64,000 nucleotides of DNA, taken from NCBI GenBank assembly GCA_903919455.1, contig CAIXIJ010000005.1, forward strand, positions 62,001 to 126,000, in the 5' to 3' direction. The position numbers and the translations under genes are program-made. The stretch comes from an uncultured Acidimicrobiaceae bacterium (lineage in GTDB: Bacteria; Actinomycetota; Acidimicrobiia; Acidimicrobiales; Ilumatobacteraceae). Below are positions 1-64,000 of the stretch, in pieces; position 1 is the stretch's first letter; the number at the start of each line of letters is the position of its first letter. The notes beneath the pieces are model-generated. The model saw only the letters and a list, made by a program, of their open reading frames with translations, was not told the DNA's origin and searched no databases.

Positions 1-31
1 GACACCAGTGTGCCACAGGAACAGATGTTCG

Positions 32-775
32 TCAGAGGCCCGTTGCCCGACGGCGACGGCGACCTCGGAAGTCGCCGAGCCAGAGTCGGCCCACCAGCAC
101 GAACGCCTCGCTGATGATGCTGCCCGACATCTTCGACTCGCCAGCCGTGCGGTCGCGGAACGAGATCGGAAACTCCACCACCTTGCCGAGATGACTCACG
201 AGGCGATACGTCATCTCGACCTGAAAGCCGTACCCCTCCGCACGGACGGTTTCGAACTCCATCCCGATCAACGCCGCCGACCGATACGCCCGATACCCGG
301 CCGTCGCATCGTTCACTGCCAGTCCGAGTACACCAGCCGCATAGCGGTTACCCCAACGTGAGAGCAACCGACGCTTCCGCGGCCAGTCCACAGTGCGTCC
401 ACCCGGCACGTACCGACTGCCGATGGCGAGATCGGCTCCGTGCTCGACGTTGGAGATCAACGCGGGTAGGACCAGCGGATCATGGGACAGATCGGCGTCC
501 ATCTGCACACAGATCTCTGCACCATCATCGATGGCGCGGCGAAGGCCCGCCCGGTAGGCATGGCCCAGACCGTTCTTCTCCTTGCGACGCAGTACATCGA
601 TGTTGCCGAGCTCACGCCCCAATGCCTCCGCACGATCGGCGGTGCCGTCGGGACTGCCGTCGTCGACCACCAAGACCCTTGCGTCGGGCGCGACGGCGCG
701 GACACTGCGCAGCAGCCGTTCGATGTTGCCGATCTCGTTGTAGGTGGGTACGACCACGGTTGCACGCACGGTCAC
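32..775 (-). CDS. Polyprenol monophosphomannose synthase (GT2 family)
   Basis: A 247-residue GT-A glycosyltransferase expected to transfer mannose from GDP-mannose to polyprenyl phosphate, the lipid donor for lipomannan and protein mannosylation. The N-terminal VVVPTYNE strand, VVDDGSPDGT near residues 37-45 and the DADLS metal-binding motif near 93-97 are those of the dolichol-phosphate-mannose synthase branch. No C-terminal membrane segments and no fused acyltransferase domain are present, so it is the short soluble form. The start is GTG, 19 bp from a divergent small membrane-protein gene. A related GT2 enzyme using another polyprenyl-phosphate sugar is possible. Confidence 0.85.
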   Translation of the reverse strand: MTVRATVVVPTYNEIGNIERLLRSVRAVAPDARVLVVDDGSPDGTADRAEALGRELGNIDVLRRKEKNGLGHAYRAGLRRAIDDGAEICVQMDADLSHDPLVLPALISNVEHGADLAIGSRYVPGGRTVDWPRKRRLLSRWGNRYAAGVLGLAVNDATAGYRAYRSAALIGMEFETVRAEGYGFQVEMTYRLVSHLGKVVEFPISFRDRTAGESKMSGSIISEAFVLVGRLWLGDFRGRRRRRATGL

Positions 776-793
776 GGAGCCTACGCTGAGAGG

Positions 794-1069
794 GTGACCG
801 AAGAACGACCCCTCTCCGCGCTCCCCTCACCGGCGGCTCGCGTGGCGGCATTCATGGCCATCCTGCTCGGCGGCGTTGCCGGAGGAGTGATCGGCTACAC
901 GTTGGTGAAACTGCAGTGCTCCGGGAGGTGCGACACCCCGAAGGGAATCGGCCTGCTGCTCGGCGCCACGCTGGCGGCGGGTGGGATGAGCATCGTCGCC
1001 GTCCTCGTGCTGCGAGCACTCGGCGAGTGGCGCCAGATCGAGCAGCGGGAACGGTCAAGCGCATCGTGA
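794..1069 (+). CDS. Small two-TM membrane protein
   Basis: A 91-residue protein with hydrophobic segments at about residues 17-39 and 51-75, joined by a short loop with two cysteines (QCSGRC), and an Arg/Glu-rich tail. I do not recognise a family. The GTG start at 794 is chosen because it follows the divergent mannose synthase gene closely, and the stop overlaps the next start as GTGA, which indicates translational coupling to the inositol-phosphatase-like gene. Confidence 0.6.
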   Translation: MTEERPLSALPSPAARVAAFMAILLGGVAGGVIGYTLVKLQCSGRCDTPKGIGLLLGATLAAGGMSIVAVLVLRALGEWRQIEQRERSSAS

Positions 1070-1869
1070 CCGAACTCGGCCAGGAACTGCTGCAACTTGC
1101 CACACGGCTGGCAGTGGAGGCCGGCCAGATGGTCCGCGACGGCCGATCCGCGCGCGGCATCAGTGTTCGCGACACCAAGTCGTCGGCCACCGACACGGTG
1201 ACCGAGTTCGACAGGGCGAGCGAACTCCTCATCGTCGGCGGCATCACGGCCGCCCGACCCGACGACGGCATCGTTGGCGAAGAAGGCACGTCAACCGACG
1301 GCACGTCGGGCATCAGCTGGTTGATCGACCCAATTGATGGCACCACGAACTTTCTCTACGGACTTCCCGGCTACGCCGTCAGCATCGCGGCGCAATCCGC
1401 AACCGATACCGAGGTGGGCGTGGTCTACGTGCCGGCCACCGACGAACTGTTCGCCGCACTACGCGGACACGGCGCAACCTTGAACGGGAACCCCATTCGA
1501 TGCAGCACCACCGCCGAGCGTTCGATGGCGCTGGTGGCCACCGGCTTCAGCTACCTACCGGAACGCCGAGCAGTGCAAGCGCGCCGCGCCGCCGCGCTCA
1601 TTCCGCAAGTACGCGATATCCGCCGCCTCGGTGCAGCGGCCGCAGATCTGTGTTACGTGGCCGCCGGTCGCCTCGACGTGTACTACGAGGAGTTCCTCGG
1701 GCCGTGGGACCTTGCCGCCGGTGAACTGATCGCCCGAGAGGCCGGATGCCGCTCGGGCAGCCTCGATGGTGGCCCCGTTCGCCCGTCCTCGGTGCTGGTC
1801 GCGAACCCGTGGTTGTTCGAGGACACACGCGCGTTGATCGCCCGCATCGACGCTGATCTGGCATCATGA
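1066..1869 (+). CDS. Inositol monophosphatase family protein
   Basis: A 267-residue member of the Mg-dependent inositol monophosphatase/fructose-bisphosphatase superfamily. It has GEEG at about residues 71-74, the metal-binding DPIDGTTNF motif at 88-96 and the C-terminal WDLAAGELI motif that carries the third metal aspartate. In actinobacteria such enzymes act on inositol-1-phosphate, histidinol phosphate or 3'-phosphoadenosine phosphate; the sequence alone does not say which. GTG 1066 is chosen because it overlaps the upstream stop and gives the family's usual length. The stop overlaps the response-regulator start (ATGA). A second family member lies at 49520-50266. Confidence 0.85.
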   Translation: MTELGQELLQLATRLAVEAGQMVRDGRSARGISVRDTKSSATDTVTEFDRASELLIVGGITAARPDDGIVGEEGTSTDGTSGISWLIDPIDGTTNFLYGLPGYAVSIAAQSATDTEVGVVYVPATDELFAALRGHGATLNGNPIRCSTTAERSMALVATGFSYLPERRAVQARRAAALIPQVRDIRRLGAAAADLCYVAAGRLDVYYEEFLGPWDLAAGELIAREAGCRSGSLDGGPVRPSSVLVANPWLFEDTRALIARIDADLAS

Positions 1870-2555
1870 AGGGTGTGGGTACCCGCATCCTTTCCGTGGA
1901 AGACGACGAACGCATCCGAACTGCGGTGAAGCTCGCGCTCGAGGATGAAGGCTGGACCGTCGACGAGGCGGGAAGCGGCGAGGAAGCCATCGAGCTGTTC
2001 CAGCGCGCCACACCCGACGTGGTGCTGATCGACATCATGTTGCCGGGTATCGACGGTTTCGAACTGTGCCGCACACTGCGCCGCACGAGCGACGTGCCGA
2101 TCGTGATGGTCACGGCGCGTAACGACACCCACGACGTGGTCGCCGGCCTCGAAGCCGGTGCCGACGACTACCTCACCAAGCCATTCGCCCCCAAGGAACT
2201 CTCCGCTCGCATCCGGGCCCTGCTGCGCCGCATCCGGCCGATCAGCGCTGGCCACGCCAAGTTGGTGTTCGGCGATCTCGAGATCATCCCCGACGAGGGC
2301 AAGGTGCTGCGCTCCGGCAGCGAGTTACACCTCACCAAGACCGAGTTCCGTCTTCTGTGCGAACTCGCCCAGAACCCCGGCCGCGTGTTCAGCCGAGAAA
2401 GTCTGCTCGACAAGGTCTGGGGTTACGACTACTTCGGCGATGGCCGCCTCGTGGACGTGCATGTGCGCCGACTGCGCACCAAAGTGGAATCCGATCCCGC
2501 CAACCCGCGCCACGTGGTCACGGTGCGCGGCCTCGGATACCGCCTGCAGTCCTGA
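1866..2555 (+). CDS. OmpR-family response regulator (MtrA-like)
   Basis: A 229-residue regulator. The receiver domain covers about residues 6-120, with acidic pocket EDD 12-14, phosphoacceptor D56 (DVVLID) and the conserved lysine in YLTKPF. An OmpR/PhoB winged helix with RVFSRESLLDKVWGYD fills about 130-228. It lies upstream of a HAMP-type kinase and a GerMN lipoprotein, the order of the actinobacterial mtrA-mtrB-lpqB locus, where MtrA controls cell-wall and division genes. The start overlaps the preceding stop (ATGA); a GTG nine bases downstream is a possible alternative. Confidence 0.9.
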   Translation: MKGVGTRILSVEDDERIRTAVKLALEDEGWTVDEAGSGEEAIELFQRATPDVVLIDIMLPGIDGFELCRTLRRTSDVPIVMVTARNDTHDVVAGLEAGADDYLTKPFAPKELSARIRALLRRIRPISAGHAKLVFGDLEIIPDEGKVLRSGSELHLTKTEFRLLCELAQNPGRVFSRESLLDKVWGYDYFGDGRLVDVHVRRLRTKVESDPANPRHVVTVRGLGYRLQS

Positions 2556-2564
2556 ATTCGCCTC

Positions 2565-4049
2565 GTGATCACTGCTGACCCCACCACCGAAGTGGCATTG
2601 GCGCCGCAGGGGCGGTGGCAGTCACTGCTCGATCGGCTCAATGGTCTTCAACCCCGTCGGGTGGGTCTGCGAACCCGCATCTTTTTCATGTTCGGGTTCG
2701 GGGCATTGTTCCTCGCCGGCTTCCTTGCCGCTGCGGCGTACAGCTTCACGCGCAGCAGCGTGGTGAATCAGCGAGAACGCTCCGCCGTGGACCAGGCCTA
2801 CCAACACGCCCAGGTGGCCCAGAGCGAACTCGGCACGGCCAACCCGTCGGTATCGGCAGCCATCAGCCGCCTGCAGGCACAGGGCGTCAGCCAGTTCGCT
2901 ATCAACAGCGCGGGCAACTGGAGCGCACCCTCGGCACAGTTCGGTCCGGCGAACATTCCCGCCACGCTGCAGACGCGGGTGATCGACGAACGCATCGATG
3001 CCACGATGATCACTCAGGTGAAGAGCCAGCCGGTGCTGATCATCGGTATCGCTCTGGGTGGCAACAACGCCTACTTCGACTTTGTCGAGATGCAAGACAC
3101 CGCCAGCACCCTGAACAGCGTGCTGCTCAGCCTGGTGTTCGCCAGCTTCATCACCACCCTGGCCGGAGCGCTGCTGGGCACCCTGGTGGCAAGTCGTGCC
3201 GTGCGACCACTGGCCGACGCCGCTCAGGCTGCCCAGGCAATTGCCGGGGGCCGCCTCGACACCCGACTCGAGCCGACCGAGGACCCCGATCTACGCCTGT
3301 TGGCACTGGCGTTCAACGACATGGCTTCGGCGCTCCAGGCTCGCGTGGAGCGCGACGCCCGCTTCGCCAGCGACGTGAGCCATGAGCTGCGATCTCCGCT
3401 GATGACACTCGCTGCCAGCGTGGAAGTGATGCAGGCTCGGCGCGACGACATGCCCGAGCGGGCGCAGGCTGCGCTGGATCTGCTGGTCGCCGACGTGATC
3501 CGTTTCCAGGGTTTGGTGGAAGACCTGCTCGAGATCTCCCGCTTCGATGCGGGGGCAATCCGACTCAACCTCGAAGATCTCCTCGTGGCCGAGTTCGTGC
3601 GACAGGCCGTTGCAGTCAGCAGTGTGCCGACAACCCCCGTGCGTGTCACCGAGCGCGCCGAACGGGTGATCATCAGCGGCGACCGCCGACGCCTGGCCCG
3701 CGTGGTCGCCAACCTCATCGACAACGCTCGCCTGCACGGCGGTGGCGATGCAACCATCGAGGTAACCGAACCCGAGGGCGAGGGCGAGCCGCTGGGCCAC
3801 ATCTGGATCATCGTGGAAGACCACGGCGCCGGCGTACCGCAGGAAGAGCGATCGCTCATCTTCGAACGCTTCGCACGTGGCGCGGTGGCCGGCCGACGCA
3901 GCAGTAGCGACGGCGCAGGCCTCGGTCTCGCCTTGGTGGACGAGCACACCCGCCTCCACGGTGGTCGTGTCTGGGTGGAAGATCGCTCCGACGGCGAGCC
4001 GGGCGCTCGGTTCGTGCTCGAGTTGCCGGCCGAGGAGGTGGGCATATGA
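2565..4049 (+). CDS. HAMP-domain sensor histidine kinase (MtrB-like)
   Basis: A 494-residue membrane kinase. TM1 is at about 39-61, followed by an extracytoplasmic region to about 185, TM2 at about 186-209, HAMP at 210-262, and a HisKA domain with SHELRSPL and phosphoacceptor H273. The HATPase domain shows the N box (NLIDNARLHG), G1 (EDHGAGVP), F box (FERFARG) and G2 (GAGLGLALV). It is the evident partner of the regulator 9 bp upstream. The GTG start lacks a good ribosome-binding site, so a start slightly downstream is possible. The stop overlaps the lipoprotein start (ATGA). Confidence 0.92.
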   Translation: MITADPTTEVALAPQGRWQSLLDRLNGLQPRRVGLRTRIFFMFGFGALFLAGFLAAAAYSFTRSSVVNQRERSAVDQAYQHAQVAQSELGTANPSVSAAISRLQAQGVSQFAINSAGNWSAPSAQFGPANIPATLQTRVIDERIDATMITQVKSQPVLIIGIALGGNNAYFDFVEMQDTASTLNSVLLSLVFASFITTLAGALLGTLVASRAVRPLADAAQAAQAIAGGRLDTRLEPTEDPDLRLLALAFNDMASALQARVERDARFASDVSHELRSPLMTLAASVEVMQARRDDMPERAQAALDLLVADVIRFQGLVEDLLEISRFDAGAIRLNLEDLLVAEFVRQAVAVSSVPTTPVRVTERAERVIISGDRRRLARVVANLIDNARLHGGGDATIEVTEPEGEGEPLGHIWIIVEDHGAGVPQEERSLIFERFARGAVAGRRSSSDGAGLGLALVDEHTRLHGGRVWVEDRSDGEPGARFVLELPAEEVGI

Positions 4050-4657
4050 GGCGCCGAGCGTTGCTGCTCCTCGGCTTGTGCGTGCTGGTGTCGGCGTGTG
4101 GCATCTCCGAGGACACCAAGCCACGCGACATCCCGGACCCCGAGAAACAGGATCTCGGTGGTGCCGCCACCCCAGGGGGTGGCGTGGCCACCGGCGAGGG
4201 ACGCATCTATCTCATCGGGCCTGCCACAACCGGTCAGACCCCACTCCTCCAGCCGGTCGCCCGTTCAGCCGTGACGGCGACGGAACTCCTCAACTCCCTC
4301 CTGTCAGGCCCGAACGACACCGAAGTGAGTCAGCAATACCGCACCGCCATCCCGACAGGCACCCGCTTGCGTGCCGCGACCGTGCAGGGTGCCACGTTGC
4401 GGGTGAACATGACCGAGGAGTTGTTGCAGTTGTCGGGCAGCGACCTCGTGGACGCGCTTGCCCAAATCGTGTTCACGTCGTCCGAACTCGACGGCGTACA
4501 GCAGGTGAAGGTGCTGGTGAACGGCGCAGAGCAGCAATGGCCCGCGGGCAACGGCACCCTTCAGAGCGCGCCGCTCACCGTGTACGACTTTCCTGGCCGA
4601 GTGTCCTCAGCGCAACCGGCGTACCCAGCCGTGCCCACACCTACCGACGGCGGCTAG
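4046..4657 (+). CDS. GerMN-domain lipoprotein (short LpqB-like)
   Basis: A 203-residue exported lipoprotein with a basic start, a hydrophobic stretch and the lipobox VSAC (C18), followed by a GerMN domain over about residues 45-165 (LLNSLLSGP..., LRAATVQGATLRVNMT...). In mycobacteria LpqB carries GerMN plus a C-terminal beta-propeller and modulates MtrAB. Here the protein ends soon after GerMN, so only the first half of LpqB is represented. Operon position and ATGA overlap with the kinase suggest it acts on that kinase from outside the membrane; this is inference. Confidence 0.82.
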   Translation: MRRRALLLLGLCVLVSACGISEDTKPRDIPDPEKQDLGGAATPGGGVATGEGRIYLIGPATTGQTPLLQPVARSAVTATELLNSLLSGPNDTEVSQQYRTAIPTGTRLRAATVQGATLRVNMTEELLQLSGSDLVDALAQIVFTSSELDGVQQVKVLVNGAEQQWPAGNGTLQSAPLTVYDFPGRVSSAQPAYPAVPTPTDGG

Positions 4658-4696
4658 CGACAGCCGCAACCGCCATGCGGTGCAAGCAACGCGGTG

Positions 4697-5731
4697 TCAG
4701 CCGAAGAACACTTCGGCAACCTCGTGGTAAAGATGCATATCCACCGGGCGGGTTTTGCCAACGGTTTCGGAGAGCGGTACGGGCACCAACTCGTTTCCCC
4801 TCAACGCCACCATCTTGCCCCAAGCACCCGCATGCACGGCGTCGATTGCTGCCACGCCGTAGCGCGTGCTGAGTACCCGATCAAACGCTGTCGGGGTGCC
4901 ACCGCGCTGTATGTGACCGAGCAGCACCATTCGCGTTTCGAAGCCGGTGCGATCCTCGATGGCGTAGGCAATGGTCTCGGCCACGCCACCAAGTCGAACG
5001 TGGCCGAACTGGTCGAACACCTTGTCGCGTCCTGCCATCGATCCAGGTTGAGGCTCGGCTCCTTCGGCTACCACCACGATGGATGCGTAGCGGCCGCGCT
5101 CGTGGCGGTTGCGCAGCAGGCGGCACACAGCATCGATGTCGAACGGCTGCTCTGGGATGAGAATCGCAGTGGCGCCGCCAGCAATGCCAGCGTGGGTGGC
5201 GATCCATCCGCTGTGCCGGCCCATCACTTCCACCACCATCACTCGATCGTGGCTCTCTGCGGTGGTGTGCAGTCGGTCGATGGCATCGGTGGCGATCTGC
5301 ACCGCAGTGTTGAACCCGAACGTCATGTCGGTTCCCACCACATCGTTGTCGATGGTCTTGGGCACGCCGATGATGGGAAGTCCGAGTTCGTCGTAGAGCT
5401 TCGAGGCAACACTGAGCGAACCGTTGCCACCGATCACGATCAGCGCATCGAGTTGCATCTCGCGGAACGTTGCCGCCACTTCGGCCACGCCGTCGGCATG
5501 GTCGTACGGGCTGCCTCGACGAGTGCCGAGCAAGGTGCCACCCCGCGGCAGCATCCCGCGCAGCGACGCAACGTCGAGGTGCATGGTGCGCCGTTCCCGG
5601 ACCCCGTCCCAGGCGTCGAGGAACCCGATGAGTTCGTCGTCGTAGACCACTTCACCCTTGCGGACGATGGCCCGGATGACCGCGTTGAGGCCTGGACAAT
5701 CGCCGCCACCTGTCAGAATGCCGACACGCAC
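4697..5731 (-). CDS. pfkA: 6-phosphofructokinase
   Basis: A 344-residue enzyme that phosphorylates fructose-6-phosphate in glycolysis. GGGDCPGLN at 8-16, PKTIDNDVVGTD with catalytic D128, MGRHSGW, and C-terminal GHIQRGGTPTAFDR are diagnostic. The nucleotide-site motif is GGNGS (101-105). G104 is typical of ATP-dependent enzymes, but N103 replaces the usual Asp or Glu. K125 follows the pattern of other actinobacterial enzymes and of PPi-dependent ones. GTG 5731 is chosen because the mature family begins at this VRVGILTGGG segment; the open frame continues 17 codons upstream. ATP is the likely but unproven donor. Confidence 0.9.
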   Translation of the reverse strand: MRVGILTGGGDCPGLNAVIRAIVRKGEVVYDDELIGFLDAWDGVRERRTMHLDVASLRGMLPRGGTLLGTRRGSPYDHADGVAEVAATFREMQLDALIVIGGNGSLSVASKLYDELGLPIIGVPKTIDNDVVGTDMTFGFNTAVQIATDAIDRLHTTAESHDRVMVVEVMGRHSGWIATHAGIAGGATAILIPEQPFDIDAVCRLLRNRHERGRYASIVVVAEGAEPQPGSMAGRDKVFDQFGHVRLGGVAETIAYAIEDRTGFETRMVLLGHIQRGGTPTAFDRVLSTRYGVAAIDAVHAGAWGKMVALRGNELVPVPLSETVGKTRPVDMHLYHEVAEVFFG

Positions 5732-5766
5732 GCATGCAAAGGCTAGCTGCGAAGGAGTTGTTGTCG

Positions 5767-6102
5767 ATGGCCTGGGATGCATCCCGACCTGTCCCCTGGA
5801 AGCGATTGAGCATCGAATGGACGGTCGTCGCCGTCGTCGTTGCAGGGCTGTCGTACTTCGTCACCCACAACCGCCAATTGTCGAGTTACATCACCATCGT
5901 GCTCGCAGGCGCGGTGTACGTGGGGTTCGGCGCGATCCTCGCCAAGTTCGGCTACGCCCGCAAGACGCTCACTCAGTTGCGCGCCGAGACCGCAGCGACG
6001 CAGGCGGCATCGGCAGTCACGCCCGGAGCGAGGCCCAAGCCAGCACCGACCAGTCGTACCTCGACCGGATCGAACCAGCGGTCCAACAAGAAGAAGCGCT
6101 GA
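5767..6102 (+). CDS. Small membrane protein with basic C-terminus
   Basis: A 111-residue protein with hydrophobic segments at about 18-33 and 41-60 and a polar, Lys/Arg-rich tail ending KKKR. No family is recognised. ATG 5767 is preferred over an in-frame ATG at 5734 because the Shine-Dalgarno sequence GAAGGAG lies at 5751-5757, nine bases upstream. It diverges from pfkA and precedes glycerol kinase by 25 bp, so it may be co-transcribed with glpK. Confidence 0.65.
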   Translation: MAWDASRPVPWKRLSIEWTVVAVVVAGLSYFVTHNRQLSSYITIVLAGAVYVGFGAILAKFGYARKTLTQLRAETAATQAASAVTPGARPKPAPTSRTSTGSNQRSNKKKR

Positions 6103-6127
6103 TCCGCAGCGAACTAGGTTGCAGGTC

Positions 6128-7618
6128 GTGACGACGAACCAGCAGCCGTGCGTGATCGCCATCGATGCGGGTACCACCGGGGTCCGCAGCCGAGCCGTGT
6201 TCCCGGGTAGCACGGGCAGCACCGTGTCCAGCTACCGCGAGTTCACCCAGCACTTTCCCGAGCCCGGTTGGGTGGAACACGATGCGCTCGAGATCTGGGA
6301 GGCCGTGCGCGCCACGCTGCACGACGTGATCGATCAGGTGGGAACACCGACCGCCATCGGCATCACCAACCAACGCGAGACCGTGCTGGCATGGAACCGC
6401 CGCACAGGGCAGCCGTACGGCACCGCCATCGTGTGGCAGGACCGGCGAACCGCCGGTCGTTGCGATCAACTCGCCGAAGACGGGCATCTTCCCCAGGTGA
6501 GAGCCATCACCGGGCTGGTGCTCGACCCGTACTTCAGCGGCACCAAGGCCGCCTGGCTGCTCCAGCACCGCGACATCCCCATCGACGACGACCTGGCTAT
6601 CGGCACCATCGACACCTGGTTGCTCTGGAACCTCACCGGCGGCGAGGTCTTCGCCACCGACCCCAGCAACGCAAGTCGCACGATGCTGTTCGACATCCGA
6701 TCGCTGGCGTGGAGTCCGCATATGTGCGACCTGCTCGATGTGCCCATCGCCGCACTCCCCCAGGTGCTGCCTTCCAGCGGCCGATTCGGCGTCACGTCCG
6801 AGCGATGCGACGTTCCCGCCGGCATCCCCATTTCCGGCATCGCCGGCGACCAGCAGGCGGCGCTGTTCGGCCAGGCGTGTGTGCACCCGGGCATGGCCAA
6901 GAACACCTATGGCACCGGCAGTTTCGTGCTGATGAACGTCGGCGCTACGTGCCCCGCTCCCACCGATGGCATGCTCACCACGGTGGCATGGACGCTGTCC
7001 GACGGCACGGTGGCCTACGCGCTCGAGGGGGCCATCTTCGTCACCGGCGCCGCCGTGCAATGGTTACGCGATGGTCTGGGCGTCATCCAGTCCGCTGCGG
7101 AGATAGAACCGTTGGCCTTCAGCGTCCCCGACAACGGCGGCGTGTTCCTGGTGCCAGCCTTCACCGGACTTGGCAGCCCGTGGTGGGACCCGTATGCACG
7201 CGGCACGATCGTGGGCATCACTCGCGGATCCACCAAGGCGCACCTGGCCCGCGCCGTGGTGGAAGCCATGGCGTACCAGACACGAGATGCCGTGCACGCA
7301 ATGACCTCGGCAGCCGGCGTGGAGGTGAACGACCTCCGAGTGGATGGCGGCGCCTCCGTCATGGACGAGATGCTGCAACTTCAGGCAGATCAACTCGGGG
7401 TCACCGTTCGCCGACCGATGGACCAGGAGACCACAGCACTGGGTGCCGCATTCCTAGCGGGCCTCGCCGAGGGAGTCTGGGCATCACTCGACGCGGTGGC
7501 GGCCGAGTGGGACCTCGATGCAGTCTTCGAGCCGAACCCCGACCGCACCTTCGTCGACATCGCACACGAGACCTGGTTGCGCGCAGTGGAGCGCTCACGC
7601 TCCTGGGCGGATGAATGA
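6128..7618 (+). CDS. glpK: Glycerol kinase
   Basis: A 496-residue FGGY kinase that phosphorylates glycerol to sn-glycerol-3-phosphate. With GTG 6128 as start, the glycerol-binding residues R83, E84 (NQRET) and W103 (VWQDR) carry the same numbers as in the E. coli enzyme. The tyrosine of DPYFSGTK and the Asp/Gln of GDQQAALFG are also present. EFTQHFPEPGWVEHD is typical of true GlpK. This makes it the best glycerol kinase in the window; the paralogue at 32241 lacks several of these residues. Its stop overlaps the following CoA-transferase start (ATGA). Confidence 0.95.
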   Translation: MTTNQQPCVIAIDAGTTGVRSRAVFPGSTGSTVSSYREFTQHFPEPGWVEHDALEIWEAVRATLHDVIDQVGTPTAIGITNQRETVLAWNRRTGQPYGTAIVWQDRRTAGRCDQLAEDGHLPQVRAITGLVLDPYFSGTKAAWLLQHRDIPIDDDLAIGTIDTWLLWNLTGGEVFATDPSNASRTMLFDIRSLAWSPHMCDLLDVPIAALPQVLPSSGRFGVTSERCDVPAGIPISGIAGDQQAALFGQACVHPGMAKNTYGTGSFVLMNVGATCPAPTDGMLTTVAWTLSDGTVAYALEGAIFVTGAAVQWLRDGLGVIQSAAEIEPLAFSVPDNGGVFLVPAFTGLGSPWWDPYARGTIVGITRGSTKAHLARAVVEAMAYQTRDAVHAMTSAAGVEVNDLRVDGGASVMDEMLQLQADQLGVTVRRPMDQETTALGAAFLAGLAEGVWASLDAVAAEWDLDAVFEPNPDRTFVDIAHETWLRAVERSRSWADE

Positions 7619-8898
7619 ATCGGCCTTCCGTCTCTGCGTCCGCCGATGCGGTACTGCCGCACGTACGCCCGAATGGGCACATCATCGTGCCGTTGGCCAA
7701 CGGTGAACCCACGGCACTTCTGGATGCCATCGAGGGTGCCGCTGCGGCCGGTGCCATCGAGAACGTCACGGTGCACCAAATGCATGCCCTACGCGATCGG
7801 CCGTACCTCCACGGCCAGTACGGAGATCGCCTCCGGCACGTGAGCTACTTCCTGTCGCCCGTCACCCGGCCGTGTTTCCACGAGGGAACCCTGGATCTGG
7901 TGCCCAACCATTTCAGCGAAGTCTTCAGCCACATGCAGCGTCGCACCAACGACCCACTGGTGATCGCCGCCGCAGCGCCGCCCGACCAGCACGGCTACTT
8001 CAGCCTCGGTGTGAGCGCCGACTACACGAGCAGTTTCATCGGTCGAGCGCGGTTCTTCCTCGAGGTCAACGAGCACATGCCGCGCACGTTCGGGCGCAAC
8101 CAAATCCACATCAGCCAGGTGGAGGGGTGGGTGCGCAACGATCACCCGCTGCAGGAAGTGCCACCGCCCATGCTCGACGAGCACGACCACACCATTGCGG
8201 CGTTCGTTGCCGACCGAATTCCCGACGGCGCCTGCCTGCAGACCGGCATCGGCGCCATCCCCAATGCCATCATGAGTGCGCTCGCCCACCACCGCGACCT
8301 CGGAGTGCACACCGAACTCCTCAGCGATGGCCTGGTGGATCTTGTCGAAACCGGCGTGGTGAATGGAGTTCGCAAGCTTCACAACCGCACCAAGGTGGTG
8401 GGCACGTTCGCTCTCGGTACGCAGCGGCTCTACGACTTCCTCAACGAGAACACCGCCATCGAGCTCTGGAGCGCCCGCTACGTGAACGATCCTCGGCTGT
8501 TGAGCCGCGAGCACAACTTTGTCTCCATCAACGCGACCCTCTCCGTCGACTTTCTCGGTCAGTGCGCCTCGGAGACCCTGGGCGGGCTGTACTACTCGTC
8601 CTCGGGCGGGCAGGTCGACTTCGCACGTGGCGCTATGTACTCCGAGGGCGGCCAAGGCTTCATCGTGTTGCACTCCACCGCATCGCACGGCGCAGTGAGC
8701 CGCATCGTGCCGCAACTGGGTGCCGGCGAAGTGGTGACGAACTCCAAGAACACGGTCGACAAGGTCGTCACGGAGTACGGGGTGGCGGAACTGCGATCCA
8801 AGACCATTCGCGAACGAACCGCGGCGCTGATCGCCATCGCACACCCCGACCATCGCGCACACCTCACCGACGAGGCGCGAGCGCTCGGCTACCTCTAG
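7615..8898 (+). CDS. Acetyl-CoA hydrolase / 4-hydroxybutyrate CoA-transferase family
   Basis: A 427-residue class-I-like CoA-transferase. It has the glycine-rich TGIGAIPNAIM segment, the catalytic glutamate in GVHTELLSDG (E234) and the C-terminal EYGVAELRSKTIRER motif that closes the CoA site. Such enzymes move CoA between acetyl-CoA and short organic acids such as 4-hydroxybutyrate, butyrate or succinate. The substrate cannot be read from sequence. It overlaps glpK by 4 bp, and a paralogue at 42970-44262 shares the domain plan. Its 3' end overlaps the convergent kinase gene by 4 bp. Confidence 0.85.
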   Translation: MNRPSVSASADAVLPHVRPNGHIIVPLANGEPTALLDAIEGAAAAGAIENVTVHQMHALRDRPYLHGQYGDRLRHVSYFLSPVTRPCFHEGTLDLVPNHFSEVFSHMQRRTNDPLVIAAAAPPDQHGYFSLGVSADYTSSFIGRARFFLEVNEHMPRTFGRNQIHISQVEGWVRNDHPLQEVPPPMLDEHDHTIAAFVADRIPDGACLQTGIGAIPNAIMSALAHHRDLGVHTELLSDGLVDLVETGVVNGVRKLHNRTKVVGTFALGTQRLYDFLNENTAIELWSARYVNDPRLLSREHNFVSINATLSVDFLGQCASETLGGLYYSSSGGQVDFARGAMYSEGGQGFIVLHSTASHGAVSRIVPQLGAGEVVTNSKNTVDKVVTEYGVAELRSKTIRERTAALIAIAHPDHRAHLTDEARALGYL

Positions 8899-10544
8899 CT
8901 CAACGGCACTGCCAGACGCAGGCGGGTACCACCCGAGTCCTGCATCGCCAACTCGAAGCTACCGCCGTGGCCAAGGACCGCTTCACGCATGGTTGACACT
9001 CCAAGGTGCCCCGCCTTGGCTGCGGCGGCCAGTACAGCAGGCCCCACACCAACTCCGTCGTCGCTCACCGTCAACACCACCCGATGCTGCTGCACTTCGA
9101 TGATCAGCGTGGCGGCCGAGGCACGGGCATGTTGGTCGACGTTGCGCAGCGCCTCCCTTGCCGAGCGGAACAGTGTCTCAGCCACGTCTGCGGGTAATGC
9201 GTCGAGCGACGTCGGCCACACGCCCGTCACGGGAGTGGACATTCGATCGATCAGATGCTGCAGCGATTGTTCCAGGCCGAAGCGCGCCACGGCAGAGTTC
9301 AGGTTTGCCAGCTGCCCACGAATTGCCGTATCGATGACCTCCAACTGCTCGAGAACCGCCGGATCAGCGTCGTGGCCACCCAACATCCAGCGCAGTCCGG
9401 ACAGCTGCTGTAGCGCGTCGTCGTGAAGGTCGCGGGCAATACGCTCTCGCTCGGCGAGTTGCGCCTCCATCAGGCCGACATCGGCGTGCCCGATGTCGTC
9501 GGTGATGTCGAGCGCCACGACCGCTACCAGCTTCGGCCCGTTTGCCACGAACGGCAGCGGGCTCAGCCAGCAGGCGAACCGCCGCCACCCGCGTGTGGGA
9601 TGGCGATACCGGAAGGTGATGCGACTGGACTGACCGTCGAACGCCTCGACGAGCGCCGCTGCAGCGCCATCGCGGTCGTCGCGATGCACCGCAGCCAACA
9701 TGGACGCGATGTCCACGGTGGTGGATTCATCGAACAGCAAGCGTCGCACCGCCGTCGACATCCGGATCGAACCGGTGGACGACAGCACGGCCACCGCATC
9801 GCTCAAGGTGTCGGTAAGCGCAGCGCGGGCTTCGGCCGGCAGAGGCCGGTCGATCGAGGCCTCACTGGGATTCAGCCACCATTCGTTATCGGTCGCCCGG
9901 GAACGGGTGGGCACCTCAGGAACGGCCGGAACCGGATCGAGGGTCTCCATACAGACTCGTACCGCTGCGAGCGCATCATCCACCAGCGATCGAGCCGCGT
10001 CGGCATCACGCATGCCCAGCGCCCACCGAGCAGCCACCAGCTGTTGCACGGCTCCGTTGTGCAGGCGTTCCACCACCTCCTGACGGCCTTCGGAACGTGC
10101 CTGCACCAGCGAGTCGAACAGGGACGACAGCGCCTCGCGCGCGTCGTGCAACTCCGTCACGTCGACCGCAGTCGATCGCACCCCGATCAGCTCGCCGGCT
10201 GCGTCTCGTACCGCCCATTCGGTCCAGCGGAACCAGCGAAACTCGCCGTCCGAGATGGTCGGCGAATCCACCACCAGCAACGGTGCAGTGCGGAGTGTTT
10301 CCACCACCATTCGGTACTGCTGCCAGGCAAACTCCTCGTGGCCCGGCAGGAGGTCTGGCCACCGTTGGCCAACCACTTCCTCCACCGTGCGCCCGATGAG
10401 CGCAGCGTTCGAAGGGCTCACCTCTCGCAGGGTGCCGTCCACGTCCCATACCGAGTAGATCGGCGACAACTGCCAGCCCACCGGCACCGAAGAAACGGCA
10501 GATTCCGGAAGGTTGATGTTCGAGGAACCCTTGGCAGTCGGCAC
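8895..10544 (-). CDS. Sensor kinase with two PAS and two DHp-like segments (NarX/LuxR type)
   Basis: A 549-residue cytoplasmic protein with no membrane segment. Order: PAS-like domain (about 25-130); a first HisKA_3-like helix, RLHNGAVQQL (H162); a second PAS-like domain (about 245-350, ending VVALDITDD); a second HisKA_3 helix, DLHDDALQQL (H374); and a C-terminal HATPase (REALRNVDQHA, DDGVGVGP, GHLGVSTMRE). Only the second helix is followed by an ATPase, so H374 is the likely phosphoacceptor. The GTG start lies 20 bp from a divergent receiver gene, its probable partner. The two-module arrangement looks like an internal duplication. Confidence 0.85.
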   Translation of the reverse strand: MPTAKGSSNINLPESAVSSVPVGWQLSPIYSVWDVDGTLREVSPSNAALIGRTVEEVVGQRWPDLLPGHEEFAWQQYRMVVETLRTAPLLVVDSPTISDGEFRWFRWTEWAVRDAAGELIGVRSTAVDVTELHDAREALSSLFDSLVQARSEGRQEVVERLHNGAVQQLVAARWALGMRDADAARSLVDDALAAVRVCMETLDPVPAVPEVPTRSRATDNEWWLNPSEASIDRPLPAEARAALTDTLSDAVAVLSSTGSIRMSTAVRRLLFDESTTVDIASMLAAVHRDDRDGAAAALVEAFDGQSSRITFRYRHPTRGWRRFACWLSPLPFVANGPKLVAVVALDITDDIGHADVGLMEAQLAERERIARDLHDDALQQLSGLRWMLGGHDADPAVLEQLEVIDTAIRGQLANLNSAVARFGLEQSLQHLIDRMSTPVTGVWPTSLDALPADVAETLFRSAREALRNVDQHARASAATLIIEVQQHRVVLTVSDDGVGVGPAVLAAAAKAGHLGVSTMREAVLGHGGSFELAMQDSGGTRLRLAVPLS

Positions 10545-10564
10545 GGTTCACTACAGTACGCGAC

Positions 10565-10936
10565 ATGACGCTGCGGGTACTCGTGATCGATGATCATCCC
10601 GCGATCCTGAGACACGTCGATACATGGGTGAACGCCAGCGAGGTGGCCGAGGTGGCCGGAATGGCGTCGAACGCTGCCGATGCACTGTCGCTCTGGCAGC
10701 AACTCGAGCCCGACGTCACCCTGTGCGATGTACACATGCCAGAGGTCGACGGATTCGAGTTCTGCCGAACGCTACGCGAGCGACATCCGAACGCTGCCGT
10801 GTTGATGTTCTCCGCTCGAGACGATGCCACCGTGCGCGATGCCGCCAAGGCTGCGGGCGCCATCGGTCTGGTGTCGAAGACTGCGTCAGCGCAGGAACTT
10901 GCTGCGGCGCTGTTGGCCGCAACTCAGGATGCGTGA
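10565..10936 (+). CDS. Receiver-only response regulator
   Basis: A 123-residue receiver domain with the DD pair at 9-10, phosphoacceptor D55 (LCDVHMP) and the lysine in GLVSKTAS. The sequence resembles NarL/FixJ-type receivers (VLVIDDHPAILRHV), but the protein ends where a LuxR helix-turn-helix would begin, so it has no DNA-binding domain. It diverges from the HisKA_3 kinase and most likely receives its phosphoryl group, then signals by protein contact. A TACAGT element at 10552-10557 ends 7 bp before the ATG, which would give an almost leaderless transcript. The 3' end overlaps the convergent aminotransferase gene by 13 bp. Confidence 0.85.
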   Translation: MTLRVLVIDDHPAILRHVDTWVNASEVAEVAGMASNAADALSLWQQLEPDVTLCDVHMPEVDGFEFCRTLRERHPNAAVLMFSARDDATVRDAAKAAGAIGLVSKTASAQELAAALLAATQDA

Positions 10937-12150
10937 CGTTTGCGGTAGCCGCCGAGGAAGCGCTCGATGCGCTCCAACGCTTCGTGGAGATCGTCGGTGT
11001 TCGGCAGGAACACCAGTCGGAAGTGATCCGGCGTCGGCCAGTTGAAGCCGGTGCCCTGAACAATGAGCAACTTCTCTTCCTCGAGAAGGTCGTACGCGAA
11101 CTGCTGGTCGTCGACGATGGGGTACACCTTCGGATCGAGTCGCGGAAACATGTAGAGCGCGGCCTTCGGCTTCACCACCGACACACCGGGGATCTGCGAG
11201 AGCGCGTCGTACGCGATGTCGCGCTGACGGCAGAGCCGACCGGTGGGCGCCACGAGGTCGTCGATGCTCTGATACCCGCCCAACGCAGTCTGGATGGCCA
11301 ACTGCCCCGGCGTGTTCGAGCACAGCCGCATCGAGGCCAGCATGTTCAGGCCCTCGATGTAGTCCTGCGCATGACGCTTCTCGCCCGACACGATCATCCA
11401 GCCGGCGCGGTATCCGCACGACCGGTAGTTCTTCGAGAGCCCGTTGAAGGTGACGAACAGCACGTCGTCGGCCAGCGAGGCGATGCTGGTGTGCGTGTTG
11501 CCGTCGTAGAGCGTCTTGTCGTAGATCTCGTCGGCCATCACGATGAGCTGATGCTCGCGGGCCACCTGCACGATCTGTTCCAACAGTTCGGTGGGGTACA
11601 GCGCACCGGTGGGGTTGTTGGGGTTGATCACCACGATGGCCTTCGTGTTCGGTGTGATCTTGGCGCGGATGTCGGCGATGTCGGGGCACCAGTCGCTCTG
11701 CTCATCGCAGAGGTAGTGCACCGGACGCCCGCCGCTGAGCGACACCGATGCGGTCCATAACGGGTAGTCGGGGGCCGGCACCAGGACCTCGTCGCCGTCA
11801 TCGAGCAGGGCGTTGAGGCTCATCGTGATGAGCTCCGAGGCACCGTTACCGAGATAGACGTCGTCCACCGTCACGCCAGCGATCTGCTTTTCCTGCGTGT
11901 AATGCACGATGCTCTTGCGCGGCGCAAACAGGCCCTTGCTGTCGGTGTAACCCGCCGCGTTGACGAGGTTCCGGATCATGTCCTGGACGATCTCGTCGGG
12001 CGGCTCGAGACCGAACACGGCGAGGTTGCCAATGTTCAGCTTGATGATCTTCTGGCCCTCTTCCTCCATCTCACGCGCTCGGTCGAGTACGGGCCCTCTG
12101 ATGTCGTAACAGACGTTCGCGAGCTTGGTGGACTTGGAAATGGGCTTCAC
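10924..12150 (-). CDS. alaA: Alanine-type aminotransferase (class I/II, AlaA-like)
   Basis: A 408-residue PLP enzyme expected to convert pyruvate and glutamate to alanine and 2-oxoglutarate. The N-terminus with RGPVLDRAREMEEEGQKI and LNIGN, the GNGASELI phosphate-site motif, NPNNPTGALYP, DEIYDKTLYD, and the PLP lysine in NGLSKNYRSCGYRAGW match the E. coli AlaA/YfbQ subgroup. The ATG start precedes the next gene's stop by 24 bp, so it is probably co-transcribed with the upstream ACT-domain gene. Confidence 0.87.
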   Translation of the reverse strand: MKPISKSTKLANVCYDIRGPVLDRAREMEEEGQKIIKLNIGNLAVFGLEPPDEIVQDMIRNLVNAAGYTDSKGLFAPRKSIVHYTQEKQIAGVTVDDVYLGNGASELITMSLNALLDDGDEVLVPAPDYPLWTASVSLSGGRPVHYLCDEQSDWCPDIADIRAKITPNTKAIVVINPNNPTGALYPTELLEQIVQVAREHQLIVMADEIYDKTLYDGNTHTSIASLADDVLFVTFNGLSKNYRSCGYRAGWMIVSGEKRHAQDYIEGLNMLASMRLCSNTPGQLAIQTALGGYQSIDDLVAPTGRLCRQRDIAYDALSQIPGVSVVKPKAALYMFPRLDPKVYPIVDDQQFAYDLLEEEKLLIVQGTGFNWPTPDHFRLVFLPNTDDLHEALERIERFLGGYRKRHAS

Positions 12151-12174
12151 AGAGGGGTCATGCTACGCAGGTCG

Positions 12175-12795
12175 TCACTCCAGCGCGTCGAGAATTCGAC
12201 CGAGCACGTGCACCTCTTGCCGCTCCCGCGCGTGAAACACCCGCCCGCTGCGGCCACTCGCGAACGCCATTCCATGGCGCGGCAGCCTTGTCCACACCAG
12301 GTCGCCAGGCGTGTGCTCGTGCCCGTTGCCAAGGTGTTCCGACCCATTCAGGAACGCCGTCAACCACTCCGAATCCACCGTGTCACCACAGCGCGCCACC
12401 AGTTCACCGTCCGGCAACCGCATCAGCACGGACCAGTCGCCGTCCACCAGAGTGCGCAGGGCGCAGCACGCCGCCTGCGCGCGTTCCTCGGGTGCGGCGG
12501 ACACCAGCGACTCGGCGACGGCCAGAGCCGCCATGGAACCTTCCGGCCGACCCGGCGACACTGGCCGCACGTCCTCTACCGCCACACCGTCGACCTGGCG
12601 AATCTCCGCCACGAGCAGGTCGACCAGATCGGCAGACGGCAACGACACGGTGAGTTCGTCGATGGCACTGCCTCCCCCGCGTTCGAGAATCTCGATGCCC
12701 TGCACGTCGCCATTCACCGCACCGATACGACTGGCAACCTGCCCCAGCACACCCGGACGATCGGGAAGCCAGACACGCACCACGAAGATCTCCAC
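12175..12795 (-). CDS. ACT-domain protein
   Basis: A 206-residue protein with an N-terminal ACT domain over about residues 1-80 (VRVWLPDRPGVLGQVASRIG, then GGGSAIDELTVSLPSADLVDLL). ACT domains bind small ligands, usually amino acids. The C-terminal half has no motif I recognise and no catalytic domain, so it is probably a sensor or regulator. It lies directly upstream of the alanine-type aminotransferase on the same strand, which suggests a link to amino-acid metabolism. Confidence 0.75.
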   Translation of the reverse strand: MEIFVVRVWLPDRPGVLGQVASRIGAVNGDVQGIEILERGGGSAIDELTVSLPSADLVDLLVAEIRQVDGVAVEDVRPVSPGRPEGSMAALAVAESLVSAAPEERAQAACCALRTLVDGDWSVLMRLPDGELVARCGDTVDSEWLTAFLNGSEHLGNGHEHTPGDLVWTRLPRHGMAFASGRSGRVFHARERQEVHVLGRILDALE

Positions 12796-12838
12796 GGGTG
12801 TGAAGGTAGCGATCGCAGTCGTTCAGAACGTCACGAAT

Positions 12839-13606
12839 TCATGACGGCTGTGTGAACGGAGCCTTCCCGCGGGCCGAGCGGGGACCGAACCGAGTGTGAA
12901 CCCCCTCGGAGAACAGCACGCTGTCGGGGGCTCGATCAGTGACACCGGGAAAGCCTGCGGCATCCACCAGACCATCGTCGAGCCGCACGAGCTCGGCGCG
13001 CTGCAGCGGCCACGACGGATGCTCGTTCGGCCAGTATCGGGTGACGCCACGTCGGTCGGGAAGGAAGAGACCCCAGCGGGCGGTGAGCCACTGCTCCAAT
13101 GGACTTGGCTGGATGGCCGCGCCAGCGGTGATCTCGATGCTGGTGCTGGCACCTCTCGGACCCGGCCAGCGGCGAGTGGACTCGTAACGGATGCGATCTC
13201 CGTCTCGCTGCAATGACATGCGCGACCACACGTAGGGCAACCCAACGGTCCAGCGGGTGAGTGCCACCGTCGCCAACCTGGCAGCTTCCAGCGAACTGAA
13301 CACGACGCCCCGGCGACCCTGCTCGTCCACCCCGTACAGGCGCACATTGGTCTCCAGAAATGTGCCGAAGTACGGCACCGGCGGCCCGCCGATGAGGCCG
13401 ATTCGGCGCATCGAGAACGGAATGAGCCCGATGTAGGTGACCCCGTCGAATTCGTCGGGCACCACTCCTGCGGGGAGATGCGGCGCCACCAGCGACGGGT
13501 CCACGGCCCAGTGGAGAAACGCGATCTCCATCCAGTCCTGGGTAAACACGGTGCGACCGACTTCTCGCGGTGCCAGCGGCGTGATGGGTTCCGGCGGAAC
13601 TGTCAT
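12839..13606 (-). CDS. DUF2071 (YqjF-like) family protein
   Basis: A 255-residue protein of the DUF2071/YqjF family. Family features are FLHWAVDPSLVAPHLPAGVVPDEFDGVTYIG near the N-terminus (in parts), FLETNVRLYG, and the YVWSRM segment. The fold resembles acetoacetate decarboxylase; function is not established. It starts with ATG overlapping the MFS transporter stop and so is translationally coupled to it. Confidence 0.8.
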   Translation of the reverse strand: MTVPPEPITPLAPREVGRTVFTQDWMEIAFLHWAVDPSLVAPHLPAGVVPDEFDGVTYIGLIPFSMRRIGLIGGPPVPYFGTFLETNVRLYGVDEQGRRGVVFSSLEAARLATVALTRWTVGLPYVWSRMSLQRDGDRIRYESTRRWPGPRGASTSIEITAGAAIQPSPLEQWLTARWGLFLPDRRGVTRYWPNEHPSWPLQRAELVRLDDGLVDAAGFPGVTDRAPDSVLFSEGVHTRFGPRSARGKAPFTQPS

Positions 13607-14844
13607 GCGTCAACCTTTGCAGGCGACGGCACATCGAGCGGTGCCGTGTAGCCGGGGCGCTGCATCCGCACGGCCAGCATCACGAGCACCATCACCACAC
13701 CACTGCCCACCGTCACCCATCGCAGGCCCACTCGGTCGGCGAGTGCTCCCTGCACAATCGCCCCAATGGGGTACAGCACACCCAGAGTGGCGTTGTTGAT
13801 GGCCATCACCCGACCGCGGGCGTCCGGCGGCGACATCGTCTGGCCGATGGTGGAGAACGTCGACATCGACCCCATGTAACACGCCCCCACCAACGCCAGC
13901 GCTGGCACCATGATCCACAGGTTCGGTGCCAGGCCGTAGAGCACAAGCGCGGGCGCGAGCGTGGCCACCAAACGGACCAGTGTGCGACGCACTCCCCAGC
14001 GCGCCACCAGACCCCCGAGCAACACGCCGGCAACGACCGCACCGACGCCCTGCGCCGTGACCAGTGCCGAGTTGGCTCCCCTGCCCGCGTGCAGCACCTG
14101 CTCCACCATCGCGGGAATCAAGGCGATGAAGGGCGCTGCAACCAGGAAGTTCAAGGTCATTGCTCCGCTCATCACACGCAAGGCGGGCACGGTGCGAACC
14201 ATGCGCCACCCATCGGCCACGGTGCGCAGGATCGGTTCCTTGGCCTTCGCCACCCTCGCCGGGATGTGCACCACCGAGGCTGCGAACGTGACCGCGAAGA
14301 AGCTGACCACGTTGCACATCAACGCCGCCGTGATGCCCCAGAACGACATCACCAGGCCGGCGATCACCGGGCCCAGCACTCGGCCGAGGTTCCACTGCAC
14401 CGAACTGAGCCCGATGGCGGAGGGCACCACATCGGGAGGCACCATGTCGGGCACCGCCGTTTGCCACGCCGGAAAGCCGATGGCCCCGCCGCAACCGCTC
14501 AGGAGCGCAAGGAAGGCGATCCAGCCCGGCGTTGCTCGACCCGACGCCACCATCCAGGTGAGAACGCCGGCGATGACCGCCTGCACCAGCGAGGCGCTGA
14601 TGATCAGCCGTTGGCGTCGCACCCGGTCTGCCAGCGCACCGCCCACCAGACCCACGACCGCGGTGGGGAGAAAACCCGCAGCAGCTACGAGTCCTGCCCA
14701 CTTCGCCTCGCCGGTCTGTTCCTGCACATAGCGGCCGAGCGCAACCGTCTCCATCCACGTGCCAACGTTCGACACCAGTGATCCCGACCAGAGAATGGCG
14801 AACTGGCCATGCCGGAACACTCGGAAGGACTGGGGTACCCGCAC
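13603..14844 (-). CDS. MFS transporter (MFS_3 / enterobactin-exporter type)
   Basis: A 413-residue inner-membrane protein, hydrophobic throughout and consistent with 12 helices. The family signature is visible near the N-terminus (FAILWSGSLVSNVGTWMETVALG) and in the loop after the third helix (GGALADRVRRQRL). Members of this group are mostly proton-driven exporters of drugs or siderophores. The substrate is unknown. It diverges from the pyrophosphatase gene and overlaps the downstream DUF2071 gene. Confidence 0.85.
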   Translation of the reverse strand: MRVPQSFRVFRHGQFAILWSGSLVSNVGTWMETVALGRYVQEQTGEAKWAGLVAAAGFLPTAVVGLVGGALADRVRRQRLIISASLVQAVIAGVLTWMVASGRATPGWIAFLALLSGCGGAIGFPAWQTAVPDMVPPDVVPSAIGLSSVQWNLGRVLGPVIAGLVMSFWGITAALMCNVVSFFAVTFAASVVHIPARVAKAKEPILRTVADGWRMVRTVPALRVMSGAMTLNFLVAAPFIALIPAMVEQVLHAGRGANSALVTAQGVGAVVAGVLLGGLVARWGVRRTLVRLVATLAPALVLYGLAPNLWIMVPALALVGACYMGSMSTFSTIGQTMSPPDARGRVMAINNATLGVLYPIGAIVQGALADRVGLRWVTVGSGVVMVLVMLAVRMQRPGYTAPLDVPSPAKVDA

Positions 14845-14897
14845 CGCTCTGTTCTACCTGTGCTGTGGCGAGACCGGCGATGTGCGAGCATCTGACC

Positions 14898-15404
14898 ATG
14901 TCGAAGGCCCTGCCCCCGGACTGCATCCACGTGGTCATTGAGATCCCGCGAGGGAGCCGCAACAAGTACGAGATCGATCACGACACGGGTCGTGTCTTCC
15001 TCGACCGCCGCCTGTTCACGGCCACCACGTACCCCGCCGACTACGGCTTCGTGCCCAACACGCTGGGGGGCGACGGCGATCCACTGGATGCCCTCGTGCT
15101 GCTGGAAGACCCCGTGTACCCGGGCGTGTGGGTGGAGGCTCGTCCTGTGGGAGTGCTCTACATGCACGACGAGGCGGGCGAGGACGCCAAGTTGATCTGC
15201 GTGCCACCGAACGAACCCCGATGGGAACACGTGCACGACCTCGACGATCTCACGCCGCAGTTGGTGAACGAGATTCAGCACTTCTTCGAGGTCTACAAGG
15301 CCCTCGAGCCGGGCAAGACGTCGTCCACCGCTGGCCTGGCCGGTCGTGACGCCGCGTGGCAGGAAATCCGCGACGCCCAGGCCAACTACGTCCCGCACCA
15401 CTGA
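14898..15404 (+). CDS. ppa: Inorganic pyrophosphatase (family I)
   Basis: A 168-residue soluble enzyme that hydrolyses pyrophosphate. EIPRGSRNKYE at the N-terminus, the TYPADYGFVPNT segment and the metal-binding signature DGDPLDALVL are diagnostic. ATG 14898 is chosen because the product then starts just before the conserved first strand. An in-frame ATG at 14880 would add six residues, and neither has a clear ribosome-binding site. It is followed after 10 bp by an exported protease gene. Confidence 0.95.
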   Translation: MSKALPPDCIHVVIEIPRGSRNKYEIDHDTGRVFLDRRLFTATTYPADYGFVPNTLGGDGDPLDALVLLEDPVYPGVWVEARPVGVLYMHDEAGEDAKLICVPPNEPRWEHVHDLDDLTPQLVNEIQHFFEVYKALEPGKTSSTAGLAGRDAAWQEIRDAQANYVPHH

Positions 15405-15414
15405 GCCCGGCGCG

Positions 15415-16101
15415 ATGCTCGCCCCTCGGGCCCACCCACTACTCGGTGTACTCCTCCTCGCCGCGCTCGCGGCCAACTGCGGCGGCGACGCACAACGATC
15501 CAACAGCCAGGTGGCAATGGATGCTGCCGTGCGCGTGGAAGCCGAAGGATGCGGCTCGCACTCGGTGGTGGGTGGGGGTGCCTTCGTGGCCGCCCACCGG
15601 GTGATCACCGTGGCGCACGTGGTGGCAGGTGCCACCGAGGTGGATGTGGTGTTACCCGATCGCAGCGAACACGCTGCGCTGGTGGTGGCAATCGATCGCG
15701 ACAAGGACCTCGCGGTGCTCGACGTGAACATCGACACCACACCACTCCAGCGCGGGTCCATGCGTGTCGGCGCCAAGGGCGATTTCGTCACCTGGCGCAC
15801 CGATGTGCCGTTGTCCGGCACGTTCACATCGCTGGCATTCGTCGACATCCGAGCCGCCGACATCGACGACACCGAAATGGTGCCCCGCCGCGGTTACGAG
15901 GTGCGGGCACAGGTGGAGCCCGGCGACTCCGGCAGTGTGCTCGTGGCAGACGGCAGAGCGGTTGCCGTGATGTTCGCCCGCAGCACCCAGCACCCCGACC
16001 GCGGATGGGCCACCGACATCTCGGAGGCGGATTCGCTGCTACAAACGGACGGCGTCACACCCGTCGACGTGGGTAAATGCCCCACCGCCGACGAGGACTG
16101 A
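15415..16101 (+). CDS. Exported trypsin-like serine protease
   Basis: A 228-residue protein with a hydrophobic signal (about 8-21) and a chymotrypsin-fold protease domain. The triad is complete: H68 in TVAH, D98 in DKDLAVLDV and S172 in PGDSGS. Cysteines at 22 and 46 are present; C22 sits after ALAAN, a poor lipobox, so either a lipoprotein or a soluble exported form is possible. No PDZ domain and no MarP-like four-helix anchor are present. The protease is compact and close to the minimal family size. Confidence 0.8.
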   Translation: MLAPRAHPLLGVLLLAALAANCGGDAQRSNSQVAMDAAVRVEAEGCGSHSVVGGGAFVAAHRVITVAHVVAGATEVDVVLPDRSEHAALVVAIDRDKDLAVLDVNIDTTPLQRGSMRVGAKGDFVTWRTDVPLSGTFTSLAFVDIRAADIDDTEMVPRRGYEVRAQVEPGDSGSVLVADGRAVAVMFARSTQHPDRGWATDISEADSLLQTDGVTPVDVGKCPTADED

Positions 16102-16110
16102 TCGGCGAGG

Positions 16111-17055
16111 TCAGTGAACGTCGTGCAGCAGCGCTGCACCAACGGCGCCGGCTTTCGAGCCCAGGCGAGCGAACGTCAGCGACGGATGCGGCCGCAGATG
16201 CGGTGAATACAGCGACTCTCCGAACCACCGTTGGATCGGCGCCAAGTACAGATCGGCCGACGATGCCAGACCGCCACCGAGCACAAAGCCAGCCGGGTCC
16301 ATCAGGTTCGTGAGGTTCGACAGCCCCAACGCCACCCAGCGACCGAACGTGTCGATCACCTCGAGCGCCTCGTGGTCGCCCTCCCGGGCAGCCACCTGCA
16401 CGTCCTCACCACGGACCCGCTCGGGGTCGCCGCCCGCCACTTCCACCACTCGACGAAGACGATGAGCGACGGCAGCCTCGCGAGCAAGCCGAGCGAGGCC
16501 ACTGCCCGACGCGTAGCGCTCCCAGCAGCCACGGCGCCCGCACGGGCATGGCGGGCCATCGGGGTTCACCACCATGTGACCGATCTCGCCTGCGAACCCG
16601 TTCGTGCCACGCACCAGTCGACCACCCGTCACCACGCCGCCACCGATGCCGGTGCCGAGCGTGACCATCACGAAGTCGTCCAGACTGCTCGCTGCGCCGA
16701 ACTTCCATTCCGCGACGGCGGCGCAGGTGGCGTCGTTATCGACCTCGACGTGGTGCCCCAGGCGGTCGCTGAGCAGTCGGCCGACCTCGAAGTTGTCGGT
16801 GTCGACCAGGTTGGGCGAAGCCCGGATGATGCCATCTCGGGTGATCAGCCCGGGCACTCCGAGGCCGATCGTGTCGTACTCCCCCAACGCCGACGCCACC
16901 GCAGCCAGCGTGTCGATGATGGCCTCGGCCCCCTTCGGCGTGGGGAGACGATGTTCGGCGATCACCTCGCCAGTGTCGTCGAGCACGACACCGAGACACT
17001 TCGTGCCACCGACGTCGATGCCGGCACGGCGCCAGCCCGAGCCGCGAGATGTCAT
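16111..17055 (-). CDS. ROK-family glucokinase
   Basis: A 314-residue sugar kinase. It shows the phosphate loop DVGGTK at 14-19, catalytic DNDATCAAVAE, EIGHMVVNPDGPPCPCG with the zinc motif CPCGRRGCWE, and GGGLASSADL near the C-terminus. Zinc-binding ROK kinases of this length in actinobacteria are mostly glucokinases (glucose to glucose-6-phosphate); the transcriptional-repressor ROK branch is excluded because no DNA-binding domain is present. It is the last gene of the leftward queG-pimB' operon, overlapping the SRPBCC gene by 4 bp. Confidence 0.88.
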   Translation of the reverse strand: MTSRGSGWRRAGIDVGGTKCLGVVLDDTGEVIAEHRLPTPKGAEAIIDTLAAVASALGEYDTIGLGVPGLITRDGIIRASPNLVDTDNFEVGRLLSDRLGHHVEVDNDATCAAVAEWKFGAASSLDDFVMVTLGTGIGGGVVTGGRLVRGTNGFAGEIGHMVVNPDGPPCPCGRRGCWERYASGSGLARLAREAAVAHRLRRVVEVAGGDPERVRGEDVQVAAREGDHEALEVIDTFGRWVALGLSNLTNLMDPAGFVLGGGLASSADLYLAPIQRWFGESLYSPHLRPHPSLTFARLGSKAGAVGAALLHDVH

Positions 17056-17486
17056 GCCTCGGCGCGGGTCTTCAGTTCGCGCACCGTGTTCAGGATGCGA
17101 ACCTCAGCGCGACGCTTCACGAATCCGGGCAGCGGTACGACCAATTCGATGGCCAGGTCGTAGCGCACCTCGGTGCCGCCATCGGCCGTGGGCGAGAAGT
17201 GATAGGCACCGTCGATGGTGCGCATGATGTCGCCGCGCAGGATGCTCCACGCCAGCACGGTGGGAGCCTGCGAGTAGTCGTAGCTGAGCGTGTAGTGAGT
17301 GGATCGGCCCAGCGCCGAAGCTCGGTACTCCACTTCAACGGGGCGACCTTCGTCGTCGCGGCCGCGAACGATGACGTCCTTGACGTCGTTCGCCCACTCC
17401 GGATAGCGCTCGAAGTCGACGGCGATGGCCCACACGCGCTCCGGCGCGGCAGCGATGGTGGTGGTCTGTGACGCCGTTTCAGCCAT
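17052..17486 (-). CDS. SRPBCC / START-like protein
   Basis: A 144-residue polyketide cyclase/dehydrase-like protein with the family start SQTTTIAAAPERVWAIAVDFERYPEW and a terminal helix. These folds bind lipids or other hydrophobic ligands. Genes of this family sit next to pimB' in mycobacteria too (the Rv2185c neighbourhood, from memory), which suggests a role in envelope lipid metabolism; this remains inference. The stop overlaps the ROK kinase start. Confidence 0.8.
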   Translation of the reverse strand: MAETASQTTTIAAAPERVWAIAVDFERYPEWANDVKDVIVRGRDDEGRPVEVEYRASALGRSTHYTLSYDYSQAPTVLAWSILRGDIMRTIDGAYHFSPTADGGTEVRYDLAIELVVPLPGFVKRRAEVRILNTVRELKTRAEA

Positions 17487-17495
17487 GTCTGCGTT

Positions 17496-17975
17496 CTACC
17501 CGTTCTTCTTGGACGTTCTAGCCGTAGTGACCCGCGGCCCATAGGAACCGTACCGCGCGGCCCAGGCCCCATTCATGCCAATGCCGAACATGGGCACCAG
17601 CACACCGAAGGCCAACGCGTTCACATCATTCTGCTGCAAACCCGTCACACCCACGATGGCGCCGATGAGTGCCGCGACAACCTGCACCACGAGGGCACAC
17701 ACCATTACGCGTTTGATGTGCTGCGGAGCCGTGGCACCGGTGAGGAGGTACAGGTTGGCTACTCCCACTTCCTCCACCCGCGAACGTTCCAACGCCGAGG
17801 TGTAGGCCCACAATGACGTGGCAATACCGATGGCGAAGAGCACCAACGACACAACACCGATGGTGACCTGGGCAAAACGATCGCCCTTGAAGGGGATGGC
17901 GATCATCAGGGCCAGCAGGAACACTGCGGTTCCCACGAGGTTGCCGCGTACAAGTCGGGACTGCATGGGGTTCAT
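17496..17975 (-). CDS. Four-helix membrane protein
   Basis: A 159-residue integral membrane protein with hydrophobic segments at about residues 12-30, 37-60, 84-108 and 115-135. No family is recognised. ATG 17975 is chosen because it overlaps the pimB' stop (ATGA); a second Met three codons on is possible. It lies between pimB' and the SRPBCC gene in one operon. Confidence 0.7.
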   Translation of the reverse strand: MNPMQSRLVRGNLVGTAVFLLALMIAIPFKGDRFAQVTIGVVSLVLFAIGIATSLWAYTSALERSRVEEVGVANLYLLTGATAPQHIKRVMVCALVVQVVAALIGAIVGVTGLQQNDVNALAFGVLVPMFGIGMNGAWAARYGSYGPRVTTARTSKKNG

Positions 17976-19096
17976 TCTGCCAATGCTCCGAGCGACACAC
18001 CCAGGCGATGCGCCAGGACGTCGTAGGAGAAGTCGCGAACCGCGCGCTCGCGACCAGCGCGAGCCATCCGGGCACGAGTAGCCGGGTCGTCGAGCAATCG
18101 TTCGAACGCCGATGCCACCTCCCTCGGGTCGTCGGGTTGGCGCACCACGAGGCCGGTGACGCCGTCGTCGACCGCCTCGGCGGCGCCGCCACTCTCGCCC
18201 GCCACCTGCGGCACCCCGCACGCTGCGGCCTCGAGGAACACGATGCCGAAGCCTTCCTGTTCGAGACCCGCCCACCGATTGCGGCACAGCATCGCGGAGA
18301 TGTCGGCGCTGCCATACAGGCGCGGCAGATCGTCGTTACTCACGCGACCGAGAAACCTCACCGGGGCATGCAACTGCTCGGCCAAGCGACGCAGGCGATC
18401 CTCGTCGCGGCCGCCGCCTGCGATGGCCAGCACGAGTTTGGGCCGCGACTTCTGTAGCAACGCCACCGCACGGATGGCGGTGTCGAACCCCTTGCGTGGC
18501 ACGAGCCGACTGATGCCGACGATCAGTTCCGCATCGCCATCGATTCCGAACTGATGACGCACCGCAAGGCGTTCGGCCTCACCGATGGGTTGGAAGCGCT
18601 CGGTGTCGACGCCCGGAGGGACGATGGTGACCGGCAACTTCCGGCCGGCAGCGTGCTCGGCCTCGGCGGCCGGGTAGCCGCCGGCGGCCACGATGTGTCG
18701 GGCGTTGCGCAGCACGTGCCCCAGCGTCTGCTTGCTGAGCGGAAGGCGGCCGGGCACCGTGACCTCGGCCCCGTGCAGTACCACGTCGTAGGGCAGGTCG
18801 AGTGAGGGGCCGATGAGACCCAACGGCAGTGCGGGGTCGAGCACGATGAGATCCGCACCCACCTCCTTGGCCATGCGGTTCACGCGCTGCACCATCCACG
18901 GGTGCGGCAGCAGCACGGACTCTTTCGTGCGCTCGATGTGGAACGGTTGCTGGGCATCGAACTCCGCTGTGCCCGCGTACGGGCTGGTGAGCACGGCGAA
19001 CGACTCGGCGGGCAGTCGGCGCCACCACTCCCACAGCAACGACTGGATGCCGCCGATCTTGGGCGGGAAGTCGTTCGTGACGAGCAGGTGTTTCAC
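17972..19096 (-). CDS. pimB: GDP-mannose-dependent phosphatidylinositol mannosyltransferase (PimB'-like, GT4)
   Basis: A 374-residue GT4 glycosyltransferase. NDFPPKIGGIQS at 9-20 is the acceptor-side loop, VPPGVDTERF and GISRLVPRKGFD begin the donor domain, and EGFGIVFLEAAACGVP is the nucleotide-sugar signature. In mycobacteria and corynebacteria PimB' adds the second mannose to phosphatidylinositol mannoside. The partner mannose donor pathways and the neighbouring SRPBCC gene fit. A related GT4 enzyme with another acceptor cannot be excluded. Confidence 0.85.
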   Translation of the reverse strand: MKHLLVTNDFPPKIGGIQSLLWEWWRRLPAESFAVLTSPYAGTAEFDAQQPFHIERTKESVLLPHPWMVQRVNRMAKEVGADLIVLDPALPLGLIGPSLDLPYDVVLHGAEVTVPGRLPLSKQTLGHVLRNARHIVAAGGYPAAEAEHAAGRKLPVTIVPPGVDTERFQPIGEAERLAVRHQFGIDGDAELIVGISRLVPRKGFDTAIRAVALLQKSRPKLVLAIAGGGRDEDRLRRLAEQLHAPVRFLGRVSNDDLPRLYGSADISAMLCRNRWAGLEQEGFGIVFLEAAACGVPQVAGESGGAAEAVDDGVTGLVVRQPDDPREVASAFERLLDDPATRARMARAGRERAVRDFSYDVLAHRLGVSLGALAE

Positions 19097-20166
19097 CGGG
19101 CCTCCAGACCCAGCCGCTCAGAGGCCCACACGGCGTGGACACGCAAGACAGGGTCGGCGTGAGCACGGTAGTCGGCCAACACGCGCTGCACCCCCGCATC
19201 GGCTGCATCGCCGATGTTGCCCAGCACCACCAGCGCGTTTCGACGCGCCCAGCGAGGATCGCGGTCGGCCAGGTACCAGCGGCCCCAGTGGCGCAGCACG
19301 TCGTCGTCGCTGCCCTCCAGTAACGCCAGCACGGGTACCCACGCCCGCACAGCCTCCTGCGAGGCGGGGGCGGGGGCGGGCACCCGCGGACCCAATCGCA
19401 CCGTGGGGGGACACACCGTCTGGCAATCGTCGCAGCCATAGATGCGGTCGCCCACGGCCGCGCGGAGGTGCTCGGGAATGATGCCGGGCTTCTGCAGCAC
19501 CCACGCCAGGCATCGGCCGGCATCGATGACACCCGGTTCCAGGATGGCACCGGTGGGGCAACCATCGAGACAGCGTCGGCAGGTACCGCAGCCGTCGTCG
19601 ACCGGCGCTGCGGCGGTGGGAAGTGGCGCCGTGGTGACCACGCACCCGAGTACGAACCAACTCCCGGCACCCGGAAGTAACAGGTTGGCGTTCTTGCCGA
19701 ACCAGCCGATGCCGGCCCGGTGGGCCACCTCACGGTCGACGATGCTGTTGTCGTCGGCGTAGGCCACCGCCTTGAACCCGTCGCTGCGCAGTCGGTGCGC
19801 CACCGCCCACAGCGCCTCACGCAGCGGCGCATAGTGGTCGAGCCACGCATAGCGACCCACTCGTGCGTGCAACCCTTCGGGCGACGGTTCGTCGGGCAAC
19901 AGGTACGGACGTGCGGCGACGAATACCGACTGGGCACCCTGCACCGCCTGCTGCGGGTCGGTGGAGCGCTCGGGGTTCTTGAAGGTGAACTGCATCCCGT
20001 CGGTGAGGCCGGCATCGATGCGGTGGTGCAGCGCCTTCCGAGCACGCTGCAGCACATCAGCCGCCGCCACGCCGGTATGCGTGACACCGAACGGCTGCGC
20101 GAGCGCCGTCAGTGCGGCCACATAGCCGGCATCGGTGGCCGGAAGCGGTGGATCAATCGGCCTCAC
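19093..20166 (-). CDS. queG: Epoxyqueuosine reductase
   Basis: A 357-residue cobalamin- and Fe-S-dependent enzyme that reduces epoxyqueuosine to queuosine in tRNA anticodons. Two 4Fe-4S clusters are indicated by CGTCRRCLDGCPTGAI and CDDCQTVCP. The active-site region DNSIVDREVAHRAGIGWFGKN and a C-terminal HEAT-like segment match QueG. GTG 20166 gives the family length; it lies 14 bases inside the end of the upstream small gene. The overlap with pimB' is 4 bp. No other queuosine-pathway gene is in the window, but tRNA-Asn(GUU), a usual target, is at 58675-58750. Confidence 0.9.
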   Translation of the reverse strand: MRPIDPPLPATDAGYVAALTALAQPFGVTHTGVAAADVLQRARKALHHRIDAGLTDGMQFTFKNPERSTDPQQAVQGAQSVFVAARPYLLPDEPSPEGLHARVGRYAWLDHYAPLREALWAVAHRLRSDGFKAVAYADDNSIVDREVAHRAGIGWFGKNANLLLPGAGSWFVLGCVVTTAPLPTAAAPVDDGCGTCRRCLDGCPTGAILEPGVIDAGRCLAWVLQKPGIIPEHLRAAVGDRIYGCDDCQTVCPPTVRLGPRVPAPAPASQEAVRAWVPVLALLEGSDDDVLRHWGRWYLADRDPRWARRNALVVLGNIGDAADAGVQRVLADYRAHADPVLRVHAVWASERLGLEAR

Positions 20167-20347
20167 GGTGCCGAAGCGTAGGCACCAGGCCGGCGCGAGC
20201 GAGCAACTGCACGGCGCGCAACTCGTCGGCGGAGAACGCCAAGGGCTCGCGGCGGGCGGGGGCAAGGAGGTGCGTGACCATACAGTCGGCGCAGGCGGCA
20301 GTGCCGTCCATGACGCAGGAATCGCACGAAATGGTGAAGTGGACCAT
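20153..20347 (-). CDS. Small CxxC protein upstream of queG
   Basis: A 64-residue protein with four N-terminal cysteines, CDSC (residues 8-11) and CADC (19-22), spaced by VMDGTAA, then a helical C-terminus rich in Ala and Arg. The pair of CxxC motifs suggests zinc or an Fe-S cluster. Similar short CDSC...DCMV proteins occur in actinobacteria as far as I recall, with no function known. It overlaps queG by 14 bases and is probably the first gene of that operon. Confidence 0.7.
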   Translation of the reverse strand: MVHFTISCDSCVMDGTAACADCMVTHLLAPARREPLAFSADELRAVQLLARAGLVPTLRHREAD

Positions 20348-20383
20348 GCCCGCATCATGACGAAGGGGTGTTACACAGTTTCC

Positions 20384-21604
20384 TCAGCGGCGAGCGAGAG
20401 CGAGGAATGTGTCGCTGCTGAGCGTGTTGGCACCTGCGGCCTTCACGTCGTGCAGCACCGCCTGATCGTTGGTGACCACCACCACCGGCCTACCCGAATC
20501 GGTGGCCGCCACCTCGGCGCGCAACACGTCGTCGGCGATGACTCCCTCGGGCGAGTAACTCACCCGCACCACGCGACGAGCCCGACTGTGGGCGCCCACC
20601 ACGTCGGCGCCGTCGAACACGATGTGGAACACCGTGCCCCACCGGCGGGCCAGCGCTTCGGCCGACTCGATGCAACGCTCGCGCTGGTGCTGCAACGTGA
20701 GGTCGGGCCAGCCGAGCTTGGCCACGTTGTAGCCATCCACGAGCACCAGCACGCCGGTGAACCGGAGCAGATGCTCGCCCGCCTTCTCGCTGTCGCCGTA
20801 CACCCCACCCGGAATGGGAATTGGCTTGCGCGACGTAGTGCGCCGCGCACGCTTGCCTGCCTCCGGCGCTGCGCCCGTGAGCGCCAGTGCGTCCAGCAGC
20901 AGCGAACGAAGTCGGTCGGCATCGATCGCAGAGCCTTCCTCCGCGCGGGCGGCAAGGGCTTGATCTCGGGCGGCCTCGGCGTCGACAAGCCGGGCGCGCA
21001 ACAGCGCTGCTTCGTCGGAGGTGACATCGGCAAGTTCGGTAGCGGCAGTGGCGCTGGCCTCGTTGCGCTGGGCCGCCTTCTCCAACTCGCGCACCCTGGA
21101 CTCCGCCGCCCGCAGCCGCTTTGCCGTGAGGTCGCGATCCTTCACCACATCGGCGGCTTCCTGCCGCTCCCGAGCCAAGGCCCCCTTCAGTTCGATCACT
21201 TCCAGGCGCGAGCGAGCGGCAGCCGTTTCGGCCGCCTCCTTGCGTCGACGCTCGGCACGAGCATCGGCTGCGTCGTCGTCGACGGGGTCGGACCCGAGGG
21301 CGGCCACAGCGAGTTCTAGCCAGCCCTCCGGCCGGGTGAGCCACAGCATGCCCACCTCATCAACCAACTCGGCCTGGGCGCCGAGCGCCAGCAGACCGAG
21401 GTAGTGCTCGTCGCTCTCCACCACGTCGCGCACGGTTGCCAATGCCTTGGCCGTCAACTTGTGGAACTTCAGGAACGGCTTCAGCCCCGCAGGAAACGGC
21501 ACCGGTGGCCTGGTCTTCTGCCCGGCAGCCGCAATCAGCACGGCGAACTCCAGTGCCGACTGCAAGGCCCTGTCGGGTAGCGCGCTGGTGTCGACGGGGT
21601 CCAC
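20384..21604 (-). CDS. NYN-domain (PIN-like) protein with coiled coil
   Basis: A 406-residue protein. An N-terminal helical part (about 1-135) is followed by a long Ala/Glu/Arg-rich coiled coil (about 140-255) and a C-terminal NYN domain of the YacP type over about 285-406. The latter has VLVDGYNVAKLGWPD, HIVFDGADVVG, and VVVVTNDQAVLHD, carrying the acidic residues of PIN-like nucleases. Such proteins are thought to act on RNA. GTG 21604 begins the segment VDPVDTSALPD. It is divergent from the DEDDh/GIY-YIG nuclease, and two SOS-like boxes lie in the shared 77-bp gap. Confidence 0.8.
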   Translation of the reverse strand: MDPVDTSALPDRALQSALEFAVLIAAAGQKTRPPVPFPAGLKPFLKFHKLTAKALATVRDVVESDEHYLGLLALGAQAELVDEVGMLWLTRPEGWLELAVAALGSDPVDDDAADARAERRRKEAAETAAARSRLEVIELKGALARERQEAADVVKDRDLTAKRLRAAESRVRELEKAAQRNEASATAATELADVTSDEAALLRARLVDAEAARDQALAARAEEGSAIDADRLRSLLLDALALTGAAPEAGKRARRTTSRKPIPIPGGVYGDSEKAGEHLLRFTGVLVLVDGYNVAKLGWPDLTLQHQRERCIESAEALARRWGTVFHIVFDGADVVGAHSRARRVVRVSYSPEGVIADDVLRAEVAATDSGRPVVVVTNDQAVLHDVKAAGANTLSSDTFLALARR

Positions 21605-21630
21605 GGATGGCAGGTTACCGAAGCACGAAG

Positions 21631-21664
21631 CGAACGTCTGTTCTTGACATCGAACGCCCGTTCG
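21631..21664. promoter_or_regulatory. Tandem LexA (SOS) boxes with embedded -35 element
   Basis: Two sites of the form CGAAC-N4-GTTC lie 20 bp apart. The second, at 21651-21664, is CGAACgcccGTTCG and matches the Gram-positive/actinobacterial LexA consensus perfectly. The first, at 21631-21644, is CGAACgtctGTTCT with one mismatch. A perfect TTGACA hexamer occupies 21644-21649 between them. LexA bound here would block a rightward promoter for the nuclease gene, whose transcript would begin at about 21680. Effects on the divergent NYN gene are possible. Confidence 0.75.
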
Positions 21665-21681
21665 TGCTGAACTGCCGCGCG

Positions 21682-23328
21682 GTGCAACGCTCTTTCGACG
21701 ATCTCGGTACGCCACTGTGCGACGTCACGTTCTGCGTGCTCGATATCGAGACCACCGGCACCGACCGCGGTAGCGATGCGATCACCGAGATCGGCGTCGT
21801 GAAGGTGCGGGCCGGCGAGCAACTCGGCACGATGGCCACGTTGGTGAATCCTGGCACCGGCATCTCGCCGGTGATCACCGTGCTCACCGGCATCACCAAC
21901 TCGATGGTGGCGGCAGCGCCGCACATCGACACCGTGCTGCCCACGTTGCAGGAGTTCATTGGCGATGCCGTCATCGTGGGTCACAACGTGAGCTTCGACA
22001 TGGGGTTCATCAACACCGCACTACGACGCGGCGGACGCGAGGCGTTCACCAACACCGTCGTCGACACGCTGCCATTGGCCCGACGCCTGGTGCGCGATGA
22101 GGTGCCCGACTGCAAGCTCGGCACGCTCGCTGCACGCTTTCGCCTGTCCACGCGACCAACCCACCGAGCACTCGACGATGCGATGGCCACCAGCGAGTTG
22201 CTGCACCTGTTGCTCGAACGAGCTGCAGGTCTGGGCGTGACGGGGCTCGACGACCTGGTGGCGCTCCCTTCGATGGGCGCGCATCCGCAAGCGGCGAAGC
22301 TGAAGCTCACCGACCGGCTGCCACGCTCGCCGGGCGTGTATCGCTTCCTCGATGGCGAAGGCCGCGTGTTGTACGTGGGCAAGGCCACCAATCTGCGGCA
22401 ACGAGTACGTAGTTACTTCTCCAGCGACGATCGCCGAAAGATCGGCCCACTGCTGCGCGAAACCCAGCGCCTCGCCCACTCCCCTACACCCGATGCCCTC
22501 ACCGCCGAGGTGCTGGAGCTGCGCTACCTGCACCGCTTGGCCCCGCGCTACAACCGGGTGGGCACCACGTGGCAGAAGTACTGCTACGTGCGCCTCACCA
22601 CCGATGAAGCCTTCCCCCGCCTCACCGTGGTCAGCGAACCCGACGACAGCGGCATGCACATCGGGCCGCTGAGCTCCAAGACCACGGCGCTGGCCGTCAT
22701 CGAAGCGGTGCAGACCGCACTGCCCATCCGCCGCTGCAACACCCGGGTGGGTGTGCGACGGCCCAAGAACGCGGTGCCGTGCCGTGGCGCCCAACTCGGC
22801 GTGGCCATGTGCCCGTGCTCAGGCGATATCGACGAAGCCGCCTACTGGCGCGTGGTGGCTCAGGTACTCGCTGCCTTCACCCACTCCCCCGAACTCGTAC
22901 TGCGGCCGCTGTGGCAACGGGTCGAGCACCTTGCGGCCACGCAGCGCTACGAGGAGGCAGCCCTCACGCGCGACCGCGCTCAGGCATTCGCCGCTGCGGT
23001 AGGCAGGCAGCGGCTCATCGACCAACTGCGCGCCGCCGGCGATGTGGGCGTGCGACTGCACGACACCACCTATCATCTTCGCGACGGCGTGTTGCTCGAC
23101 GCCGCGCTCGACGGCCAGTTGAGCACCGGTCTCGAACTGCCGCCACCCGAAACCCCACCGACGCCAGCACCGCTGCCGCGGCACGCCGCCGACGAAGTGC
23201 TGTGCCTTGCGCGAGCCATCGAGCGCGCCAGCTTCCACGCTCGATTGCTGTGGTGCAGTGGCGAATGGGCGTGGCCAGCCACACAGGTGCCCGAGATCAC
23301 GCGGCTCGCCGACGTGGCCGCCGCCTAG
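21682..23328 (+). CDS. DEDDh exonuclease fused to GIY-YIG endonuclease (UvrC/Cho-like)
   Basis: A 548-residue fusion. An N-terminal DnaQ-type 3'-5' exonuclease has D21 and E23 (LDIETTG), HNVSFD and HRALDD, so the DEDDh set is present. A GIY-YIG domain starts near residue 213 (PGVYRFLDGEGRVLYVGKA) and shows NLRQRVRSYF and the glutamate region ending LAPRYN. A UvrC-like linker with several cysteines follows. M. tuberculosis Rv2191 has this plan, by recall. GTG 21682 is preferred because upstream starts fall inside the SOS box and because QRSFDxLGTPL begins the family. A role in DNA repair is inferred. Confidence 0.85.
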   Translation: MQRSFDDLGTPLCDVTFCVLDIETTGTDRGSDAITEIGVVKVRAGEQLGTMATLVNPGTGISPVITVLTGITNSMVAAAPHIDTVLPTLQEFIGDAVIVGHNVSFDMGFINTALRRGGREAFTNTVVDTLPLARRLVRDEVPDCKLGTLAARFRLSTRPTHRALDDAMATSELLHLLLERAAGLGVTGLDDLVALPSMGAHPQAAKLKLTDRLPRSPGVYRFLDGEGRVLYVGKATNLRQRVRSYFSSDDRRKIGPLLRETQRLAHSPTPDALTAEVLELRYLHRLAPRYNRVGTTWQKYCYVRLTTDEAFPRLTVVSEPDDSGMHIGPLSSKTTALAVIEAVQTALPIRRCNTRVGVRRPKNAVPCRGAQLGVAMCPCSGDIDEAAYWRVVAQVLAAFTHSPELVLRPLWQRVEHLAATQRYEEAALTRDRAQAFAAAVGRQRLIDQLRAAGDVGVRLHDTTYHLRDGVLLDAALDGQLSTGLELPPPETPPTPAPLPRHAADEVLCLARAIERASFHARLLWCSGEWAWPATQVPEITRLADVAAA

Positions 23329-23362
23329 CTAGGTCAGCCCGCGCGACATCTCGGTGGTCCGA

Positions 23363-23379
23363 TTCCCGCTTTCCGGGAA
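23363..23379. terminator. Hairpin between convergent genes
   Basis: A six-base-pair stem (TTCCCG/CGGGAA) with a five-base loop lies between the converging nuclease and homoserine kinase genes, and weaker flanking pairing extends it. No clear T-tract follows on either strand, so termination is only a guess. Confidence 0.35.
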
Positions 23380-23442
23380 CGAGACCGCCCGAAAGCCGAT
23401 GTGGGAACCATCCCGCCGAGAAGCCGTCGGGCAGCGGAGGGT

Positions 23443-24282
23443 TCAGACCAGCGAACCTGCCTCGATCACTGCGCCGCCGTGGTCGATGCGCAGAATCTTG
23501 GTGTGCCCGTCGGCGGGCAATGCGGCCGCGAGGTCTTCGGCTTCGTCGACCGCACACATTGCCGCCACCGTGGGGCCGGAGCCGCTGAGCCAGGCCGCCC
23601 AGGCGCCTGCGGCCAACGCCGCCTCCAACGCCAACCGCGATGGTTCAGCAGCCGCGAGTCGCACATCCTGGTGCAGCCGATCCCGCGTGGCTTCACGCAG
23701 TACCGACACCTCGCCGGCCGCGAGTGCGGCCACCAGCAACGCCGTGCGCCCGATGTTGAACACCACATCGGCCATGGGAACCTCGGAGCGGAGCGTGGTG
23801 CGCGACTGATCGGTGGAGGTGACGAAACTCGGCACCCACATCACCATGGCCGGATCGAAGGTCATCGGCACGCGCACTGCATGCCCGCCTGCCGTGGCCA
23901 CCACGCCGCCATGCAGCGACGCGGCCACATTGTCGGCGTGACCCTCAAGTTCGGCGGCATGGTGCAGCAGATCCCCCATTGCAGCGGTCAACCGCTCGGG
24001 ATCGTCGCCGTGACGCTGCGCATGCGCAGCCAGGAGGCCACCCACACGCACCGCGCCGCTGAACCCCATCCCTCGCCCCGCAGGAATCGGCGACCTCACC
24101 CACAATGCGCCCTCGCCCCCAAGCCGCCGAAACGCAACGGAAGCCGGATGGTGCTCGTCGACGAGATGCGCCCCCTCGGGAGCATCGCCGAGGCCAACCT
24201 CAGCGTGCAGCGTGAGCGCCATGCCAAGCGTGTCGAATCCGGGCCCCAGGTTCGCCGACGATGCCGGCACGCGGACGATCAT
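23443..24282 (-). CDS. thrB: Homoserine kinase (GHMP family)
   Basis: A 279-residue GHMP kinase expected to phosphorylate homoserine in threonine synthesis. VPASSANLGPGFDTLGMAL at the N-terminus and WLSGSGPTVAAM near the C-terminus are ThrB hallmarks. The ATP loop reads PIPAGRGMGFSGA, slightly divergent from PxxxGLGSSA. The ATG start shares one base with the trpD stop, so thrB is coupled to trpD rather than to hom and thrC, an unusual neighbour set. Confidence 0.9.
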   Translation of the reverse strand: MIVRVPASSANLGPGFDTLGMALTLHAEVGLGDAPEGAHLVDEHHPASVAFRRLGGEGALWVRSPIPAGRGMGFSGAVRVGGLLAAHAQRHGDDPERLTAAMGDLLHHAAELEGHADNVAASLHGGVVATAGGHAVRVPMTFDPAMVMWVPSFVTSTDQSRTTLRSEVPMADVVFNIGRTALLVAALAAGEVSVLREATRDRLHQDVRLAAAEPSRLALEAALAAGAWAAWLSGSGPTVAAMCAVDEAEDLAAALPADGHTKILRIDHGGAVIEAGSLV

Positions 24283-25343
24283 CAGTGGCCGAATTCCTCG
24301 GCAGCCTGTTGCGACACCGCGATGAAACGGTCGAGTGTGGCCTCTGCCTTGCCCGAGTCGATGGTGTCGGTGGCGATGACCAGCCCGGCCTCCAGCGAAT
24401 CGGCGGCACCAGCCACCACCAATGCAGCAGCGGCGTTGAGCACCACGATGTTGCGATGCGCGCCGTGAGCGCCACTCATCACCCGACGGGCGTGTGCTGC
24501 GTTCACATCGGGTGTGTCGCCGGTGAGTTCGTCGGGGATGGCCGGGGCCAGGCCCAGCGCCACGGGGTCCACCGTGAAGGTGCGAACGAGCCCATCTTCC
24601 AGCGCCAGCACCGTGCTGGTGCCGGTGGTGGTGAGTTCGTCGAGGCCGTTGCCGTGCACCACCCAAGCGCGCTCGGAGCCATGCAGACGCAGCGACGCCA
24701 GCATGCGCTCGGCAACCGCAGGATTCGCCACGCCAATGAGCTGATGCCGCACGCGACCGGGGTTCGCCATCGGCCCGAGCAGGTTGAACACCGTAGGGAT
24801 GCCGATCTCCTTGCGGCTCGGAGCAGCAAAGCGGAACGCCGGGTGATAGCGGGGCGCGAGGCAGAACCCGATGCCCGCTTCCTCCACGCACTTGCGCACA
24901 CCCTCGGGGGCCAACTCCACTGCGACGCCGAGTGCTTCCAGCACATCGGCGGTACCGCACTTCGAACTTGCGGCACGGGCACCGTGCTTGCACACGGGCA
25001 CGCCTGCAGCAGCCGTCACGATGGCGGCCATGGTGCTGACGTTGATGCTGTGGCTGCGGTCGCCACCGGTACCCACGATGTCCATGGCCCGAGCGCGCAG
25101 ATCCTCGCTGAGCGGCACCTGGGTGCCCACCTCGAGCACCGCGTCGAGCAGACCAGCGATCTCCTCGGGGGTTTCGCCCTTGGCGCGCAACGCCACCACG
25201 AAACCGATCAACTGCGCCGCGGTTGCTTCCCCGGCCAGGATGGTGGACATGGCTGCTCGGGCGCTCGACGCGGGCAGATCCCGACGCTCGAGGAGTTCGG
25301 TGAGGAGCGCGGGCCAGCCGCCCAGGTCGTCGATTCCACTCAT
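24282..25343 (-). CDS. trpD: Anthranilate phosphoribosyltransferase
   Basis: A 353-residue enzyme of tryptophan synthesis that joins anthranilate and phosphoribosyl pyrophosphate. GTGGD and NVSTM form the PRPP loop, and KHGARAASS replaces the more usual KHGNRxxSS, a small change at a substrate-contacting position. FCLAPRYHPAF and FNLLGPMANPG are family segments. The gene stands apart from other trp genes, as in mycobacteria. It follows whiB by 22 bp on the same strand and is coupled to thrB. Confidence 0.93.
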   Translation of the reverse strand: MSGIDDLGGWPALLTELLERRDLPASSARAAMSTILAGEATAAQLIGFVVALRAKGETPEEIAGLLDAVLEVGTQVPLSEDLRARAMDIVGTGGDRSHSINVSTMAAIVTAAAGVPVCKHGARAASSKCGTADVLEALGVAVELAPEGVRKCVEEAGIGFCLAPRYHPAFRFAAPSRKEIGIPTVFNLLGPMANPGRVRHQLIGVANPAVAERMLASLRLHGSERAWVVHGNGLDELTTTGTSTVLALEDGLVRTFTVDPVALGLAPAIPDELTGDTPDVNAAHARRVMSGAHGAHRNIVVLNAAAALVVAGAADSLEAGLVIATDTIDSGKAEATLDRFIAVSQQAAEEFGH

Positions 25344-25365
25344 AGAAAACGAAATGCTACGGGAA

Positions 25366-25605
25366 TCAGGCGGTGCGACGGCGTTGGCGGATCATCCGGC
25401 GACGCTCACGTTCGGTGGCCCCACCCCAGACGCCCGATTTCTCGCGAACCACGAGCGCGTATTCCAGGCAGGCAACACGAACGCTGCACTGCTCGCAGAC
25501 TGCTTTGGCATCCAGGCCCTCGTCGTCGTCATCGGGGTAGAAGATGCTGGGTTCCAGCCCCCGACACGCCCCGAGTTGCCGCCATTGAATTTCTTTGGCC
25601 GACAC
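25366..25605 (-). CDS. WhiB-family Fe-S transcription factor
   Basis: A 79-residue protein with the four cluster cysteines C14, C37, C40 and C46 (CEQCSVRVAC), the GVWGGATERERR turn at about 58-69 and a basic C-terminus RRMIRQRRRTA that contacts DNA. WhiB proteins are confined to actinobacteria and their phages; they bind a 4Fe-4S cluster and usually work with the primary sigma factor. The length and the spacing resemble the WhiB2/WhmD branch, but I do not assign it firmly. It faces away from a 120-bp gap. Confidence 0.93.
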   Translation of the reverse strand: MSAKEIQWRQLGACRGLEPSIFYPDDDDEGLDAKAVCEQCSVRVACLEYALVVREKSGVWGGATERERRRMIRQRRRTA

Positions 25606-25726
25606 GACTGACTTCCCCCGATCGGTGCCGCTGCCGGTGGCCCGGCAACGACCGAGAATCTAGGTGCGTCCGATGGTGTTCCGCCAGACCCTATTTGTGT
25701 CTTTTTCGCGCGACGCCGGGCTGCGG

Positions 25727-26323
25727 TCAGGCGGGTTCGGACAGATCGGCGAGGAGTTCCGCCACAGTAACGGGCGACAATTCCACCGCTTCGAGGTAGT
25801 CGGGATGGTCAATCGCCAGCACCACGCCATCGCCGAACGCAGCTACCTGGTCGGGCGTGAAATGGAACTCCACGAAGTGCACCGCCGCAGTGACGTTCTC
25901 CCTGGTCAGCTGGCTCGCGTGGCCCGCTTCCACGGTGCAACGCACCTCGCTGCCATCGCCAAGCCGGAACACCAGGCTGCGCTCCACTCCCACCAGTTTC
26001 GGCAGCCATTCGCGCATCTGGTCGTCGGTGGTCAGTTCGAGGAAAAGTGTGGCGCACAACTGTCCGGGTTCCGGAATGAGGGCGTTGTAGACGTCGAGTT
26101 CTTCTTGAATGCCAGCATCGGTGAAGATGCGCTCCACGCGAGCCATCTCCTGCACCTGAAAGCGCATGGTGTCGCGATTCTCGAACACGACCGTCACCAC
26201 CGTGCCGAGGTGCACGCGCCGCCGGCGCTTCACCTCGATCACGTGGGTTCGAAACTCCTCACGCTCGCGCTCGTAGGCGCGGGTATCGGCAATATCGGCC
26301 AGGGTGAGTGAACGCGAACTCAT
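25727..26323 (-). CDS. DUF3501 family protein
   Basis: A 198-residue protein of the DUF3501 family, recognisable by SLTLADIADTRAYEREREEFR at the start (in parts), MRFQVQEMARVERIF and PEPGQLCATLFLELT. Function is unknown. These genes recur next to rubrerythrin and GlpC-like Fe-S proteins, as here. The ATG overlaps the Fe-S protein stop by one base, so it is the last gene of the oxidative-stress operon. Confidence 0.85.
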   Translation of the reverse strand: MSSRSLTLADIADTRAYEREREEFRTHVIEVKRRRRVHLGTVVTVVFENRDTMRFQVQEMARVERIFTDAGIQEELDVYNALIPEPGQLCATLFLELTTDDQMREWLPKLVGVERSLVFRLGDGSEVRCTVEAGHASQLTRENVTAAVHFVEFHFTPDQVAAFGDGVVLAIDHPDYLEAVELSPVTVAELLADLSEPA

Positions 26324-27636
26324 CAACGCTCTCCTTCTTCGGGAATGCCGTAGGCACGGGCAATCAATTGCAACGGGTGCATCGGGGTTTCGCCGGTCTG
26401 TTCCATGATGGCGGTGTTGGCCAGGTGGCAGTCGCCCGCCACCACGTCGCCGTCGGCACGGCGAATCTCGGCGGCAAGCTTGCCGGCGATGGGGATGGCG
26501 ATGTCGGCGTTCTCGGCCCGCAGACCCCACATGCCGTCGATGCCGCTGCACTGCTGCACCAACTTCACTTTGGCGCCGGTGAGCTTGATGAGATCCCGGC
26601 TCTTCAGCCCGATGTTCTGAGCCTTGAGGTGACACGGCGTGTGATAGGTGACCGTGGCCGGCACGAAGCCGTTGAAGTCGATGTCGAGCGAAGCACCGTC
26701 GGACTTGTGCACCTTCATCAGGTACTCCGCAGCGTCGTAGGTGTGCTCGGCCACCAACTTGGCGTCCTCACCACCCACGTACTCGAGGTAGTCCTTCTTG
26801 AGCACGTAGCAGCATGTGGGCTGGGGCACCACGATGTCGCGACCCTTGCGAACACTGGCGGCAAGTGCCTTCACGTTCTTTTCGGCGACCTTCGTGAACT
26901 CCTTCAGGTCACCGCTGTGCAACCACGGGGCACCGCAGCAGGCCGTGGTGTCGGCCAATGAGCACTCGATGCCGTTGCGCTCGTACACCTTCACCAGGTC
27001 CTGACCGATGCCCGGCTGCTGGTACTCCACCAGGCAGGTGGGATACACGGCGACACGGCCCTGACGCTTGGCGATGCGCACCTTCGGGCGCTTCTTGAAC
27101 CAGGTGGTGAAGCGCTGCCGGGCGTACGGCGGCAGCAGGCGCACGGCGGAGACGCCAGACGTGACTTCGATGGCCTTGCGAATGAGCGAGCCGCTCTTGG
27201 CGCCCACCATCTTGTTTGCGATGGGCGCTGCCATCGTGGCCGCCTTGCCCATGAGATCGGTGTGCCCCATCACGGTGTTCGTGGCCTTCGAGCGCAACGA
27301 CACGTGATCGTTCTCGTGGCGCATCGCGTCGGCGCGCAGCATGAGACGGGGGAAGTCGAGCGCCCATTCGTGCAGCTCGGGAATGTAGGGGCAGTTGATG
27401 TAGCAGAGCTTGCACTGGAAGCACTCGCTCACCACCTGGTCCTGCTCGACGGGGGTGAGGCGACCGGCATCCTGGTCGTCGTGCCGGTCGATCATGTCGA
27501 ACAGCGTGGGAAAGGAGGTGCAGAACTTGAAGCACAGGCGACAGCCATGGCAGAGGTCGTAGACGCGCGTCAGTTCAGAGCGAACGTCGGCCTCGTCGGT
27601 GTACAGCGGGTGCTTCGGGTCATAGATGGTGGTCAC
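26323..27636 (-). CDS. Fe-S protein with two CCG domains (GlpC / heterodisulfide-reductase-like)
   Basis: A 437-residue protein. Two 4Fe-4S motifs, [11 protein letters not shown] and [11 protein letters not shown], are followed by two cysteine-rich CCG domains (TTACCGAPW and [11 protein letters not shown]..., [10 protein letters not shown]). GlpC and HdrB-type subunits move electrons through such centres. No flavin domain is present, so it probably shuttles electrons to the rubrerythrin encoded upstream. GTG 27636 is supported by AGAAGG about six bases upstream. The gap to rubrerythrin contains a long perfect palindrome. Confidence 0.85.
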
Positions 27637-27667
27637 GGCGATCCTTCTCACGAGAGACCTCGGCAAC

Positions 27668-27707
27668 GAACCGAGGTGCTGCGTGCGTGCACGCAGCACC
27701 TCGGTTC
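27668..27707. repeat. 40-nt perfect palindrome (intergenic hairpin)
   Basis: Every base pairs across the centre except the middle GT, giving a stem of up to 19 bp. It lies between the rubrerythrin stop and the Fe-S gene start, inside what reads as one leftward operon. No T-tract follows on the minus strand, so it is more likely an mRNA-stability or attenuation element that raises rubrerythrin output over downstream genes, or a protein-binding site. Confidence 0.75.
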
Positions 27708-27722
27708 AGAGCGAGAGGTTGC

Positions 27723-28136
27723 TCAGAGAGCCTCAAGGCCCTGGCCGAAACGGCCGGCGTGGCTCTTCTCTGCACGAGCGAGCGTCTCGAACCACTCGGC
27801 GATCTCGGTGAGACCCTCTTCACGAGCGGTGGCGGCGAAGCCCGGGTACATCTGGGTGTACTCGTAGGTCTCGCCGACGATGGCCGACTTGAAGTTGTCC
27901 TCGGTCTCGCCGATGGGCTCGCCCGTTGCCGGGTCGCCCACCTGGGCGAGAAACTCGAGGTGACCGTGCGCGTGACCCGTCTCACCCTCGGCAACCGAGC
28001 GGAACAGGGCTGCGGCGTCGGGGTAACCCTCGACATCGGCCTTCTGCGCGAACCACAGGTAGCGACGGTTCGCCTGGCTCTCGCCGGCGAAGGCTTCCTT
28101 CAAGTTCTCATGGGTCTTGGTGCCGTTGAGGCTCAT
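27723..28136 (-). CDS. Rubrerythrin without rubredoxin domain
   Basis: A 137-residue four-helix diiron protein that reduces peroxide. [16 protein letters not shown] is the first helix; EGETGH and RAEKSH are the two ExxH iron-binding motifs, and [13 protein letters not shown] carries another glutamate pair. There is no cysteine at all, so the C-terminal rubredoxin centre is absent, as in sulerythrin-like members. Electrons must come from another protein, probably the adjacent Fe-S protein. ATG 28136 has the ribosome-binding site TAAGGAG at 28144-28150. Confidence 0.92.
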
Positions 28137-28147
28137 GGACTGGCTCC

Positions 28148-28609
28148 TTACTTGGTGTTGTTGTTGTTGTGCTGATGAAGATCGGCGGGCGGGCGCTTCG
28201 TGGCGCACGCATCGCACAGGCCGGTGAACACGATGGCTGCACCGTCGGGTTGGAAACCATCGAGACCGTGCACCTCGATGTCGAGCATGCGCTCCACATA
28301 CACGTCGCGCAACTGACCGCAGTCGTTACACCGGGCGTGATGGTGATCGCTGACGTTCGGGTCGAATCGCTGTGCACCCGGAGCGAGCGACAGCACCTGC
28401 AGTTCGCCCATCGAGGCAAGATCGGTGAGCGTCTGGTAGACGGTACGCAAGGAGATGCCGGGCATCTGCGCCGCAGCGAGTTCGTAGAGCGCTTCGGCCG
28501 ACGGATGCTCTTCGTTGCCGTGCAACAGACGGAAGATCAACTGCCGTTGCGGCGTGATCTTCAGACCCTGTTGCCGAAAGGCAGAGGTGAGATCGGCCGG
28601 CGAACGCAT
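28148..28609 (-). CDS. Fur/PerR-family metal-dependent repressor
   Basis: A 153-residue regulator. The winged helix holds QQGLKITPQRQLIFRLL and LRTVYQTLTDLASMG; metal ligands include DHHHARC, and two CxxC pairs (CNDCG, CDAC) form the structural zinc site. First gene of the rubrerythrin operon, so a PerR-like peroxide role is likely, though iron- or zinc-sensing is possible. ATG 28609 is chosen from family length; a GTG at 28618 is an alternative. The tail ends in HQHNNNNTK, an unusual Asn run encoded by repeated GTT/TTG triplets. Confidence 0.88.
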   Translation of the reverse strand: MRSPADLTSAFRQQGLKITPQRQLIFRLLHGNEEHPSAEALYELAAAQMPGISLRTVYQTLTDLASMGELQVLSLAPGAQRFDPNVSDHHHARCNDCGQLRDVYVERMLDIEVHGLDGFQPDGAAIVFTGLCDACATKRPPADLHQHNNNNTK

Positions 28610-28638
28610 GGAGGCGACGTTAGGCCCGCCCTCCGCAA

Positions 28639-28672
28639 TCTGCAACTCGTGCAGACAATCATTTTCTGCAGA
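28639..28672. promoter_or_regulatory. Fur-family operator (overlapping palindromes)
   Basis: In the divergent fur/glpD gap, GCAGACAAT-C-ATTTTCTGC (28651-28669) is a 9-1-9 inverted repeat with one mismatched pair, the layout of Fur-family boxes. It overlaps TCTGCA-N5-TGCAGA (28639-28655) and the palindrome TCTGCAGA (28665-28672). The region is AT-rich against its surroundings. Autoregulation of the fur-rubrerythrin operon is the simplest reading. Confidence 0.65.
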
Positions 28673-28713
28673 TAACTGTGCGCTGCACATGACCCGCGGA
28701 CACGGTCCCTACC

Positions 28714-28719
28714 TAGGAT
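28714..28719 (+). promoter_or_regulatory. Possible -10 element for glpD
   Basis: TAGGAT fits the actinobacterial TANNNT -10 pattern and lies nine bases before the glpD ATG, which would give a leaderless or nearly leaderless transcript. The -35 candidate is weak. Confidence 0.35.
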
Positions 28720-28727
28720 GGCCGACG

Positions 28728-30359
28728 ATGTCGAACGACCCGTCCTTCCAACGCGCCAGCATGATCCAGCGTCTCGAGGACGAGACCTTCGACGTCCTGG
28801 TGGTGGGCGCTGGCATCACCGGCGCCGGGGTAGCACTCGATGCCGCCACACGCGGCCTCAAGGTGGCGCTGGTGGAGCGCGACGACTTTGCTTCCGGGAC
28901 ATCGTCGAAGAGTTCGAAGATGATCCACGGCGGCCTTCGCTATCTGCAGCAGGGCGATGTGAAGCTGGTTCGCCAAGCCCTGCACGAACGCCAACGATTG
29001 TTCGACAACGCACCGCACCTGGTGACGGTGCTGCCGTTCATGATCCCGATCCTCACCAAGGACGGCGTGGTGTCCAAGAAGATCTCTCGAGCCCTCGGCT
29101 CCGCAATGTGGATGTACGACGCCACCGGCGGCTGGCGCATCGGCAAACTGCATCGCCGCCTGAAGAAGGGCAAGGCATTCGCCCACCTGCCCACGATGCA
29201 CCAGGAACGCCTCGCATCGGCCTACCTGTACTTCGATGCCGGCGCCGACGACGCTCGCGTGGTGCTCACCCTGTGCCGCACCGCTGCTGCGAATGGCGCC
29301 GTAGTCGCCAATCGATGTGGGGTCACGCGCCTCACCCACGGCGCCGACGGGCGAGCGAACGGCGCAGTGGTGCGCGCCGACGGGCGCGACATCACCGTTC
29401 GAGCCGCGACGGTGGTGAACGCTGCGGGTGTGTGGAGCGACGACGTGCGCGCACTCGACGAGGGCACGCACCCCGACACCATCCGCCCAGCCAAGGGCGT
29501 GCACGTCACCGTGCCGTGGGAGAAGGTGCGCTGCGACATCGCCGTGGTCATTCCCGTGCCGAAGGACCGACGCAGTCTGTTCCTCGTGCCGTGGGGCCCG
29601 AAGCCCGACGGCACGTTCGAGCATGCCTACATCGGCACCACCGACACCGACTACAACGGGTCCATCGACGACCCGCAGTGCACGAAGGACGACATCGACT
29701 ACGTGTTGCGTGCGGTCAACGCCTCACTCACCACCGACGTCACCGAGGCCGACATCACGGGCGTGTGGGCTGGCTTGCGCCCATTGGTGAAGGCCGCCGA
29801 CGACGGACGCACCGCCGACCTGAGCCGCAACCACGCGCTGCACCAGAGCACCAACGGCATGTTCACCATCACCGGCGGGAAGCTCACCACCTATCGGGAG
29901 ATGGCCGAAGACACCGTCGATGCCGTGGTACACCAACTCGGTCGCAAGGCGAAGTGCCACACCCGATCGCTTCGTTTGCTCGGCGCCGGCCGCCGCCAGC
30001 GCCCGGATGGTTCGGCCGAATCACATCTCTACGGCCGCTACGGCACGCTCGCCGACGAGATCCGCGCGCTCGTGGCTGCCGACCCGTCACTTGGCACGCC
30101 GCTCGCCCCGGGGCAGCCACACCTGCGCGCGGAGGCGGTGTACGCGGTTCGCCACGAGATGGCCCTCACCGTGGACGACGTCCTCACGCGCCGCACCCGC
30201 ATCCGCCTGTTCGATCGCCGCGCCGCCATGGAGGCCGCGCACGTGGTGGCCAGCCTGATGGCCACCGAACTGGGCTGGTCGGCCGAAGAGACCGAACAGC
30301 AAGTGAACGACTTCTTGGCGCTCTGCGCCGCAGAGCAGACGGCAGGAGCCTCCGCATGA
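28728..30359 (+). CDS. glpD: FAD-dependent glycerol-3-phosphate dehydrogenase
   Basis: A 543-residue flavoprotein that oxidises sn-glycerol-3-phosphate to dihydroxyacetone phosphate and passes electrons to quinone. The dinucleotide fold is VVGAGITGAGVALDAATRG at about 20-38, followed by SSKSSKMIHGGLRYLQQGD, the GlpD substrate-loop signature, and a C-terminal DAO domain (EAVYAVRHEMALTVDDVLTRR in parts). It diverges from fur, so part of its promoter lies by the Fur-like operator. The stop overlaps the next start (ATGA). With glpK far away at 6128, the glp genes are split. Confidence 0.93.
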   Translation: MSNDPSFQRASMIQRLEDETFDVLVVGAGITGAGVALDAATRGLKVALVERDDFASGTSSKSSKMIHGGLRYLQQGDVKLVRQALHERQRLFDNAPHLVTVLPFMIPILTKDGVVSKKISRALGSAMWMYDATGGWRIGKLHRRLKKGKAFAHLPTMHQERLASAYLYFDAGADDARVVLTLCRTAAANGAVVANRCGVTRLTHGADGRANGAVVRADGRDITVRAATVVNAAGVWSDDVRALDEGTHPDTIRPAKGVHVTVPWEKVRCDIAVVIPVPKDRRSLFLVPWGPKPDGTFEHAYIGTTDTDYNGSIDDPQCTKDDIDYVLRAVNASLTTDVTEADITGVWAGLRPLVKAADDGRTADLSRNHALHQSTNGMFTITGGKLTTYREMAEDTVDAVVHQLGRKAKCHTRSLRLLGAGRRQRPDGSAESHLYGRYGTLADEIRALVAADPSLGTPLAPGQPHLRAEAVYAVRHEMALTVDDVLTRRTRIRLFDRRAAMEAAHVVASLMATELGWSAEETEQQVNDFLALCAAEQTAGASA

Positions 30360-31828
30360 CCCGACCCACCGCACCCATCGAGTTGCTCGGTCACGAAGCT
30401 CGGCTTGCCACTCCAGCACCGATGCCCGAAGGTTTCCTCGAGTTGCTGGCAACCGACTGCCCCACCGTCACCGCCGTCGATGCGACGGCCGATGCCAGCC
30501 GCGACTGGTGGCCACTCTCGATGCACTGGGCGCTTGCCGGTCAGGTGCTGCAGCGCGCCGCAGTCGTGGCATCACCCACCACCACCGAACAGGTGTCGGC
30601 AGTGATGCGCCGGTGCAACGACGCCCGCGTTCCGGTCACCCCGGCCGGTGGCCGCAGCGGAGTGGTGGGCGCATCGGTGCCGGTGTTCGGTGGCGTGCTG
30701 CTGGATCTCACCTCCATGCAAGGCATCCAGAGCGTCGATGCAACTTCCGGCCTGGTGGCCGTGTGGGCCGGCACCTTCGGACCCGACCTGGAGGCCGAAC
30801 TGCGACAGCAGCACGGCCTCACCGTGGGCCATTACCCACAGAGCTTCGACATCGCCACGGTGGGTGGATGGGTGGCGTGCCGAGGCGCAGGCCAGTACAG
30901 CACCCGCTACGGGAAGATCGAGCAGATGGTCGCGGGCGTCGAAGTGGTGATGGCCGACGGCAGCGTGGTGATGACCGGTGGCTTTCCCGCTGGCGCACAG
31001 GGCCCCGACCTCACCCAGATGTTCCTCGGCAGCGAGGGCACCCTCGGCGTCATCACCCGAGTGCTGCTGAAGGCCCACCCACTGCCCGCCACCGAGCAGC
31101 GAGCCGCCTACGCCTTCGATACCTTCGAGGCCGGCCTGGAGGCCTGCCGCCGCATCCTTCGCCGCGGTGCCACCCCGGCAGTCTTGCGTCTGTACGACGC
31201 GCCCGAGAGCCAGCGCGGCCAGGGCGCCGATGGCACCTACTGCGTGCTGCTGGTGCTCGACGAGGGCGATGCCCACATCGTGAACGCCGCCATGAACGTC
31301 GTGTCCGAAGAGTGCGCTGGTGCGCGGTTGCTCGGCGATGAACTGGTGGAGAAGTGGATGCACCACCGCAACGACACGAGTGCGCTCCAAGCCCTCACCC
31401 GCAAGGGGTTCGTGGTCGACACATTGGAGATCGCCGCACCGTGGGCCGCCCTCGACCGAGTGTTCCACGACGTTCGCACGGCAATGCTCGCCGTGCCCCA
31501 CGCCCGTTCCTCCACCTGCCACCTCTCGCACAGCTATCTCGATGGTGCATGCCTGTACTTCACGTTCGCTGCCACACCACCCGCCGAAGAGGTGGAAGCC
31601 ACCTATGTAGCGCTGTGGGACGCTGGCAGCCGCGCAGTGCTGGCTGCAGGCGGCAACCTGTCGCACCATCACGGTGTGGGTCTGAACCGATCGCGTTTCA
31701 TCGCGGAGGCGCTGGGCAGTTCGCTACCCGTGCTGCAAGCGGTGAAGGACGCGCTCGATCCGCACGGCATCCTCAACCCGGGCAAGATGGGACTTCGCTC
31801 CCCCTTCGGTGAGGTTCAGTGGCCATGA
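30356..31828 (+). CDS. FAD-binding oxidoreductase, alkyl-DHAP synthase (AGPS)-like
   Basis: A 490-residue protein of the vanillyl-alcohol-oxidase flavin family. PAGGRSGVVGASVP is the FAD pyrophosphate loop; SFDIATVGGWVACRGAGQYSTRYG and FLGSEGTLGVIT are family segments. The C-terminal half carries SHHHGVG, a histidine cluster also found in AGPS, which makes ether bonds on acyl-DHAP; D-lactate or glycolate oxidases lack it. A ribosome-binding site GGAG lies at 30345-30348. Coupled to glpD by an ATGA overlap, so a link to DHAP chemistry is reasonable, but the substrate is unproven. Confidence 0.8.
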   Translation: MTRPTAPIELLGHEARLATPAPMPEGFLELLATDCPTVTAVDATADASRDWWPLSMHWALAGQVLQRAAVVASPTTTEQVSAVMRRCNDARVPVTPAGGRSGVVGASVPVFGGVLLDLTSMQGIQSVDATSGLVAVWAGTFGPDLEAELRQQHGLTVGHYPQSFDIATVGGWVACRGAGQYSTRYGKIEQMVAGVEVVMADGSVVMTGGFPAGAQGPDLTQMFLGSEGTLGVITRVLLKAHPLPATEQRAAYAFDTFEAGLEACRRILRRGATPAVLRLYDAPESQRGQGADGTYCVLLVLDEGDAHIVNAAMNVVSEECAGARLLGDELVEKWMHHRNDTSALQALTRKGFVVDTLEIAAPWAALDRVFHDVRTAMLAVPHARSSTCHLSHSYLDGACLYFTFAATPPAEEVEATYVALWDAGSRAVLAAGGNLSHHHGVGLNRSRFIAEALGSSLPVLQAVKDALDPHGILNPGKMGLRSPFGEVQWP

Positions 31829-32244
31829 ATGCGACGCGCAACATCGACATTCCCGCACTGCGCCAGGGCGCGTCGGTCACGTTGGTGTTCGCCATTCCGT
31901 TCAGCATCGCTTCCCGATTGGTGGCCGATCACGACAGCCAGTCGCCGTGGGCCGCCGTGCTCTGGCTGGCAGCGCTCGCCGGGTTCACGCTCGGGGCAGG
32001 CATCGCCGCTTGGGTGCAGTCGAAGGATCTTCCGCTCGCCCACGGCATGGTCTGTGCCGGCGGCACCTACCTCGCGGCGCAAGCGGTGTTCGTCATCATC
32101 AAGCTCCTCCGTGGCGGCGAGGTGAAATGGCTGGCCGTGTTCTTCACGTTCACCGCAGTACTGTTCGCCGGTCTGGTGGGCGGAGGGCTCGGCAGCATTC
32201 TGCGCAGGCGCGGCCTCATGCCGGGCGGAAGGGGACCATCGTGA
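31825..32244 (+). CDS. Four-helix membrane protein in glpD operon
   Basis: A 139-residue integral membrane protein with hydrophobic segments at about 19-36, 44-64, 71-92 and 102-124 and an Arg-rich end. I do not recognise a family. The start is chosen from the ATGA overlap with the AGPS-like gene and GAGG at 31811-31814; the stop overlaps the FGGY kinase start (GTGA). Confidence 0.7.
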   Translation: MNATRNIDIPALRQGASVTLVFAIPFSIASRLVADHDSQSPWAAVLWLAALAGFTLGAGIAAWVQSKDLPLAHGMVCAGGTYLAAQAVFVIIKLLRGGEVKWLAVFFTFTAVLFAGLVGGGLGSILRRRGLMPGGRGPS

Positions 32245-33686
32245 GTGTGCTCGTGGTCGATGTCGGCACATCGGGCCTTCGGGCCGCTGTTGCGCGAGCC
32301 GATGGCAGCCTTGACGGGCTGCACTACCGCGCCTTTCCCCCGCAATCACCATTTCCCGGCATGGTCGAGTTCGATGCCGCTGGCATGGCCGCCGCCGTAC
32401 TGGAAGTGGCTCACGCAGCGCTCGCCGCGGCGGGGCCGGTCGCTGCAGTCGGCATCACCGCTCAGCGAGCCAGCACCATCGTGTGGAACCGAGCCACCGG
32501 CGAACCGGTGGGCCCCGGCCTCGGATGGCAGGACCTACGCACCGTCTTCGACTGCATCACCGCCAAGGCCGAGCACGGGCTCGCCCTGGCCCCCAACCAG
32601 TCGGCTACCAAAGTGGCGTGGCTGCTGAACACGTACGACCCCAGCCGCGACCTCGACCTGTGCTTCGGCACCGTCGACACATGGCTCGCCTGGGTGCTGA
32701 GCAACGGCACGGTGCATGCCACCGACCATTCCAACGCTGCGGTCACGGGTCTCATGCTGCCCGATGCCAGCGGATGGTCGGCGAAGGCATGCGACGCGTT
32801 GCGTATTCCCATGTCGATGTTGCCCTCCGTGGTCGACACCTCCGGAGTGTTCGGTCAGGCGCATGCGCTGCCCGGTGCTCCCCCGTTGGCGGCGCTCGTC
32901 GGCGACCAGCAGGGCAGCCTGGTCGGCCAGAGTTGCGTGCGGCCCGGCCAGGCAAAGATCACGTTCGGCACTGGTGGCATGCTCGATCTCATCACCGGCC
33001 CGAGCGCACCCGCCACCGCCAACCGCACCGCTGATGGCACGTTCCCCATCGTGGCCTGGAGCCGCGACGGGCAACTCACCTGGGGCGCCGAGGCCATCAT
33101 GCTGTCGGCCGGCACCAACGTGGAGTGGCTCGTCACCGACCTCGGCATGCTGTCGTCGCCGGCCGAGAGCCACGAAGTGGCAGCGCAGTGCGACACCTCC
33201 GACGGCGTGGTCTACGTGCCGGCGTTGATGGGTCTGGGAACGCCTCACTGGGACTACGGCGCACGCGGAACCATGTTGGGCCTCACCCGCGGCAGCGGCC
33301 GCGCCCAGGTCACCCGCGCAGTGCTGGAAGGTGTGGCGCACCGCGGCGCAGATCTGGTGGAGGCAGCGGAGGCCAACACCGGCCACTCCGTGCCCAGCCT
33401 GCGCATCGATGGCGGCATGAGCCAGAACCCCACCTTCGTGCAGGCACTCGCCAACGCCACCGGCAAGCCGGTGGAGGTCTCGCGCCACACCGAAGCCACC
33501 ACCGTCGGCGCCGCCTACCTGGCCGGTCTTGCGGTTGGAGTATGGGCCGGCTTCGACGACATCGCCAGTGCCTGGTCACCGCGCGAGGTGGTGGAACCGT
33601 CCGGCCAGCTCGATCGCGAGCAGTGGGCGCGGGCCGTCGAACGAAGTCGCGGTTGGATACCCGACCTGTCGGCTCTGGACTTCTAG
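32241..33686 (+). CDS. FGGY-family carbohydrate kinase, divergent glycerol-kinase paralogue
   Basis: A 481-residue FGGY kinase. The core is intact: VDVGTSG at 6-12, the Asp/Gln of GDQQGSLVG, GTGGMLDLITG and IDGGMSQNPTFVQALAN. Compared with glpK, R76 and W96 are kept, but the glycerol-contacting glutamate is A77 (TAQRAS) and the tyrosine is Asn (APNQSATK). It therefore probably phosphorylates another polyol or sugar, or glycerol poorly. GTG 32241 has GGAAGGGG just upstream and overlaps the preceding stop. Last gene of the glpD operon. Confidence 0.85.
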   Translation: MSVLVVDVGTSGLRAAVARADGSLDGLHYRAFPPQSPFPGMVEFDAAGMAAAVLEVAHAALAAAGPVAAVGITAQRASTIVWNRATGEPVGPGLGWQDLRTVFDCITAKAEHGLALAPNQSATKVAWLLNTYDPSRDLDLCFGTVDTWLAWVLSNGTVHATDHSNAAVTGLMLPDASGWSAKACDALRIPMSMLPSVVDTSGVFGQAHALPGAPPLAALVGDQQGSLVGQSCVRPGQAKITFGTGGMLDLITGPSAPATANRTADGTFPIVAWSRDGQLTWGAEAIMLSAGTNVEWLVTDLGMLSSPAESHEVAAQCDTSDGVVYVPALMGLGTPHWDYGARGTMLGLTRGSGRAQVTRAVLEGVAHRGADLVEAAEANTGHSVPSLRIDGGMSQNPTFVQALANATGKPVEVSRHTEATTVGAAYLAGLAVGVWAGFDDIASAWSPREVVEPSGQLDREQWARAVERSRGWIPDLSALDF

Positions 33687-33722
33687 AATTGCTCTGCTCA
33701 CCCCTGGCCGGGAAAGCTAGGG

Positions 33723-34400
33723 ATGAACGTCTCGAAAGGAACACCCCGAGTGGAAATCGAATCGACGCAGTCCGGCGTCGAGGCTGCCCAGCGACTCCCC
33801 CGTCGCGGCATCCTCGCAGCCGGCATCGGTGGTGCAGCGGTGTCGCTGTTGCCGTTCCTCAGCGGCCGCGCCAGCGCCACTACCACGCCGCCCCCGGCTG
33901 CCACCACCACGACGGCCCCGCCCAAGCGGCCCACTGCCGACGACACGTCACTGCTGGCGGCCGCTCTCGTGGCCGAACTCACCGCAGAGGGTCTCTATGC
34001 GCTGGCCATCAGCAGCGTGAAGGGCTGGAGCGCCGAGCAGGCCACGGTGATGACCACCCTTCGCCAGGCACACCTCGCCTTCGGCAACGCGCTCAGCGGT
34101 CTGCTCGGCAGCAGCGCCCCGGCCACCAACTCCACCGCCATCTTCGATCAGTTGAAGTCGAACTTCTCGGGTGGCACCGACGACGTGGTCAAGGCCGCCG
34201 CCGACCTCGAAAGCGCCCTTGTGGCCACGCATCTCGAGTTGCTGGCCAAGCTCCAGGGCGTGAACGGTGCGGCACTGGTGGCTTCCATCCAGATCTCCGA
34301 GGCCCGCCACGTCACCGCGCTGCGCACGCTTGCCGGTATCACCGACGAGGCCGAACTGCTGGTCGACACCGAAGCCAATTCGCTCCAGGGAGCAGGGTGA
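33723..34400 (+). CDS. Exported ferritin-like protein
   Basis: A 225-residue protein with a Tat-like leader (LPRRGILAAG, then a hydrophobic stretch to SGRASA) and a Thr/Pro-rich linker. A four-helix ferritin-like domain follows, with candidate iron ligands: a glutamate in VAELTAEGLYAL, E and H in ESALVATHLEL, and ExxH in SEARHV. ATG 33723 follows GGAAAG; GTG 33750, preceded by AAAGGA at 33735-33740, is an equally good start. Tandem with a related gene whose start overlaps its stop. Confidence 0.75.
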   Translation: MNVSKGTPRVEIESTQSGVEAAQRLPRRGILAAGIGGAAVSLLPFLSGRASATTTPPPAATTTTAPPKRPTADDTSLLAAALVAELTAEGLYALAISSVKGWSAEQATVMTTLRQAHLAFGNALSGLLGSSAPATNSTAIFDQLKSNFSGGTDDVVKAAADLESALVATHLELLAKLQGVNGAALVASIQISEARHVTALRTLAGITDEAELLVDTEANSLQGAG

Positions 34401-34405
34401 ACCTC

Positions 34406-35359
34406 ATGAGTCACGACAACGTCACCACTCCCTTGGTCGAGGCTTCCTTCGACCGTCGTGGTCTGTTCCGCATCGGCGGCCTCACCATCGCTGGCGCCGC
34501 CATCATTGCGGCCTGCAGCGACAGCAATGCCGTGCTGCCCGGTGAAGTGGGCCGAGTGGGTGTCGGTGCTCCGAACCCCACTCTGCTCGATCCGATCATC
34601 AACAACGGCGTGCTGCTGCGCACCTCGGCGTCCATCGAGACGTCCATCGCCGATGCCTACCAGCACATGCTGGACCAGGGTCTGCTGAGCGCACCCAGCC
34701 CCACGTTCCCGGATCTCGGTGACCAGAGCAATCTCGTGAAGGGTTTCCTCGAGCAGCACCGCAAGGCTGCCGAGTCGTTCAACGCACTGGCTCAGGAAGC
34801 TGGCGGCGAGCCCTGGACGTGCGGGAACCCGCGCCTCGACAACGCGTTCATCACGCCACTGTTCACCCGAGTCGAGAGCGGCGCTCCCGCCACCGACACG
34901 GCCAAGGCCATCGAGCCCAGCGACGACCCCACCCGCGACATGGTGAACCTCGTGGTCGCCCTCGAGCAGCTGTCGGCGTCCACCTCGCAGGCGCTGATGA
35001 CTCAGGTCACCGAACCGTCGTACCGAGCAGAGGCCATGCGCCTCGCCGTTCGGTCGGCGCGCCAGTCGGCTCTGATGTCGCTGAAGATCAACCCCGGTGC
35101 ATACGTCACCGGCAGCGATGTCGAAGCCGCCAACCCGGCAGCGCCCACCACGGAGGCACCCACCACCACGGCGCCCGCCGCCGGCACCGTGCCCCAGACC
35201 GAGATCCCGCTGCCGGTGGCCATTCCCAGCCAGTACGGCTCGTTGGCCCCCATCGTGTACATCGGTGCGAATGGCGACGAGAACGGTGTGCGAATGAAGC
35301 TCATCTTCGAGACGCCGAGCACCAACTCGTTCGTCTACCCGTTCGACAAGTGCGGCTGA
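34406..35359 (+). CDS. Tat-exported lipoprotein with degenerate ferritin-like domain
   Basis: A 317-residue protein. The leader SFDRRGLFRIGG has a twin arginine and ends in a lipobox (IAAC), so it is probably a Tat-exported lipoprotein. A helical domain resembles the upstream protein, but the fourth helix reads VRSARQSAL where the partner has EARHV, so metal ligands look lost. A Thr/Pro/Ala linker and a C-terminal beta-rich part follow. ATG 34406 is preferred; GTG 34397, overlapping the upstream stop, adds three residues. Confidence 0.75.
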   Translation: MSHDNVTTPLVEASFDRRGLFRIGGLTIAGAAIIAACSDSNAVLPGEVGRVGVGAPNPTLLDPIINNGVLLRTSASIETSIADAYQHMLDQGLLSAPSPTFPDLGDQSNLVKGFLEQHRKAAESFNALAQEAGGEPWTCGNPRLDNAFITPLFTRVESGAPATDTAKAIEPSDDPTRDMVNLVVALEQLSASTSQALMTQVTEPSYRAEAMRLAVRSARQSALMSLKINPGAYVTGSDVEAANPAAPTTEAPTTTAPAAGTVPQTEIPLPVAIPSQYGSLAPIVYIGANGDENGVRMKLIFETPSTNSFVYPFDKCG

Positions 35360-35373
35360 CGCCTACACTGCCC

Positions 35374-35738
35374 ATGTGGTGAGTCGGCCGGGTGGCCGCG
35401 GCACGGCTCGACCGTGTCGAGGAAAGTCGGGGCTCCAAAGGGCAGAGTACTGGCGCGAGCCAGGTCGCGGCGACGTGACGGATGTGCAACAGAGAAAGAC
35501 CGCCGATGGGCCGGGCAACCGGTCACAGGCAAGGCTGAAACGGTGCGGTAAGAGCGCACCAGCGTGCGGGGCGACCCGTACGGCTCGGTAACACCACTCG
35601 GAGCAAGGCCAAGCAGAGAGGATGGGCTGCCCGTCCGCCGGTTCGCCGGTGCCTCTCGGGTAGGCCGCATAGATGGATGGTCACCCAGGTCGCGCAAGCG
35701 ACTGGACAAAACTCCGCTTACAGGCCGACTCACCACAC
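35374..35738 (+). ncRNA. rnpB: RNase P RNA (class A)
   Basis: The catalytic RNA of RNase P, which matures tRNA 5' ends. The ends pair over 14 bp as helix P1 (35376-35389 with 35723-35736). Conserved blocks are present in order: GAGGAAAGTCGGGGCTCC, ACAGAGAAA, GGTAAGAGCGCACC and the 3' CTCCGCTTACAGGCC. No protein gene overlaps. The 435-base gap 35360-35794 is otherwise empty. Exact 5' and 3' ends are estimated to within a few bases. Confidence 0.96.
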
Positions 35739-35794
35739 TTTTGTCACCGTGACGATGCAGCCCGAGAAGCCGGGGGGTCGGTAACGTCGGGCGG

Positions 35795-36526
35795 GTGGAC
35801 ATCTACGTCGGGTGGTCGGCGCGAGCAGGCGAGCCGACGAAGTGGCAGCACCGACGGCGACGCCTGAGCGGGTGGTGGCAGCGGGCCACCGGGCCGCTGA
35901 TCCGGCGTTGGATGGCCAAGCCGCGGGTCACCCGCATGTTCGGATTGCGCATCACAGTGCCGGTTGGCGTGTTTCCGCCGCGCTGGTTCTTCTCCACCAA
36001 GCTCGTCGCCCGCACGGTGCGGCGGTTACCGCTGCGGGGGGCCACGCTGCTGGAGGTGGGGTGCGGTTCGGGCACGATCTCCATGGTGGCGGCCAAGGGT
36101 GGCGCCACGGTGACGGCCATCGACATCTCTCCCGATGCGTGTGCCGCCACTCGCAATAACGCCGCTGCAAACGGTCTCGAGGTGCGGGTGTTGGAGAGCG
36201 ATCTGTTCGCTGCCGTCGACGGCACGTTCGACATCGTGGTGGTCACTCCCCCGTTTTTCCGCCACGACCCCACCACCACGCTGGATCATGCATTTCACGC
36301 CGGTAGCAACTTCGAGTACTTCCACCGTCTGTTCGCCGACATCGGCCCTCACCTGCACGAGCGCTCGCTGTGCCTGGTGTCGCTGGCCGAGGGCTGCGAT
36401 CCCGAGATCGGGCGCATCGCCGAAGCACACGGCCACAACCTGGTGATCGAGCGACGGTGGATGGAGTTCCTCCAGTACACCTACGTGTTCCGGTTGGTGC
36501 CTCTCAGCTCAGTGGCAGCAGGTTGA
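35795..36526 (+). CDS. SAM-dependent methyltransferase (MTS-like)
   Basis: A 243-residue protein with a basic N-terminus and a Rossmann methyltransferase domain: LLEVGCGSGTISMVAA is the SAM loop, AIDIS the acidic second strand, and VTPPFF takes the place of the NPPY active-site motif of HemK/RsmC-type enzymes. That motif suggests methylation of a planar amide or base, such as a protein glutamine or rRNA, but the substrate is unknown. The start is GTG; the 3' end overlaps the convergent phosphatase gene by 23 bp. Confidence 0.8.
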   Translation: MDIYVGWSARAGEPTKWQHRRRRLSGWWQRATGPLIRRWMAKPRVTRMFGLRITVPVGVFPPRWFFSTKLVARTVRRLPLRGATLLEVGCGSGTISMVAAKGGATVTAIDISPDACAATRNNAAANGLEVRVLESDLFAAVDGTFDIVVVTPPFFRHDPTTTLDHAFHAGSNFEYFHRLFADIGPHLHERSLCLVSLAEGCDPEIGRIAEAHGHNLVIERRWMEFLQYTYVFRLVPLSSVAAG

Positions 36527-37070
36527 ACGCCCCGAGCGCCGGCCGACCGTTGCGCACCACGATGCGGGTCACCGAGGCCTGATCCACCCAACTGCGGGCG
36601 GCGATACGCACGTCGACGCCGAGCGCCCACGCCATGGCAGCCTTCACCGGCGTGGCATGGGTGACCACCACGATGTGGCGGTCGGCGGCTTCTTCCAGCA
36701 GTTCATCGAGCGCCAACGCGACACGGGTCTCCATGGCACGCAGCGTCTCTGCGCCCTCAGGAGCGAAGTCGATGTCGTGCACCCAGCGCTGCCACATGTC
36801 CTGTGGCAGATCCGCGATGCGATGCCCCTCGAAGGGGCCATAGGCAACTTCCAGCCAGCGGTCGTCGAGGGCGGGTTCGAGCCCGAACACCGAGGCGGTC
36901 TGACGAGCACGCGACAGCGGCGAACAGATGACGCGGTCGATGTCGGTGACGAGCGAAGGGAGCAACGCCGCCTGCGCCAACCCCACGTCGTCGAGTGGCA
37001 GGTCGAGCCGACCCTGAAGCCGGCCGCCTGCGTTGGCCTCAGTACGAGCATGGCGGACGATGGAGAGCAT
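36504..37070 (-). CDS. Histidine phosphatase (phosphoglycerate-mutase family)
   Basis: A 188-residue enzyme with the catalytic histidine in IVRHARTEAN (RHA in place of the usual RHG), SPLSRARQTA, the acid-base glutamate in EVAYGPFEGH and the second histidine in VVTHATPV. Such proteins dephosphorylate small sugar phosphates or nucleotides; the substrate is not evident. ATG 37070 is chosen because it begins the first strand of the domain. Confidence 0.85.
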   Translation of the reverse strand: MLSIVRHARTEANAGGRLQGRLDLPLDDVGLAQAALLPSLVTDIDRVICSPLSRARQTASVFGLEPALDDRWLEVAYGPFEGHRIADLPQDMWQRWVHDIDFAPEGAETLRAMETRVALALDELLEEAADRHIVVVTHATPVKAAMAWALGVDVRIAARSWVDQASVTRIVVRNGRPALGAFNLLPLS

Positions 37071-37083
37071 TGAGGTCAGTGAA

Positions 37084-37590
37084 TCACACGCGAGGCCCGC
37101 GCGTGGGTGTGGGGCCGATGTCGGTGAACGTGCCCTGGCGCACGAACTGCGCCCGACGCGCCGGGTCGGCGAGGTGGAATCGCCGGTACGCCCACCAGAG
37201 CATGGCCACACCGGCCAGTTCCATGAGCGCGTTCAGCCACAGCGGGCGCTCGAGCGACGGCACCTGCACATCGCCCCACGAGCCACTGAACGGCCACCAG
37301 AACACCTTGGTGCTGGCGAAGGCCCCATCGAACACAAGATGCAGCAGCAGGCCGATGGGCAACCCCAGCAGCAGGCGGCGGATGGGCTTTCGGCCCGCCG
37401 TGACCAGCATCACCAACGCCAGTGTTCCCACCGCGACGGTGAGGCTGTGCGCCCAGCGCGCCTGCCCGCCGGGAACGTCGACGAGGTCGGGCAGCACCGT
37501 ACCGACGAACAGCAGCCGATAGTCGAACCGTGGGTCGGTGAACACGTACCACACGGTCACCAGTGCCGTGCCGATGAACCAGAAGAACAT
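37084..37590 (-). CDS. YdjM-like membrane metal-dependent hydrolase
   Basis: A 168-residue membrane protein. Segments HSLTVAV, LLHLVFDG and FWWPFSG resemble the PF04307 (YdjM) family, with His and Asp residues on helix ends as putative zinc ligands. Four or five hydrophobic segments are present. ATG 37590 lies five bases after the zinc-ribbon gene stop, so the two are in one operon. Confidence 0.7.
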   Translation of the reverse strand: MFFWFIGTALVTVWYVFTDPRFDYRLLFVGTVLPDLVDVPGGQARWAHSLTVAVGTLALVMLVTAGRKPIRRLLLGLPIGLLLHLVFDGAFASTKVFWWPFSGSWGDVQVPSLERPLWLNALMELAGVAMLWWAYRRFHLADPARRAQFVRQGTFTDIGPTPTRGPRV

Positions 37591-37595
37591 GCGGG

Positions 37596-38300
37596 TCAGC
37601 GCACCAGGTAGCGGCCGCACTGCGGGCACTCAGGCACCGCACCCTCCGGGGTGGCCTTCACCTGGTCCATCTCGGCCGCAGAGAGGTCGAGGTGGCATCC
37701 CTGGCAGCGGTGGCCTTCGAGACGGGCGATGGCCACACCGTCGAAGTGCTGCTTCGCACGCTCGTAGGCGGCGGTCTCGGCCTCGGTAAGCGTTGCGGCG
37801 AACTCGGGGCGGCGAGCCCGCAGGTCGGCCTCCTCCGTATCGAGCACGGCCGTTACCTTGGCGAGTTCAGCCTCGGCAGTTGAGGCCTGCGCCTCCAGTA
37901 CCGGCAGTGCCTGGCCGAGAGCAGCGAGGTCGGACTCGGCGGTGCCCTGCTCGTCGAGGGCCGTCAGTTCCTGGTCGTCGAGTTCACCGCGCTGTTCGTT
38001 CAGGGTGGCGATCTGGTGCATCAACGCTTCGGCTTCACGTGGCGCAATGACCGTCTTCAACTGCGCCTCCAACCGGGTGCGCTTGGTGGTGATCTCTGTA
38101 GCGGCATGCTCGGCCGCCTCGATGGACGCCTGCGCTGCGTCGATGCGCGCTTGCGCCTCGGCCATCGAGCGGAGGTGGGCATCCACTGCGGCCGTGGCGG
38201 CGCGATGCGCGGCGAGTTCGGAAAGTCGGGGGCGACGGTTCGCCACCGCAACGAGTGCGGAGTCGATGTCCTGCAGGGCGAGGAGTGCGGTGGCGTTCAT
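37596..38300 (-). CDS. Coiled-coil protein with C4 zinc ribbon (DUF164 / CT398-like)
   Basis: A 234-residue protein: a long helical hairpin (about 1-180), Ala/Glu rich, followed by a zinc ribbon with CQGCHLDLS and CPQCGRYLV. This family is widespread, and is thought to act in nucleic-acid or secretion processes, with no fixed role. ATG 38300 overlaps the penicillin-binding-protein stop (ATGA). Confidence 0.85.
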   Translation of the reverse strand: MNATALLALQDIDSALVAVANRRPRLSELAAHRAATAAVDAHLRSMAEAQARIDAAQASIEAAEHAATEITTKRTRLEAQLKTVIAPREAEALMHQIATLNEQRGELDDQELTALDEQGTAESDLAALGQALPVLEAQASTAEAELAKVTAVLDTEEADLRARRPEFAATLTEAETAAYERAKQHFDGVAIARLEGHRCQGCHLDLSAAEMDQVKATPEGAVPECPQCGRYLVR

Positions 38301-40582
38301 GGAGACTGTCCTTGTAGCACAACATTCGTCGGTAGCTGCGCACAGGGGTAGACGTAGATGTTCATCTTCACCGACGGCATGGGGGCTCGAGGGTCGAGCA
38401 CGTTGTCGGGCACCATGGTTCCGTTGGTGATCGGCACGAGCACGGCACGAGGCTGCGTGGTGGTGGTCAACACGGCCGTGCCGCCCGCGCCGGGCGCCGG
38501 GGCAACCGTGGAAGCAGGCGCATCGGTGCTGCTGGTGGGAGTGCCAGGCAGCGTGCCACCAACAAGCCGAGCGAGGCATTCCTCGCCTGGCCAGTAGATG
38601 CGGGCTCGCTGGCGAGTAGCCGGCGGCGGAGGCGGCCAATCGAGGTCGGGCTGACCGTCCAAGGCGGCCACCATGTACGCACCCCAGATGCGGGCCGGGT
38701 AGTCGGCCCCCTGCACCTTGCCGTTTCGGCCCATCTCCGCGGCGAACGCCGGGATTCCGTCCATCGGGGTGTAGCCGTTGGGGTCGCCCACCCACACGGC
38801 CGTGGTGATCTGCGGCGTGCCACCTACGAACCATGCGTTCGTGTTCTCGAACTGAGTGCCGGTCTTGCCCGCTGCGGTGCGGGGGAAGTCGGAAAGGTTT
38901 CGTGCTCCAGTGCCGTAGCGGAGCACACCCTTCAGCGACTTCACGGTCTTCAGTGCAGCCGCAACGTCGAGCACCTGCACACCCGGGTCGGTGTGCTTGT
39001 AGGTGCGCTTGCCGTCCGGCCCATCGATCCACTCCACGTAGTACGGGTCGTGATGCAGTCCTTGGTTGAGAATGGTCTGCATGCCGGTGGCCATGTCGAT
39101 GGGTGCCATCACGTTGTTGCCGGTCGCCGTGAGCGGCAGCGGCTGGAATGACTCGCGATCCTTCGTGGATTGCCCTTGGAAGAAGTACGCCGAGTGCGCC
39201 ATGCGGTACACCGAATCCACCACGCGATGCAGGCCCACGGCATAGCTGAGACGTATGAAACCGCAGTCGGTGGACGACCATGTGTTCTTGCCATCGAGCG
39301 GACCCAGTTCACCCGTGGCGTTGTTCACCACCTTCAACGATGGTCGCCCGTCAGTGAAGTCGGGCACGGTGCACGGTCCTGGGCCCTTGATGATGTCGGT
39401 GGTCTCGGCTCCGGCCTCGTAGGCAGTAGCAAGGATCATCGATTTGATGCTGGAGCCCGTCTGCCGGGGAACCAACGACATATTCACCTGGCCACCTGGC
39501 TCGTTGGGCCGCAGGCCGCGACCGCCGACCATGGCTCGAATAGCACCAGAGGTGGTGTCGACCGAGAGGACGGCAGCATCGAAGCCCTGCTGGTTCACCG
39601 GCAGGATGTCGCGGGCGTTCTCGGCGTGCTCCTGCATTGCCGGGTCGAGCGTGGTGTGAATCTGTAAGCCGCCGCGGTAGAGCACATTCGCCCGTTCCTG
39701 TTCGGTGGCGCCGAGGATGTTGGAACGATTGAGCAGATAGTCGCGGAGGGCGATCGTGTAGTAGGTGGGTTTGGTGGAGATCGATGCCAGCGTGCGCACT
39801 CGGGCAGGAATGGGCCACTTCTTGGACTGCAGCTTCGCCTGCTTCTTGGTGACCAACCCCACGGCGGCGAGGCGGTCCATCACCTGCACGAAACGCCGCC
39901 GCGATGGCTCCGGGTTGTTGATCGGGTCGTACCCGGACGGTGACCGCACCAGGCCCGCCAGGAATGCGCCCTCGATGAGCGTCAGTTGTGCAGCTTCCTT
40001 TCCGAAGTACACCTCCGCCGCAGCCTGCAACCCGTAGGCGTTGTTGCCGAAGAACACCGTGTTGAGATAGCGCTCGAGAATGTCGTCCTTCGTCGTGGTC
40101 TTCTCCAGCATGGTGGCGTAGTGCGCCTGCAGGGCCTTGTACCGACCGTCGCGTGGCAGACCGGCGAGGAACTCGTTCTTCACCACCTGCTGGGTGATGG
40201 TGGACGCGCCTTGCGTGGGGCCATCGCTGGCGAAGTTCGACAGCAGAGCGCGGAAGACGCCGCGGATGTTCACCCCATGGTGTTGGTAGTACTCGGTGTC
40301 CTCCACGGCCAGCAGCGCCGAAATCACATCCGGCGGTACCTGCGACAGCTTGATCGGTTGGCTGTTCTCCCGCTCGAACACGGCAATCACGTTGTTGGCC
40401 CGGTCGTACACCACCGTGCGTTGCGAGAGCGGCTGGAAGTCGGGCAACTTCACGGCCGATTCGTCGTGCGCATTCGCAATGCGCCACAGGCGCGGCGCGA
40501 GGCCGAGGGTGACGCCCGTTAGCAGCAGGGCGCCGGCCGCCACGATGGCGACGAATCGGATAGGCCAGACGAGACGATTCAC
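38297..40582 (-). CDS. Bifunctional penicillin-binding protein (class A)
   Basis: A 761-residue peptidoglycan synthase anchored by one helix (about 9-30). The GT51 glycosyltransferase shows EDTEYYQHHGV, GASTITQQVVKN and the ERYLNTVFFGNNAYG region. The transpeptidase carries the SxxK serine in TGSSIKSM and KTGT in AAGKTGTQ. A Thr/Pro/Ala-rich C-terminus follows, as in mycobacterial PonA proteins. It polymerises and cross-links the cell wall outside the membrane. No PASTA domain is visible. Confidence 0.93.
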   Translation of the reverse strand: MNRLVWPIRFVAIVAAGALLLTGVTLGLAPRLWRIANAHDESAVKLPDFQPLSQRTVVYDRANNVIAVFERENSQPIKLSQVPPDVISALLAVEDTEYYQHHGVNIRGVFRALLSNFASDGPTQGASTITQQVVKNEFLAGLPRDGRYKALQAHYATMLEKTTTKDDILERYLNTVFFGNNAYGLQAAAEVYFGKEAAQLTLIEGAFLAGLVRSPSGYDPINNPEPSRRRFVQVMDRLAAVGLVTKKQAKLQSKKWPIPARVRTLASISTKPTYYTIALRDYLLNRSNILGATEQERANVLYRGGLQIHTTLDPAMQEHAENARDILPVNQQGFDAAVLSVDTTSGAIRAMVGGRGLRPNEPGGQVNMSLVPRQTGSSIKSMILATAYEAGAETTDIIKGPGPCTVPDFTDGRPSLKVVNNATGELGPLDGKNTWSSTDCGFIRLSYAVGLHRVVDSVYRMAHSAYFFQGQSTKDRESFQPLPLTATGNNVMAPIDMATGMQTILNQGLHHDPYYVEWIDGPDGKRTYKHTDPGVQVLDVAAALKTVKSLKGVLRYGTGARNLSDFPRTAAGKTGTQFENTNAWFVGGTPQITTAVWVGDPNGYTPMDGIPAFAAEMGRNGKVQGADYPARIWGAYMVAALDGQPDLDWPPPPPATRQRARIYWPGEECLARLVGGTLPGTPTSSTDAPASTVAPAPGAGGTAVLTTTTQPRAVLVPITNGTMVPDNVLDPRAPMPSVKMNIYVYPCAQLPTNVVLQGQSP

Positions 40583-40641
40583 TTCCCACGCAACCTAGTT
40601 GCGAGGCGAGCGATGGATGCATCACCACCTACGATGCGCCT

Positions 40642-41577
40642 ATGACCTCTTTGCATCCCTTCCGCTTCGGCATCCAGGCCTCCACCGCTCCCGACCGCGC
40701 CAGCTGGGTGTCGCTGGCGCAGCGCACCGAAGCGCTCGGTTACAGCACGCTCACAATGCCCGATCACTTCGGCGATCAGTTGGCTCCTCTGCCCGCGATG
40801 ATGACGGCACTGGATGTCACCACGGATCTGCGCGTCTGCGCCCTGGTGTTCGACAACGACTACAAGCATCCGGTGGTGTTGGCGAAGGAACTCGCCACGA
40901 TGGACGTGCTCAGCGATGGTCGCATGGAGATCGGCCTCGGGGCCGGATGGATGATCTCCGACTACGAGCAGGCCGGCATGCAGTACGACTCGCCCGGCGT
41001 GCGCGTGGATCGCTTTGTGGAGGGTCTGCACGTCATCCGTAAGTGCATGGAGCCCGGTGCGTTCTCGTTCGAAGGAACGCACTACACCATCACCAATTAC
41101 GACGGTCTGCCCAAGCCGGTACAGGCCCGCCCGAAGGTGCTCATCGGCGGCGGCGGCAAGCGCGTGCTCGGCATCGCCGCCCGCGAGGCCGACATCGTGG
41201 GTATCAACCCCAGCCTGCACACCGGCGTCGTCAACGCCGAGACGTTCAGCCACATGTCGGCGGAGTCCGTCGACGAGAAGGTGGCCATCGTTCACGCCGC
41301 AGCGGGCGACCGAATGGCCGATATCGAGATGAACGTGCGTGCGTTCCTGGTGAACGTCACCGACGACGGCGCTGGCGCACGCGAGCGCCTCGCCGGGGGT
41401 CTCGGTGTACCTGCCGACTTCCTGGCCGCGTCGCCGTTCGCCCTCATCGGCCCGCCCGAGGAACTCATCGAGCGTCTGCTCGAGCGTCGCGAGCGTTGGG
41501 GCTTCACCTACGTCATCGTCGGTCAGGAAGACGTGGAGAAGTTCGCTCCGGTCGTCGCTGCTCTCGCCGGGAAGTGA
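40642..41577 (+). CDS. LLM-class F420-dependent oxidoreductase
   Basis: A 311-residue luciferase-like TIM-barrel protein of the TIGR03621 type. RFGIQASTAPDRASW, YSTLTMPDHFGDQLAP, and GRMEIGLGAGW are the family blocks that form the deazaflavin site. F420 rather than FMN is expected in actinobacteria. The substrate is unknown. The next gene, a Gfo/Idh/MocA oxidoreductase, begins 2 bp after the stop. Confidence 0.87.
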   Translation: MTSLHPFRFGIQASTAPDRASWVSLAQRTEALGYSTLTMPDHFGDQLAPLPAMMTALDVTTDLRVCALVFDNDYKHPVVLAKELATMDVLSDGRMEIGLGAGWMISDYEQAGMQYDSPGVRVDRFVEGLHVIRKCMEPGAFSFEGTHYTITNYDGLPKPVQARPKVLIGGGGKRVLGIAAREADIVGINPSLHTGVVNAETFSHMSAESVDEKVAIVHAAAGDRMADIEMNVRAFLVNVTDDGAGARERLAGGLGVPADFLAASPFALIGPPEELIERLLERRERWGFTYVIVGQEDVEKFAPVVAALAGK

Positions 41578-41579
41578 CC

Positions 41580-42602
41580 ATGAAGGTTGCGCTGCACGGA
41601 GCCGGGATGATTGCGCTCGCCCACGCGGCCGCCACGGTGGTGCAGGGCCACGAACTGGTCGCTGTGGCGTCACGTACTCCCGAGCGCGCCGCTGAATTGG
41701 CGGCCCGTTTCGGTGCACCCACCGCCACCTACGACGAACTACCGGGCACGGCCGACATCGTGGTGGTGTCGTCGCCGCCTCAGTGCCACGCCGACGACGC
41801 CATCCGTTATCTCGATGCCGGAGCGGCGGTGGTGCTGGAGAAGCCACTCTGTCGCACGCTCGACGAGGCCGACCGCCTGGTGGCCGCATCCGCCCGTAAC
41901 CACGGCCGTTTGCTGTACGCGGAGAACCTCGCGTACGCGCCCGTCGTGCAGCGGATGGTGGCCGATGCCCGGCTCGTGGGCCCGCTCACCAACCTCGAGG
42001 TGCGCTCGTTGCAAGGGCTACCCACATGGGGTGCATTCACCACCGACGAGTGGGGCGGCGGGGCCCTGTTCGACCTCGGGGTCCACCCGTTGTCGGTGGC
42101 GATGCTGTTGGCCAACTCCGCAGGCGAGGGCCAACCCACATCGGTGCGCGCAACGCTGCGCGGCGGGGTGGGCCACGGCAGCGACGAACACGCCGAGGTT
42201 CACCTGTCGTTTACATCCGGCTTCACGGCACACGTGGTGTCGAGTTGGCAGGCCGGACCCGAGCCTGTGTGGGATGCGCAACTCGCCGGCGACACGGGCG
42301 TTCTCCGCGCCGAACTGCAGCCGGTGCAGCGGCTGGAATACAACGGTGAAGCGGTCGCCATTCCGGCTGCCACCGGGCCGATGGCGGTGCTCGATCAACT
42401 CGGCTATTCAGGCCAACTGCGCGCCTTCATCGACGATGTGCAGGCGGGCCGCGAACCGGTAATGAGCGCCACGTTCGGACGCAACGTGCTGCAGGTGGTG
42501 CTGGCCTGCTACGAGAGCGCGGCAATGGGAGGAGAACCCGTCGACCTCCCCTTCAGTGGGTCTCGCGACCGCACCCCGCTGCAGTTGTGGCGAGGCGCCT
42601 GA
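41580..42602 (+). CDS. Gfo/Idh/MocA-family oxidoreductase
   Basis: A 340-residue NAD(P)-dependent enzyme. The N-terminal fold has HGAGMIALAHAAA (GxGxxG-like), EKPLCRTLDEAD with the conserved lysine, and DLGVHPLSVAM holding the catalytic His/Asp pair. Family members oxidise or reduce sugars, inositols or biliverdin-like compounds. The substrate cannot be told. It is coupled to the upstream F420-type oxidoreductase. Confidence 0.85.
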   Translation: MKVALHGAGMIALAHAAATVVQGHELVAVASRTPERAAELAARFGAPTATYDELPGTADIVVVSSPPQCHADDAIRYLDAGAAVVLEKPLCRTLDEADRLVAASARNHGRLLYAENLAYAPVVQRMVADARLVGPLTNLEVRSLQGLPTWGAFTTDEWGGGALFDLGVHPLSVAMLLANSAGEGQPTSVRATLRGGVGHGSDEHAEVHLSFTSGFTAHVVSSWQAGPEPVWDAQLAGDTGVLRAELQPVQRLEYNGEAVAIPAATGPMAVLDQLGYSGQLRAFIDDVQAGREPVMSATFGRNVLQVVLACYESAAMGGEPVDLPFSGSRDRTPLQLWRGA

Positions 42603-42616
42603 GGCGCCAGCCAAGG

Positions 42617-42817
42617 TCAGACGACGCGAACCTTCAGGGCTTCGTCGCCCTTGCGGCCCTGGCCGACTTCGAACTCCACGGTCTGGCCTTCTTCGAGGCT
42701 GCGGTACCCGCTGCCATCGATGTTCGAGAAGTGCACGAACACGTCCTCACCACCTTCCCGAGAGATGAAGCCGTAGCCCTTCTGAGCGTTGAAGAACTTC
42801 ACGGTGCCGATGGTCAT
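42617..42817 (-). CDS. Cold-shock protein (CspA family)
   Basis: A 66-residue single cold-shock domain with [12 protein letters not shown] (RNP1) and DVFVHFSNI (RNP2), an RNA chaperone. ATG 42817 has GGAGAAGG just upstream, and the product then has the standard length. It overlaps no gene; a 152-bp gap to the divergent CoA-transferase holds its leader. I see no clear promoter. Confidence 0.95.
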
Positions 42818-42969
42818 TGCCTTCTCCACTTTCCGCGTCGCCTGTATGGCCCACGCTGGGAAGCACAATATCTCACCTGAAACCCCATTATGTGCAGGGT
42901 GCGCAGGTCACGGGTTCGACGGGTCGTTCGTCACTGGCCCAACGAGCCCCACTCGTTCACAGTGAACGC

Positions 42970-44262
42970 ATGTTCCGACCAATGAGCGATGCCGTCGCTG
43001 CCATCCGCACCACCGACACATTGGCCGTGCCGCTGGGCCCGGGCGTGCCGGGCGGCTTCCTGCACGCACTGGGCGAGCGAGACGACTTCGAGCAACTCGA
43101 AGTGTTCGGTGCGCTGCTGCCCGACCTGTACCAAGTGTTCATGCGCACGGGTGTGCATTTTCGCAGCGGCTTCTTCGGACCCGCCGAGCGGTTCCTACGC
43201 GACGCTGGCGCCTCGGTGGACTTCGTGCCCGCCGACTTCCGTCGTTTCGAGCCGGTACTGCACCACCTCAAGCCGCGCGTGATGGCGTGCTCGGCGGCGA
43301 TGCCGGTGGACGGTTGGGTGAGCCTCAGCGTGCACGCGGGTGCCTTCGTCGACGAACTGCATGCCGCCGGCGCCAACCCCGAACGGCTCCTCGTGGTGGA
43401 GTGCAGCCCACACTTCCCCCGCACGTTCGGTGTGGAACCCGACCACATGCACCGGCTGCACGTCGACGAGATCGACATTCTGCTGGAGACCGACTGTTCG
43501 CCACTGAACCTGGCCGACACGCCACCTACCGACGAGGAGAAGGCGATCGCTGACTTCGCGATGCAGTTCATGCACGATGGGTGCACCGTGCAGACCGGCA
43601 TCGGCGGCATCCCCAGCCAGGTGGCGAAACTGATGGCCGATGGGCCGCTCGGCGACTTCGGCGTGCACTCGGAGATGTTCACCACGGGCCTCATGCACCT
43701 GCACAAGGCCGGAAAGGTGACCAACCGCAAAGGCGGCCGTTTCGATGGCTACTCGGTCACCACGTTCGCTGCGGGTGTACCCGAGTTGTACGAGTGGCTG
43801 CACGAGAACCACGAGGTGCGATTCCTCCCGGTGCGGTTGGTGAACTCACCCGAGTTGATCTCACAGAACCGCAGCATGGTCACGATCAACGGAGCTCTGG
43901 CGGTTGACTTGGCAGGCCAGGTGGTGGCCGACACCATCGGCGGCATGCAGTTCTCCGGCGTGGGTGGGCACGAAGACTTCGTCAGCGGGCCCGGCCTCAG
44001 TGCCGACGGCCGCAGCCTCATCTGTCTGCCGTCATCCAGCATCGTGCAGGGGCAATTGGTGACGCGCATCCTGCCGATGCTGCCTGCTGGTTCGGTGGTC
44101 AGCACCCCACGTCATCAGGTGGATGTGGTGATCACCGAGTACGGCGTGGCCGAACTGGCAGGCCGCACCATTCGCGAACGAGCCATCGCGTTGGCCGAGA
44201 TCGGTCACCCCGAGGTGCGCGACGAGCTGCTCGCCGTCGCCCACAACTGGCCCAAGGACTGA
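42970..44262 (+). CDS. Acetyl-CoA hydrolase / CoA-transferase family (second copy)
   Basis: A 430-residue relative of the protein at 7615-8898. TGIGGIPSQVAKLM, the catalytic glutamate in GVHSEMFTTG (E235) and EYGVAELAGRTIRER are present. Residues around the active site differ from the first copy (LLSDG against MFTTG), so the two probably use different acids. ATG 42970 is the first good start; an ATG at 42982 would remove four residues. It stands alone, convergent with the P450 gene. Confidence 0.85.
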   Translation: MFRPMSDAVAAIRTTDTLAVPLGPGVPGGFLHALGERDDFEQLEVFGALLPDLYQVFMRTGVHFRSGFFGPAERFLRDAGASVDFVPADFRRFEPVLHHLKPRVMACSAAMPVDGWVSLSVHAGAFVDELHAAGANPERLLVVECSPHFPRTFGVEPDHMHRLHVDEIDILLETDCSPLNLADTPPTDEEKAIADFAMQFMHDGCTVQTGIGGIPSQVAKLMADGPLGDFGVHSEMFTTGLMHLHKAGKVTNRKGGRFDGYSVTTFAAGVPELYEWLHENHEVRFLPVRLVNSPELISQNRSMVTINGALAVDLAGQVVADTIGGMQFSGVGGHEDFVSGPGLSADGRSLICLPSSSIVQGQLVTRILPMLPAGSVVSTPRHQVDVVITEYGVAELAGRTIRERAIALAEIGHPEVRDELLAVAHNWPKD

Positions 44263-44271
44263 GCTCGTAGC

Positions 44272-45537
44272 TCAGGCGATGGCACGCACCGGAATGGTGC
44301 GCGGGCCGCGCACCTGACCGCCGGCCCACGTAACGCCGGCGTGGTCGCTTACCTCGAACTCGGGCATCACGGCCAACCACTCCTCCACCGCCACGCGCAA
44401 CTCCATGCGGGCGAGGTTCGAACCGGCGCACCGGTGGATGCCTGCGCCGAACGCGAGGTGACGGTTGTGCTGACGATCGAGAATGACCTTGTCGGCATCC
44501 ACGAACACCTCAGGGTCGCGGTTGGCGCCGGGGAAGTTCATGAGGATGCGCTCGCCGGCCTTCATCGGGCAGCCGTTGTACTCGGTGTCCTCCGTGAGGC
44601 GACGCGCCATGGTGACCGGGGCGTAGGCCCGCAGAAATTCTTCGATGGCCGTGGGCATGAGGGTGGGCTCGTTCACCAGACGGCGACGGTCGTCGGGGTG
44701 GGTGGCGAGGTGCCACATCGTGGAGCCGATGGACGACCACGTGGTGTCGATGCCGGCAATGAGCAGCAGCGCGCACATACCCATCACCACGGGCAGCCCG
44801 ATGGGCTCACCGTCGTGCTCGGACTGCAGCAGCTCGGTGATGAAGTCGTCTTTCGGTTCGGCCTGACGCTCGGCGATGGCGACCTGCAGATAGCCGAGGA
44901 TGCCGACGATGCCGCCACGGCGACGCTCTTCGTCGTGGGCGAACTCCAACACGTCGCGCACCCACTCGGTGAACGTTGCCGACATGTCTTCCGGCACTCC
45001 GAGAATGTGGCCGATGACGCGCACGGGAATCTGCTGGGCGTACTCGACGGCGGCATCGCCCTCGCCACGCTCGTGGATCTCGGCGGCCAGACGACGGCAG
45101 AGTTCGCGAGTGAACACCTCGTACTCGGCCACACGGGCCGGGCTCATGGTGGGTAGCACCAGGCGACGGGTCCAGGTGTGCAGCGGCGGGTCGGCGCTGA
45201 TGGGCGGTAGGCCAGACGAGAGAAGCGGCCCTTGCACAGCCTCGCCATTCCCGCCCGGCGGGATGAGCGGCACCACACTGATGCCGTTACCGGAAGGGAA
45301 CCGCTCGATGTCGTGAGCGATGGCGCTGACGTCTTCGTAACGCGTCGGCAGCCACGAACCGCCCCAGCGGTCGGTGTGGGCCACCGGGCAGCGCTCGCGC
45401 AGGTCGTCCCAGATGGTGAACGGGTCGGCAAGGTACTGCGGGTCGAAGATGTCGTAGTCGGTTGCCCAATCGGCCACCGGTGCCGTCACCGGCAGGCCAC
45501 TCGGAATCTCATTCGTCATCTCGCTCGTCATGGGCAC
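44272..45537 (-). CDS. Cytochrome P450
   Basis: A 421-residue soluble mono-oxygenase. The I-helix motif is AGIDTTWSS, ExxR appears as [10 protein letters not shown], and the heme loop is [15 protein letters not shown] with the proximal cysteine. The [15 protein letters not shown] segment is typical of bacterial CYPs. No fused reductase or adjacent ferredoxin gene is present, so redox partners are elsewhere. The substrate is not evident. Confidence 0.93.
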
Positions 45538-45598
45538 ATTCTGTCAGCCCTTCTGCCACGACCTACATTGCAAGCAAGGATTCCCCAAAGGAGCCGCC

Positions 45599-46066
45599 AT
45601 GCACGACACGCCCGCACCCCGCCTGCCCCTACCCCCCTTCGACGAGGCCGGTGCCCGCCAGAAGGTGTTGATGGCCGAGAACGCCTGGAACACCAAGGAC
45701 GCCGAGCGCGTCGCCGGTGCCTACACGGTGGACTCCGTGTGGCGGAACCGCAGCGAGTTCGTCCAGGGCCGCGACGCGATCCAGGCGTTCCTCACCCGCA
45801 AGTGGGAACGTGAGCGCGAGTACGTGCTGCGCAAGGACCTGTGGGCGTTCAGCGGCAACCACATCGCAGTGCGCTTCCAGTACGAATGGCACGACGATGC
45901 CGGGCAGTGGTTCCGCTCGTACGGCAACGAGAACTGGGAGTTCGACGACCTCGGCTACATGGCACGCCGCGAGGCCAGCATCAACGATGTGCCCATTCAG
46001 GAATCCGAGCGGCGCATCTTCGGCCCGCGCCCCGACGGCGACACCAGCGGAATCCCGCTCGAGTGA
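45599..46066 (+). CDS. NTF2-like protein (DUF1348 family)
   Basis: A 155-residue alpha+beta barrel protein with [25 protein letters not shown] (in parts), [12 protein letters not shown] and [24 protein letters not shown] segments characteristic of DUF1348. Function unknown; the fold hosts small enzymes and binding proteins. ATG 45599 is fixed by AAAGGAG at 45587-45593. Confidence 0.85.
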
Positions 46067-46109
46067 CCACAGGTGCACCTTGTGGCACCTTGTCTGCCAC
46101 AATCAACGC

Positions 46110-47045
46110 ATGAGCCACGACGTCTCCATCACCGAGGCCCACCGCCTCGAACTGCGCGCCGAACACGCCAAGGCAGCCGAGTACTGGGGCGGCTTCCAGC
46201 CGCGCCTCGTGCTGACATTCCTCGTGTTCGCCGCCGCATGGATCACCGTGATCGTGCTGGGCACGAACGGCACCATTCCGCTGTGGCTGGGATTCATCCT
46301 GAACACCGTGCTCGCCTGCACCTTCTACATGCCGATGCACGAAGCCGTCCACAAGAACATCTGGGGCCACGAGATGCGCGCCCGCTGGGCCGAAGACCTC
46401 ATCGGCACGCTGTGCTCCATTCCGCTCTTGATGAGCTTCAAGAACCATCGGCCATCGCACATGCGCCATCACGCCTTCACCAACGACTCCAGCCGCGACC
46501 CCGACCACTTCACCGAAGGCACGCTGCGCGAACTACCCGGCAAGGCCATCGCGATCATCGCCGTCAACGCCCTGCTGCCATTGTTCGCTCTCGTACCGGC
46601 AGCCCGGCGTGTGCTGCCGGCCAAACTGCAGGCCGTCCTCGCCGCAGGTGGCGACCGCAAGGAGGGCCTCCTCCAAGTGCGGTTCTGGGCCATCAGCCAT
46701 CTCGTGCTGCTCGTGGCATTCCTCACCGGGTTCGGCTGGCCCGCACTGCTGCTGTGGTACCTCCCGGCGCGAATGCAGTTGGCGTGGCTGATCTTCATCT
46801 TTGCCTGGTACCCGCACCATCCGGCCAACGCCGAGGGCCGCTATGCCGACACGCGAGTGGCTGTGTTTCCCGGCTCGCGTCTTCTCATCCGCGGCCACGA
46901 TCATCACGCCATGCACCACATGTTCCCGCGGGTGCCGCACTACCGCCTGCGGGCGCTATGGGCCGACGTTGCCGAGGAGATGGTGGCCAAGGGCGTGCGC
47001 GCCGAAGGCTCAGCGGTCGCCGCCACCGGGCCAGTGGTGTGGTGA
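46110..47045 (+). CDS. Membrane fatty-acid desaturase / hydroxylase family
   Basis: A 311-residue integral membrane di-iron enzyme with three histidine boxes: HEAVH, HMRHH and HDHHAMHH. Hydrophobic stretches surround them. The pattern matches the desaturase/beta-carotene-hydroxylase superfamily, which inserts double bonds or hydroxyls using O2. The substrate is unknown. The 3' end overlaps the convergent GST-like gene by 36 bp. Confidence 0.85.
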   Translation: MSHDVSITEAHRLELRAEHAKAAEYWGGFQPRLVLTFLVFAAAWITVIVLGTNGTIPLWLGFILNTVLACTFYMPMHEAVHKNIWGHEMRARWAEDLIGTLCSIPLLMSFKNHRPSHMRHHAFTNDSSRDPDHFTEGTLRELPGKAIAIIAVNALLPLFALVPAARRVLPAKLQAVLAAGGDRKEGLLQVRFWAISHLVLLVAFLTGFGWPALLLWYLPARMQLAWLIFIFAWYPHHPANAEGRYADTRVAVFPGSRLLIRGHDHHAMHHMFPRVPHYRLRALWADVAEEMVAKGVRAEGSAVAATGPVVW

Positions 47046-47714
47046 CCGGCGCCGCCGGTACTCGCTGAAGCGCCACACGAACTCGTCGGTCTGCTCGGCC
47101 GACCACGCCACAGTCGGCCAACCCGACAGAGCCGCACAACGCTGATGATGCGCCGTCACTGCGGCGGGCAAGTTGGCCGTGAGCCCGAGACGACGCAGCC
47201 CATCGAGCCGCACGTACACAGCCACCATCAGCGCTTCACAGAGCGAAGGCGCGTCGCCGCACAACCAGTCAGCATCATCGAGCCATGCGCCCGCCTCTGC
47301 CATGGCGTCGCCGAAGCGTTCACTCGCCGCAGCGATCGCATCGGGTTCGGTGCCGTAGTACACGCCGATCATCGGGCGATACACGTGGCGGTCGATCCAC
47401 GCCATGCGCTCGCGCAGAGCGTCGTCCTCACCGACGGGCACCAGCGAGTGCGCGGTGAAGCGTTCCTCCAGCCACCACAGGATGGGCATGGAGTCGGCGA
47501 GGTACTCGCCAGCGATGCGCACCATCGGAATCTCGAGCTTCGGGCTGTGCGCCGCGAACTCGTCGGGCACCACGAACCCCTTTGGCCGCACCGCCGACGG
47601 CGGCACATCGACCACCTCGTAGGCAATCCCCCGCTGGGCCAACGCAAACTCCACGCGCACCGAGAACGGGCAGATCCAATGCCCGAACAATGCAACGGGG
47701 GCGACGGTGGTCAC
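47010..47714 (-). CDS. Glutathione S-transferase-like protein (C-terminal partner)
   Basis: A 234-residue protein with a thioredoxin-like N-terminus (FGHWICPFSVRVEFALAQRG) and an all-helical GST C-terminal domain. The CPFS motif resembles omega-class GSTs, which use the cysteine for thiol transfer. GTG 47714 overlaps the upstream GST-like gene stop. Actinobacteria of this group often lack glutathione, so the thiol partner is uncertain. Confidence 0.78.
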   Translation of the reverse strand: MTTVAPVALFGHWICPFSVRVEFALAQRGIAYEVVDVPPSAVRPKGFVVPDEFAAHSPKLEIPMVRIAGEYLADSMPILWWLEERFTAHSLVPVGEDDALRERMAWIDRHVYRPMIGVYYGTEPDAIAAASERFGDAMAEAGAWLDDADWLCGDAPSLCEALMVAVYVRLDGLRRLGLTANLPAAVTAHHQRCAALSGWPTVAWSAEQTDEFVWRFSEYRRRRSPHHWPGGGDR

Positions 47715-48742
47715 GCGAACAGCGCCTCGCAACCGGTGCCCGCCAGCAGCGCGTCGACCGCTTCCCTGTCGGCGTCCGACAACGCAGCTCGCTCGGCACG
47801 CAGCCACGCCAGGCACTTCACCTGATAGGGGAAGGTGCCCTGCCGGTACTCCATGCCGTCGATGGTGCAGCTCATCTCTTCCTCACCGGCCTTGGCTGCC
47901 CGATCGTTGCCCAACATGAACGGCACGTAGGTACGGCCGATCTCCGACAGCAGTTCCACCGCCACCGCGGGAAGAGTGCCGCGGGTACACCATCCCTCAT
48001 CACCATCGACCTGCCACCACGACAGGTCGTCGACGCGCTCGACCCAGTTCACCACTCGGGGCGCCTGCGCCACGGCGATACGGGCCGACACTGGGTCCCA
48101 GCCGATGAGTTCGCGCAACTGGCCGAAGAGGCCGAAGTCGCCGCGACCCGGCCGATCACCCAACAGGAACGGTCGCTCGGAAACGCTGCGCTGCAGCAGC
48201 GCCAGCAGTCGCTCGTAGGACGACTCGATGACGGGCCGGTTCTGCTCGGTGGAACCCACCAGCGCCCGGCGGGAGATCTGGCGCTTGGTGATGAACCGCT
48301 TGGCCTTCTCCCACTGCTCGTCGGACATCTGCTGATCCATGTCGAGCGGCAGCAGCGAACCGGCCTTCTCGATGGCCTCGTCGTAGTACCAGCGGTAGTG
48401 GTACATCGGCTTGGTGACCCACTCGTCGGCGTAGTCCTCGATGAGGTAGTCGATGAATGCCACCACTGCATCGGTGGGAACCAGGCTGCGCTCGGCGTAC
48501 ATCCCCTCGAGACGCATGATGAGCGGGCTGGAGTCGATCTGTGCCTCGCCGTACACGCCGTGCTCGTCGGGGAACGCAATGGCAGGAATGAGCCGCACCG
48601 GCACGGGCGGCAGGTCGTCCCACTTCGAGTCGCGCAGCACCCAGGTGAACGGAATGTTCCGGTAGCGCAGCACCGCGCGCATCTTCAGCGTGTACGGCGA
48701 GCCATAGGCGCCAGCCAACTTCAACGGATGTGCAGTGCCCAT
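47711..48742 (-). CDS. GST-like protein, long form
   Basis: A 343-residue protein with an N-terminal thioredoxin-like domain (LAGAYGSPYTLKMRAVLRYRNIPFTWV in parts, no active cysteine) and a long helical region containing RPFLLGDRPGRGDFGLFGQLREL, a GST C-terminal signature. It is longer than classical GSTs by about 120 residues. Function unknown. It precedes the omega-like GST in the same operon. Confidence 0.75.
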   Translation of the reverse strand: MGTAHPLKLAGAYGSPYTLKMRAVLRYRNIPFTWVLRDSKWDDLPPVPVRLIPAIAFPDEHGVYGEAQIDSSPLIMRLEGMYAERSLVPTDAVVAFIDYLIEDYADEWVTKPMYHYRWYYDEAIEKAGSLLPLDMDQQMSDEQWEKAKRFITKRQISRRALVGSTEQNRPVIESSYERLLALLQRSVSERPFLLGDRPGRGDFGLFGQLRELIGWDPVSARIAVAQAPRVVNWVERVDDLSWWQVDGDEGWCTRGTLPAVAVELLSEIGRTYVPFMLGNDRAAKAGEEEMSCTIDGMEYRQGTFPYQVKCLAWLRAERAALSDADREAVDALLAGTGCEALFA

Positions 48743-48787
48743 GAGTTCCCCCGAACTTGTGTCAGCGAGAGTGACACTAGCCGACCC

Positions 48788-49045
48788 TCAGCCGTAGTGG
48801 TAGCGAGCCTGCAGAATCACGATGTCGTCCCCTTCGACGAGGTACACGAGTCGGTGCTCCTCGTCGATGCGACGCGACCACGCTCCGGCGAGTGCGTGAC
48901 GGAGTTGCTCGGGCTTCCCGATCCCTGCGAAGGGGTCACGGGCGACCTCATCGAGCAGGCGGTTGATGCGCTTCAACGTTGCCCGGTCGGTGGCCTGCCA
49001 GAACGTGTAGTCCTCCCACCCATGAGGCGTGAAGACAAACCTCAT
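48788..49045 (-). CDS. yoeB: YoeB-family mRNA interferase toxin
   Basis: An 85-residue ribosome-dependent endoribonuclease that cuts mRNA in the A site. Residues E46, R65, H83 and Y84 of the E. coli active site are all present at the same positions, within GKPEQL, EEHRLVY and the terminal RYHYG. The product is therefore likely active. It overlaps the antitoxin gene by 4 bp (start ATG at 49045). Confidence 0.93.
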
Positions 49046-49287
49046 CGGTCGAGTTCATGCTGCTGCACCTTGCCTGCGCGGGCCTGATCCAGGCTTTCCA
49101 GGAGGCGCCGAACGTTGGCCGGCGACCTCAGGAGGTGGGCGGTCTCCTCGAGAGCCCGATAATCGTCGATACCGATGAGCACGGCATCACCGCGCCTCGA
49201 CGTGATCTCGACCGGGGTTCGATCTTCGTTGACCTGTTCGATCAGGGGGAACAGGTTCTTGCGTGCTTCGCTCGCAGTGATGGCCAT
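49042..49287 (-). CDS. yefM: YefM/Phd-family antitoxin
   Basis: An 81-residue antitoxin. The N-terminal [19 protein letters not shown] (in parts) is the DNA-binding Phd/YefM fold, and the C-terminal helix neutralises YoeB. ATG 49287 is set by GAAGGGA a few bases upstream. It represses its own operon, most likely at the palindrome 49301-49328. Confidence 0.92.
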
Positions 49288-49300
49288 CGCCCGTCCCTTC

Positions 49301-49328
49301 GTAGTAGTACAAGATACGGTACCACTAC
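49301..49328. promoter_or_regulatory. YefM operator palindrome
   Basis: GTAGTAGTAC (49301-49310) is repeated inverted as GTACCACTAC (49319-49328), nine of ten bases matching, with an eight-base spacer. It lies 14 bp before the antitoxin ATG, where a minus-strand -10 would fall (for example TACCGT). YefM is known to bind palindromes with a TGTACA-like core. Confidence 0.65.
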
Positions 49329-49407
49329 GAGTCGAGATGTCCATCGCTTGAAGTCGCAACCGCGCAACCATGCATCGTCGCTGGATCGGCGTCGATCGCT
49401 CTAGAAC

Positions 49408-49424
49408 GTTGTGAAATCCACAAC
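49408..49424 (-). terminator. Short hairpin after tRNA-Val
   Basis: GTTGTG and CACAAC pair around a five-base loop, beginning five bases beyond the tRNA 3' end. No T-tract is seen, so this is only a candidate. Confidence 0.3.
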
Positions 49425-49428
49425 AGGG

Positions 49429-49501
49429 TGGGCGCAGAGGGACTCGAACCCCCGACCACTGCCATGTAAAGGCAGCGCTCTACCAACTGAGCTATACGCC
49501 C
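49429..49501 (-). tRNA. tRNA-Val (anticodon UAC)
   Basis: A 73-nt cloverleaf. Acceptor GGGCGTA pairs with TGCGCCC, the D arm holds AGCTCAGTTGGTAGAGC, and the anticodon stem CTGCC/GGCAG frames loop TTTACAT with anticodon TAC. The T arm has GGTTCGAACC. Discriminator A; the CCA end is not fully encoded. It lies upstream of the toxin-antitoxin genes. Confidence 0.97.
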
Positions 49502-49519
49502 CGAAACGGGAGGCCGATA

Positions 49520-50266
49520 CTACCGCCGAGCGGCAGTGAGGGACTCCAGAAGCTCGGGCGTAGCCGCAGCCAGGGGTGTTCGCCGATCGTCATGCCGCAG
49601 GGTCACCAGATCACGGTCCCGCAGGTCGCTCACCACTGCCCCGGCCTCCCGGCAGATCAGCGTGCTGGCCAGGTAGTCCCACACGCCGTGCGCGCCCTCG
49701 GGCGAGCGGTCGTCGCAGTCCACGTAACCGTCGAGCACCCCGCAGGCCACCATGCACAGATCGAGTGCCACGGCGCCGTACACGCGGCTCTGGCGGTAGC
49801 CGAGCGGGCGCGGCGGCAAGCCGTTCAGCGCCACGATGCTCTCCCCCACCTCGGTGCAGGTGGATGGCGCGATGCGCGCACCGTTACGGAAGGCGCCCTC
49901 GCCACGCACGGCCCAGAAACGGTCGTTCGATGCCTGGTTCACCACCAGTGCCACTGCCGGGCCGTCGGCATCCACCACGCACATCGCCGTGGCGAACCAC
50001 GGCAGGCCCCTGCTGGCGTTGGTGCTGCCATCGATGGGGTCGATCACCACCACCTCGCCAGTGGTGCCGGGTTCGAACTCGCTCTCCTCCGACAGCACGC
50101 CGAGGCCGGCCGCACGCAGCAGCGGCAAGGCCGCCTCGTTGGCCACCACGTCGAGCGCATACTGGCCGTCGCGTGCGCCCGACGGGCCGAAGTCGCGTAC
50201 CGCGGCGAATGCTGCCGCCACGGCATCAGCCACGGCGTGCAGCATCGGAAGTCGGTCGGGGTTCAT
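49520..50266 (-). CDS. Inositol monophosphatase family protein (second copy)
   Basis: A 248-residue Mg-dependent phosphatase. SEESEFEPG supplies the first metal glutamates, VIDPIDGSTNASRGLPWFA the central motif, and GVWDYLASTLICREAG the third aspartate. It diverges from the copy at 1066 (LDPIDGTTN), so the substrates may differ. The ATG start is divergent from a gene of unknown function. Confidence 0.85.
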   Translation of the reverse strand: MNPDRLPMLHAVADAVAAAFAAVRDFGPSGARDGQYALDVVANEAALPLLRAAGLGVLSEESEFEPGTTGEVVVIDPIDGSTNASRGLPWFATAMCVVDADGPAVALVVNQASNDRFWAVRGEGAFRNGARIAPSTCTEVGESIVALNGLPPRPLGYRQSRVYGAVALDLCMVACGVLDGYVDCDDRSPEGAHGVWDYLASTLICREAGAVVSDLRDRDLVTLRHDDRRTPLAAATPELLESLTAARR

Positions 50267-50293
50267 CCGGGCAGCACGGTAGCCTGCGCCCTC

Positions 50294-50863
50294 ATGGCCG
50301 TCATCGATGTCGCCGGGTTCGTGGCAGATCTAAAGGGGCACGCGGTCGACCACGGCTTCCACGTGCACGACGAGCGGCACTTCGTGGAGACCTACTCGCT
50401 GCGCCAGCTCTGGGAGGTGGACCTGCACCCCGAGGAGGCGTGCAACGGCCCCATCGACCTGCACCTGTCGCTCGAAGTTGACCCTCGCGCCCTGTTGTCG
50501 TTCGAGGACGAAGTGCTGAAGATGGCCGACCCCGACGACGACCCGCCCACCGGGTTCACGTTCCCACTCATCTTCACCTGGACGCTGCCGCCGCTGCCGA
50601 AGCCGCCGGATCTGCTGGTGCTGGCCACCGAACTCGCTGGCGTGGGTGGCATCGCCCTGCCGGTGGAGGTGTCGGCCATCGACAGTTTCGCTGCAGTCAC
50701 CGATGCCCCCGAGCGCAGCCTCAGCATGACGGCACGCATCCCCATCGACCTTGCCGACGTGTACCTCGCCAACGACAAGGCCTTCTGCGACACGCTGGAT
50801 CGCTGCTGCGACATCAGCCTGTTCCTGCTGGAGCGCGCCGACGAGTGGCTCGGCGACGACTGA
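50294..50863 (+). CDS. Conserved protein of unknown function
   Basis: A 189-residue acidic, soluble protein. HDERHFVETYSLRQLWEVDLHPEEACNG (in parts) and IDLHLSLEVDPRALLSFEDEV are its most distinctive segments. I recognise no domain. The start ATG 50294 lies 28 bp from the divergent phosphatase gene. The next gene follows after 21 bp. Confidence 0.65.
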   Translation: MAVIDVAGFVADLKGHAVDHGFHVHDERHFVETYSLRQLWEVDLHPEEACNGPIDLHLSLEVDPRALLSFEDEVLKMADPDDDPPTGFTFPLIFTWTLPPLPKPPDLLVLATELAGVGGIALPVEVSAIDSFAAVTDAPERSLSMTARIPIDLADVYLANDKAFCDTLDRCCDISLFLLERADEWLGDD

Positions 50864-50884
50864 TCGTCACCTACACTCGCCCCC

Positions 50885-51169
50885 ATGCGCGTGAGTGAAC
50901 TGATCGACATGCTGAAGGACCAGCCGCCGGACGCCGAGGTGGAGATCGCCGTGGTCGCCCCCGTCACCGACGACGATGAAGACATCACGGTCGACCGATA
51001 CAGCGTGGAGGGCATGCTGCCCTGGCAGGACGACGACGAAGACGGCAACGAAGAAGACGTCGTCATCTGGCTCGTCGGCGGCGAAGACGAGGATGTCGAG
51101 GCCTTCCTCGACGCGGTGGAAGAGCGCGCCGAAGCCGACGACCACGATCACGGCGATCACCACCACTGA
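50885..51169 (+). CDS. Very acidic small protein with Asp/His-rich tail
   Basis: A 94-residue protein, about a third Asp and Glu, ending DDHDHGDHHH. The N-terminus MRVSELIDMLKDQPPDAEV resembles a short helix-strand module seen in many small proteins. The terminal cluster could bind divalent metal. No family recognised. It lies 3 bp before an exported protein gene on the same strand. Confidence 0.6.
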   Translation: MRVSELIDMLKDQPPDAEVEIAVVAPVTDDDEDITVDRYSVEGMLPWQDDDEDGNEEDVVIWLVGGEDEDVEAFLDAVEERAEADDHDHGDHHH

Positions 51170-51172
51170 TCC

Positions 51173-52615
51173 ATGGCCAGGCTGACGGCGCGTCGACGCG
51201 CCTCGGTGGCCGTCGCACTGGTTGTCGCGTTGGGCGCCCTCTCGGTCGGCGCGTGGGCGCTGGGCGAATGGAAGCCATTCGCCCATCCGTCGGCAGAGCC
51301 CTCGTGGCCGGCCAACATCGCTCCACTCGCCCGCTACGTGGAGGACACCACGCGGGTGCGGTTCAGCGCGCACGTGAACGTGGAGTTCATTGCCGATGCG
51401 CAGCGATTCCTGGACCGCGTGACGAACGACGACGGCCCCAGTGCCGCAGCGCTAGCGAACTCCGCTACCGATGAAGCCGTTGGACGCGCTCTCGGGTTCT
51501 GGTCGGGCGAACCGCACCTCGCCGACAGCGCCCACCTGCTCCGCACCTCTGGCGACACCGGAGTGGAGTGGCTGCCCGAGGAACACGTCGTGGTGGTGCG
51601 GGCCAAGGACGAGAAGGCCGAACTGTCGCCCATCGACCGCGCCGACCTGGTGATGGTGCTCACCGAGATCGCTGACGACCAGCACTACCAACTCAACGAG
51701 CGGATGGATCGCGCACCGACACCGCAAGACTTCCAGGTGCTTGCCGGTCTGGCTATCGGCGAGGCGCTGTGGGTGTTGGATCGATACACCTCTCGCTTCG
51801 ACAACGATGAGGCCGAGGTCTACCGCGCCGATCGCTCCAGCCGCGGCAAGGAGTTCAACGACGCCGTCACATCCGTGAACCTCACCTTCCGGTCGCTGCG
51901 CGTGGCCTCGCAGACGGTGGGCACTGCGTTCGTTGCGGCGCTGCACCGCAGTAGCGATGGCCGTGCCATGCAGCACGCCTTCACGTCGGCCGTGCCGGCG
52001 GCCATCGACCAGATGACCATGCCGGTGCACAAGTACGGGCAAAGAGATCCGCTCGAGCACGTCGAACCTCCCGCAGTGCCCGCTGGTGGCGAGTACCTGT
52101 ACACGCGCCAGATGGGTCCGTTCGGCGTACACCTGCTGCTCGCTGGCGGGGTGCCTCCAAGGGATGCCCTCGAAGCAGCCGACGGGTGGGGCAACGATTC
52201 GTTCATCGCGTATCAACTCGAGGGCAGGGTGTGTACCGACGCGAGAATCGTGGCCGACGACAAGGCCGCTGCGGACCGCATCGAGCACGGCCTGAAGGCT
52301 TGGGCAGCGACTCGCCCCGCAGCAAGCCAGGCACTGGTGGGCCGCGACGACACCACCTTGCTGCTGTCGGTGTGTGACCCCGGCGCCAAGGCCGCCCAAC
52401 CCACGCTCGATGCCGCAGCATCGGACCAATTCCTCGACCGCGCCGACCTGTTACGCGATCGCGTGTCGGCAACAGGACAGCCGGTGCTGTCGGAATGCAT
52501 CGCCGTTCGCTTCTACCGCGACCACGCAGCCGCCGACCTGCGGGGCGCCAACCCCGACGTCAACCCGTTTGAGGCGATCGACACCATCGGGTACGACTGC
52601 GTCAGCAGCGTGTGA
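51173..52615 (+). CDS. Membrane-anchored extracytoplasmic protein of unknown function
   Basis: A 480-residue protein. A basic N-terminus and one hydrophobic helix (about 10-30) act as signal or anchor; the remainder is soluble with no cysteine-rich or catalytic motif I recognise. Segments VEDTTRVRFSAHVNVEFI and ADQFLDRADLLRDR-like repeats are present, but nothing maps to a known domain. It follows the acidic His-tailed protein by 3 bp. Confidence 0.6.
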   Translation: MARLTARRRASVAVALVVALGALSVGAWALGEWKPFAHPSAEPSWPANIAPLARYVEDTTRVRFSAHVNVEFIADAQRFLDRVTNDDGPSAAALANSATDEAVGRALGFWSGEPHLADSAHLLRTSGDTGVEWLPEEHVVVVRAKDEKAELSPIDRADLVMVLTEIADDQHYQLNERMDRAPTPQDFQVLAGLAIGEALWVLDRYTSRFDNDEAEVYRADRSSRGKEFNDAVTSVNLTFRSLRVASQTVGTAFVAALHRSSDGRAMQHAFTSAVPAAIDQMTMPVHKYGQRDPLEHVEPPAVPAGGEYLYTRQMGPFGVHLLLAGGVPPRDALEAADGWGNDSFIAYQLEGRVCTDARIVADDKAAADRIEHGLKAWAATRPAASQALVGRDDTTLLLSVCDPGAKAAQPTLDAAASDQFLDRADLLRDRVSATGQPVLSECIAVRFYRDHAAADLRGANPDVNPFEAIDTIGYDCVSSV

Positions 52616-52624
52616 CCAGCGAGG

Positions 52625-52840
52625 TCACTTACGTGCCTGTGCCACCGTTCGGTCCAGATCTGCTGCCAGATTCGACGAGCGCGAACCTGCCGCCGAGCGG
52701 GTCTTCTTGGTGACCATCTCGAGGTGCACCGAGATCGCGTAGCGCGTCAAGCGGACTTGCACGACGTCGGGATTGCCCGCCAACCACTCCTCGATGGCGA
52801 GGCGGTCGGTTTCATTATCGGCTTTGATCACGGCGGTCAT
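52625..52840 (-). CDS. Small protein of unknown function
   Basis: A 71-residue protein with a short alpha/beta N-terminal part (MTAVIKADNETDRLAIEEWL) and a basic tail. No family recognised. ATG 52840 gives this form; an in-frame ATG at 52855 adds five residues. Its stop is 10 bp from the convergent exported-protein gene. Confidence 0.5.
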   Translation of the reverse strand: MTAVIKADNETDRLAIEEWLAGNPDVVQVRLTRYAISVHLEMVTKKTRSAAGSRSSNLAADLDRTVAQARK

Positions 52841-52891
52841 TCGCCACCGTGACACATCTGTGGCGCCTTCGCAGCCGTTTCGGCAGATTTC

Positions 52892-53290
52892 TCAGGAATT
52901 CTTCGGCTCGAGACGCAACGCAAGGCTGTTCATGCAGTAGCGCTCACCCGTGGGCTGCGGCCCATCCGGGAACACATGGCCGAGGTGGGAGTCGCAGCGG
53001 CGGCACCGCACCTCGGTACGCAGCATGCCGTGCGTGCGATCCTCGATCCGGGTGACCACCTCGTCGCTGAGCGCTTCGAAGAAGCTCGGCCAACCGCAGT
53101 GCGAGTCGTACTTGGTGGTGGAGGCGAACAGCTCGGCCTCGCAACCGGCACAGTGATATGTGCCGTCGGCCTTCTCGTTCACATACTCCCCCGACCACGG
53201 GCGTTCGGTGCCTGCGTGACGCAGCACCATGTACTGCTCGGGGCTCAGCAGAGCCCGCCATTCCTCGTCGGTGCGTTCGATCTCCGGCAT
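52892..53290 (-). CDS. msrB: Peptide-methionine (R)-S-oxide reductase
   Basis: A 132-residue enzyme that reduces methionine-R-sulfoxide in proteins. The catalytic cysteine is in RYCMNSLAL; four zinc cysteines are in CAGCE and [14 protein letters not shown] and SHLGHVF are diagnostic. No MsrA partner is adjacent. It is co-directional with the SDR gene upstream. Confidence 0.95.
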
Positions 53291-53326
53291 GCTCGCATTG
53301 TTGCACGGCCGCCGGGAACCGCTGAG

Positions 53327-54103
53327 TCAGAAGCGGCCGCCGTCGACCAGGAAGTGCTGCGCGGTGCAGCCGGCACCGTCGTCGGCGGCCAGGAACAGCA
53401 CCATCTGCGCGAACTGGTCGGGCATGATGCGGTACTTCAGCGCCTGATCCTTCATGGTCTGCTCTTCGGCCTCGGGGCTCCACCACTTGGTGAGCTGCCG
53501 TTCCGTGGGCACCCACCCGGGAAGCACCGTGTTCACGCGGATGCCATGCTGGCCGAACGTACGGGCCATCGTTCGAGTGATGCCCTCCACGGCCGACTTG
53601 GCGATGGCGTAGCCGGGGAACATGTCTTCCTGCATCATGTAGCTGCTGGACCCGATGTTCACGATGGAGCCAGCACCTGCGGCGATCATGCCCGGCGCCA
53701 GCGCTTGGATGGCGAAGAAGTAGTGGCGCAGGTTCGTGTTGATGCGTTCGTCCCAGTACTCCACGGTCACGTCGCGCCAGTCGTGACGGTCGTCGTTGGC
53801 GGCGTTGTTCACCAGCACGTGCACCCCACCGAGTGCCGCTTCGGAATCGGCACAAGCCTGCTGCAGCGCAGCGATGTCGAGCAGATCGAGCTCAAAGAAC
53901 AGCGGTGCGTGCGAGGCACCGGCGGCCACACAACGGTCGATGGTCGCCTGCGCTGCTGCGGCGTCGCGGTCCACGAAGGCCACCTTGGCGCCCTGCGACG
54001 CGAACTGCAGCACCAACTCGGCACCGATGCCGGCAGCGCCGCCGGTGATGAACACACCCTTGCCGGCAAGCGAGGGATACGAAGCGAAACGAGAAGTGCT
54101 CAC
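53327..54103 (-). CDS. Short-chain dehydrogenase/reductase (SDR)
   Basis: A 258-residue Rossmann enzyme with TGGAAGIG as the cofactor loop, NNAAND, the catalytic serine in NIGSSSYM, and the catalytic YxxxK in GYAIAKSAV. Reduces or oxidises an alcohol or ketone of unknown identity. Overlaps the aminotransferase gene by 4 bp, so the two probably act in one pathway. Confidence 0.88.
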   Translation of the reverse strand: MSTSRFASYPSLAGKGVFITGGAAGIGAELVLQFASQGAKVAFVDRDAAAAQATIDRCVAAGASHAPLFFELDLLDIAALQQACADSEAALGGVHVLVNNAANDDRHDWRDVTVEYWDERINTNLRHYFFAIQALAPGMIAAGAGSIVNIGSSSYMMQEDMFPGYAIAKSAVEGITRTMARTFGQHGIRVNTVLPGWVPTERQLTKWWSPEAEEQTMKDQALKYRIMPDQFAQMVLFLAADDGAGCTAQHFLVDGGRF

Positions 54104-55395
54104 GACATCAGCTCGTCGAGTTCACCGAGTAGGTCGTCGAGACGGTCGAGCGCCGTCGCCAGTTGTTCATCGGTGTGGGCCAAGCCCACGTTCATCATGC
54201 CGCGGGTGGCGATGTACACGCCGCGCTCCAGCAGGCCGAGGAACAGCAACTCGTTCAGTGCGTTGTCGCGCTCCATGGCCTCCACGGGCGTGGTGGGCGC
54301 AGTGCGCAGACCGTGCAGCGACATCATCGAGCCGAACCCGCTCACGCTGACAGGGGCCTTGTGGCGGGCCAGCACCGCAGCCACGTTCTCGCGGAACTCG
54401 TTACCGCGTTCGGTGTGGGCCTCGGCGAGGTCGGCGCTGAACACCTCGCCCAGCACCACCCCACCGGCGGTCATGGTGGCCACGTTGTTGTTGAAGGTGC
54501 CGGCGTGACTGATGGACCACGAGCGACCGCCCTCCGGGCTGGTGTCGTAGAGGTCGAGGAATTCGGCCGAGCCACCGAAGGCGCCGAAGGAGAAGCCGCC
54601 GCCGATGTACTTGCCGTAGGTGGTGATGTCGGGCTGCACACCGAGCAGGTTCATCAGGCCACGACGACCGTGACGCGAGGTCATCACCTCGTCGGCCACG
54701 AACAAGGCACCCGCCGCCCGAGCCGCGGTGGCAACACCACGCACGAAGTAGCCGTCGGCCGGCACACAGCCACCCGAGCCGAGCATCGCTTCCATCACCA
54801 CGGCGGCCAGTTCGCTGCCGTGCTCTTCGATGAGCGCCAGCGCGCCGGGCAGGTCGTTGTACGGCGCCACCACGAAGTCGTACGGCGCGTTCCACGGCGC
54901 TGCACCGCTGGCGAAGTAGAGCACGCCACCGTGGTAGCCACCGTGAAACACCATCAGCTTCTTGCGGTTCGTGGCCATGAGCGCCGTGGAGATGGCCATC
55001 AGGTTCGCCTCCGTGCCCGAGTTGGTGAACCGCACGCGGTCGAGGCCAAACCGTTCGCACATCAACCGGGCCAACCTCGCTTCCGCCGGGTGCACGCCAC
55101 CCACGCTGACGTTGGTGTTCAACGCCGCGGTCACCGCGTCGATCACCCGATGCTCGCTGTGACCCAGCAGACCGGCGGTGTAGTCGCCCAACAGGTCGAT
55201 GTACTGGTGGCCGTCGACGTCGGTAAGCGTGGCGCCCTCGCCAGCCACGAAGTTCAGCGGGAACGGTGCATGGGTGAGCACGGTGCGGGTGTGGCCACCC
55301 GGCATGAACTGGCGGGCCTCGTCGTAGTAGCGGCGGCTACCCGGGTTGCGGTCGGCGAACTGCTGACGGGCACGCTGGACACGATCGGCGAACAT
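54100..55395 (-). CDS. Class-III aminotransferase (GSA-aminomutase-like)
   Basis: A 431-residue PLP enzyme. NSGTEANLMAISTAL is the phosphate-site region, FHGGYHGG, ADEVMTSRHGRRG and the PLP lysine in YGKYIGGG follow. Overall it resembles glutamate-1-semialdehyde aminomutase. The RHGRRG segment replaces the usual glycine-rich turn, and the SDR partner suggests an amino-alcohol or keto-acid pathway. It is not assigned as hemL because heme genes are absent. Confidence 0.82.
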   Translation of the reverse strand: MFADRVQRARQQFADRNPGSRRYYDEARQFMPGGHTRTVLTHAPFPLNFVAGEGATLTDVDGHQYIDLLGDYTAGLLGHSEHRVIDAVTAALNTNVSVGGVHPAEARLARLMCERFGLDRVRFTNSGTEANLMAISTALMATNRKKLMVFHGGYHGGVLYFASGAAPWNAPYDFVVAPYNDLPGALALIEEHGSELAAVVMEAMLGSGGCVPADGYFVRGVATAARAAGALFVADEVMTSRHGRRGLMNLLGVQPDITTYGKYIGGGFSFGAFGGSAEFLDLYDTSPEGGRSWSISHAGTFNNNVATMTAGGVVLGEVFSADLAEAHTERGNEFRENVAAVLARHKAPVSVSGFGSMMSLHGLRTAPTTPVEAMERDNALNELLFLGLLERGVYIATRGMMNVGLAHTDEQLATALDRLDDLLGELDELMS

Positions 55396-55504
55396 GGGCT
55401 CATCCTAGGAACATCCGATGTTGCCGCTGACTACCCGTCGCGGTCACCGAACCGGCCGCCACGGCCCACTTCGGTGCCCACGATGAGCACGCAGCCGAAT
55501 CGAG

Positions 55505-55577
55505 TGGGGCGGGTGGGTATCGAACCCACGACCCAGGGATTATGAGTCCCCTGCTCTAACCACTGAGCTACCGCCCC
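55505..55577 (-). tRNA. tRNA-Met (anticodon CAU, elongator)
   Basis: A 73-nt cloverleaf. GGGGCGG pairs with CCGCCCC, with discriminator A. The anticodon arm has GGGGA/TCCC around loop CTCATAA. T arm GGGTTCGATACCC. Elongator Met is favoured by ACTCATAATC; initiator is excluded because the acceptor begins with a G-C pair. A lysidine-modified tRNA-Ile(CAU) cannot be ruled out completely. Confidence 0.9.
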
Positions 55578-55601
55578 GACGCAGCGACACTACCGACCGC
55601 T

Positions 55602-56435
55602 TCAGCGACGCGAGGCCACCAACACGATGAACCGACTCGGAGGGCGCTTGCCCTTCAGCTTCGCTTTCACCGGCCGCATCGCCCATTGGCGGCCGTACCA
55701 GGTGTGGTGCCGCCGCCAGCGAAGACCCAGTTGCTCACCGAGGTCGCGCAGCATGCCATCGGTGAGGAACTCGATGGACGGCACGCTCTCCGACCGCGTG
55801 CCGTACTGATGCTCGAACTGAGCGTGCCGCTCGGCCACCATCGCATCGCCGGCCCACTGGTGCCGATACACGGGGCTGTCGAGCACCACGAGTCGCCCTC
55901 CGGGGCGCAGCACCCGCAAGCCTTCGGCAAGCGTGCGGCCATAGTCGGTGGAGTAGTGCAGTGCAGCGTTGTAGACCACGAGGTCGGCGGTGCCATCAGC
56001 AAATGGCAGATCGTCCATCTCGGCCTGATAGAGGTCGAAGGTGCGCTCGAAGAAGCCCGCCGCGCCGAGGCCGTCGTGCGCGTCGACCGTAAGGTCCACC
56101 GCGTGCGCCTCATGCCCCAACTCGGCCACTCGGTTCGAAAGCCAACCCGTACCGGCACCGACATCGACCACCACCAGCGACGGTGGCGCGGCGCGCAGCA
56201 CCTTCGTGAGGAAGGTTGCCCAGGTGCGACGGCGGATCTTCCACTGCCACTCGGTGGGCGTGCCGGGCGTTGGCTCGGGCAGGCGGCGGTAGTACTCCGG
56301 GTCGTCGATGGCCCGCCCCTCGGCGTGACGCACCATGGTGTACTCGGCCAGGAACTGCTCGAAGTATGCGGCACGCTCGTCGGCGAGGCAGCGGTGCACA
56401 CCATCCACCACGGGGAAATCGCGTCGCAACTTCAT
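55602..56435 (-). CDS. SAM-dependent methyltransferase (third gene of radical-SAM operon)
   Basis: A 277-residue class-I methyltransferase with DVGAGTGWLSNRVAELG as SAM loop, AVDLTVDAHDG as acidic strand and YNAALHYSTDY in place of motif IV. The N-terminal 60 residues are a separate helical module, and the C-terminus is basic (KLKGKRPPSRF). The ATG overlaps the preceding methyltransferase stop, so it is translated with the other two. Confidence 0.82.
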   Translation of the reverse strand: MKLRRDFPVVDGVHRCLADERAAYFEQFLAEYTMVRHAEGRAIDDPEYYRRLPEPTPGTPTEWQWKIRRRTWATFLTKVLRAAPPSLVVVDVGAGTGWLSNRVAELGHEAHAVDLTVDAHDGLGAAGFFERTFDLYQAEMDDLPFADGTADLVVYNAALHYSTDYGRTLAEGLRVLRPGGRLVVLDSPVYRHQWAGDAMVAERHAQFEHQYGTRSESVPSIEFLTDGMLRDLGEQLGLRWRRHHTWYGRQWAMRPVKAKLKGKRPPSRFIVLVASRR

Positions 56436-57196
56436 GGCCGTCGCCGCAGTTCCACCACGTAGTGGTCGGCCAGTTGCACCACCGGCCACCACCGTTCGAT
56501 GCGACGCTCGATGCGGTCGAGCACTCGCACCACACCCGGCAGACGTGCGGCCAGTGGCTCGGCGTACGACGGCGGCACCAGCGTGCCGAGCGCCCAGGTG
56601 CGCTCGCAGGTGAACCACGGGTGGAACGTTCGGCGCAGCGAACGGACCGATGGGTACCGAATGGTGAGGCCTCGCCATTCGGTGCTGGCACGGAAGCGCC
56701 GAAACGCCTTTCCGGGGCGCAGGTGAGCGAGATACCAGCCCCACTCCCACGGCACCGCGGGGCCCATCACGCATAGCAGCACCGACCCGCCGGGCCGCAC
56801 GCTGCGGGCGAGACCGGCTGCCACCATGCCGAGGTCGGCCACGCAGTTCAGCCCGCCGAAGTTCGACAGGGCACCATCGAACGTGAACGACTCGCTCTCC
56901 AGAGCGCCAACGTCTTCCGCGGCGCACTGCACGGCCTCCACGCCCCTCCCCCGGGCCTGCGCCACCATGCCCGCTGCGACATCGGTGGCGAGCACCTGCA
57001 CGCCACGTGCGGCCAAATGAGCGGCGTCGACGCCGGTGCCGCAGTTCAACTCCAGCACTCTGCTGCCAGCAGGGAACAACCGGTCGGTGCGACGCCATAC
57101 AGCGGCGCGCATGGTGCGGCCCACCACGGTGTTGGTGAACGTGTCGTCGTACTCGGGCGCAAGTGCGTCGAACGGCGACTCGGTTTGCTGGCTCAG
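56432..57196 (-). CDS. SAM-dependent methyltransferase (second gene of radical-SAM operon)
   Basis: A 254-residue class-I methyltransferase with FDALAPEYDDTFT at the N-terminus, LELNCGTGVDAAHLAARG as SAM loop and ATDVAAGM as acidic strand. The only in-frame start near the expected N-terminus is CTG at 57196, overlapping the radical-SAM stop as CTGA, with GAGG seven bases upstream; no ATG, GTG or TTG precedes it nearby. The next Met would delete the conserved N-terminal segment. A rare CTG start is therefore inferred. Confidence 0.75.
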   Translation of the reverse strand: MSQQTESPFDALAPEYDDTFTNTVVGRTMRAAVWRRTDRLFPAGSRVLELNCGTGVDAAHLAARGVQVLATDVAAGMVAQARGRGVEAVQCAAEDVGALESESFTFDGALSNFGGLNCVADLGMVAAGLARSVRPGGSVLLCVMGPAVPWEWGWYLAHLRPGKAFRRFRASTEWRGLTIRYPSVRSLRRTFHPWFTCERTWALGTLVPPSYAEPLAARLPGVVRVLDRIERRIERWWPVVQLADHYVVELRRRP

Positions 57197-58584
57197 ACCT
57201 CGACCTCGTCGGCGCTGGCCAACAACCCCAGACGGCCAGCCTCGGCGGCGGCGGCCTTCTCGGCAGCGGCCACCGGATCGGTGGCTTCGAGGCGCTTGGC
57301 ATCCACCGAGTTGAACAGCCACTGATCGGCGAACGAGTAGTACTTGCGCGAGTGGCGGCCCATTATCTTGTGGTCGCGGTCGGAGCCCGAGTTCCACTCG
57401 GAGGAGAAGATGAGCTTCGGCTTCACCTTCTCGTAGAAACCGGTGTTCTTGATGGGGTACGCGACGGTGGTGAAGTAGATGTCGGGGTTGGCTTCCTTCA
57501 CGTGCTCCACCGTGGCCTCGATGTCGCTGTACTCCTCGCCGTCGTAGCCCCACATGAGGAACATGCCGACTTCGATGCCGTACTTCTTGGCCAGGCGGGT
57601 GGCGAGTTGCACTTCCTCCACCTTCACGCCGCGCTGCATGGCGTCGAGGATGCGCTGACTGCCGCTCTCCGAGCCGATCCAGATGCGATAGCAGCCCAGT
57701 TCGGCCAGCTCGCGCACGGCATCGTCGCTCTTCATGCGGTCGGCGCGAGAGATGGTCTCGAACGGGATGCGCATGTTCCGGCGCTGCATCTCCTGGTGGT
57801 ACTCGTGCAGCCACTTGTGGCTGATGGTGAACACGTCGTCGGCGTACCAGACCTGTTCGGGCTTGTACGTCTCGACGATGTGCTGCACTTCGTCGACGCA
57901 GTCGATGGGGTCGCGGCGACGGTGCGAGTAACCGAACACGGCGTGACTGCACCAGTTGCACTTGTAGGGGCAGCCGCGGGCGGTGATGAGGTTCACCGAG
58001 CCCATGCCGTGATGCTCGCGCCACACATCCACGTAGGCGGCCGTATCGATGGCTTCGCGGTCGGGCCACGGCAACGTGTTGATGTCGGCGATCTTCTCGC
58101 GGCTCTCGTTGTGCACGATGCGGCCGTCTTCGTCGCGGAACACCGTGCCGGCCACGCCGTGCAGCCGGTGCATGCCCCTGTCGCGCAGCACGGTGAGCAG
58201 TTCGGCCATCGTGGCTTCACCCTCGCCCACCACCACCACGTCGGCGCCACGATCGAGGTAGTCGTCGGGGTAGTTCGCGCTCTCGGGTCCGCCGAACACC
58301 ACGGTCCAGCCGAATCGGTGCGCCTCTTCTGCAATCCAGAGCGCGTTGGCCCGAGTCATCAGGTTCGTGTAGACGCCGAGCACACCGTTCGGGGTAGCGG
58401 CCAGGCGGGCCGACAGTGCCTCACGGCTGGAGAACGTGGTGTCGAAGATCTCCACGTCGAACCCCTCACGCTTCAAGTAAGCGCTGAGGTACAGGATGCC
58501 GAGAGGAGCGTACGGCTTCATGATCTGCCGCTCCTTCTCGTCGTCCCAAAGGAAGTAACCGTGGGTGAGAAGAACGTCCCGCAT
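57193..58584 (-). CDS. B12-binding radical SAM protein
   Basis: A 463-residue radical-SAM enzyme with an N-terminal cobalamin-binding fold (VLLTHGYFLWDD..., YAPLGILYLSAYL, VVVVGEGEATMAELL) and the cluster motif CPYKCNWC. Similar proteins methylate or rearrange inert carbon centres in hopanoid, chlorophyll or natural-product pathways. ATG 58584 is chosen from domain start. It heads a three-gene operon with two methyltransferases. The C-terminus is Ala-rich and may not be structured. Confidence 0.85.
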   Translation of the reverse strand: MRDVLLTHGYFLWDDEKERQIMKPYAPLGILYLSAYLKREGFDVEIFDTTFSSREALSARLAATPNGVLGVYTNLMTRANALWIAEEAHRFGWTVVFGGPESANYPDDYLDRGADVVVVGEGEATMAELLTVLRDRGMHRLHGVAGTVFRDEDGRIVHNESREKIADINTLPWPDREAIDTAAYVDVWREHHGMGSVNLITARGCPYKCNWCSHAVFGYSHRRRDPIDCVDEVQHIVETYKPEQVWYADDVFTISHKWLHEYHQEMQRRNMRIPFETISRADRMKSDDAVRELAELGCYRIWIGSESGSQRILDAMQRGVKVEEVQLATRLAKKYGIEVGMFLMWGYDGEEYSDIEATVEHVKEANPDIYFTTVAYPIKNTGFYEKVKPKLIFSSEWNSGSDRDHKIMGRHSRKYYSFADQWLFNSVDAKRLEATDPVAAAEKAAAAEAGRLGLLASADEVEV

Positions 58585-58634
58585 CGTGTGCGATGTTAAG
58601 CGCATCCAGGCATCGGAACCACCCGGAGCGGCAG

Positions 58635-58671
58635 AAAAAGGCGAACGGCCCGCACGAGGCGGGCCGTTCGC
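58635..58671 (-). terminator. Rho-independent terminator after tRNA-Asn
   Basis: A perfect 13-bp G+C-rich stem (58641-58671) with a five-base loop, followed on the minus strand by a run of five T. It ends the rpoD-tRNA-Asn transcript upstream of the radical-SAM operon. Confidence 0.9.
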
Positions 58672-58674
58672 TGC

Positions 58675-58750
58675 TGGCTCCGAGAGCAGGGCTCGAACCT
58701 GCGACCCGCTGATTAACAGTCAGCTGCTCTGCCAACTGAGCTATCTCGGA
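58675..58750 (-). tRNA. tRNA-Asn (anticodon GUU)
   Basis: A 76-nt gene including CCA. TCCGAGA pairs with TCTCGGA, discriminator G. Anticodon stem GCTGA/TCAGC holds loop CTGTTAA with anticodon GTT. T arm GGTTCGAGCC. A GUN anticodon is a queuosine target, relevant to queG at 19093. It lies 36 bp downstream of rpoD. Confidence 0.97.
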
Positions 58751-58786
58751 ATGGCGATGAAGGAGGATAGCAAGCGACCCGCCGCG

Positions 58787-60061
58787 TCACTCCTCTTCCA
58801 AGAACTCCTTGAGGCGCTGGCTGCGCATCGGGTGACGGAGCTTGGCGAGGGTCTTGGCTTCGATCTGGCGAATGCGCTCTCGGGTGACGCCGAACTCTTT
58901 GCCCACGTCTTCCAGTGTGCGGGCCTGACCGTCGTCGAGCCCGAACCGCATGCGCACGATCTCCTGCTCGCGTTCGCTGAGTTCGCCCAGCGCTTCTTCC
59001 ACGGCCTGGGTGAGCATGCGCTTGGTGGCCATGTCGGCCGGCGCATCGGCCGTGAGGTCTTCGATGAAGTCGGCCAGGTTGCTGTCGTCTTCCTCGCCCA
59101 CCGGCGAATCCAGCGACAACGGGTCTTGGCTGATGCGCAGGATCTCGCGGATCTTGTCGGGCGCCAGGCCGCATCGGTCGGCCAGTTCGTCGAGCGTGGG
59201 CTCGCGTTCGAGCTCCTGATGCATCTGGCGTTGCATGCGCAGCACCCGATTCATGCTCTCCACCATGTGCACCGGAATGCGAATGGTGCGGGCCTGGTCG
59301 GCAATGCTGCGGGTGATGGCCTGACGGATCCACCACGTGGCGTAGGTGGAGAACTTGAAGCCCTTGGTGTGGTCGAACTTGTCGACCGCACGCATCAGGC
59401 CCAGGTTGCCTTCCTGGATGAGGTCGAGGAACTGCATGCCACGGCCGCTGTAGCGCTTGGCGATGCTGACCACCAGGCGCAGGTTGGCCTGGATGAGTTC
59501 GCTCTTGGCGCGCTGGCCCTGCTGCACGAGGCGCATCAGTTTGCGCTGCTCGCCATCGGTGAACTGATCGCCGTCGAGCATCGCTGCTGCGCGGTTGCCG
59601 TCGTCGATGGCCTGCGCAAGACGGCGCTCGTCGTCGACGGTGAGCAGATCGACTCGCCCGATCTCTTTCAGATACATACGCACCGTGTCGGCGGTGCCTC
59701 CGTCGCCCACGCCGTGGCCGGGCTTGGTGGTGCGACGCTGATTGCGCCGAGCCAGCAGACCGTCGGTGTCTTCCTTGCCGTCCTCGCCGTCGAGCAGAAG
59801 ATCGGGCCGCACGATGCCCGTCGTGGGCGTAGGGTCGGCCACCTCATCGACACGGTCGTCGATGGCGATACCCAATCCGGTCAGCAGGGTTTGAATGTTC
59901 TCGAGCACCTCCGCTGTGAGCTCGACATGCCGAAGCACATGCGTGACCTGATCGGCATGCAGCACACCTGCCGCGGTGCCAAGAATGACCAACGCCTGCC
60001 ATTCGCCTGCGTCGACTCCCTCAAAGGGGATTGCTGCTGCATCGGTGGTGCTGTTGGTCAC
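58787..60061 (-). CDS. rpoD: RNA polymerase primary sigma factor (RpoD/SigA type)
   Basis: A 424-residue sigma-70. Region 1.2 ([16 protein letters not shown]), regions 2.1-2.4 ([35 protein letters not shown]), region 3 and region 4.2 ([21 protein letters not shown]) are all complete. A short region 1.1 and an acidic linker precede them. It directs the core polymerase to housekeeping promoters. The GTG start overlaps the dnaG stop, and tRNA-Asn follows. Confidence 0.96.
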
Positions 60062-61800
60062 CCGCTCTCCTCACTCACGCCTTGGAGCCACCCTAGCAAT
60101 GCCTCCGCAGCTCCATCGGCAGATTCGGCATCATCGATGAGTTCCAAGGCCAGGCGAGCGTCGCGCATGGAGCGCAGCGTGTCGGGATCGGTGACCGAGG
60201 TCTGCTTTGCAAGAAGCCGACGAGTGGCCGCGGCGATGAGGTTTCTGGCCTCGATGAGGGGATCGGCCTCCACGTCGGCGACGGCGGCGCGCTCGAGGAA
60301 CTCGCGGGCCTCCGGGTCTGCCAGCTCCAGCGATGGCTCGATGGCGCCGCCTGCCTCCGCAACAGCAAGGAACGCCCGCCGAGCGACGTCCTGCGCGAAC
60401 AGGTCTTCGACCAACCACGGAGCGATGTCGTCCCACCGTTGGAACAGCATCGCGATGGCCACGAATTCTGCGTTCTCGGCGGAGCCGATCTGCCGCGCCG
60501 GAGCGATGCGCACCGGCGCCCGACCATGGGTGCGCAACGACGCTGTGAGGTCGTTGGTTTGCAGACCCACGTGTGCGGCCACTTGCCCGGCGTACAACTT
60601 CTGCACGTTCTGATCGGGGTGTTCCGCAACGATGGCCATGGCCTCTTGAGCCATACGGGCTCGGTCTTCCGGCGATCGCAACGGACGACCATTCAGCACT
60701 CGGTTCAGGCGGAACCCCAAGAACGGCACGGCATGATCCACCGCGTCTTTCAGCGCCTCGGGATCGCTAACGCTGAGGTCGCCCGGGTCCTTCCCCGCAG
60801 GGAACTTCGCCACGCTGACGCGCACCTTGTACTTGTCTTCCCACTCGTAGAAACGCTGGGCGGCACCCTGACCCGCAGCGTCGGCGTCGAAGGCCAGCAC
60901 CACCTGGCTGGCGTAGCGCTTCAGGAGGCGCACGTGGTCTTCGGTGAGCGCGGTGCCGCACGTTGCGACGGCGCGACGGACGCCGGCACGGTGAAACCCG
61001 ATGACGTCGGTGTAGCCCTCGCAGACGATCACCTGGTCCGCGCTGACGATGTCGCCCTTTGCCCAGTGCAGGCCGTACAGCGTCTTCGACTTCGCGTAGA
61101 TGGATGTCTCCGAAGAGTTCTTGTACTTCGCCGGGTCGGGGCTGCCGGGCATGATGCGCCCGCCGAACGCCACGGCCTCGCCGTTTTCGGTGAAGATCGG
61201 AAACATCACGCGACCGCGGAACGAGTCCTGCAGACGGCCGGCCTTGTTCGTGAACGCCAGGCCGGTGTCGCGCACCACATCGGCTGGCAACTTGAGGTCG
61301 CGGCACAGAGCATCCCAGTCGTCGGGTGCCCAACCCAATTGGAAGGTGCGTGCGATGTCGCCGGAGAGGCCGCGGCGACGCAAGTAGTCGCGAGCTTCTC
61401 GAGCATCCGGTGAGGTGAGCAGCCGCTGGTGGTACCACTCCACAGCCTTCTGCATGGCCTCCACGAGTTGCTTGCGGCGCTGCCGATCTTTGCCTTCACC
61501 GCCGGTGGTGTAGCGAAGCTGGACACCCGCCTTGGATGCCAGTTGCTCCACCGCCGTCACAAAGTCGACGTGCTCGATCTCCTGTACGAACTTGAACACA
61601 TCGCCGGCAGCGCCACAGCCGAAGCAGCGGTAGCGCCCCGTTTCGTCACGCACGTTGAACGAACCAGAGCGCTCGGCATGGAACGGGCACAAACCCACCT
61701 GGTTTCGACCAACCCGGCGCAACGCCACGTATTGACCGATGACATCGGAAAGCACCAGCGAGCTGCGCACTCGCTCTAGGTCTTCCTCCTCGATCGCCAT
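60058..61800 (-). CDS. dnaG: DNA primase
   Basis: A 580-residue primase that makes RNA primers at the replication fork. The zinc finger is CPFHxxRSxSFxV followed by [10 protein letters not shown]; the catalytic TOPRIM domain has [15 protein letters not shown] and [18 protein letters not shown]-terminal helicase-binding region is present. ATG 61800 is set by the family's usual N-terminus; an ATG 11 codons upstream is less likely. It is operonic with rpoD. Confidence 0.95.
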
Positions 61801-61844
61801 GGCCCGCACTGTACCGGCGGGGTGCGACAGCAATGAACGGCGGC

Positions 61845-62855
61845 TCAGCGCTCCTGAGGCGGCGGCGGCGTCTCGTTGCGGTTGAGGTGCTCATCGATGC
61901 CGGCGGTCGCCCGCAGCGAGAAGCCGATGGAAGCGGCCAGCACGATGGCGATCACCACCAACGACAACCAGGTCGGTATGGCGTACCAACGATGGATGAG
62001 CATCTTCATGCCCACGAAGGCGAGAATGATGGCTAGTCCCTGCTGCAGATAGCTGAAACGGGCATGCATGTCGGCGAGAAGGAAGTACAGCGCTCGCAGA
62101 CCCAAGATGGCGAACGCATTCGACGCGAAGACGATGAACTGCTCGTGGCTCACAGCAAGCACAGCCGGCACGGAGTCGACAGCGAACAGCACGTCGGTGG
62201 CTTCCACCAAGAGGAGCACAGCAAACAGCGGAGTCGCGAATCGTTTGCCGTGCACGCGGGTGAACAACCGTTGCCCATCGGGTTCGTCTGTCAGCGGAAC
62301 CACCTTGTGCACCAGGCGAAGGAACCGTGAGTTCGACGGGTCGACGTGCTCGTTGCCGCCGACCACCAACTTCACAGCGGTGTACACGAGAAATGCCCCG
62401 AACACGTAGAGCACCCAATCGAACTTCTCGATGAGAGCGATACCGGCAAAGATGAAGATTGCGCGCAAAACGAGGGCGCCGAAAATGCCCCAGAACAGCA
62501 CACGGTGCTGGTAGCGCCGAGGAACCACGAAGTAGCTCATGATGAGCGCCCAAACGAAGACATTGTCGACGCTGAGGCTCTTCTCGATGAGATATCCCGA
62601 GTAGTACTCGCTCGCCGCCACACCGCCGAAACCGGCCCACACCACCAGCCCAAATGCCAGACCGATGCTGATCCAGACCGCCGACTCGATGGCGGCTTCT
62701 CTCGTGTGGACCTCGTGCCCCTCGCGATGGACCACGAGCAGATCGATCAGCAGCAACACCGCAATGAGCACGAGCAGACCGATCCACCAGCCTGCTCCCA
62801 CATGGAGATCCACGAACGACTCGGATGCATCCACCGACTGGACGGCTCGCAACAT
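61845..62855 (-). CDS. TerC/Alx-family membrane protein
   Basis: A 336-residue protein with seven to nine helices. The conserved EKSLSVDNVFVWALI and EATDVLFAVDSVPAVLA acidic motifs match TerC/Alx, which exports manganese or supports metal loading of exported proteins. No yybP-type riboswitch is visible in the four-base gap upstream. It follows the AIM24-like gene on the same strand. Confidence 0.9.
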   Translation of the reverse strand: MLRAVQSVDASESFVDLHVGAGWWIGLLVLIAVLLLIDLLVVHREGHEVHTREAAIESAVWISIGLAFGLVVWAGFGGVAASEYYSGYLIEKSLSVDNVFVWALIMSYFVVPRRYQHRVLFWGIFGALVLRAIFIFAGIALIEKFDWVLYVFGAFLVYTAVKLVVGGNEHVDPSNSRFLRLVHKVVPLTDEPDGQRLFTRVHGKRFATPLFAVLLLVEATDVLFAVDSVPAVLAVSHEQFIVFASNAFAILGLRALYFLLADMHARFSYLQQGLAIILAFVGMKMLIHRWYAIPTWLSLVVIAIVLAASIGFSLRATAGIDEHLNRNETPPPPQER

Positions 62856-62858
62856 GGA

Positions 62859-63593
62859 TCAGTCCCGACCGAAGAGCCCGCCGACATTGATGCCAGCCGG
62901 TCCGGTTCCCGAGTTGCTCGTACCCACGAAGCTTTGGATCCAGCTCTGCAGCTCCATCGGATTGCGGGTCTGCGTCCATACCTTGCCGGGGCCGGTGAAC
63001 TCGAACACGAAACCCTCACCGCTCTTCCAGCTCTGCACCAGGCCACCGCCGCTGGCCTTGCGCAAACCCATCTGCACCGTGTCCTCGTAGGCCACCATGT
63101 GACCCGTGTCGACCGTGATGCCTTGACCGGCCTCCAGGTTCCACACTTCGAGCGCGCCATAGCAGCCGAACACCACCGTGCCGCGGCCATCGGCACGAAC
63201 GATGAAGCCACCCTCGCTGCCGAACATGTTCTTGAACCCGCCCCACTTGGTGTCGAGGTTCACGGTGACGTCGTTGGCCAGCCACGAGCCCTTGGAGATG
63301 AACAACGCCCTCCCCTGCGCGATGTCTTGAGTGGAGATGTCGCCGGGCAAGCGCGCCGCCACATCGACGAAACCGCCCGAGGGTGGGGCCGTGTAGGTAC
63401 TGACGAAGAAACTCTCACCGCCGAGCGCGGCGCGCTTCAGCGACTTCATGATGCCGCCCTCGGCCTTGGCCGCCAGGGTGACCCCCGTCGACATGGCCAT
63501 CATCGCGCCACCTTCCACCTTCACTGGCTCGTTCGGACCCAGTGTGAGACGAGCCACGCCGAACGCTGGCCCCTGTCGCGTCTGTACCTGCAC
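62859..63593 (-). CDS. TIGR00266/AIM24-family protein
   Basis: A 244-residue beta-rich soluble protein, member of the AIM24/TIGR00266 family whose mitochondrial relative organises inner-membrane complexes. Segments LGPNEPVKVEGGAMMAM, GGESFFVSTYTAP and SEGGFIVRADGRGTVVFGCYG are family blocks. GTG 63593 is set by AAAGGAG at 63600-63606. Bacterial role unknown. Confidence 0.85.
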   Translation of the reverse strand: MQVQTRQGPAFGVARLTLGPNEPVKVEGGAMMAMSTGVTLAAKAEGGIMKSLKRAALGGESFFVSTYTAPPSGGFVDVAARLPGDISTQDIAQGRALFISKGSWLANDVTVNLDTKWGGFKNMFGSEGGFIVRADGRGTVVFGCYGALEVWNLEAGQGITVDTGHMVAYEDTVQMGLRKASGGGLVQSWKSGEGFVFEFTGPGKVWTQTRNPMELQSWIQSFVGTSNSGTGPAGINVGGLFGRD

Positions 63594-63650
63594 CGCACGC
63601 TCCTTTGAGTTGTGACGAAGTCTGCTGCTGACCCTAGGGCCTGCGGCGAC

Positions 63651-64000
63651 TTACTTGGTGCTGCTGGTGGCGCCGCCGATGACAGCCTGCGCTGCGGCGA
63701 GGCGGGCGATCGGCACGCGGAAGGGGCTGCAGCTCACGTAATCGAGGCCGGCCTCGAAGAACAGCTGAATGCTCTCCGGGTCGCCACCGTGCTCGCCGCA
63801 CACGCCGAGCTTCAGACCCTTCTTCACCGAACGGCCACGAGCGGCGCCCATCTTCACAAGCTCACCCACGCCGCCACGATCGATGGTCTCGAACGGGTTG
63901 CGCTTCAGCAGGCCCTGCTCGAGGTAGGCCGGCATCATCCGGCTCTCCACGTCGTCGCGGCTGAAGCCGAACGTCATCTGCGTGAGGTCGTTCGTGCCGA
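63651..64000 (-). CDS. ppdK: Pyruvate phosphate dikinase, 3' end (partial)
   Basis: The last 116 residues of a PEP-synthase/PPDK family protein, running off the window end. [14 protein letters not shown] is the start of the conserved PEP-utilising C-terminal block, and [15 protein letters not shown] holds the catalytic cysteine region. [22 protein letters not shown] ends the protein as in PpdK (in parts). PPDK interconverts pyruvate and PEP with ATP and phosphate. Nothing can be said of the N-terminal domains. Confidence 0.9.

Follow-up and report, generated by a model that had tools for sequence, protein, structure and literature searches.

Three overlapping genes for a predicted B12-binding radical-SAM enzyme and two methyltransferases look like half of an undescribed pathway in several bacterial phyla

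Judged by their sequences and those of their relatives, three overlapping genes in the window (the whole 64,000-nucleotide stretch of Ilumatobacteraceae DNA that was analysed) look like half of an undescribed pathway present in several bacterial phyla. One encodes a predicted B12-binding radical-SAM enzyme (here rSAM-B, or B) and the others two methyltransferases (MT1 and MT2). A second B12 radical-SAM paralogue (rSAM-A, or A), about 35% identical to rSAM-B, is found in 80 of 80 genomes with rSAM-B (the best 80 of 334 matched stretches). By this sequence comparison, the trio belongs to a conserved pathway with a core of rSAM-A, rSAM-B and MT1, of which it forms the B half, and A and B together probably remodel a sugar-containing molecule. 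B12 radical-SAM enzymes perform some of biology's hardest carbon chemistry, and we know of few non-methylating members with a known substrate. We regard the trio and its pathway as a lead that deserves experiment and not as proven new chemistry.

The trio and its insertion site

The preliminary description of a radical-SAM gene and two different class-I methyltransferase genes, overlapping on one strand, was borne out in its genes, coordinates and domains (Table 1). The overlaps are four bases long, CTGA between rSAM-B and MT1 and ATGA between MT1 and MT2. rSAM-B begins with ATG at 58584, the same start position as in its orthologues, and scores 56.1 bits against PF02310 (cut-off 32.1) and 68 bits against PF04055. 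Each methyltransferase exceeds the Pfam cut-offs of at least two class-I models, including Methyltransf_25 and Methyltransf_11 (45.8 and 40.9 bits for MT1, 51.4 and 64.3 bits for MT2). Structure models were obtained with a pLDDT of 94.5 for rSAM-B and 95.7 for MT1. A comparison of N-termini indicates that the zinc-ribbon-like N-terminal part of MT2 in two relatives (G031 and G002) is mostly missing in the MT2 of the window.

Table 1. Features of the trio and its borders in the window
Feature	Position	Strand	Description and basis
rSAM-B	57193..58584	minus	Predicted B12-binding radical-SAM enzyme, 463 aa, CxxxCxxC; PF02310, PF04055, orthologues
MT1	56432..57196	minus	Class-I SAM methyltransferase; CTG start overlaps rSAM-B stop; Pfam
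MT2	55602..56435	minus	Class-I SAM methyltransferase; ATG overlaps MT1 stop; Pfam
tRNA-Asn (gtt)	58675..58750	minus	Upstream border of insertion; empty sites in trio-less genomes
tRNA-Met (cat)	55504..55577	minus	Downstream border of insertion; empty sites in trio-less genomes
13-pair terminator hairpin of rpoD/tRNA-Asn unit	58641..58671	minus	Upstream of trio; terminator scan

CTG, proposed earlier as the start codon of MT1, is still the most likely one. The closest in-frame standard start upstream is a GTG 42 codons away, within rSAM-B, and the closest downstream is a GTG at residues 24-25, which would cost the protein F9 and Y16, both invariant across 40 aligned sequences. These GTGs are poor alternatives, and the CTG is kept in two relatives (G007 and G009), with GTG as the start codon in a third (G031).

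tRNA-Asn and tRNA-Met are separated by a gap of 61-250 nt in all eight informative genomes of the same genus that lack the trio, and these empty sites show that the trio is an insertion between the two tRNA genes in the window's lineage. The terminator hairpin sits directly after tRNA-Asn, and by eye a hairpin also follows tRNA-Asn in six of the eight trio-less genomes (none in G001 and G004). It closes the rpoD/tRNA-Asn unit, not the trio; the terminator scan gave one match against 1.4 expected in shuffles, but the stem has 13 pairs. The view of the trio as an operon isolated by a strong terminator must therefore be given up, also because its partner genes lie elsewhere in this genome, on a different contig. 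For annotation, the lesson is that this apparently isolated operon is one half of a system and that its counterpart lies on another contig.

A sigma-70 scan gave no promoter for the trio, and no direct or inverted word of at least 10 nt, as expected of attachment-site repeats, is common to positions 55491-55640 and 58571-58780. Foreign base composition was ruled out as a signal, the G+C content of the trio (64-69%) being that of its neighbours (64-67%) and of the window (66%). Plasmid carriage was also rejected (rSAM-B has no match at E <= 1e-40 in 72,556 plasmid records).

The paralogue rSAM-A and the conserved neighbourhood

The survey covered rSAM-B orthologues in 80 loci (the best 80 of 334 matched stretches, to which all counts out of 80 refer) and 61 genomes of relatives not picked for B. 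An MT1 homologue is present in 72 of the 80 loci, at most 300 nt from rSAM-B in 64, while MT2 is present in 18, and 14 have the genes in precisely the order B-MT1-MT2. The trio is thus not a chance arrangement, because rSAM-B is kept in 80 loci and has MT1 within 300 nt in 64 of them. Nor is it the conserved unit, given how few loci have MT2 or the full order; on gene content, that unit is rSAM-A, rSAM-B and MT1. The treatment of the three genes as one set in the preliminary description consequently holds for rSAM-B and MT1, which stay together in relatives, but not for the often absent MT2. The cassette is spread over Acidobacteriota, Bacteroidota, Chloroflexota, Actinomycetota and others, and occurs in the named strains Terriglobus albidus DSM 26559, Ohtaekwangia koreensis DSM 25262 and Sphingomonas sp. 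JC676; the pathway question is therefore testable.

By tree, rSAM-A lies within the same fetched locus in 68 of the 80 genomes, and beside the locus or elsewhere in the genome in the other 12. Among the 61 relatives, B (at least 81% identity) was detected in four genomes and A in five, including all four with B. This pairing, together with that in the 80 genomes, speaks against a self-sufficient trio in which rSAM-B would C-methylate a diffusible substrate and rSAM-A would be there by coincidence. A compact three-gene cassette inserted as a unit would suit that arrangement, which we consider highly improbable.

The rSAM-A gene of the window's genome lies on a different contig, where its companions are genes for two glycosyltransferases, an NTP_transf_5 protein and an HprK-like kinase. 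The HprK-like gene is single-copy in all six genomes searched, and is found at the A locus in three (G000, G002 and G007) and directly before B in the others (G009, G031 and G079). Because one kinase gene can accompany either A or B, we read the two loci as one system that is split. A can occur without B, since G002 has A, the kinase and MT1-like and MT2-like genes but no B. G052 lacks A, and its one partial match (38%, residues 9-291) sits close to the base of B with a very long branch; it was counted as neither A nor B and could be a B without A.

The CxxxCxxC motif is conserved in 85 of 85 B rows (the 80 loci and the window, plus L065 and three second copies from genomes already represented) and in 73 of 73 A rows. 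At E <= 0.01, PF02310 matches all 40 B members and all 28 A members (34.7 bits for the A of G000). A B12-free, AprD4-like rSAM-A had been suggested by one Acidobacterial A without PF02310 at E <= 0.001, and was dropped because of these 28 matches.

Nucleotidyltransferase-fold (NTase) or HprK genes are present in 51 of the 80 B loci and in none of 20 control stretches, for HprK and NTase profiles seeded from these same loci and controls drawn from six genomes. Glycosyltransferases were detected in 27 of the 80 loci (1 of 20 controls) and ABC exporters in 9 (2 of 20 controls). The Acidobacterial loci have an additional SPASM radical-SAM protein.

Three alignments were made, comprising the window with 39 of the 80 B loci (A1), the window with 39 loci (A2) and the G000 protein with 27 loci (A3). 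The B tree, from a quick search, leaves out L057, L059 and L062, which come from the genomes of L068, L069 and L067 respectively, and the paralogue tree comprises the window and 225 of 231 radical-SAM candidates, six being too short or unclear. For several high-GC loci (e.g. L055, L056, L059 and L062) the gene caller placed genes on the incorrect strand, and homology-supported frames were therefore used there.

Known families and structural relatives

rSAM-B scores below the cut-offs of all NCBIfam families whose product is assigned; a match of that kind would have spoken against the preliminary description. Its best profile is BchE (TIGR02026; 133.7 bits, equivalog cut-off 481.35), and HpnJ (TIGR03471; equivalog cut-off 577.6) gives 114.2 bits for B and is the best profile of an Acidobacterial A (125.7 bits). 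HpnJ and BchE are non-methylating B12 radical-SAM enzymes, and the scores of B and of this A lie 3.6 to 5 times under these cut-offs. Also below cut-off are the ladderane-type rSAM_ladder_B12 (TIGR04072; B 109.4 bits, equivalog cut-off 360), the P-methyltransferase PhpK (TIGR04479; B 109.1 bits, subfamily cut-off 600) and the AprD4 family (NF033070; B 47.9 and an A 82.6 bits, equivalog cut-off 500).

AprD4, the radical-SAM diol dehydratase of apramycin biosynthesis that acts on paromamine, a sugar, is the top fold match of rSAM-B (Z 30.4, rmsd 3.4, 423 aligned), tied with OxsB (Z 30.3, rmsd 3.8, 429 aligned). MgmA, a protein methylase, follows (Z 29.0, rmsd 4.2, 378 aligned) and is the nearest solved sequence to rSAM-B; for rSAM-A this is AprD4, with MgmA close behind. 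We take AprD4 itself to lack cobalamin, whereas the Pfam B12 domain is matched by both A and B. Like OxsB, TsrM, TokK, CysS and MgmA, rSAM-B has an N-terminal B12-binding domain, a radical-SAM domain and the CxxxCxxC motif, and it matches these cobalamin-dependent structures over almost its whole model, but it is only about 15-22% identical to them and is accompanied by a paralogue. OxsB, TsrM and TokK are class 1 cobalamin-dependent radical-SAM enzymes according to PMC13331322.

The top folds for MT1, TM1389 (Z 27.1, rmsd 2.8, 233 aligned) and CmoM (Z 25.7, rmsd 2.8, 236 aligned), say little about its substrate. CalS10 and TylM1, which are amino-sugar methyltransferases, come lower (Z 18-19) among many.

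Candidate pathways

Our best explanation, held at slightly less than even confidence, is that A and B act by radical chemistry on the carbons of a glycosyl or phosphoglycosyl substrate and that MT1 and MT2 then methylate the product. It is favoured because A and B co-occur, because kinase, NTase and glycosyltransferase genes are their neighbours, and because the fold is AprD4-like. The two enzymes would act sequentially or as a complex on a glycosyl/phosphoglycosyl intermediate, each cleaving SAM at a [4Fe-4S] cluster to form a 5'-deoxyadenosyl radical. The cobalamin of B, and perhaps that of A, could transfer a methyl group onto an unreactive carbon, or could stabilise a substrate radical in ring formation or rearrangement, as has reportedly been proposed for OxsB. 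Afterwards the product would be methylated on O or N by MT1, and by MT2 if present, and the kinase and NTase-fold protein may attach it via phosphate or sugar. The last steps, completion and export, would fall to glycosyltransferases, joined in some loci by an ABC exporter. Against this glycosyl reading, glycosyltransferases are encoded in only about a third of the loci, the BchE, HpnJ and AprD4 scores are far under their cut-offs, MgmA is structurally almost as close, and the precedent for a kinase with a nucleotidyltransferase homologue is a peptide, not a free glycan.

In that precedent, described in PMC9266682, PsmK and PsmN form such a pair, which phosphorylates and glycosylates the lasso peptide pseudomycoidin. 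By analogy, A and B could C-methylate or cross-link a ribosomal peptide, with phosphorylation and glycosylation by the HprK-like kinase and the NTase-fold protein. The SPASM protein of the Acidobacterial loci and the closeness of MgmA would fit this unlikely route, but unlike in the pseudomycoidin system neither a lasso peptidase nor a precursor was found. None of 1,765 short ORFs tested formed a precursor-like family, in agreement with the preliminary description, in a test that excluded ORFs overlapping called genes, met gene-calling errors in some high-GC loci and lets distant or poorly conserved precursors escape. By eye, the short-ORF families common to 3-7 loci resemble antisense or compositional matches, apart from one ferredoxin-like protein. 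The lasso B2 leader peptidase PF13471 is missing from 10 of 16 genomes searched, including five actinobacterial ones (G000, which is 97% complete, G002, G007, G009 and G031). A lasso or other RiPP was rejected as the main reading on these two results.

A small secreted natural product (a nucleoside, an aminoglycoside-like compound or other), exported as a free molecule, appears similarly improbable. AprD4 and OxsB belong to such pathways, and the scattered phyla, the insertion at one site and the ABC exporters of nine loci are in keeping with it; yet exporters were found in controls too, and a general Pfam scan of 30 proteins of these loci gave no PKS or NRPS domains. No lipid-synthesis family was found in that scan either, which argues against a hopanoid- or ladderane-like membrane-lipid modification. 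HpnJ and rSAM_ladder_B12 rank with the highest-scoring profiles of B but stay far below their cut-offs, and we rate this modification as distinctly unlikely. Of the lipids or natural products envisaged earlier, a biosynthetic set without an assigned product therefore stands, and the lipid option is reduced to a minor rival.

The cassette is not described in titles or abstract openings among the matches listed, which is weak evidence of novelty because the search covered open-licence PMC texts only. A bolder version of the glycosyl reading, which we consider doubtful, would make A and B an obligate pair in a widespread undescribed pathway, acting on one envelope glycan or phosphoglycan with carbon-skeleton chemistry that no known enzyme does. 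Such chemistry might be a ring contraction, a C-C bond formation or a C-methylation.

Trio genes and their site between two tRNA genes

The preliminary description placed three overlapping same-strand genes at 55602-58584, and we recovered them with four-base overlaps: CTGA between the B12-binding radical-SAM gene (rSAM-B) and the first methyltransferase gene (MT1), and ATGA between MT1 and the second (MT2). The CTG start it gave MT1 is supported as a prediction. The nearest standard starts in this frame are GTG, 42 codons upstream and at residues 24-25; starting at the downstream position would cost the protein F9 and Y16, both invariant among 40 aligned sequences, and the CTG is retained in the related genomes G007 and G009.

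Features of the trio, its borders and the paralogue rSAM-A
Feature	Position	Strand	Remarks
rSAM-B	57193-58584	minus	463 aa, ATG at 58584; Pfam Radical_SAM 67.9 bits, B12-binding 56 bits
MT1	56432-57196	minus	class-I methyltransferase by Pfam; CTG start (predicted)
MT2	55602-56435	minus	class-I methyltransferase by Pfam
tRNA-Asn	58675-58750		one border of trio
tRNA-Met	55504-55577		other border of trio
rSAM-A	C18:39188-40519		other contig of the window's genome (G000)

MT2 of G031 and G002 (L057 11510-12430; L061 3761-4663) carries an N-terminal zinc-ribbon-like stretch (CPVC...CxxC...YPxVDG), which we take to resemble Trm112; just its tail remains in the window and in G009. The latter has a second, shortened MT2 copy (L064 4545-5321, contig C304), whose match splits into two adjacent segments, a part of the query being absent between them.

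The trio lies between tRNA genes 3,097 nt apart. We searched for RpoD in 12 same-genus genomes and found it in 10. In eight of these (G001, G002, G003, G004, G006, G008, G011 and G014), tRNA-Asn and tRNA-Met follow RpoD with 61 to 250 nt between them, a gap too short for the trio, which is thus absent there. G007 carries the trio, the stretch fetched for G010 stops at tRNA-Asn, and RpoD was not found in G005 and G013 at the limit applied. These empty sites, and the tRNA-Met that also directly adjoins MT2 in G009, suggest that this junction acquired the trio or has lost it repeatedly, acquisition being the simpler reading. No repeats were found flanking the trio, nor any difference in G+C content. 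The strong terminator said to isolate the operon is present, but it sits after tRNA-Asn, where a hairpin is visible by eye in six of the eight trio-less genomes (not G001 and G004), and so belongs to the tRNA unit. Adjoining tRNA-Met is a class-III aminotransferase-like gene (54100-55395); it shares four bases with a short-chain dehydrogenase-like gene (53327-54103), both being named by eye.

A second radical-SAM protein accompanies rSAM-B

Relatives at least 81% identical to rSAM-B occur in 4 of 61 genomes (G000 itself, G007, G009 and G031). MT1 and MT2 adjoin it in all four, the MT2 of G007 being truncated by a contig end. G052 encodes a single partial relative (38%, L065 5089-6306) on a very long branch, scored as neither rSAM-A nor rSAM-B; rSAM-A was not found there. 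In a species-level genome collection, 334 stretches encode an rSAM-B relative. The best 80 of these, with 80 distinct accession prefixes, span Acidobacteriota, Bacteroidota, Pseudomonadota, Chloroflexota, Planctomycetota, Gemmatimonadota, Actinomycetota, Armatimonadota and Myxococcota. In a quick tree the window groups with the four Actinomycetota (support 100), then with a Chloroflexota MAG (95). Members of several phyla are scattered over the tree, a pattern compatible with transfer between phyla but not proof of it. The sibling of 99% identity is Acidimicrobiaceae bacterium RE-4nov15-40.

rSAM-B and its paralogue rSAM-A form separate clades (support 0.993 and 0.999, respectively) in a tree built from 226 radical-SAM sequences. 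By this tree, both occur in 68 of the best 80 loci, at most 1 kb apart in 58 and at most 3 kb apart in 64 of the 80. The 12 remaining genomes also encode rSAM-A, ten on another contig and two (L099, as two adjacent pieces, and L109) beside rSAM-B, so it is found in 80 of 80. Among the 61 unselected genomes, rSAM-B occurs in four and rSAM-A in five, including all four with rSAM-B. G002 has rSAM-A, but no rSAM-B was found in it; it also carries the HprK-like kinase described below, a gene resembling MT1 (39% identity) next to rSAM-A, and an MT2-like gene (59%) elsewhere (contigs C107 and C21). The CxxxCxxC motif is present in 85/85 rSAM-B and 73/73 rSAM-A rows, and the Pfam B12-binding domain is matched by all members scanned (40 and 28, respectively), more weakly by rSAM-A of G000 (34.7 bits, cut-off 32.1) than by its rSAM-B (56.1).

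In the neighbourhood survey MT1 holds as a companion of rSAM-B (72/80 loci, within 300 nt in 64) and MT2 does so far less (18/80, with the exact order rSAM-B-MT1-MT2 in 14/80), these counts being lower bounds as contig ends cut some loci. rSAM-A, rSAM-B and MT1 very probably constitute one system. The trio is real and conserved; its proposed status as an isolated operon is not borne out, as the unit is larger and is split in the window's genome.

Partner genes

Neighbours of rSAM-A in G000 are a glycosyltransferase, an NTP_transf_5 protein, another glycosyltransferase and a kinase-like protein that weakly matches the C-terminal HPr-kinase model (20.2 bits against a cut-off of 33.3; 37.1 for its counterpart in Acidobacteriaceae bacterium KBS 96). 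All six genomes searched have a single copy of this HprK-like gene, about 3.3 kb from rSAM-A in G000, G002 and G007 and directly upstream of rSAM-B in G009, G031 and G079. That it accompanies one half or the other is the strongest indication that the two loci belong to one system. A 232-aa protein (L055 14742-15440, on C18) is encoded in the rSAM-A locus of G000, G007, G009 and G031; it has no Pfam match at E <= 0.01.

KBS 96 encodes two extra B12 radical-SAM proteins, rSAM-A, rSAM-B, MT1, MT2, one more B12 radical-SAM protein, a third methyltransferase, an amidohydrolase, a SPASM radical-SAM protein, the HprK-like protein and NTP_transf_5. The run (L098 4588-18541) totals five B12 radical-SAM proteins and one SPASM protein; about 18 kb past its end there is an XrtA/PEP-CTERM-type EPS glycosyltransferase (TIGR03013, scoring above the cut-off). 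In Roseivirga sp. E12 the run comprises a glycosyltransferase-2-like gene, an NTP_transf_2-like gene (just under cut-off), rSAM-A, MT1, rSAM-B, an ABC exporter (214 bits to PglK, its best NCBIfam profile, against a cut-off of 1000), a GDSL protein and a sulfotransferase. HprK-like or nucleotidyltransferase genes occur in 51/80 loci versus 0/20 controls, glycosyltransferases in 27/80 versus 1/20 and ABC exporters in 9/80 versus 2/20; with controls of 20 kb positioned by hand in six of the same genomes, and profiles seeded from the loci counted and thus biased toward them, these contrasts are indicative.

Enzyme family and possible substrate

The AlphaFold model of rSAM-B (pLDDT 94.5, pTM 0.91) is closest to AprD4 (Z 30.4, rmsd 3.4, 423 aligned) and OxsB (30.3, 3.8, 429), which tie, followed by MgmA (29.0, 4.2, 378), TsrM (27.3, 3.0, 410) and CysS (26.9, 4.0, 419). 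By sequence profile MgmA is nearest to rSAM-B (96.6 bits), and AprD4 to rSAM-A (98.4, barely over MgmA at 96.3). These matches are superfamily-level likenesses that do not distinguish methylation from rearrangement; non-methylating members named in two recent papers include OxsB, AlsB, BchE, HpnJ, ThnL, PbsB and ladderane synthase (PMC13331322, PMC13142503). In the profile comparison rSAM-B reached no NCBIfam cut-off and the trio has no assigned product, in keeping with the preliminary description, which did not recognise the pathway. The enzymes belong to known families, and the cassette seems to be undescribed as far as text searches of the literature reach.

Because AprD4 and OxsB act on a sugar and a nucleotide, respectively, and part of the loci carry glycosyltransferases, a sugar-containing substrate would be the most economical reading. 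A peptide is equally allowed by precedent: a described counterpart of the kinase and nucleotidyltransferase-like pair is PsmK and PsmN, by which a lasso peptide is phosphorylated and given a hexose (PMC9266682). However, searches of five actinobacterial genomes found no lasso peptidase, and the short-peptide search of related loci found no precursor-like ORF among 1,765 short ORFs outside called genes, in agreement with the earlier statement that no peptide precursor is nearby. We put forward the glycoconjugate reading as a whole tentatively, at slightly less than an even chance. Since ordinary SAM methyltransferases, which could serve O or N atoms, are present, the difficult carbon chemistry would be left to the radical enzymes.
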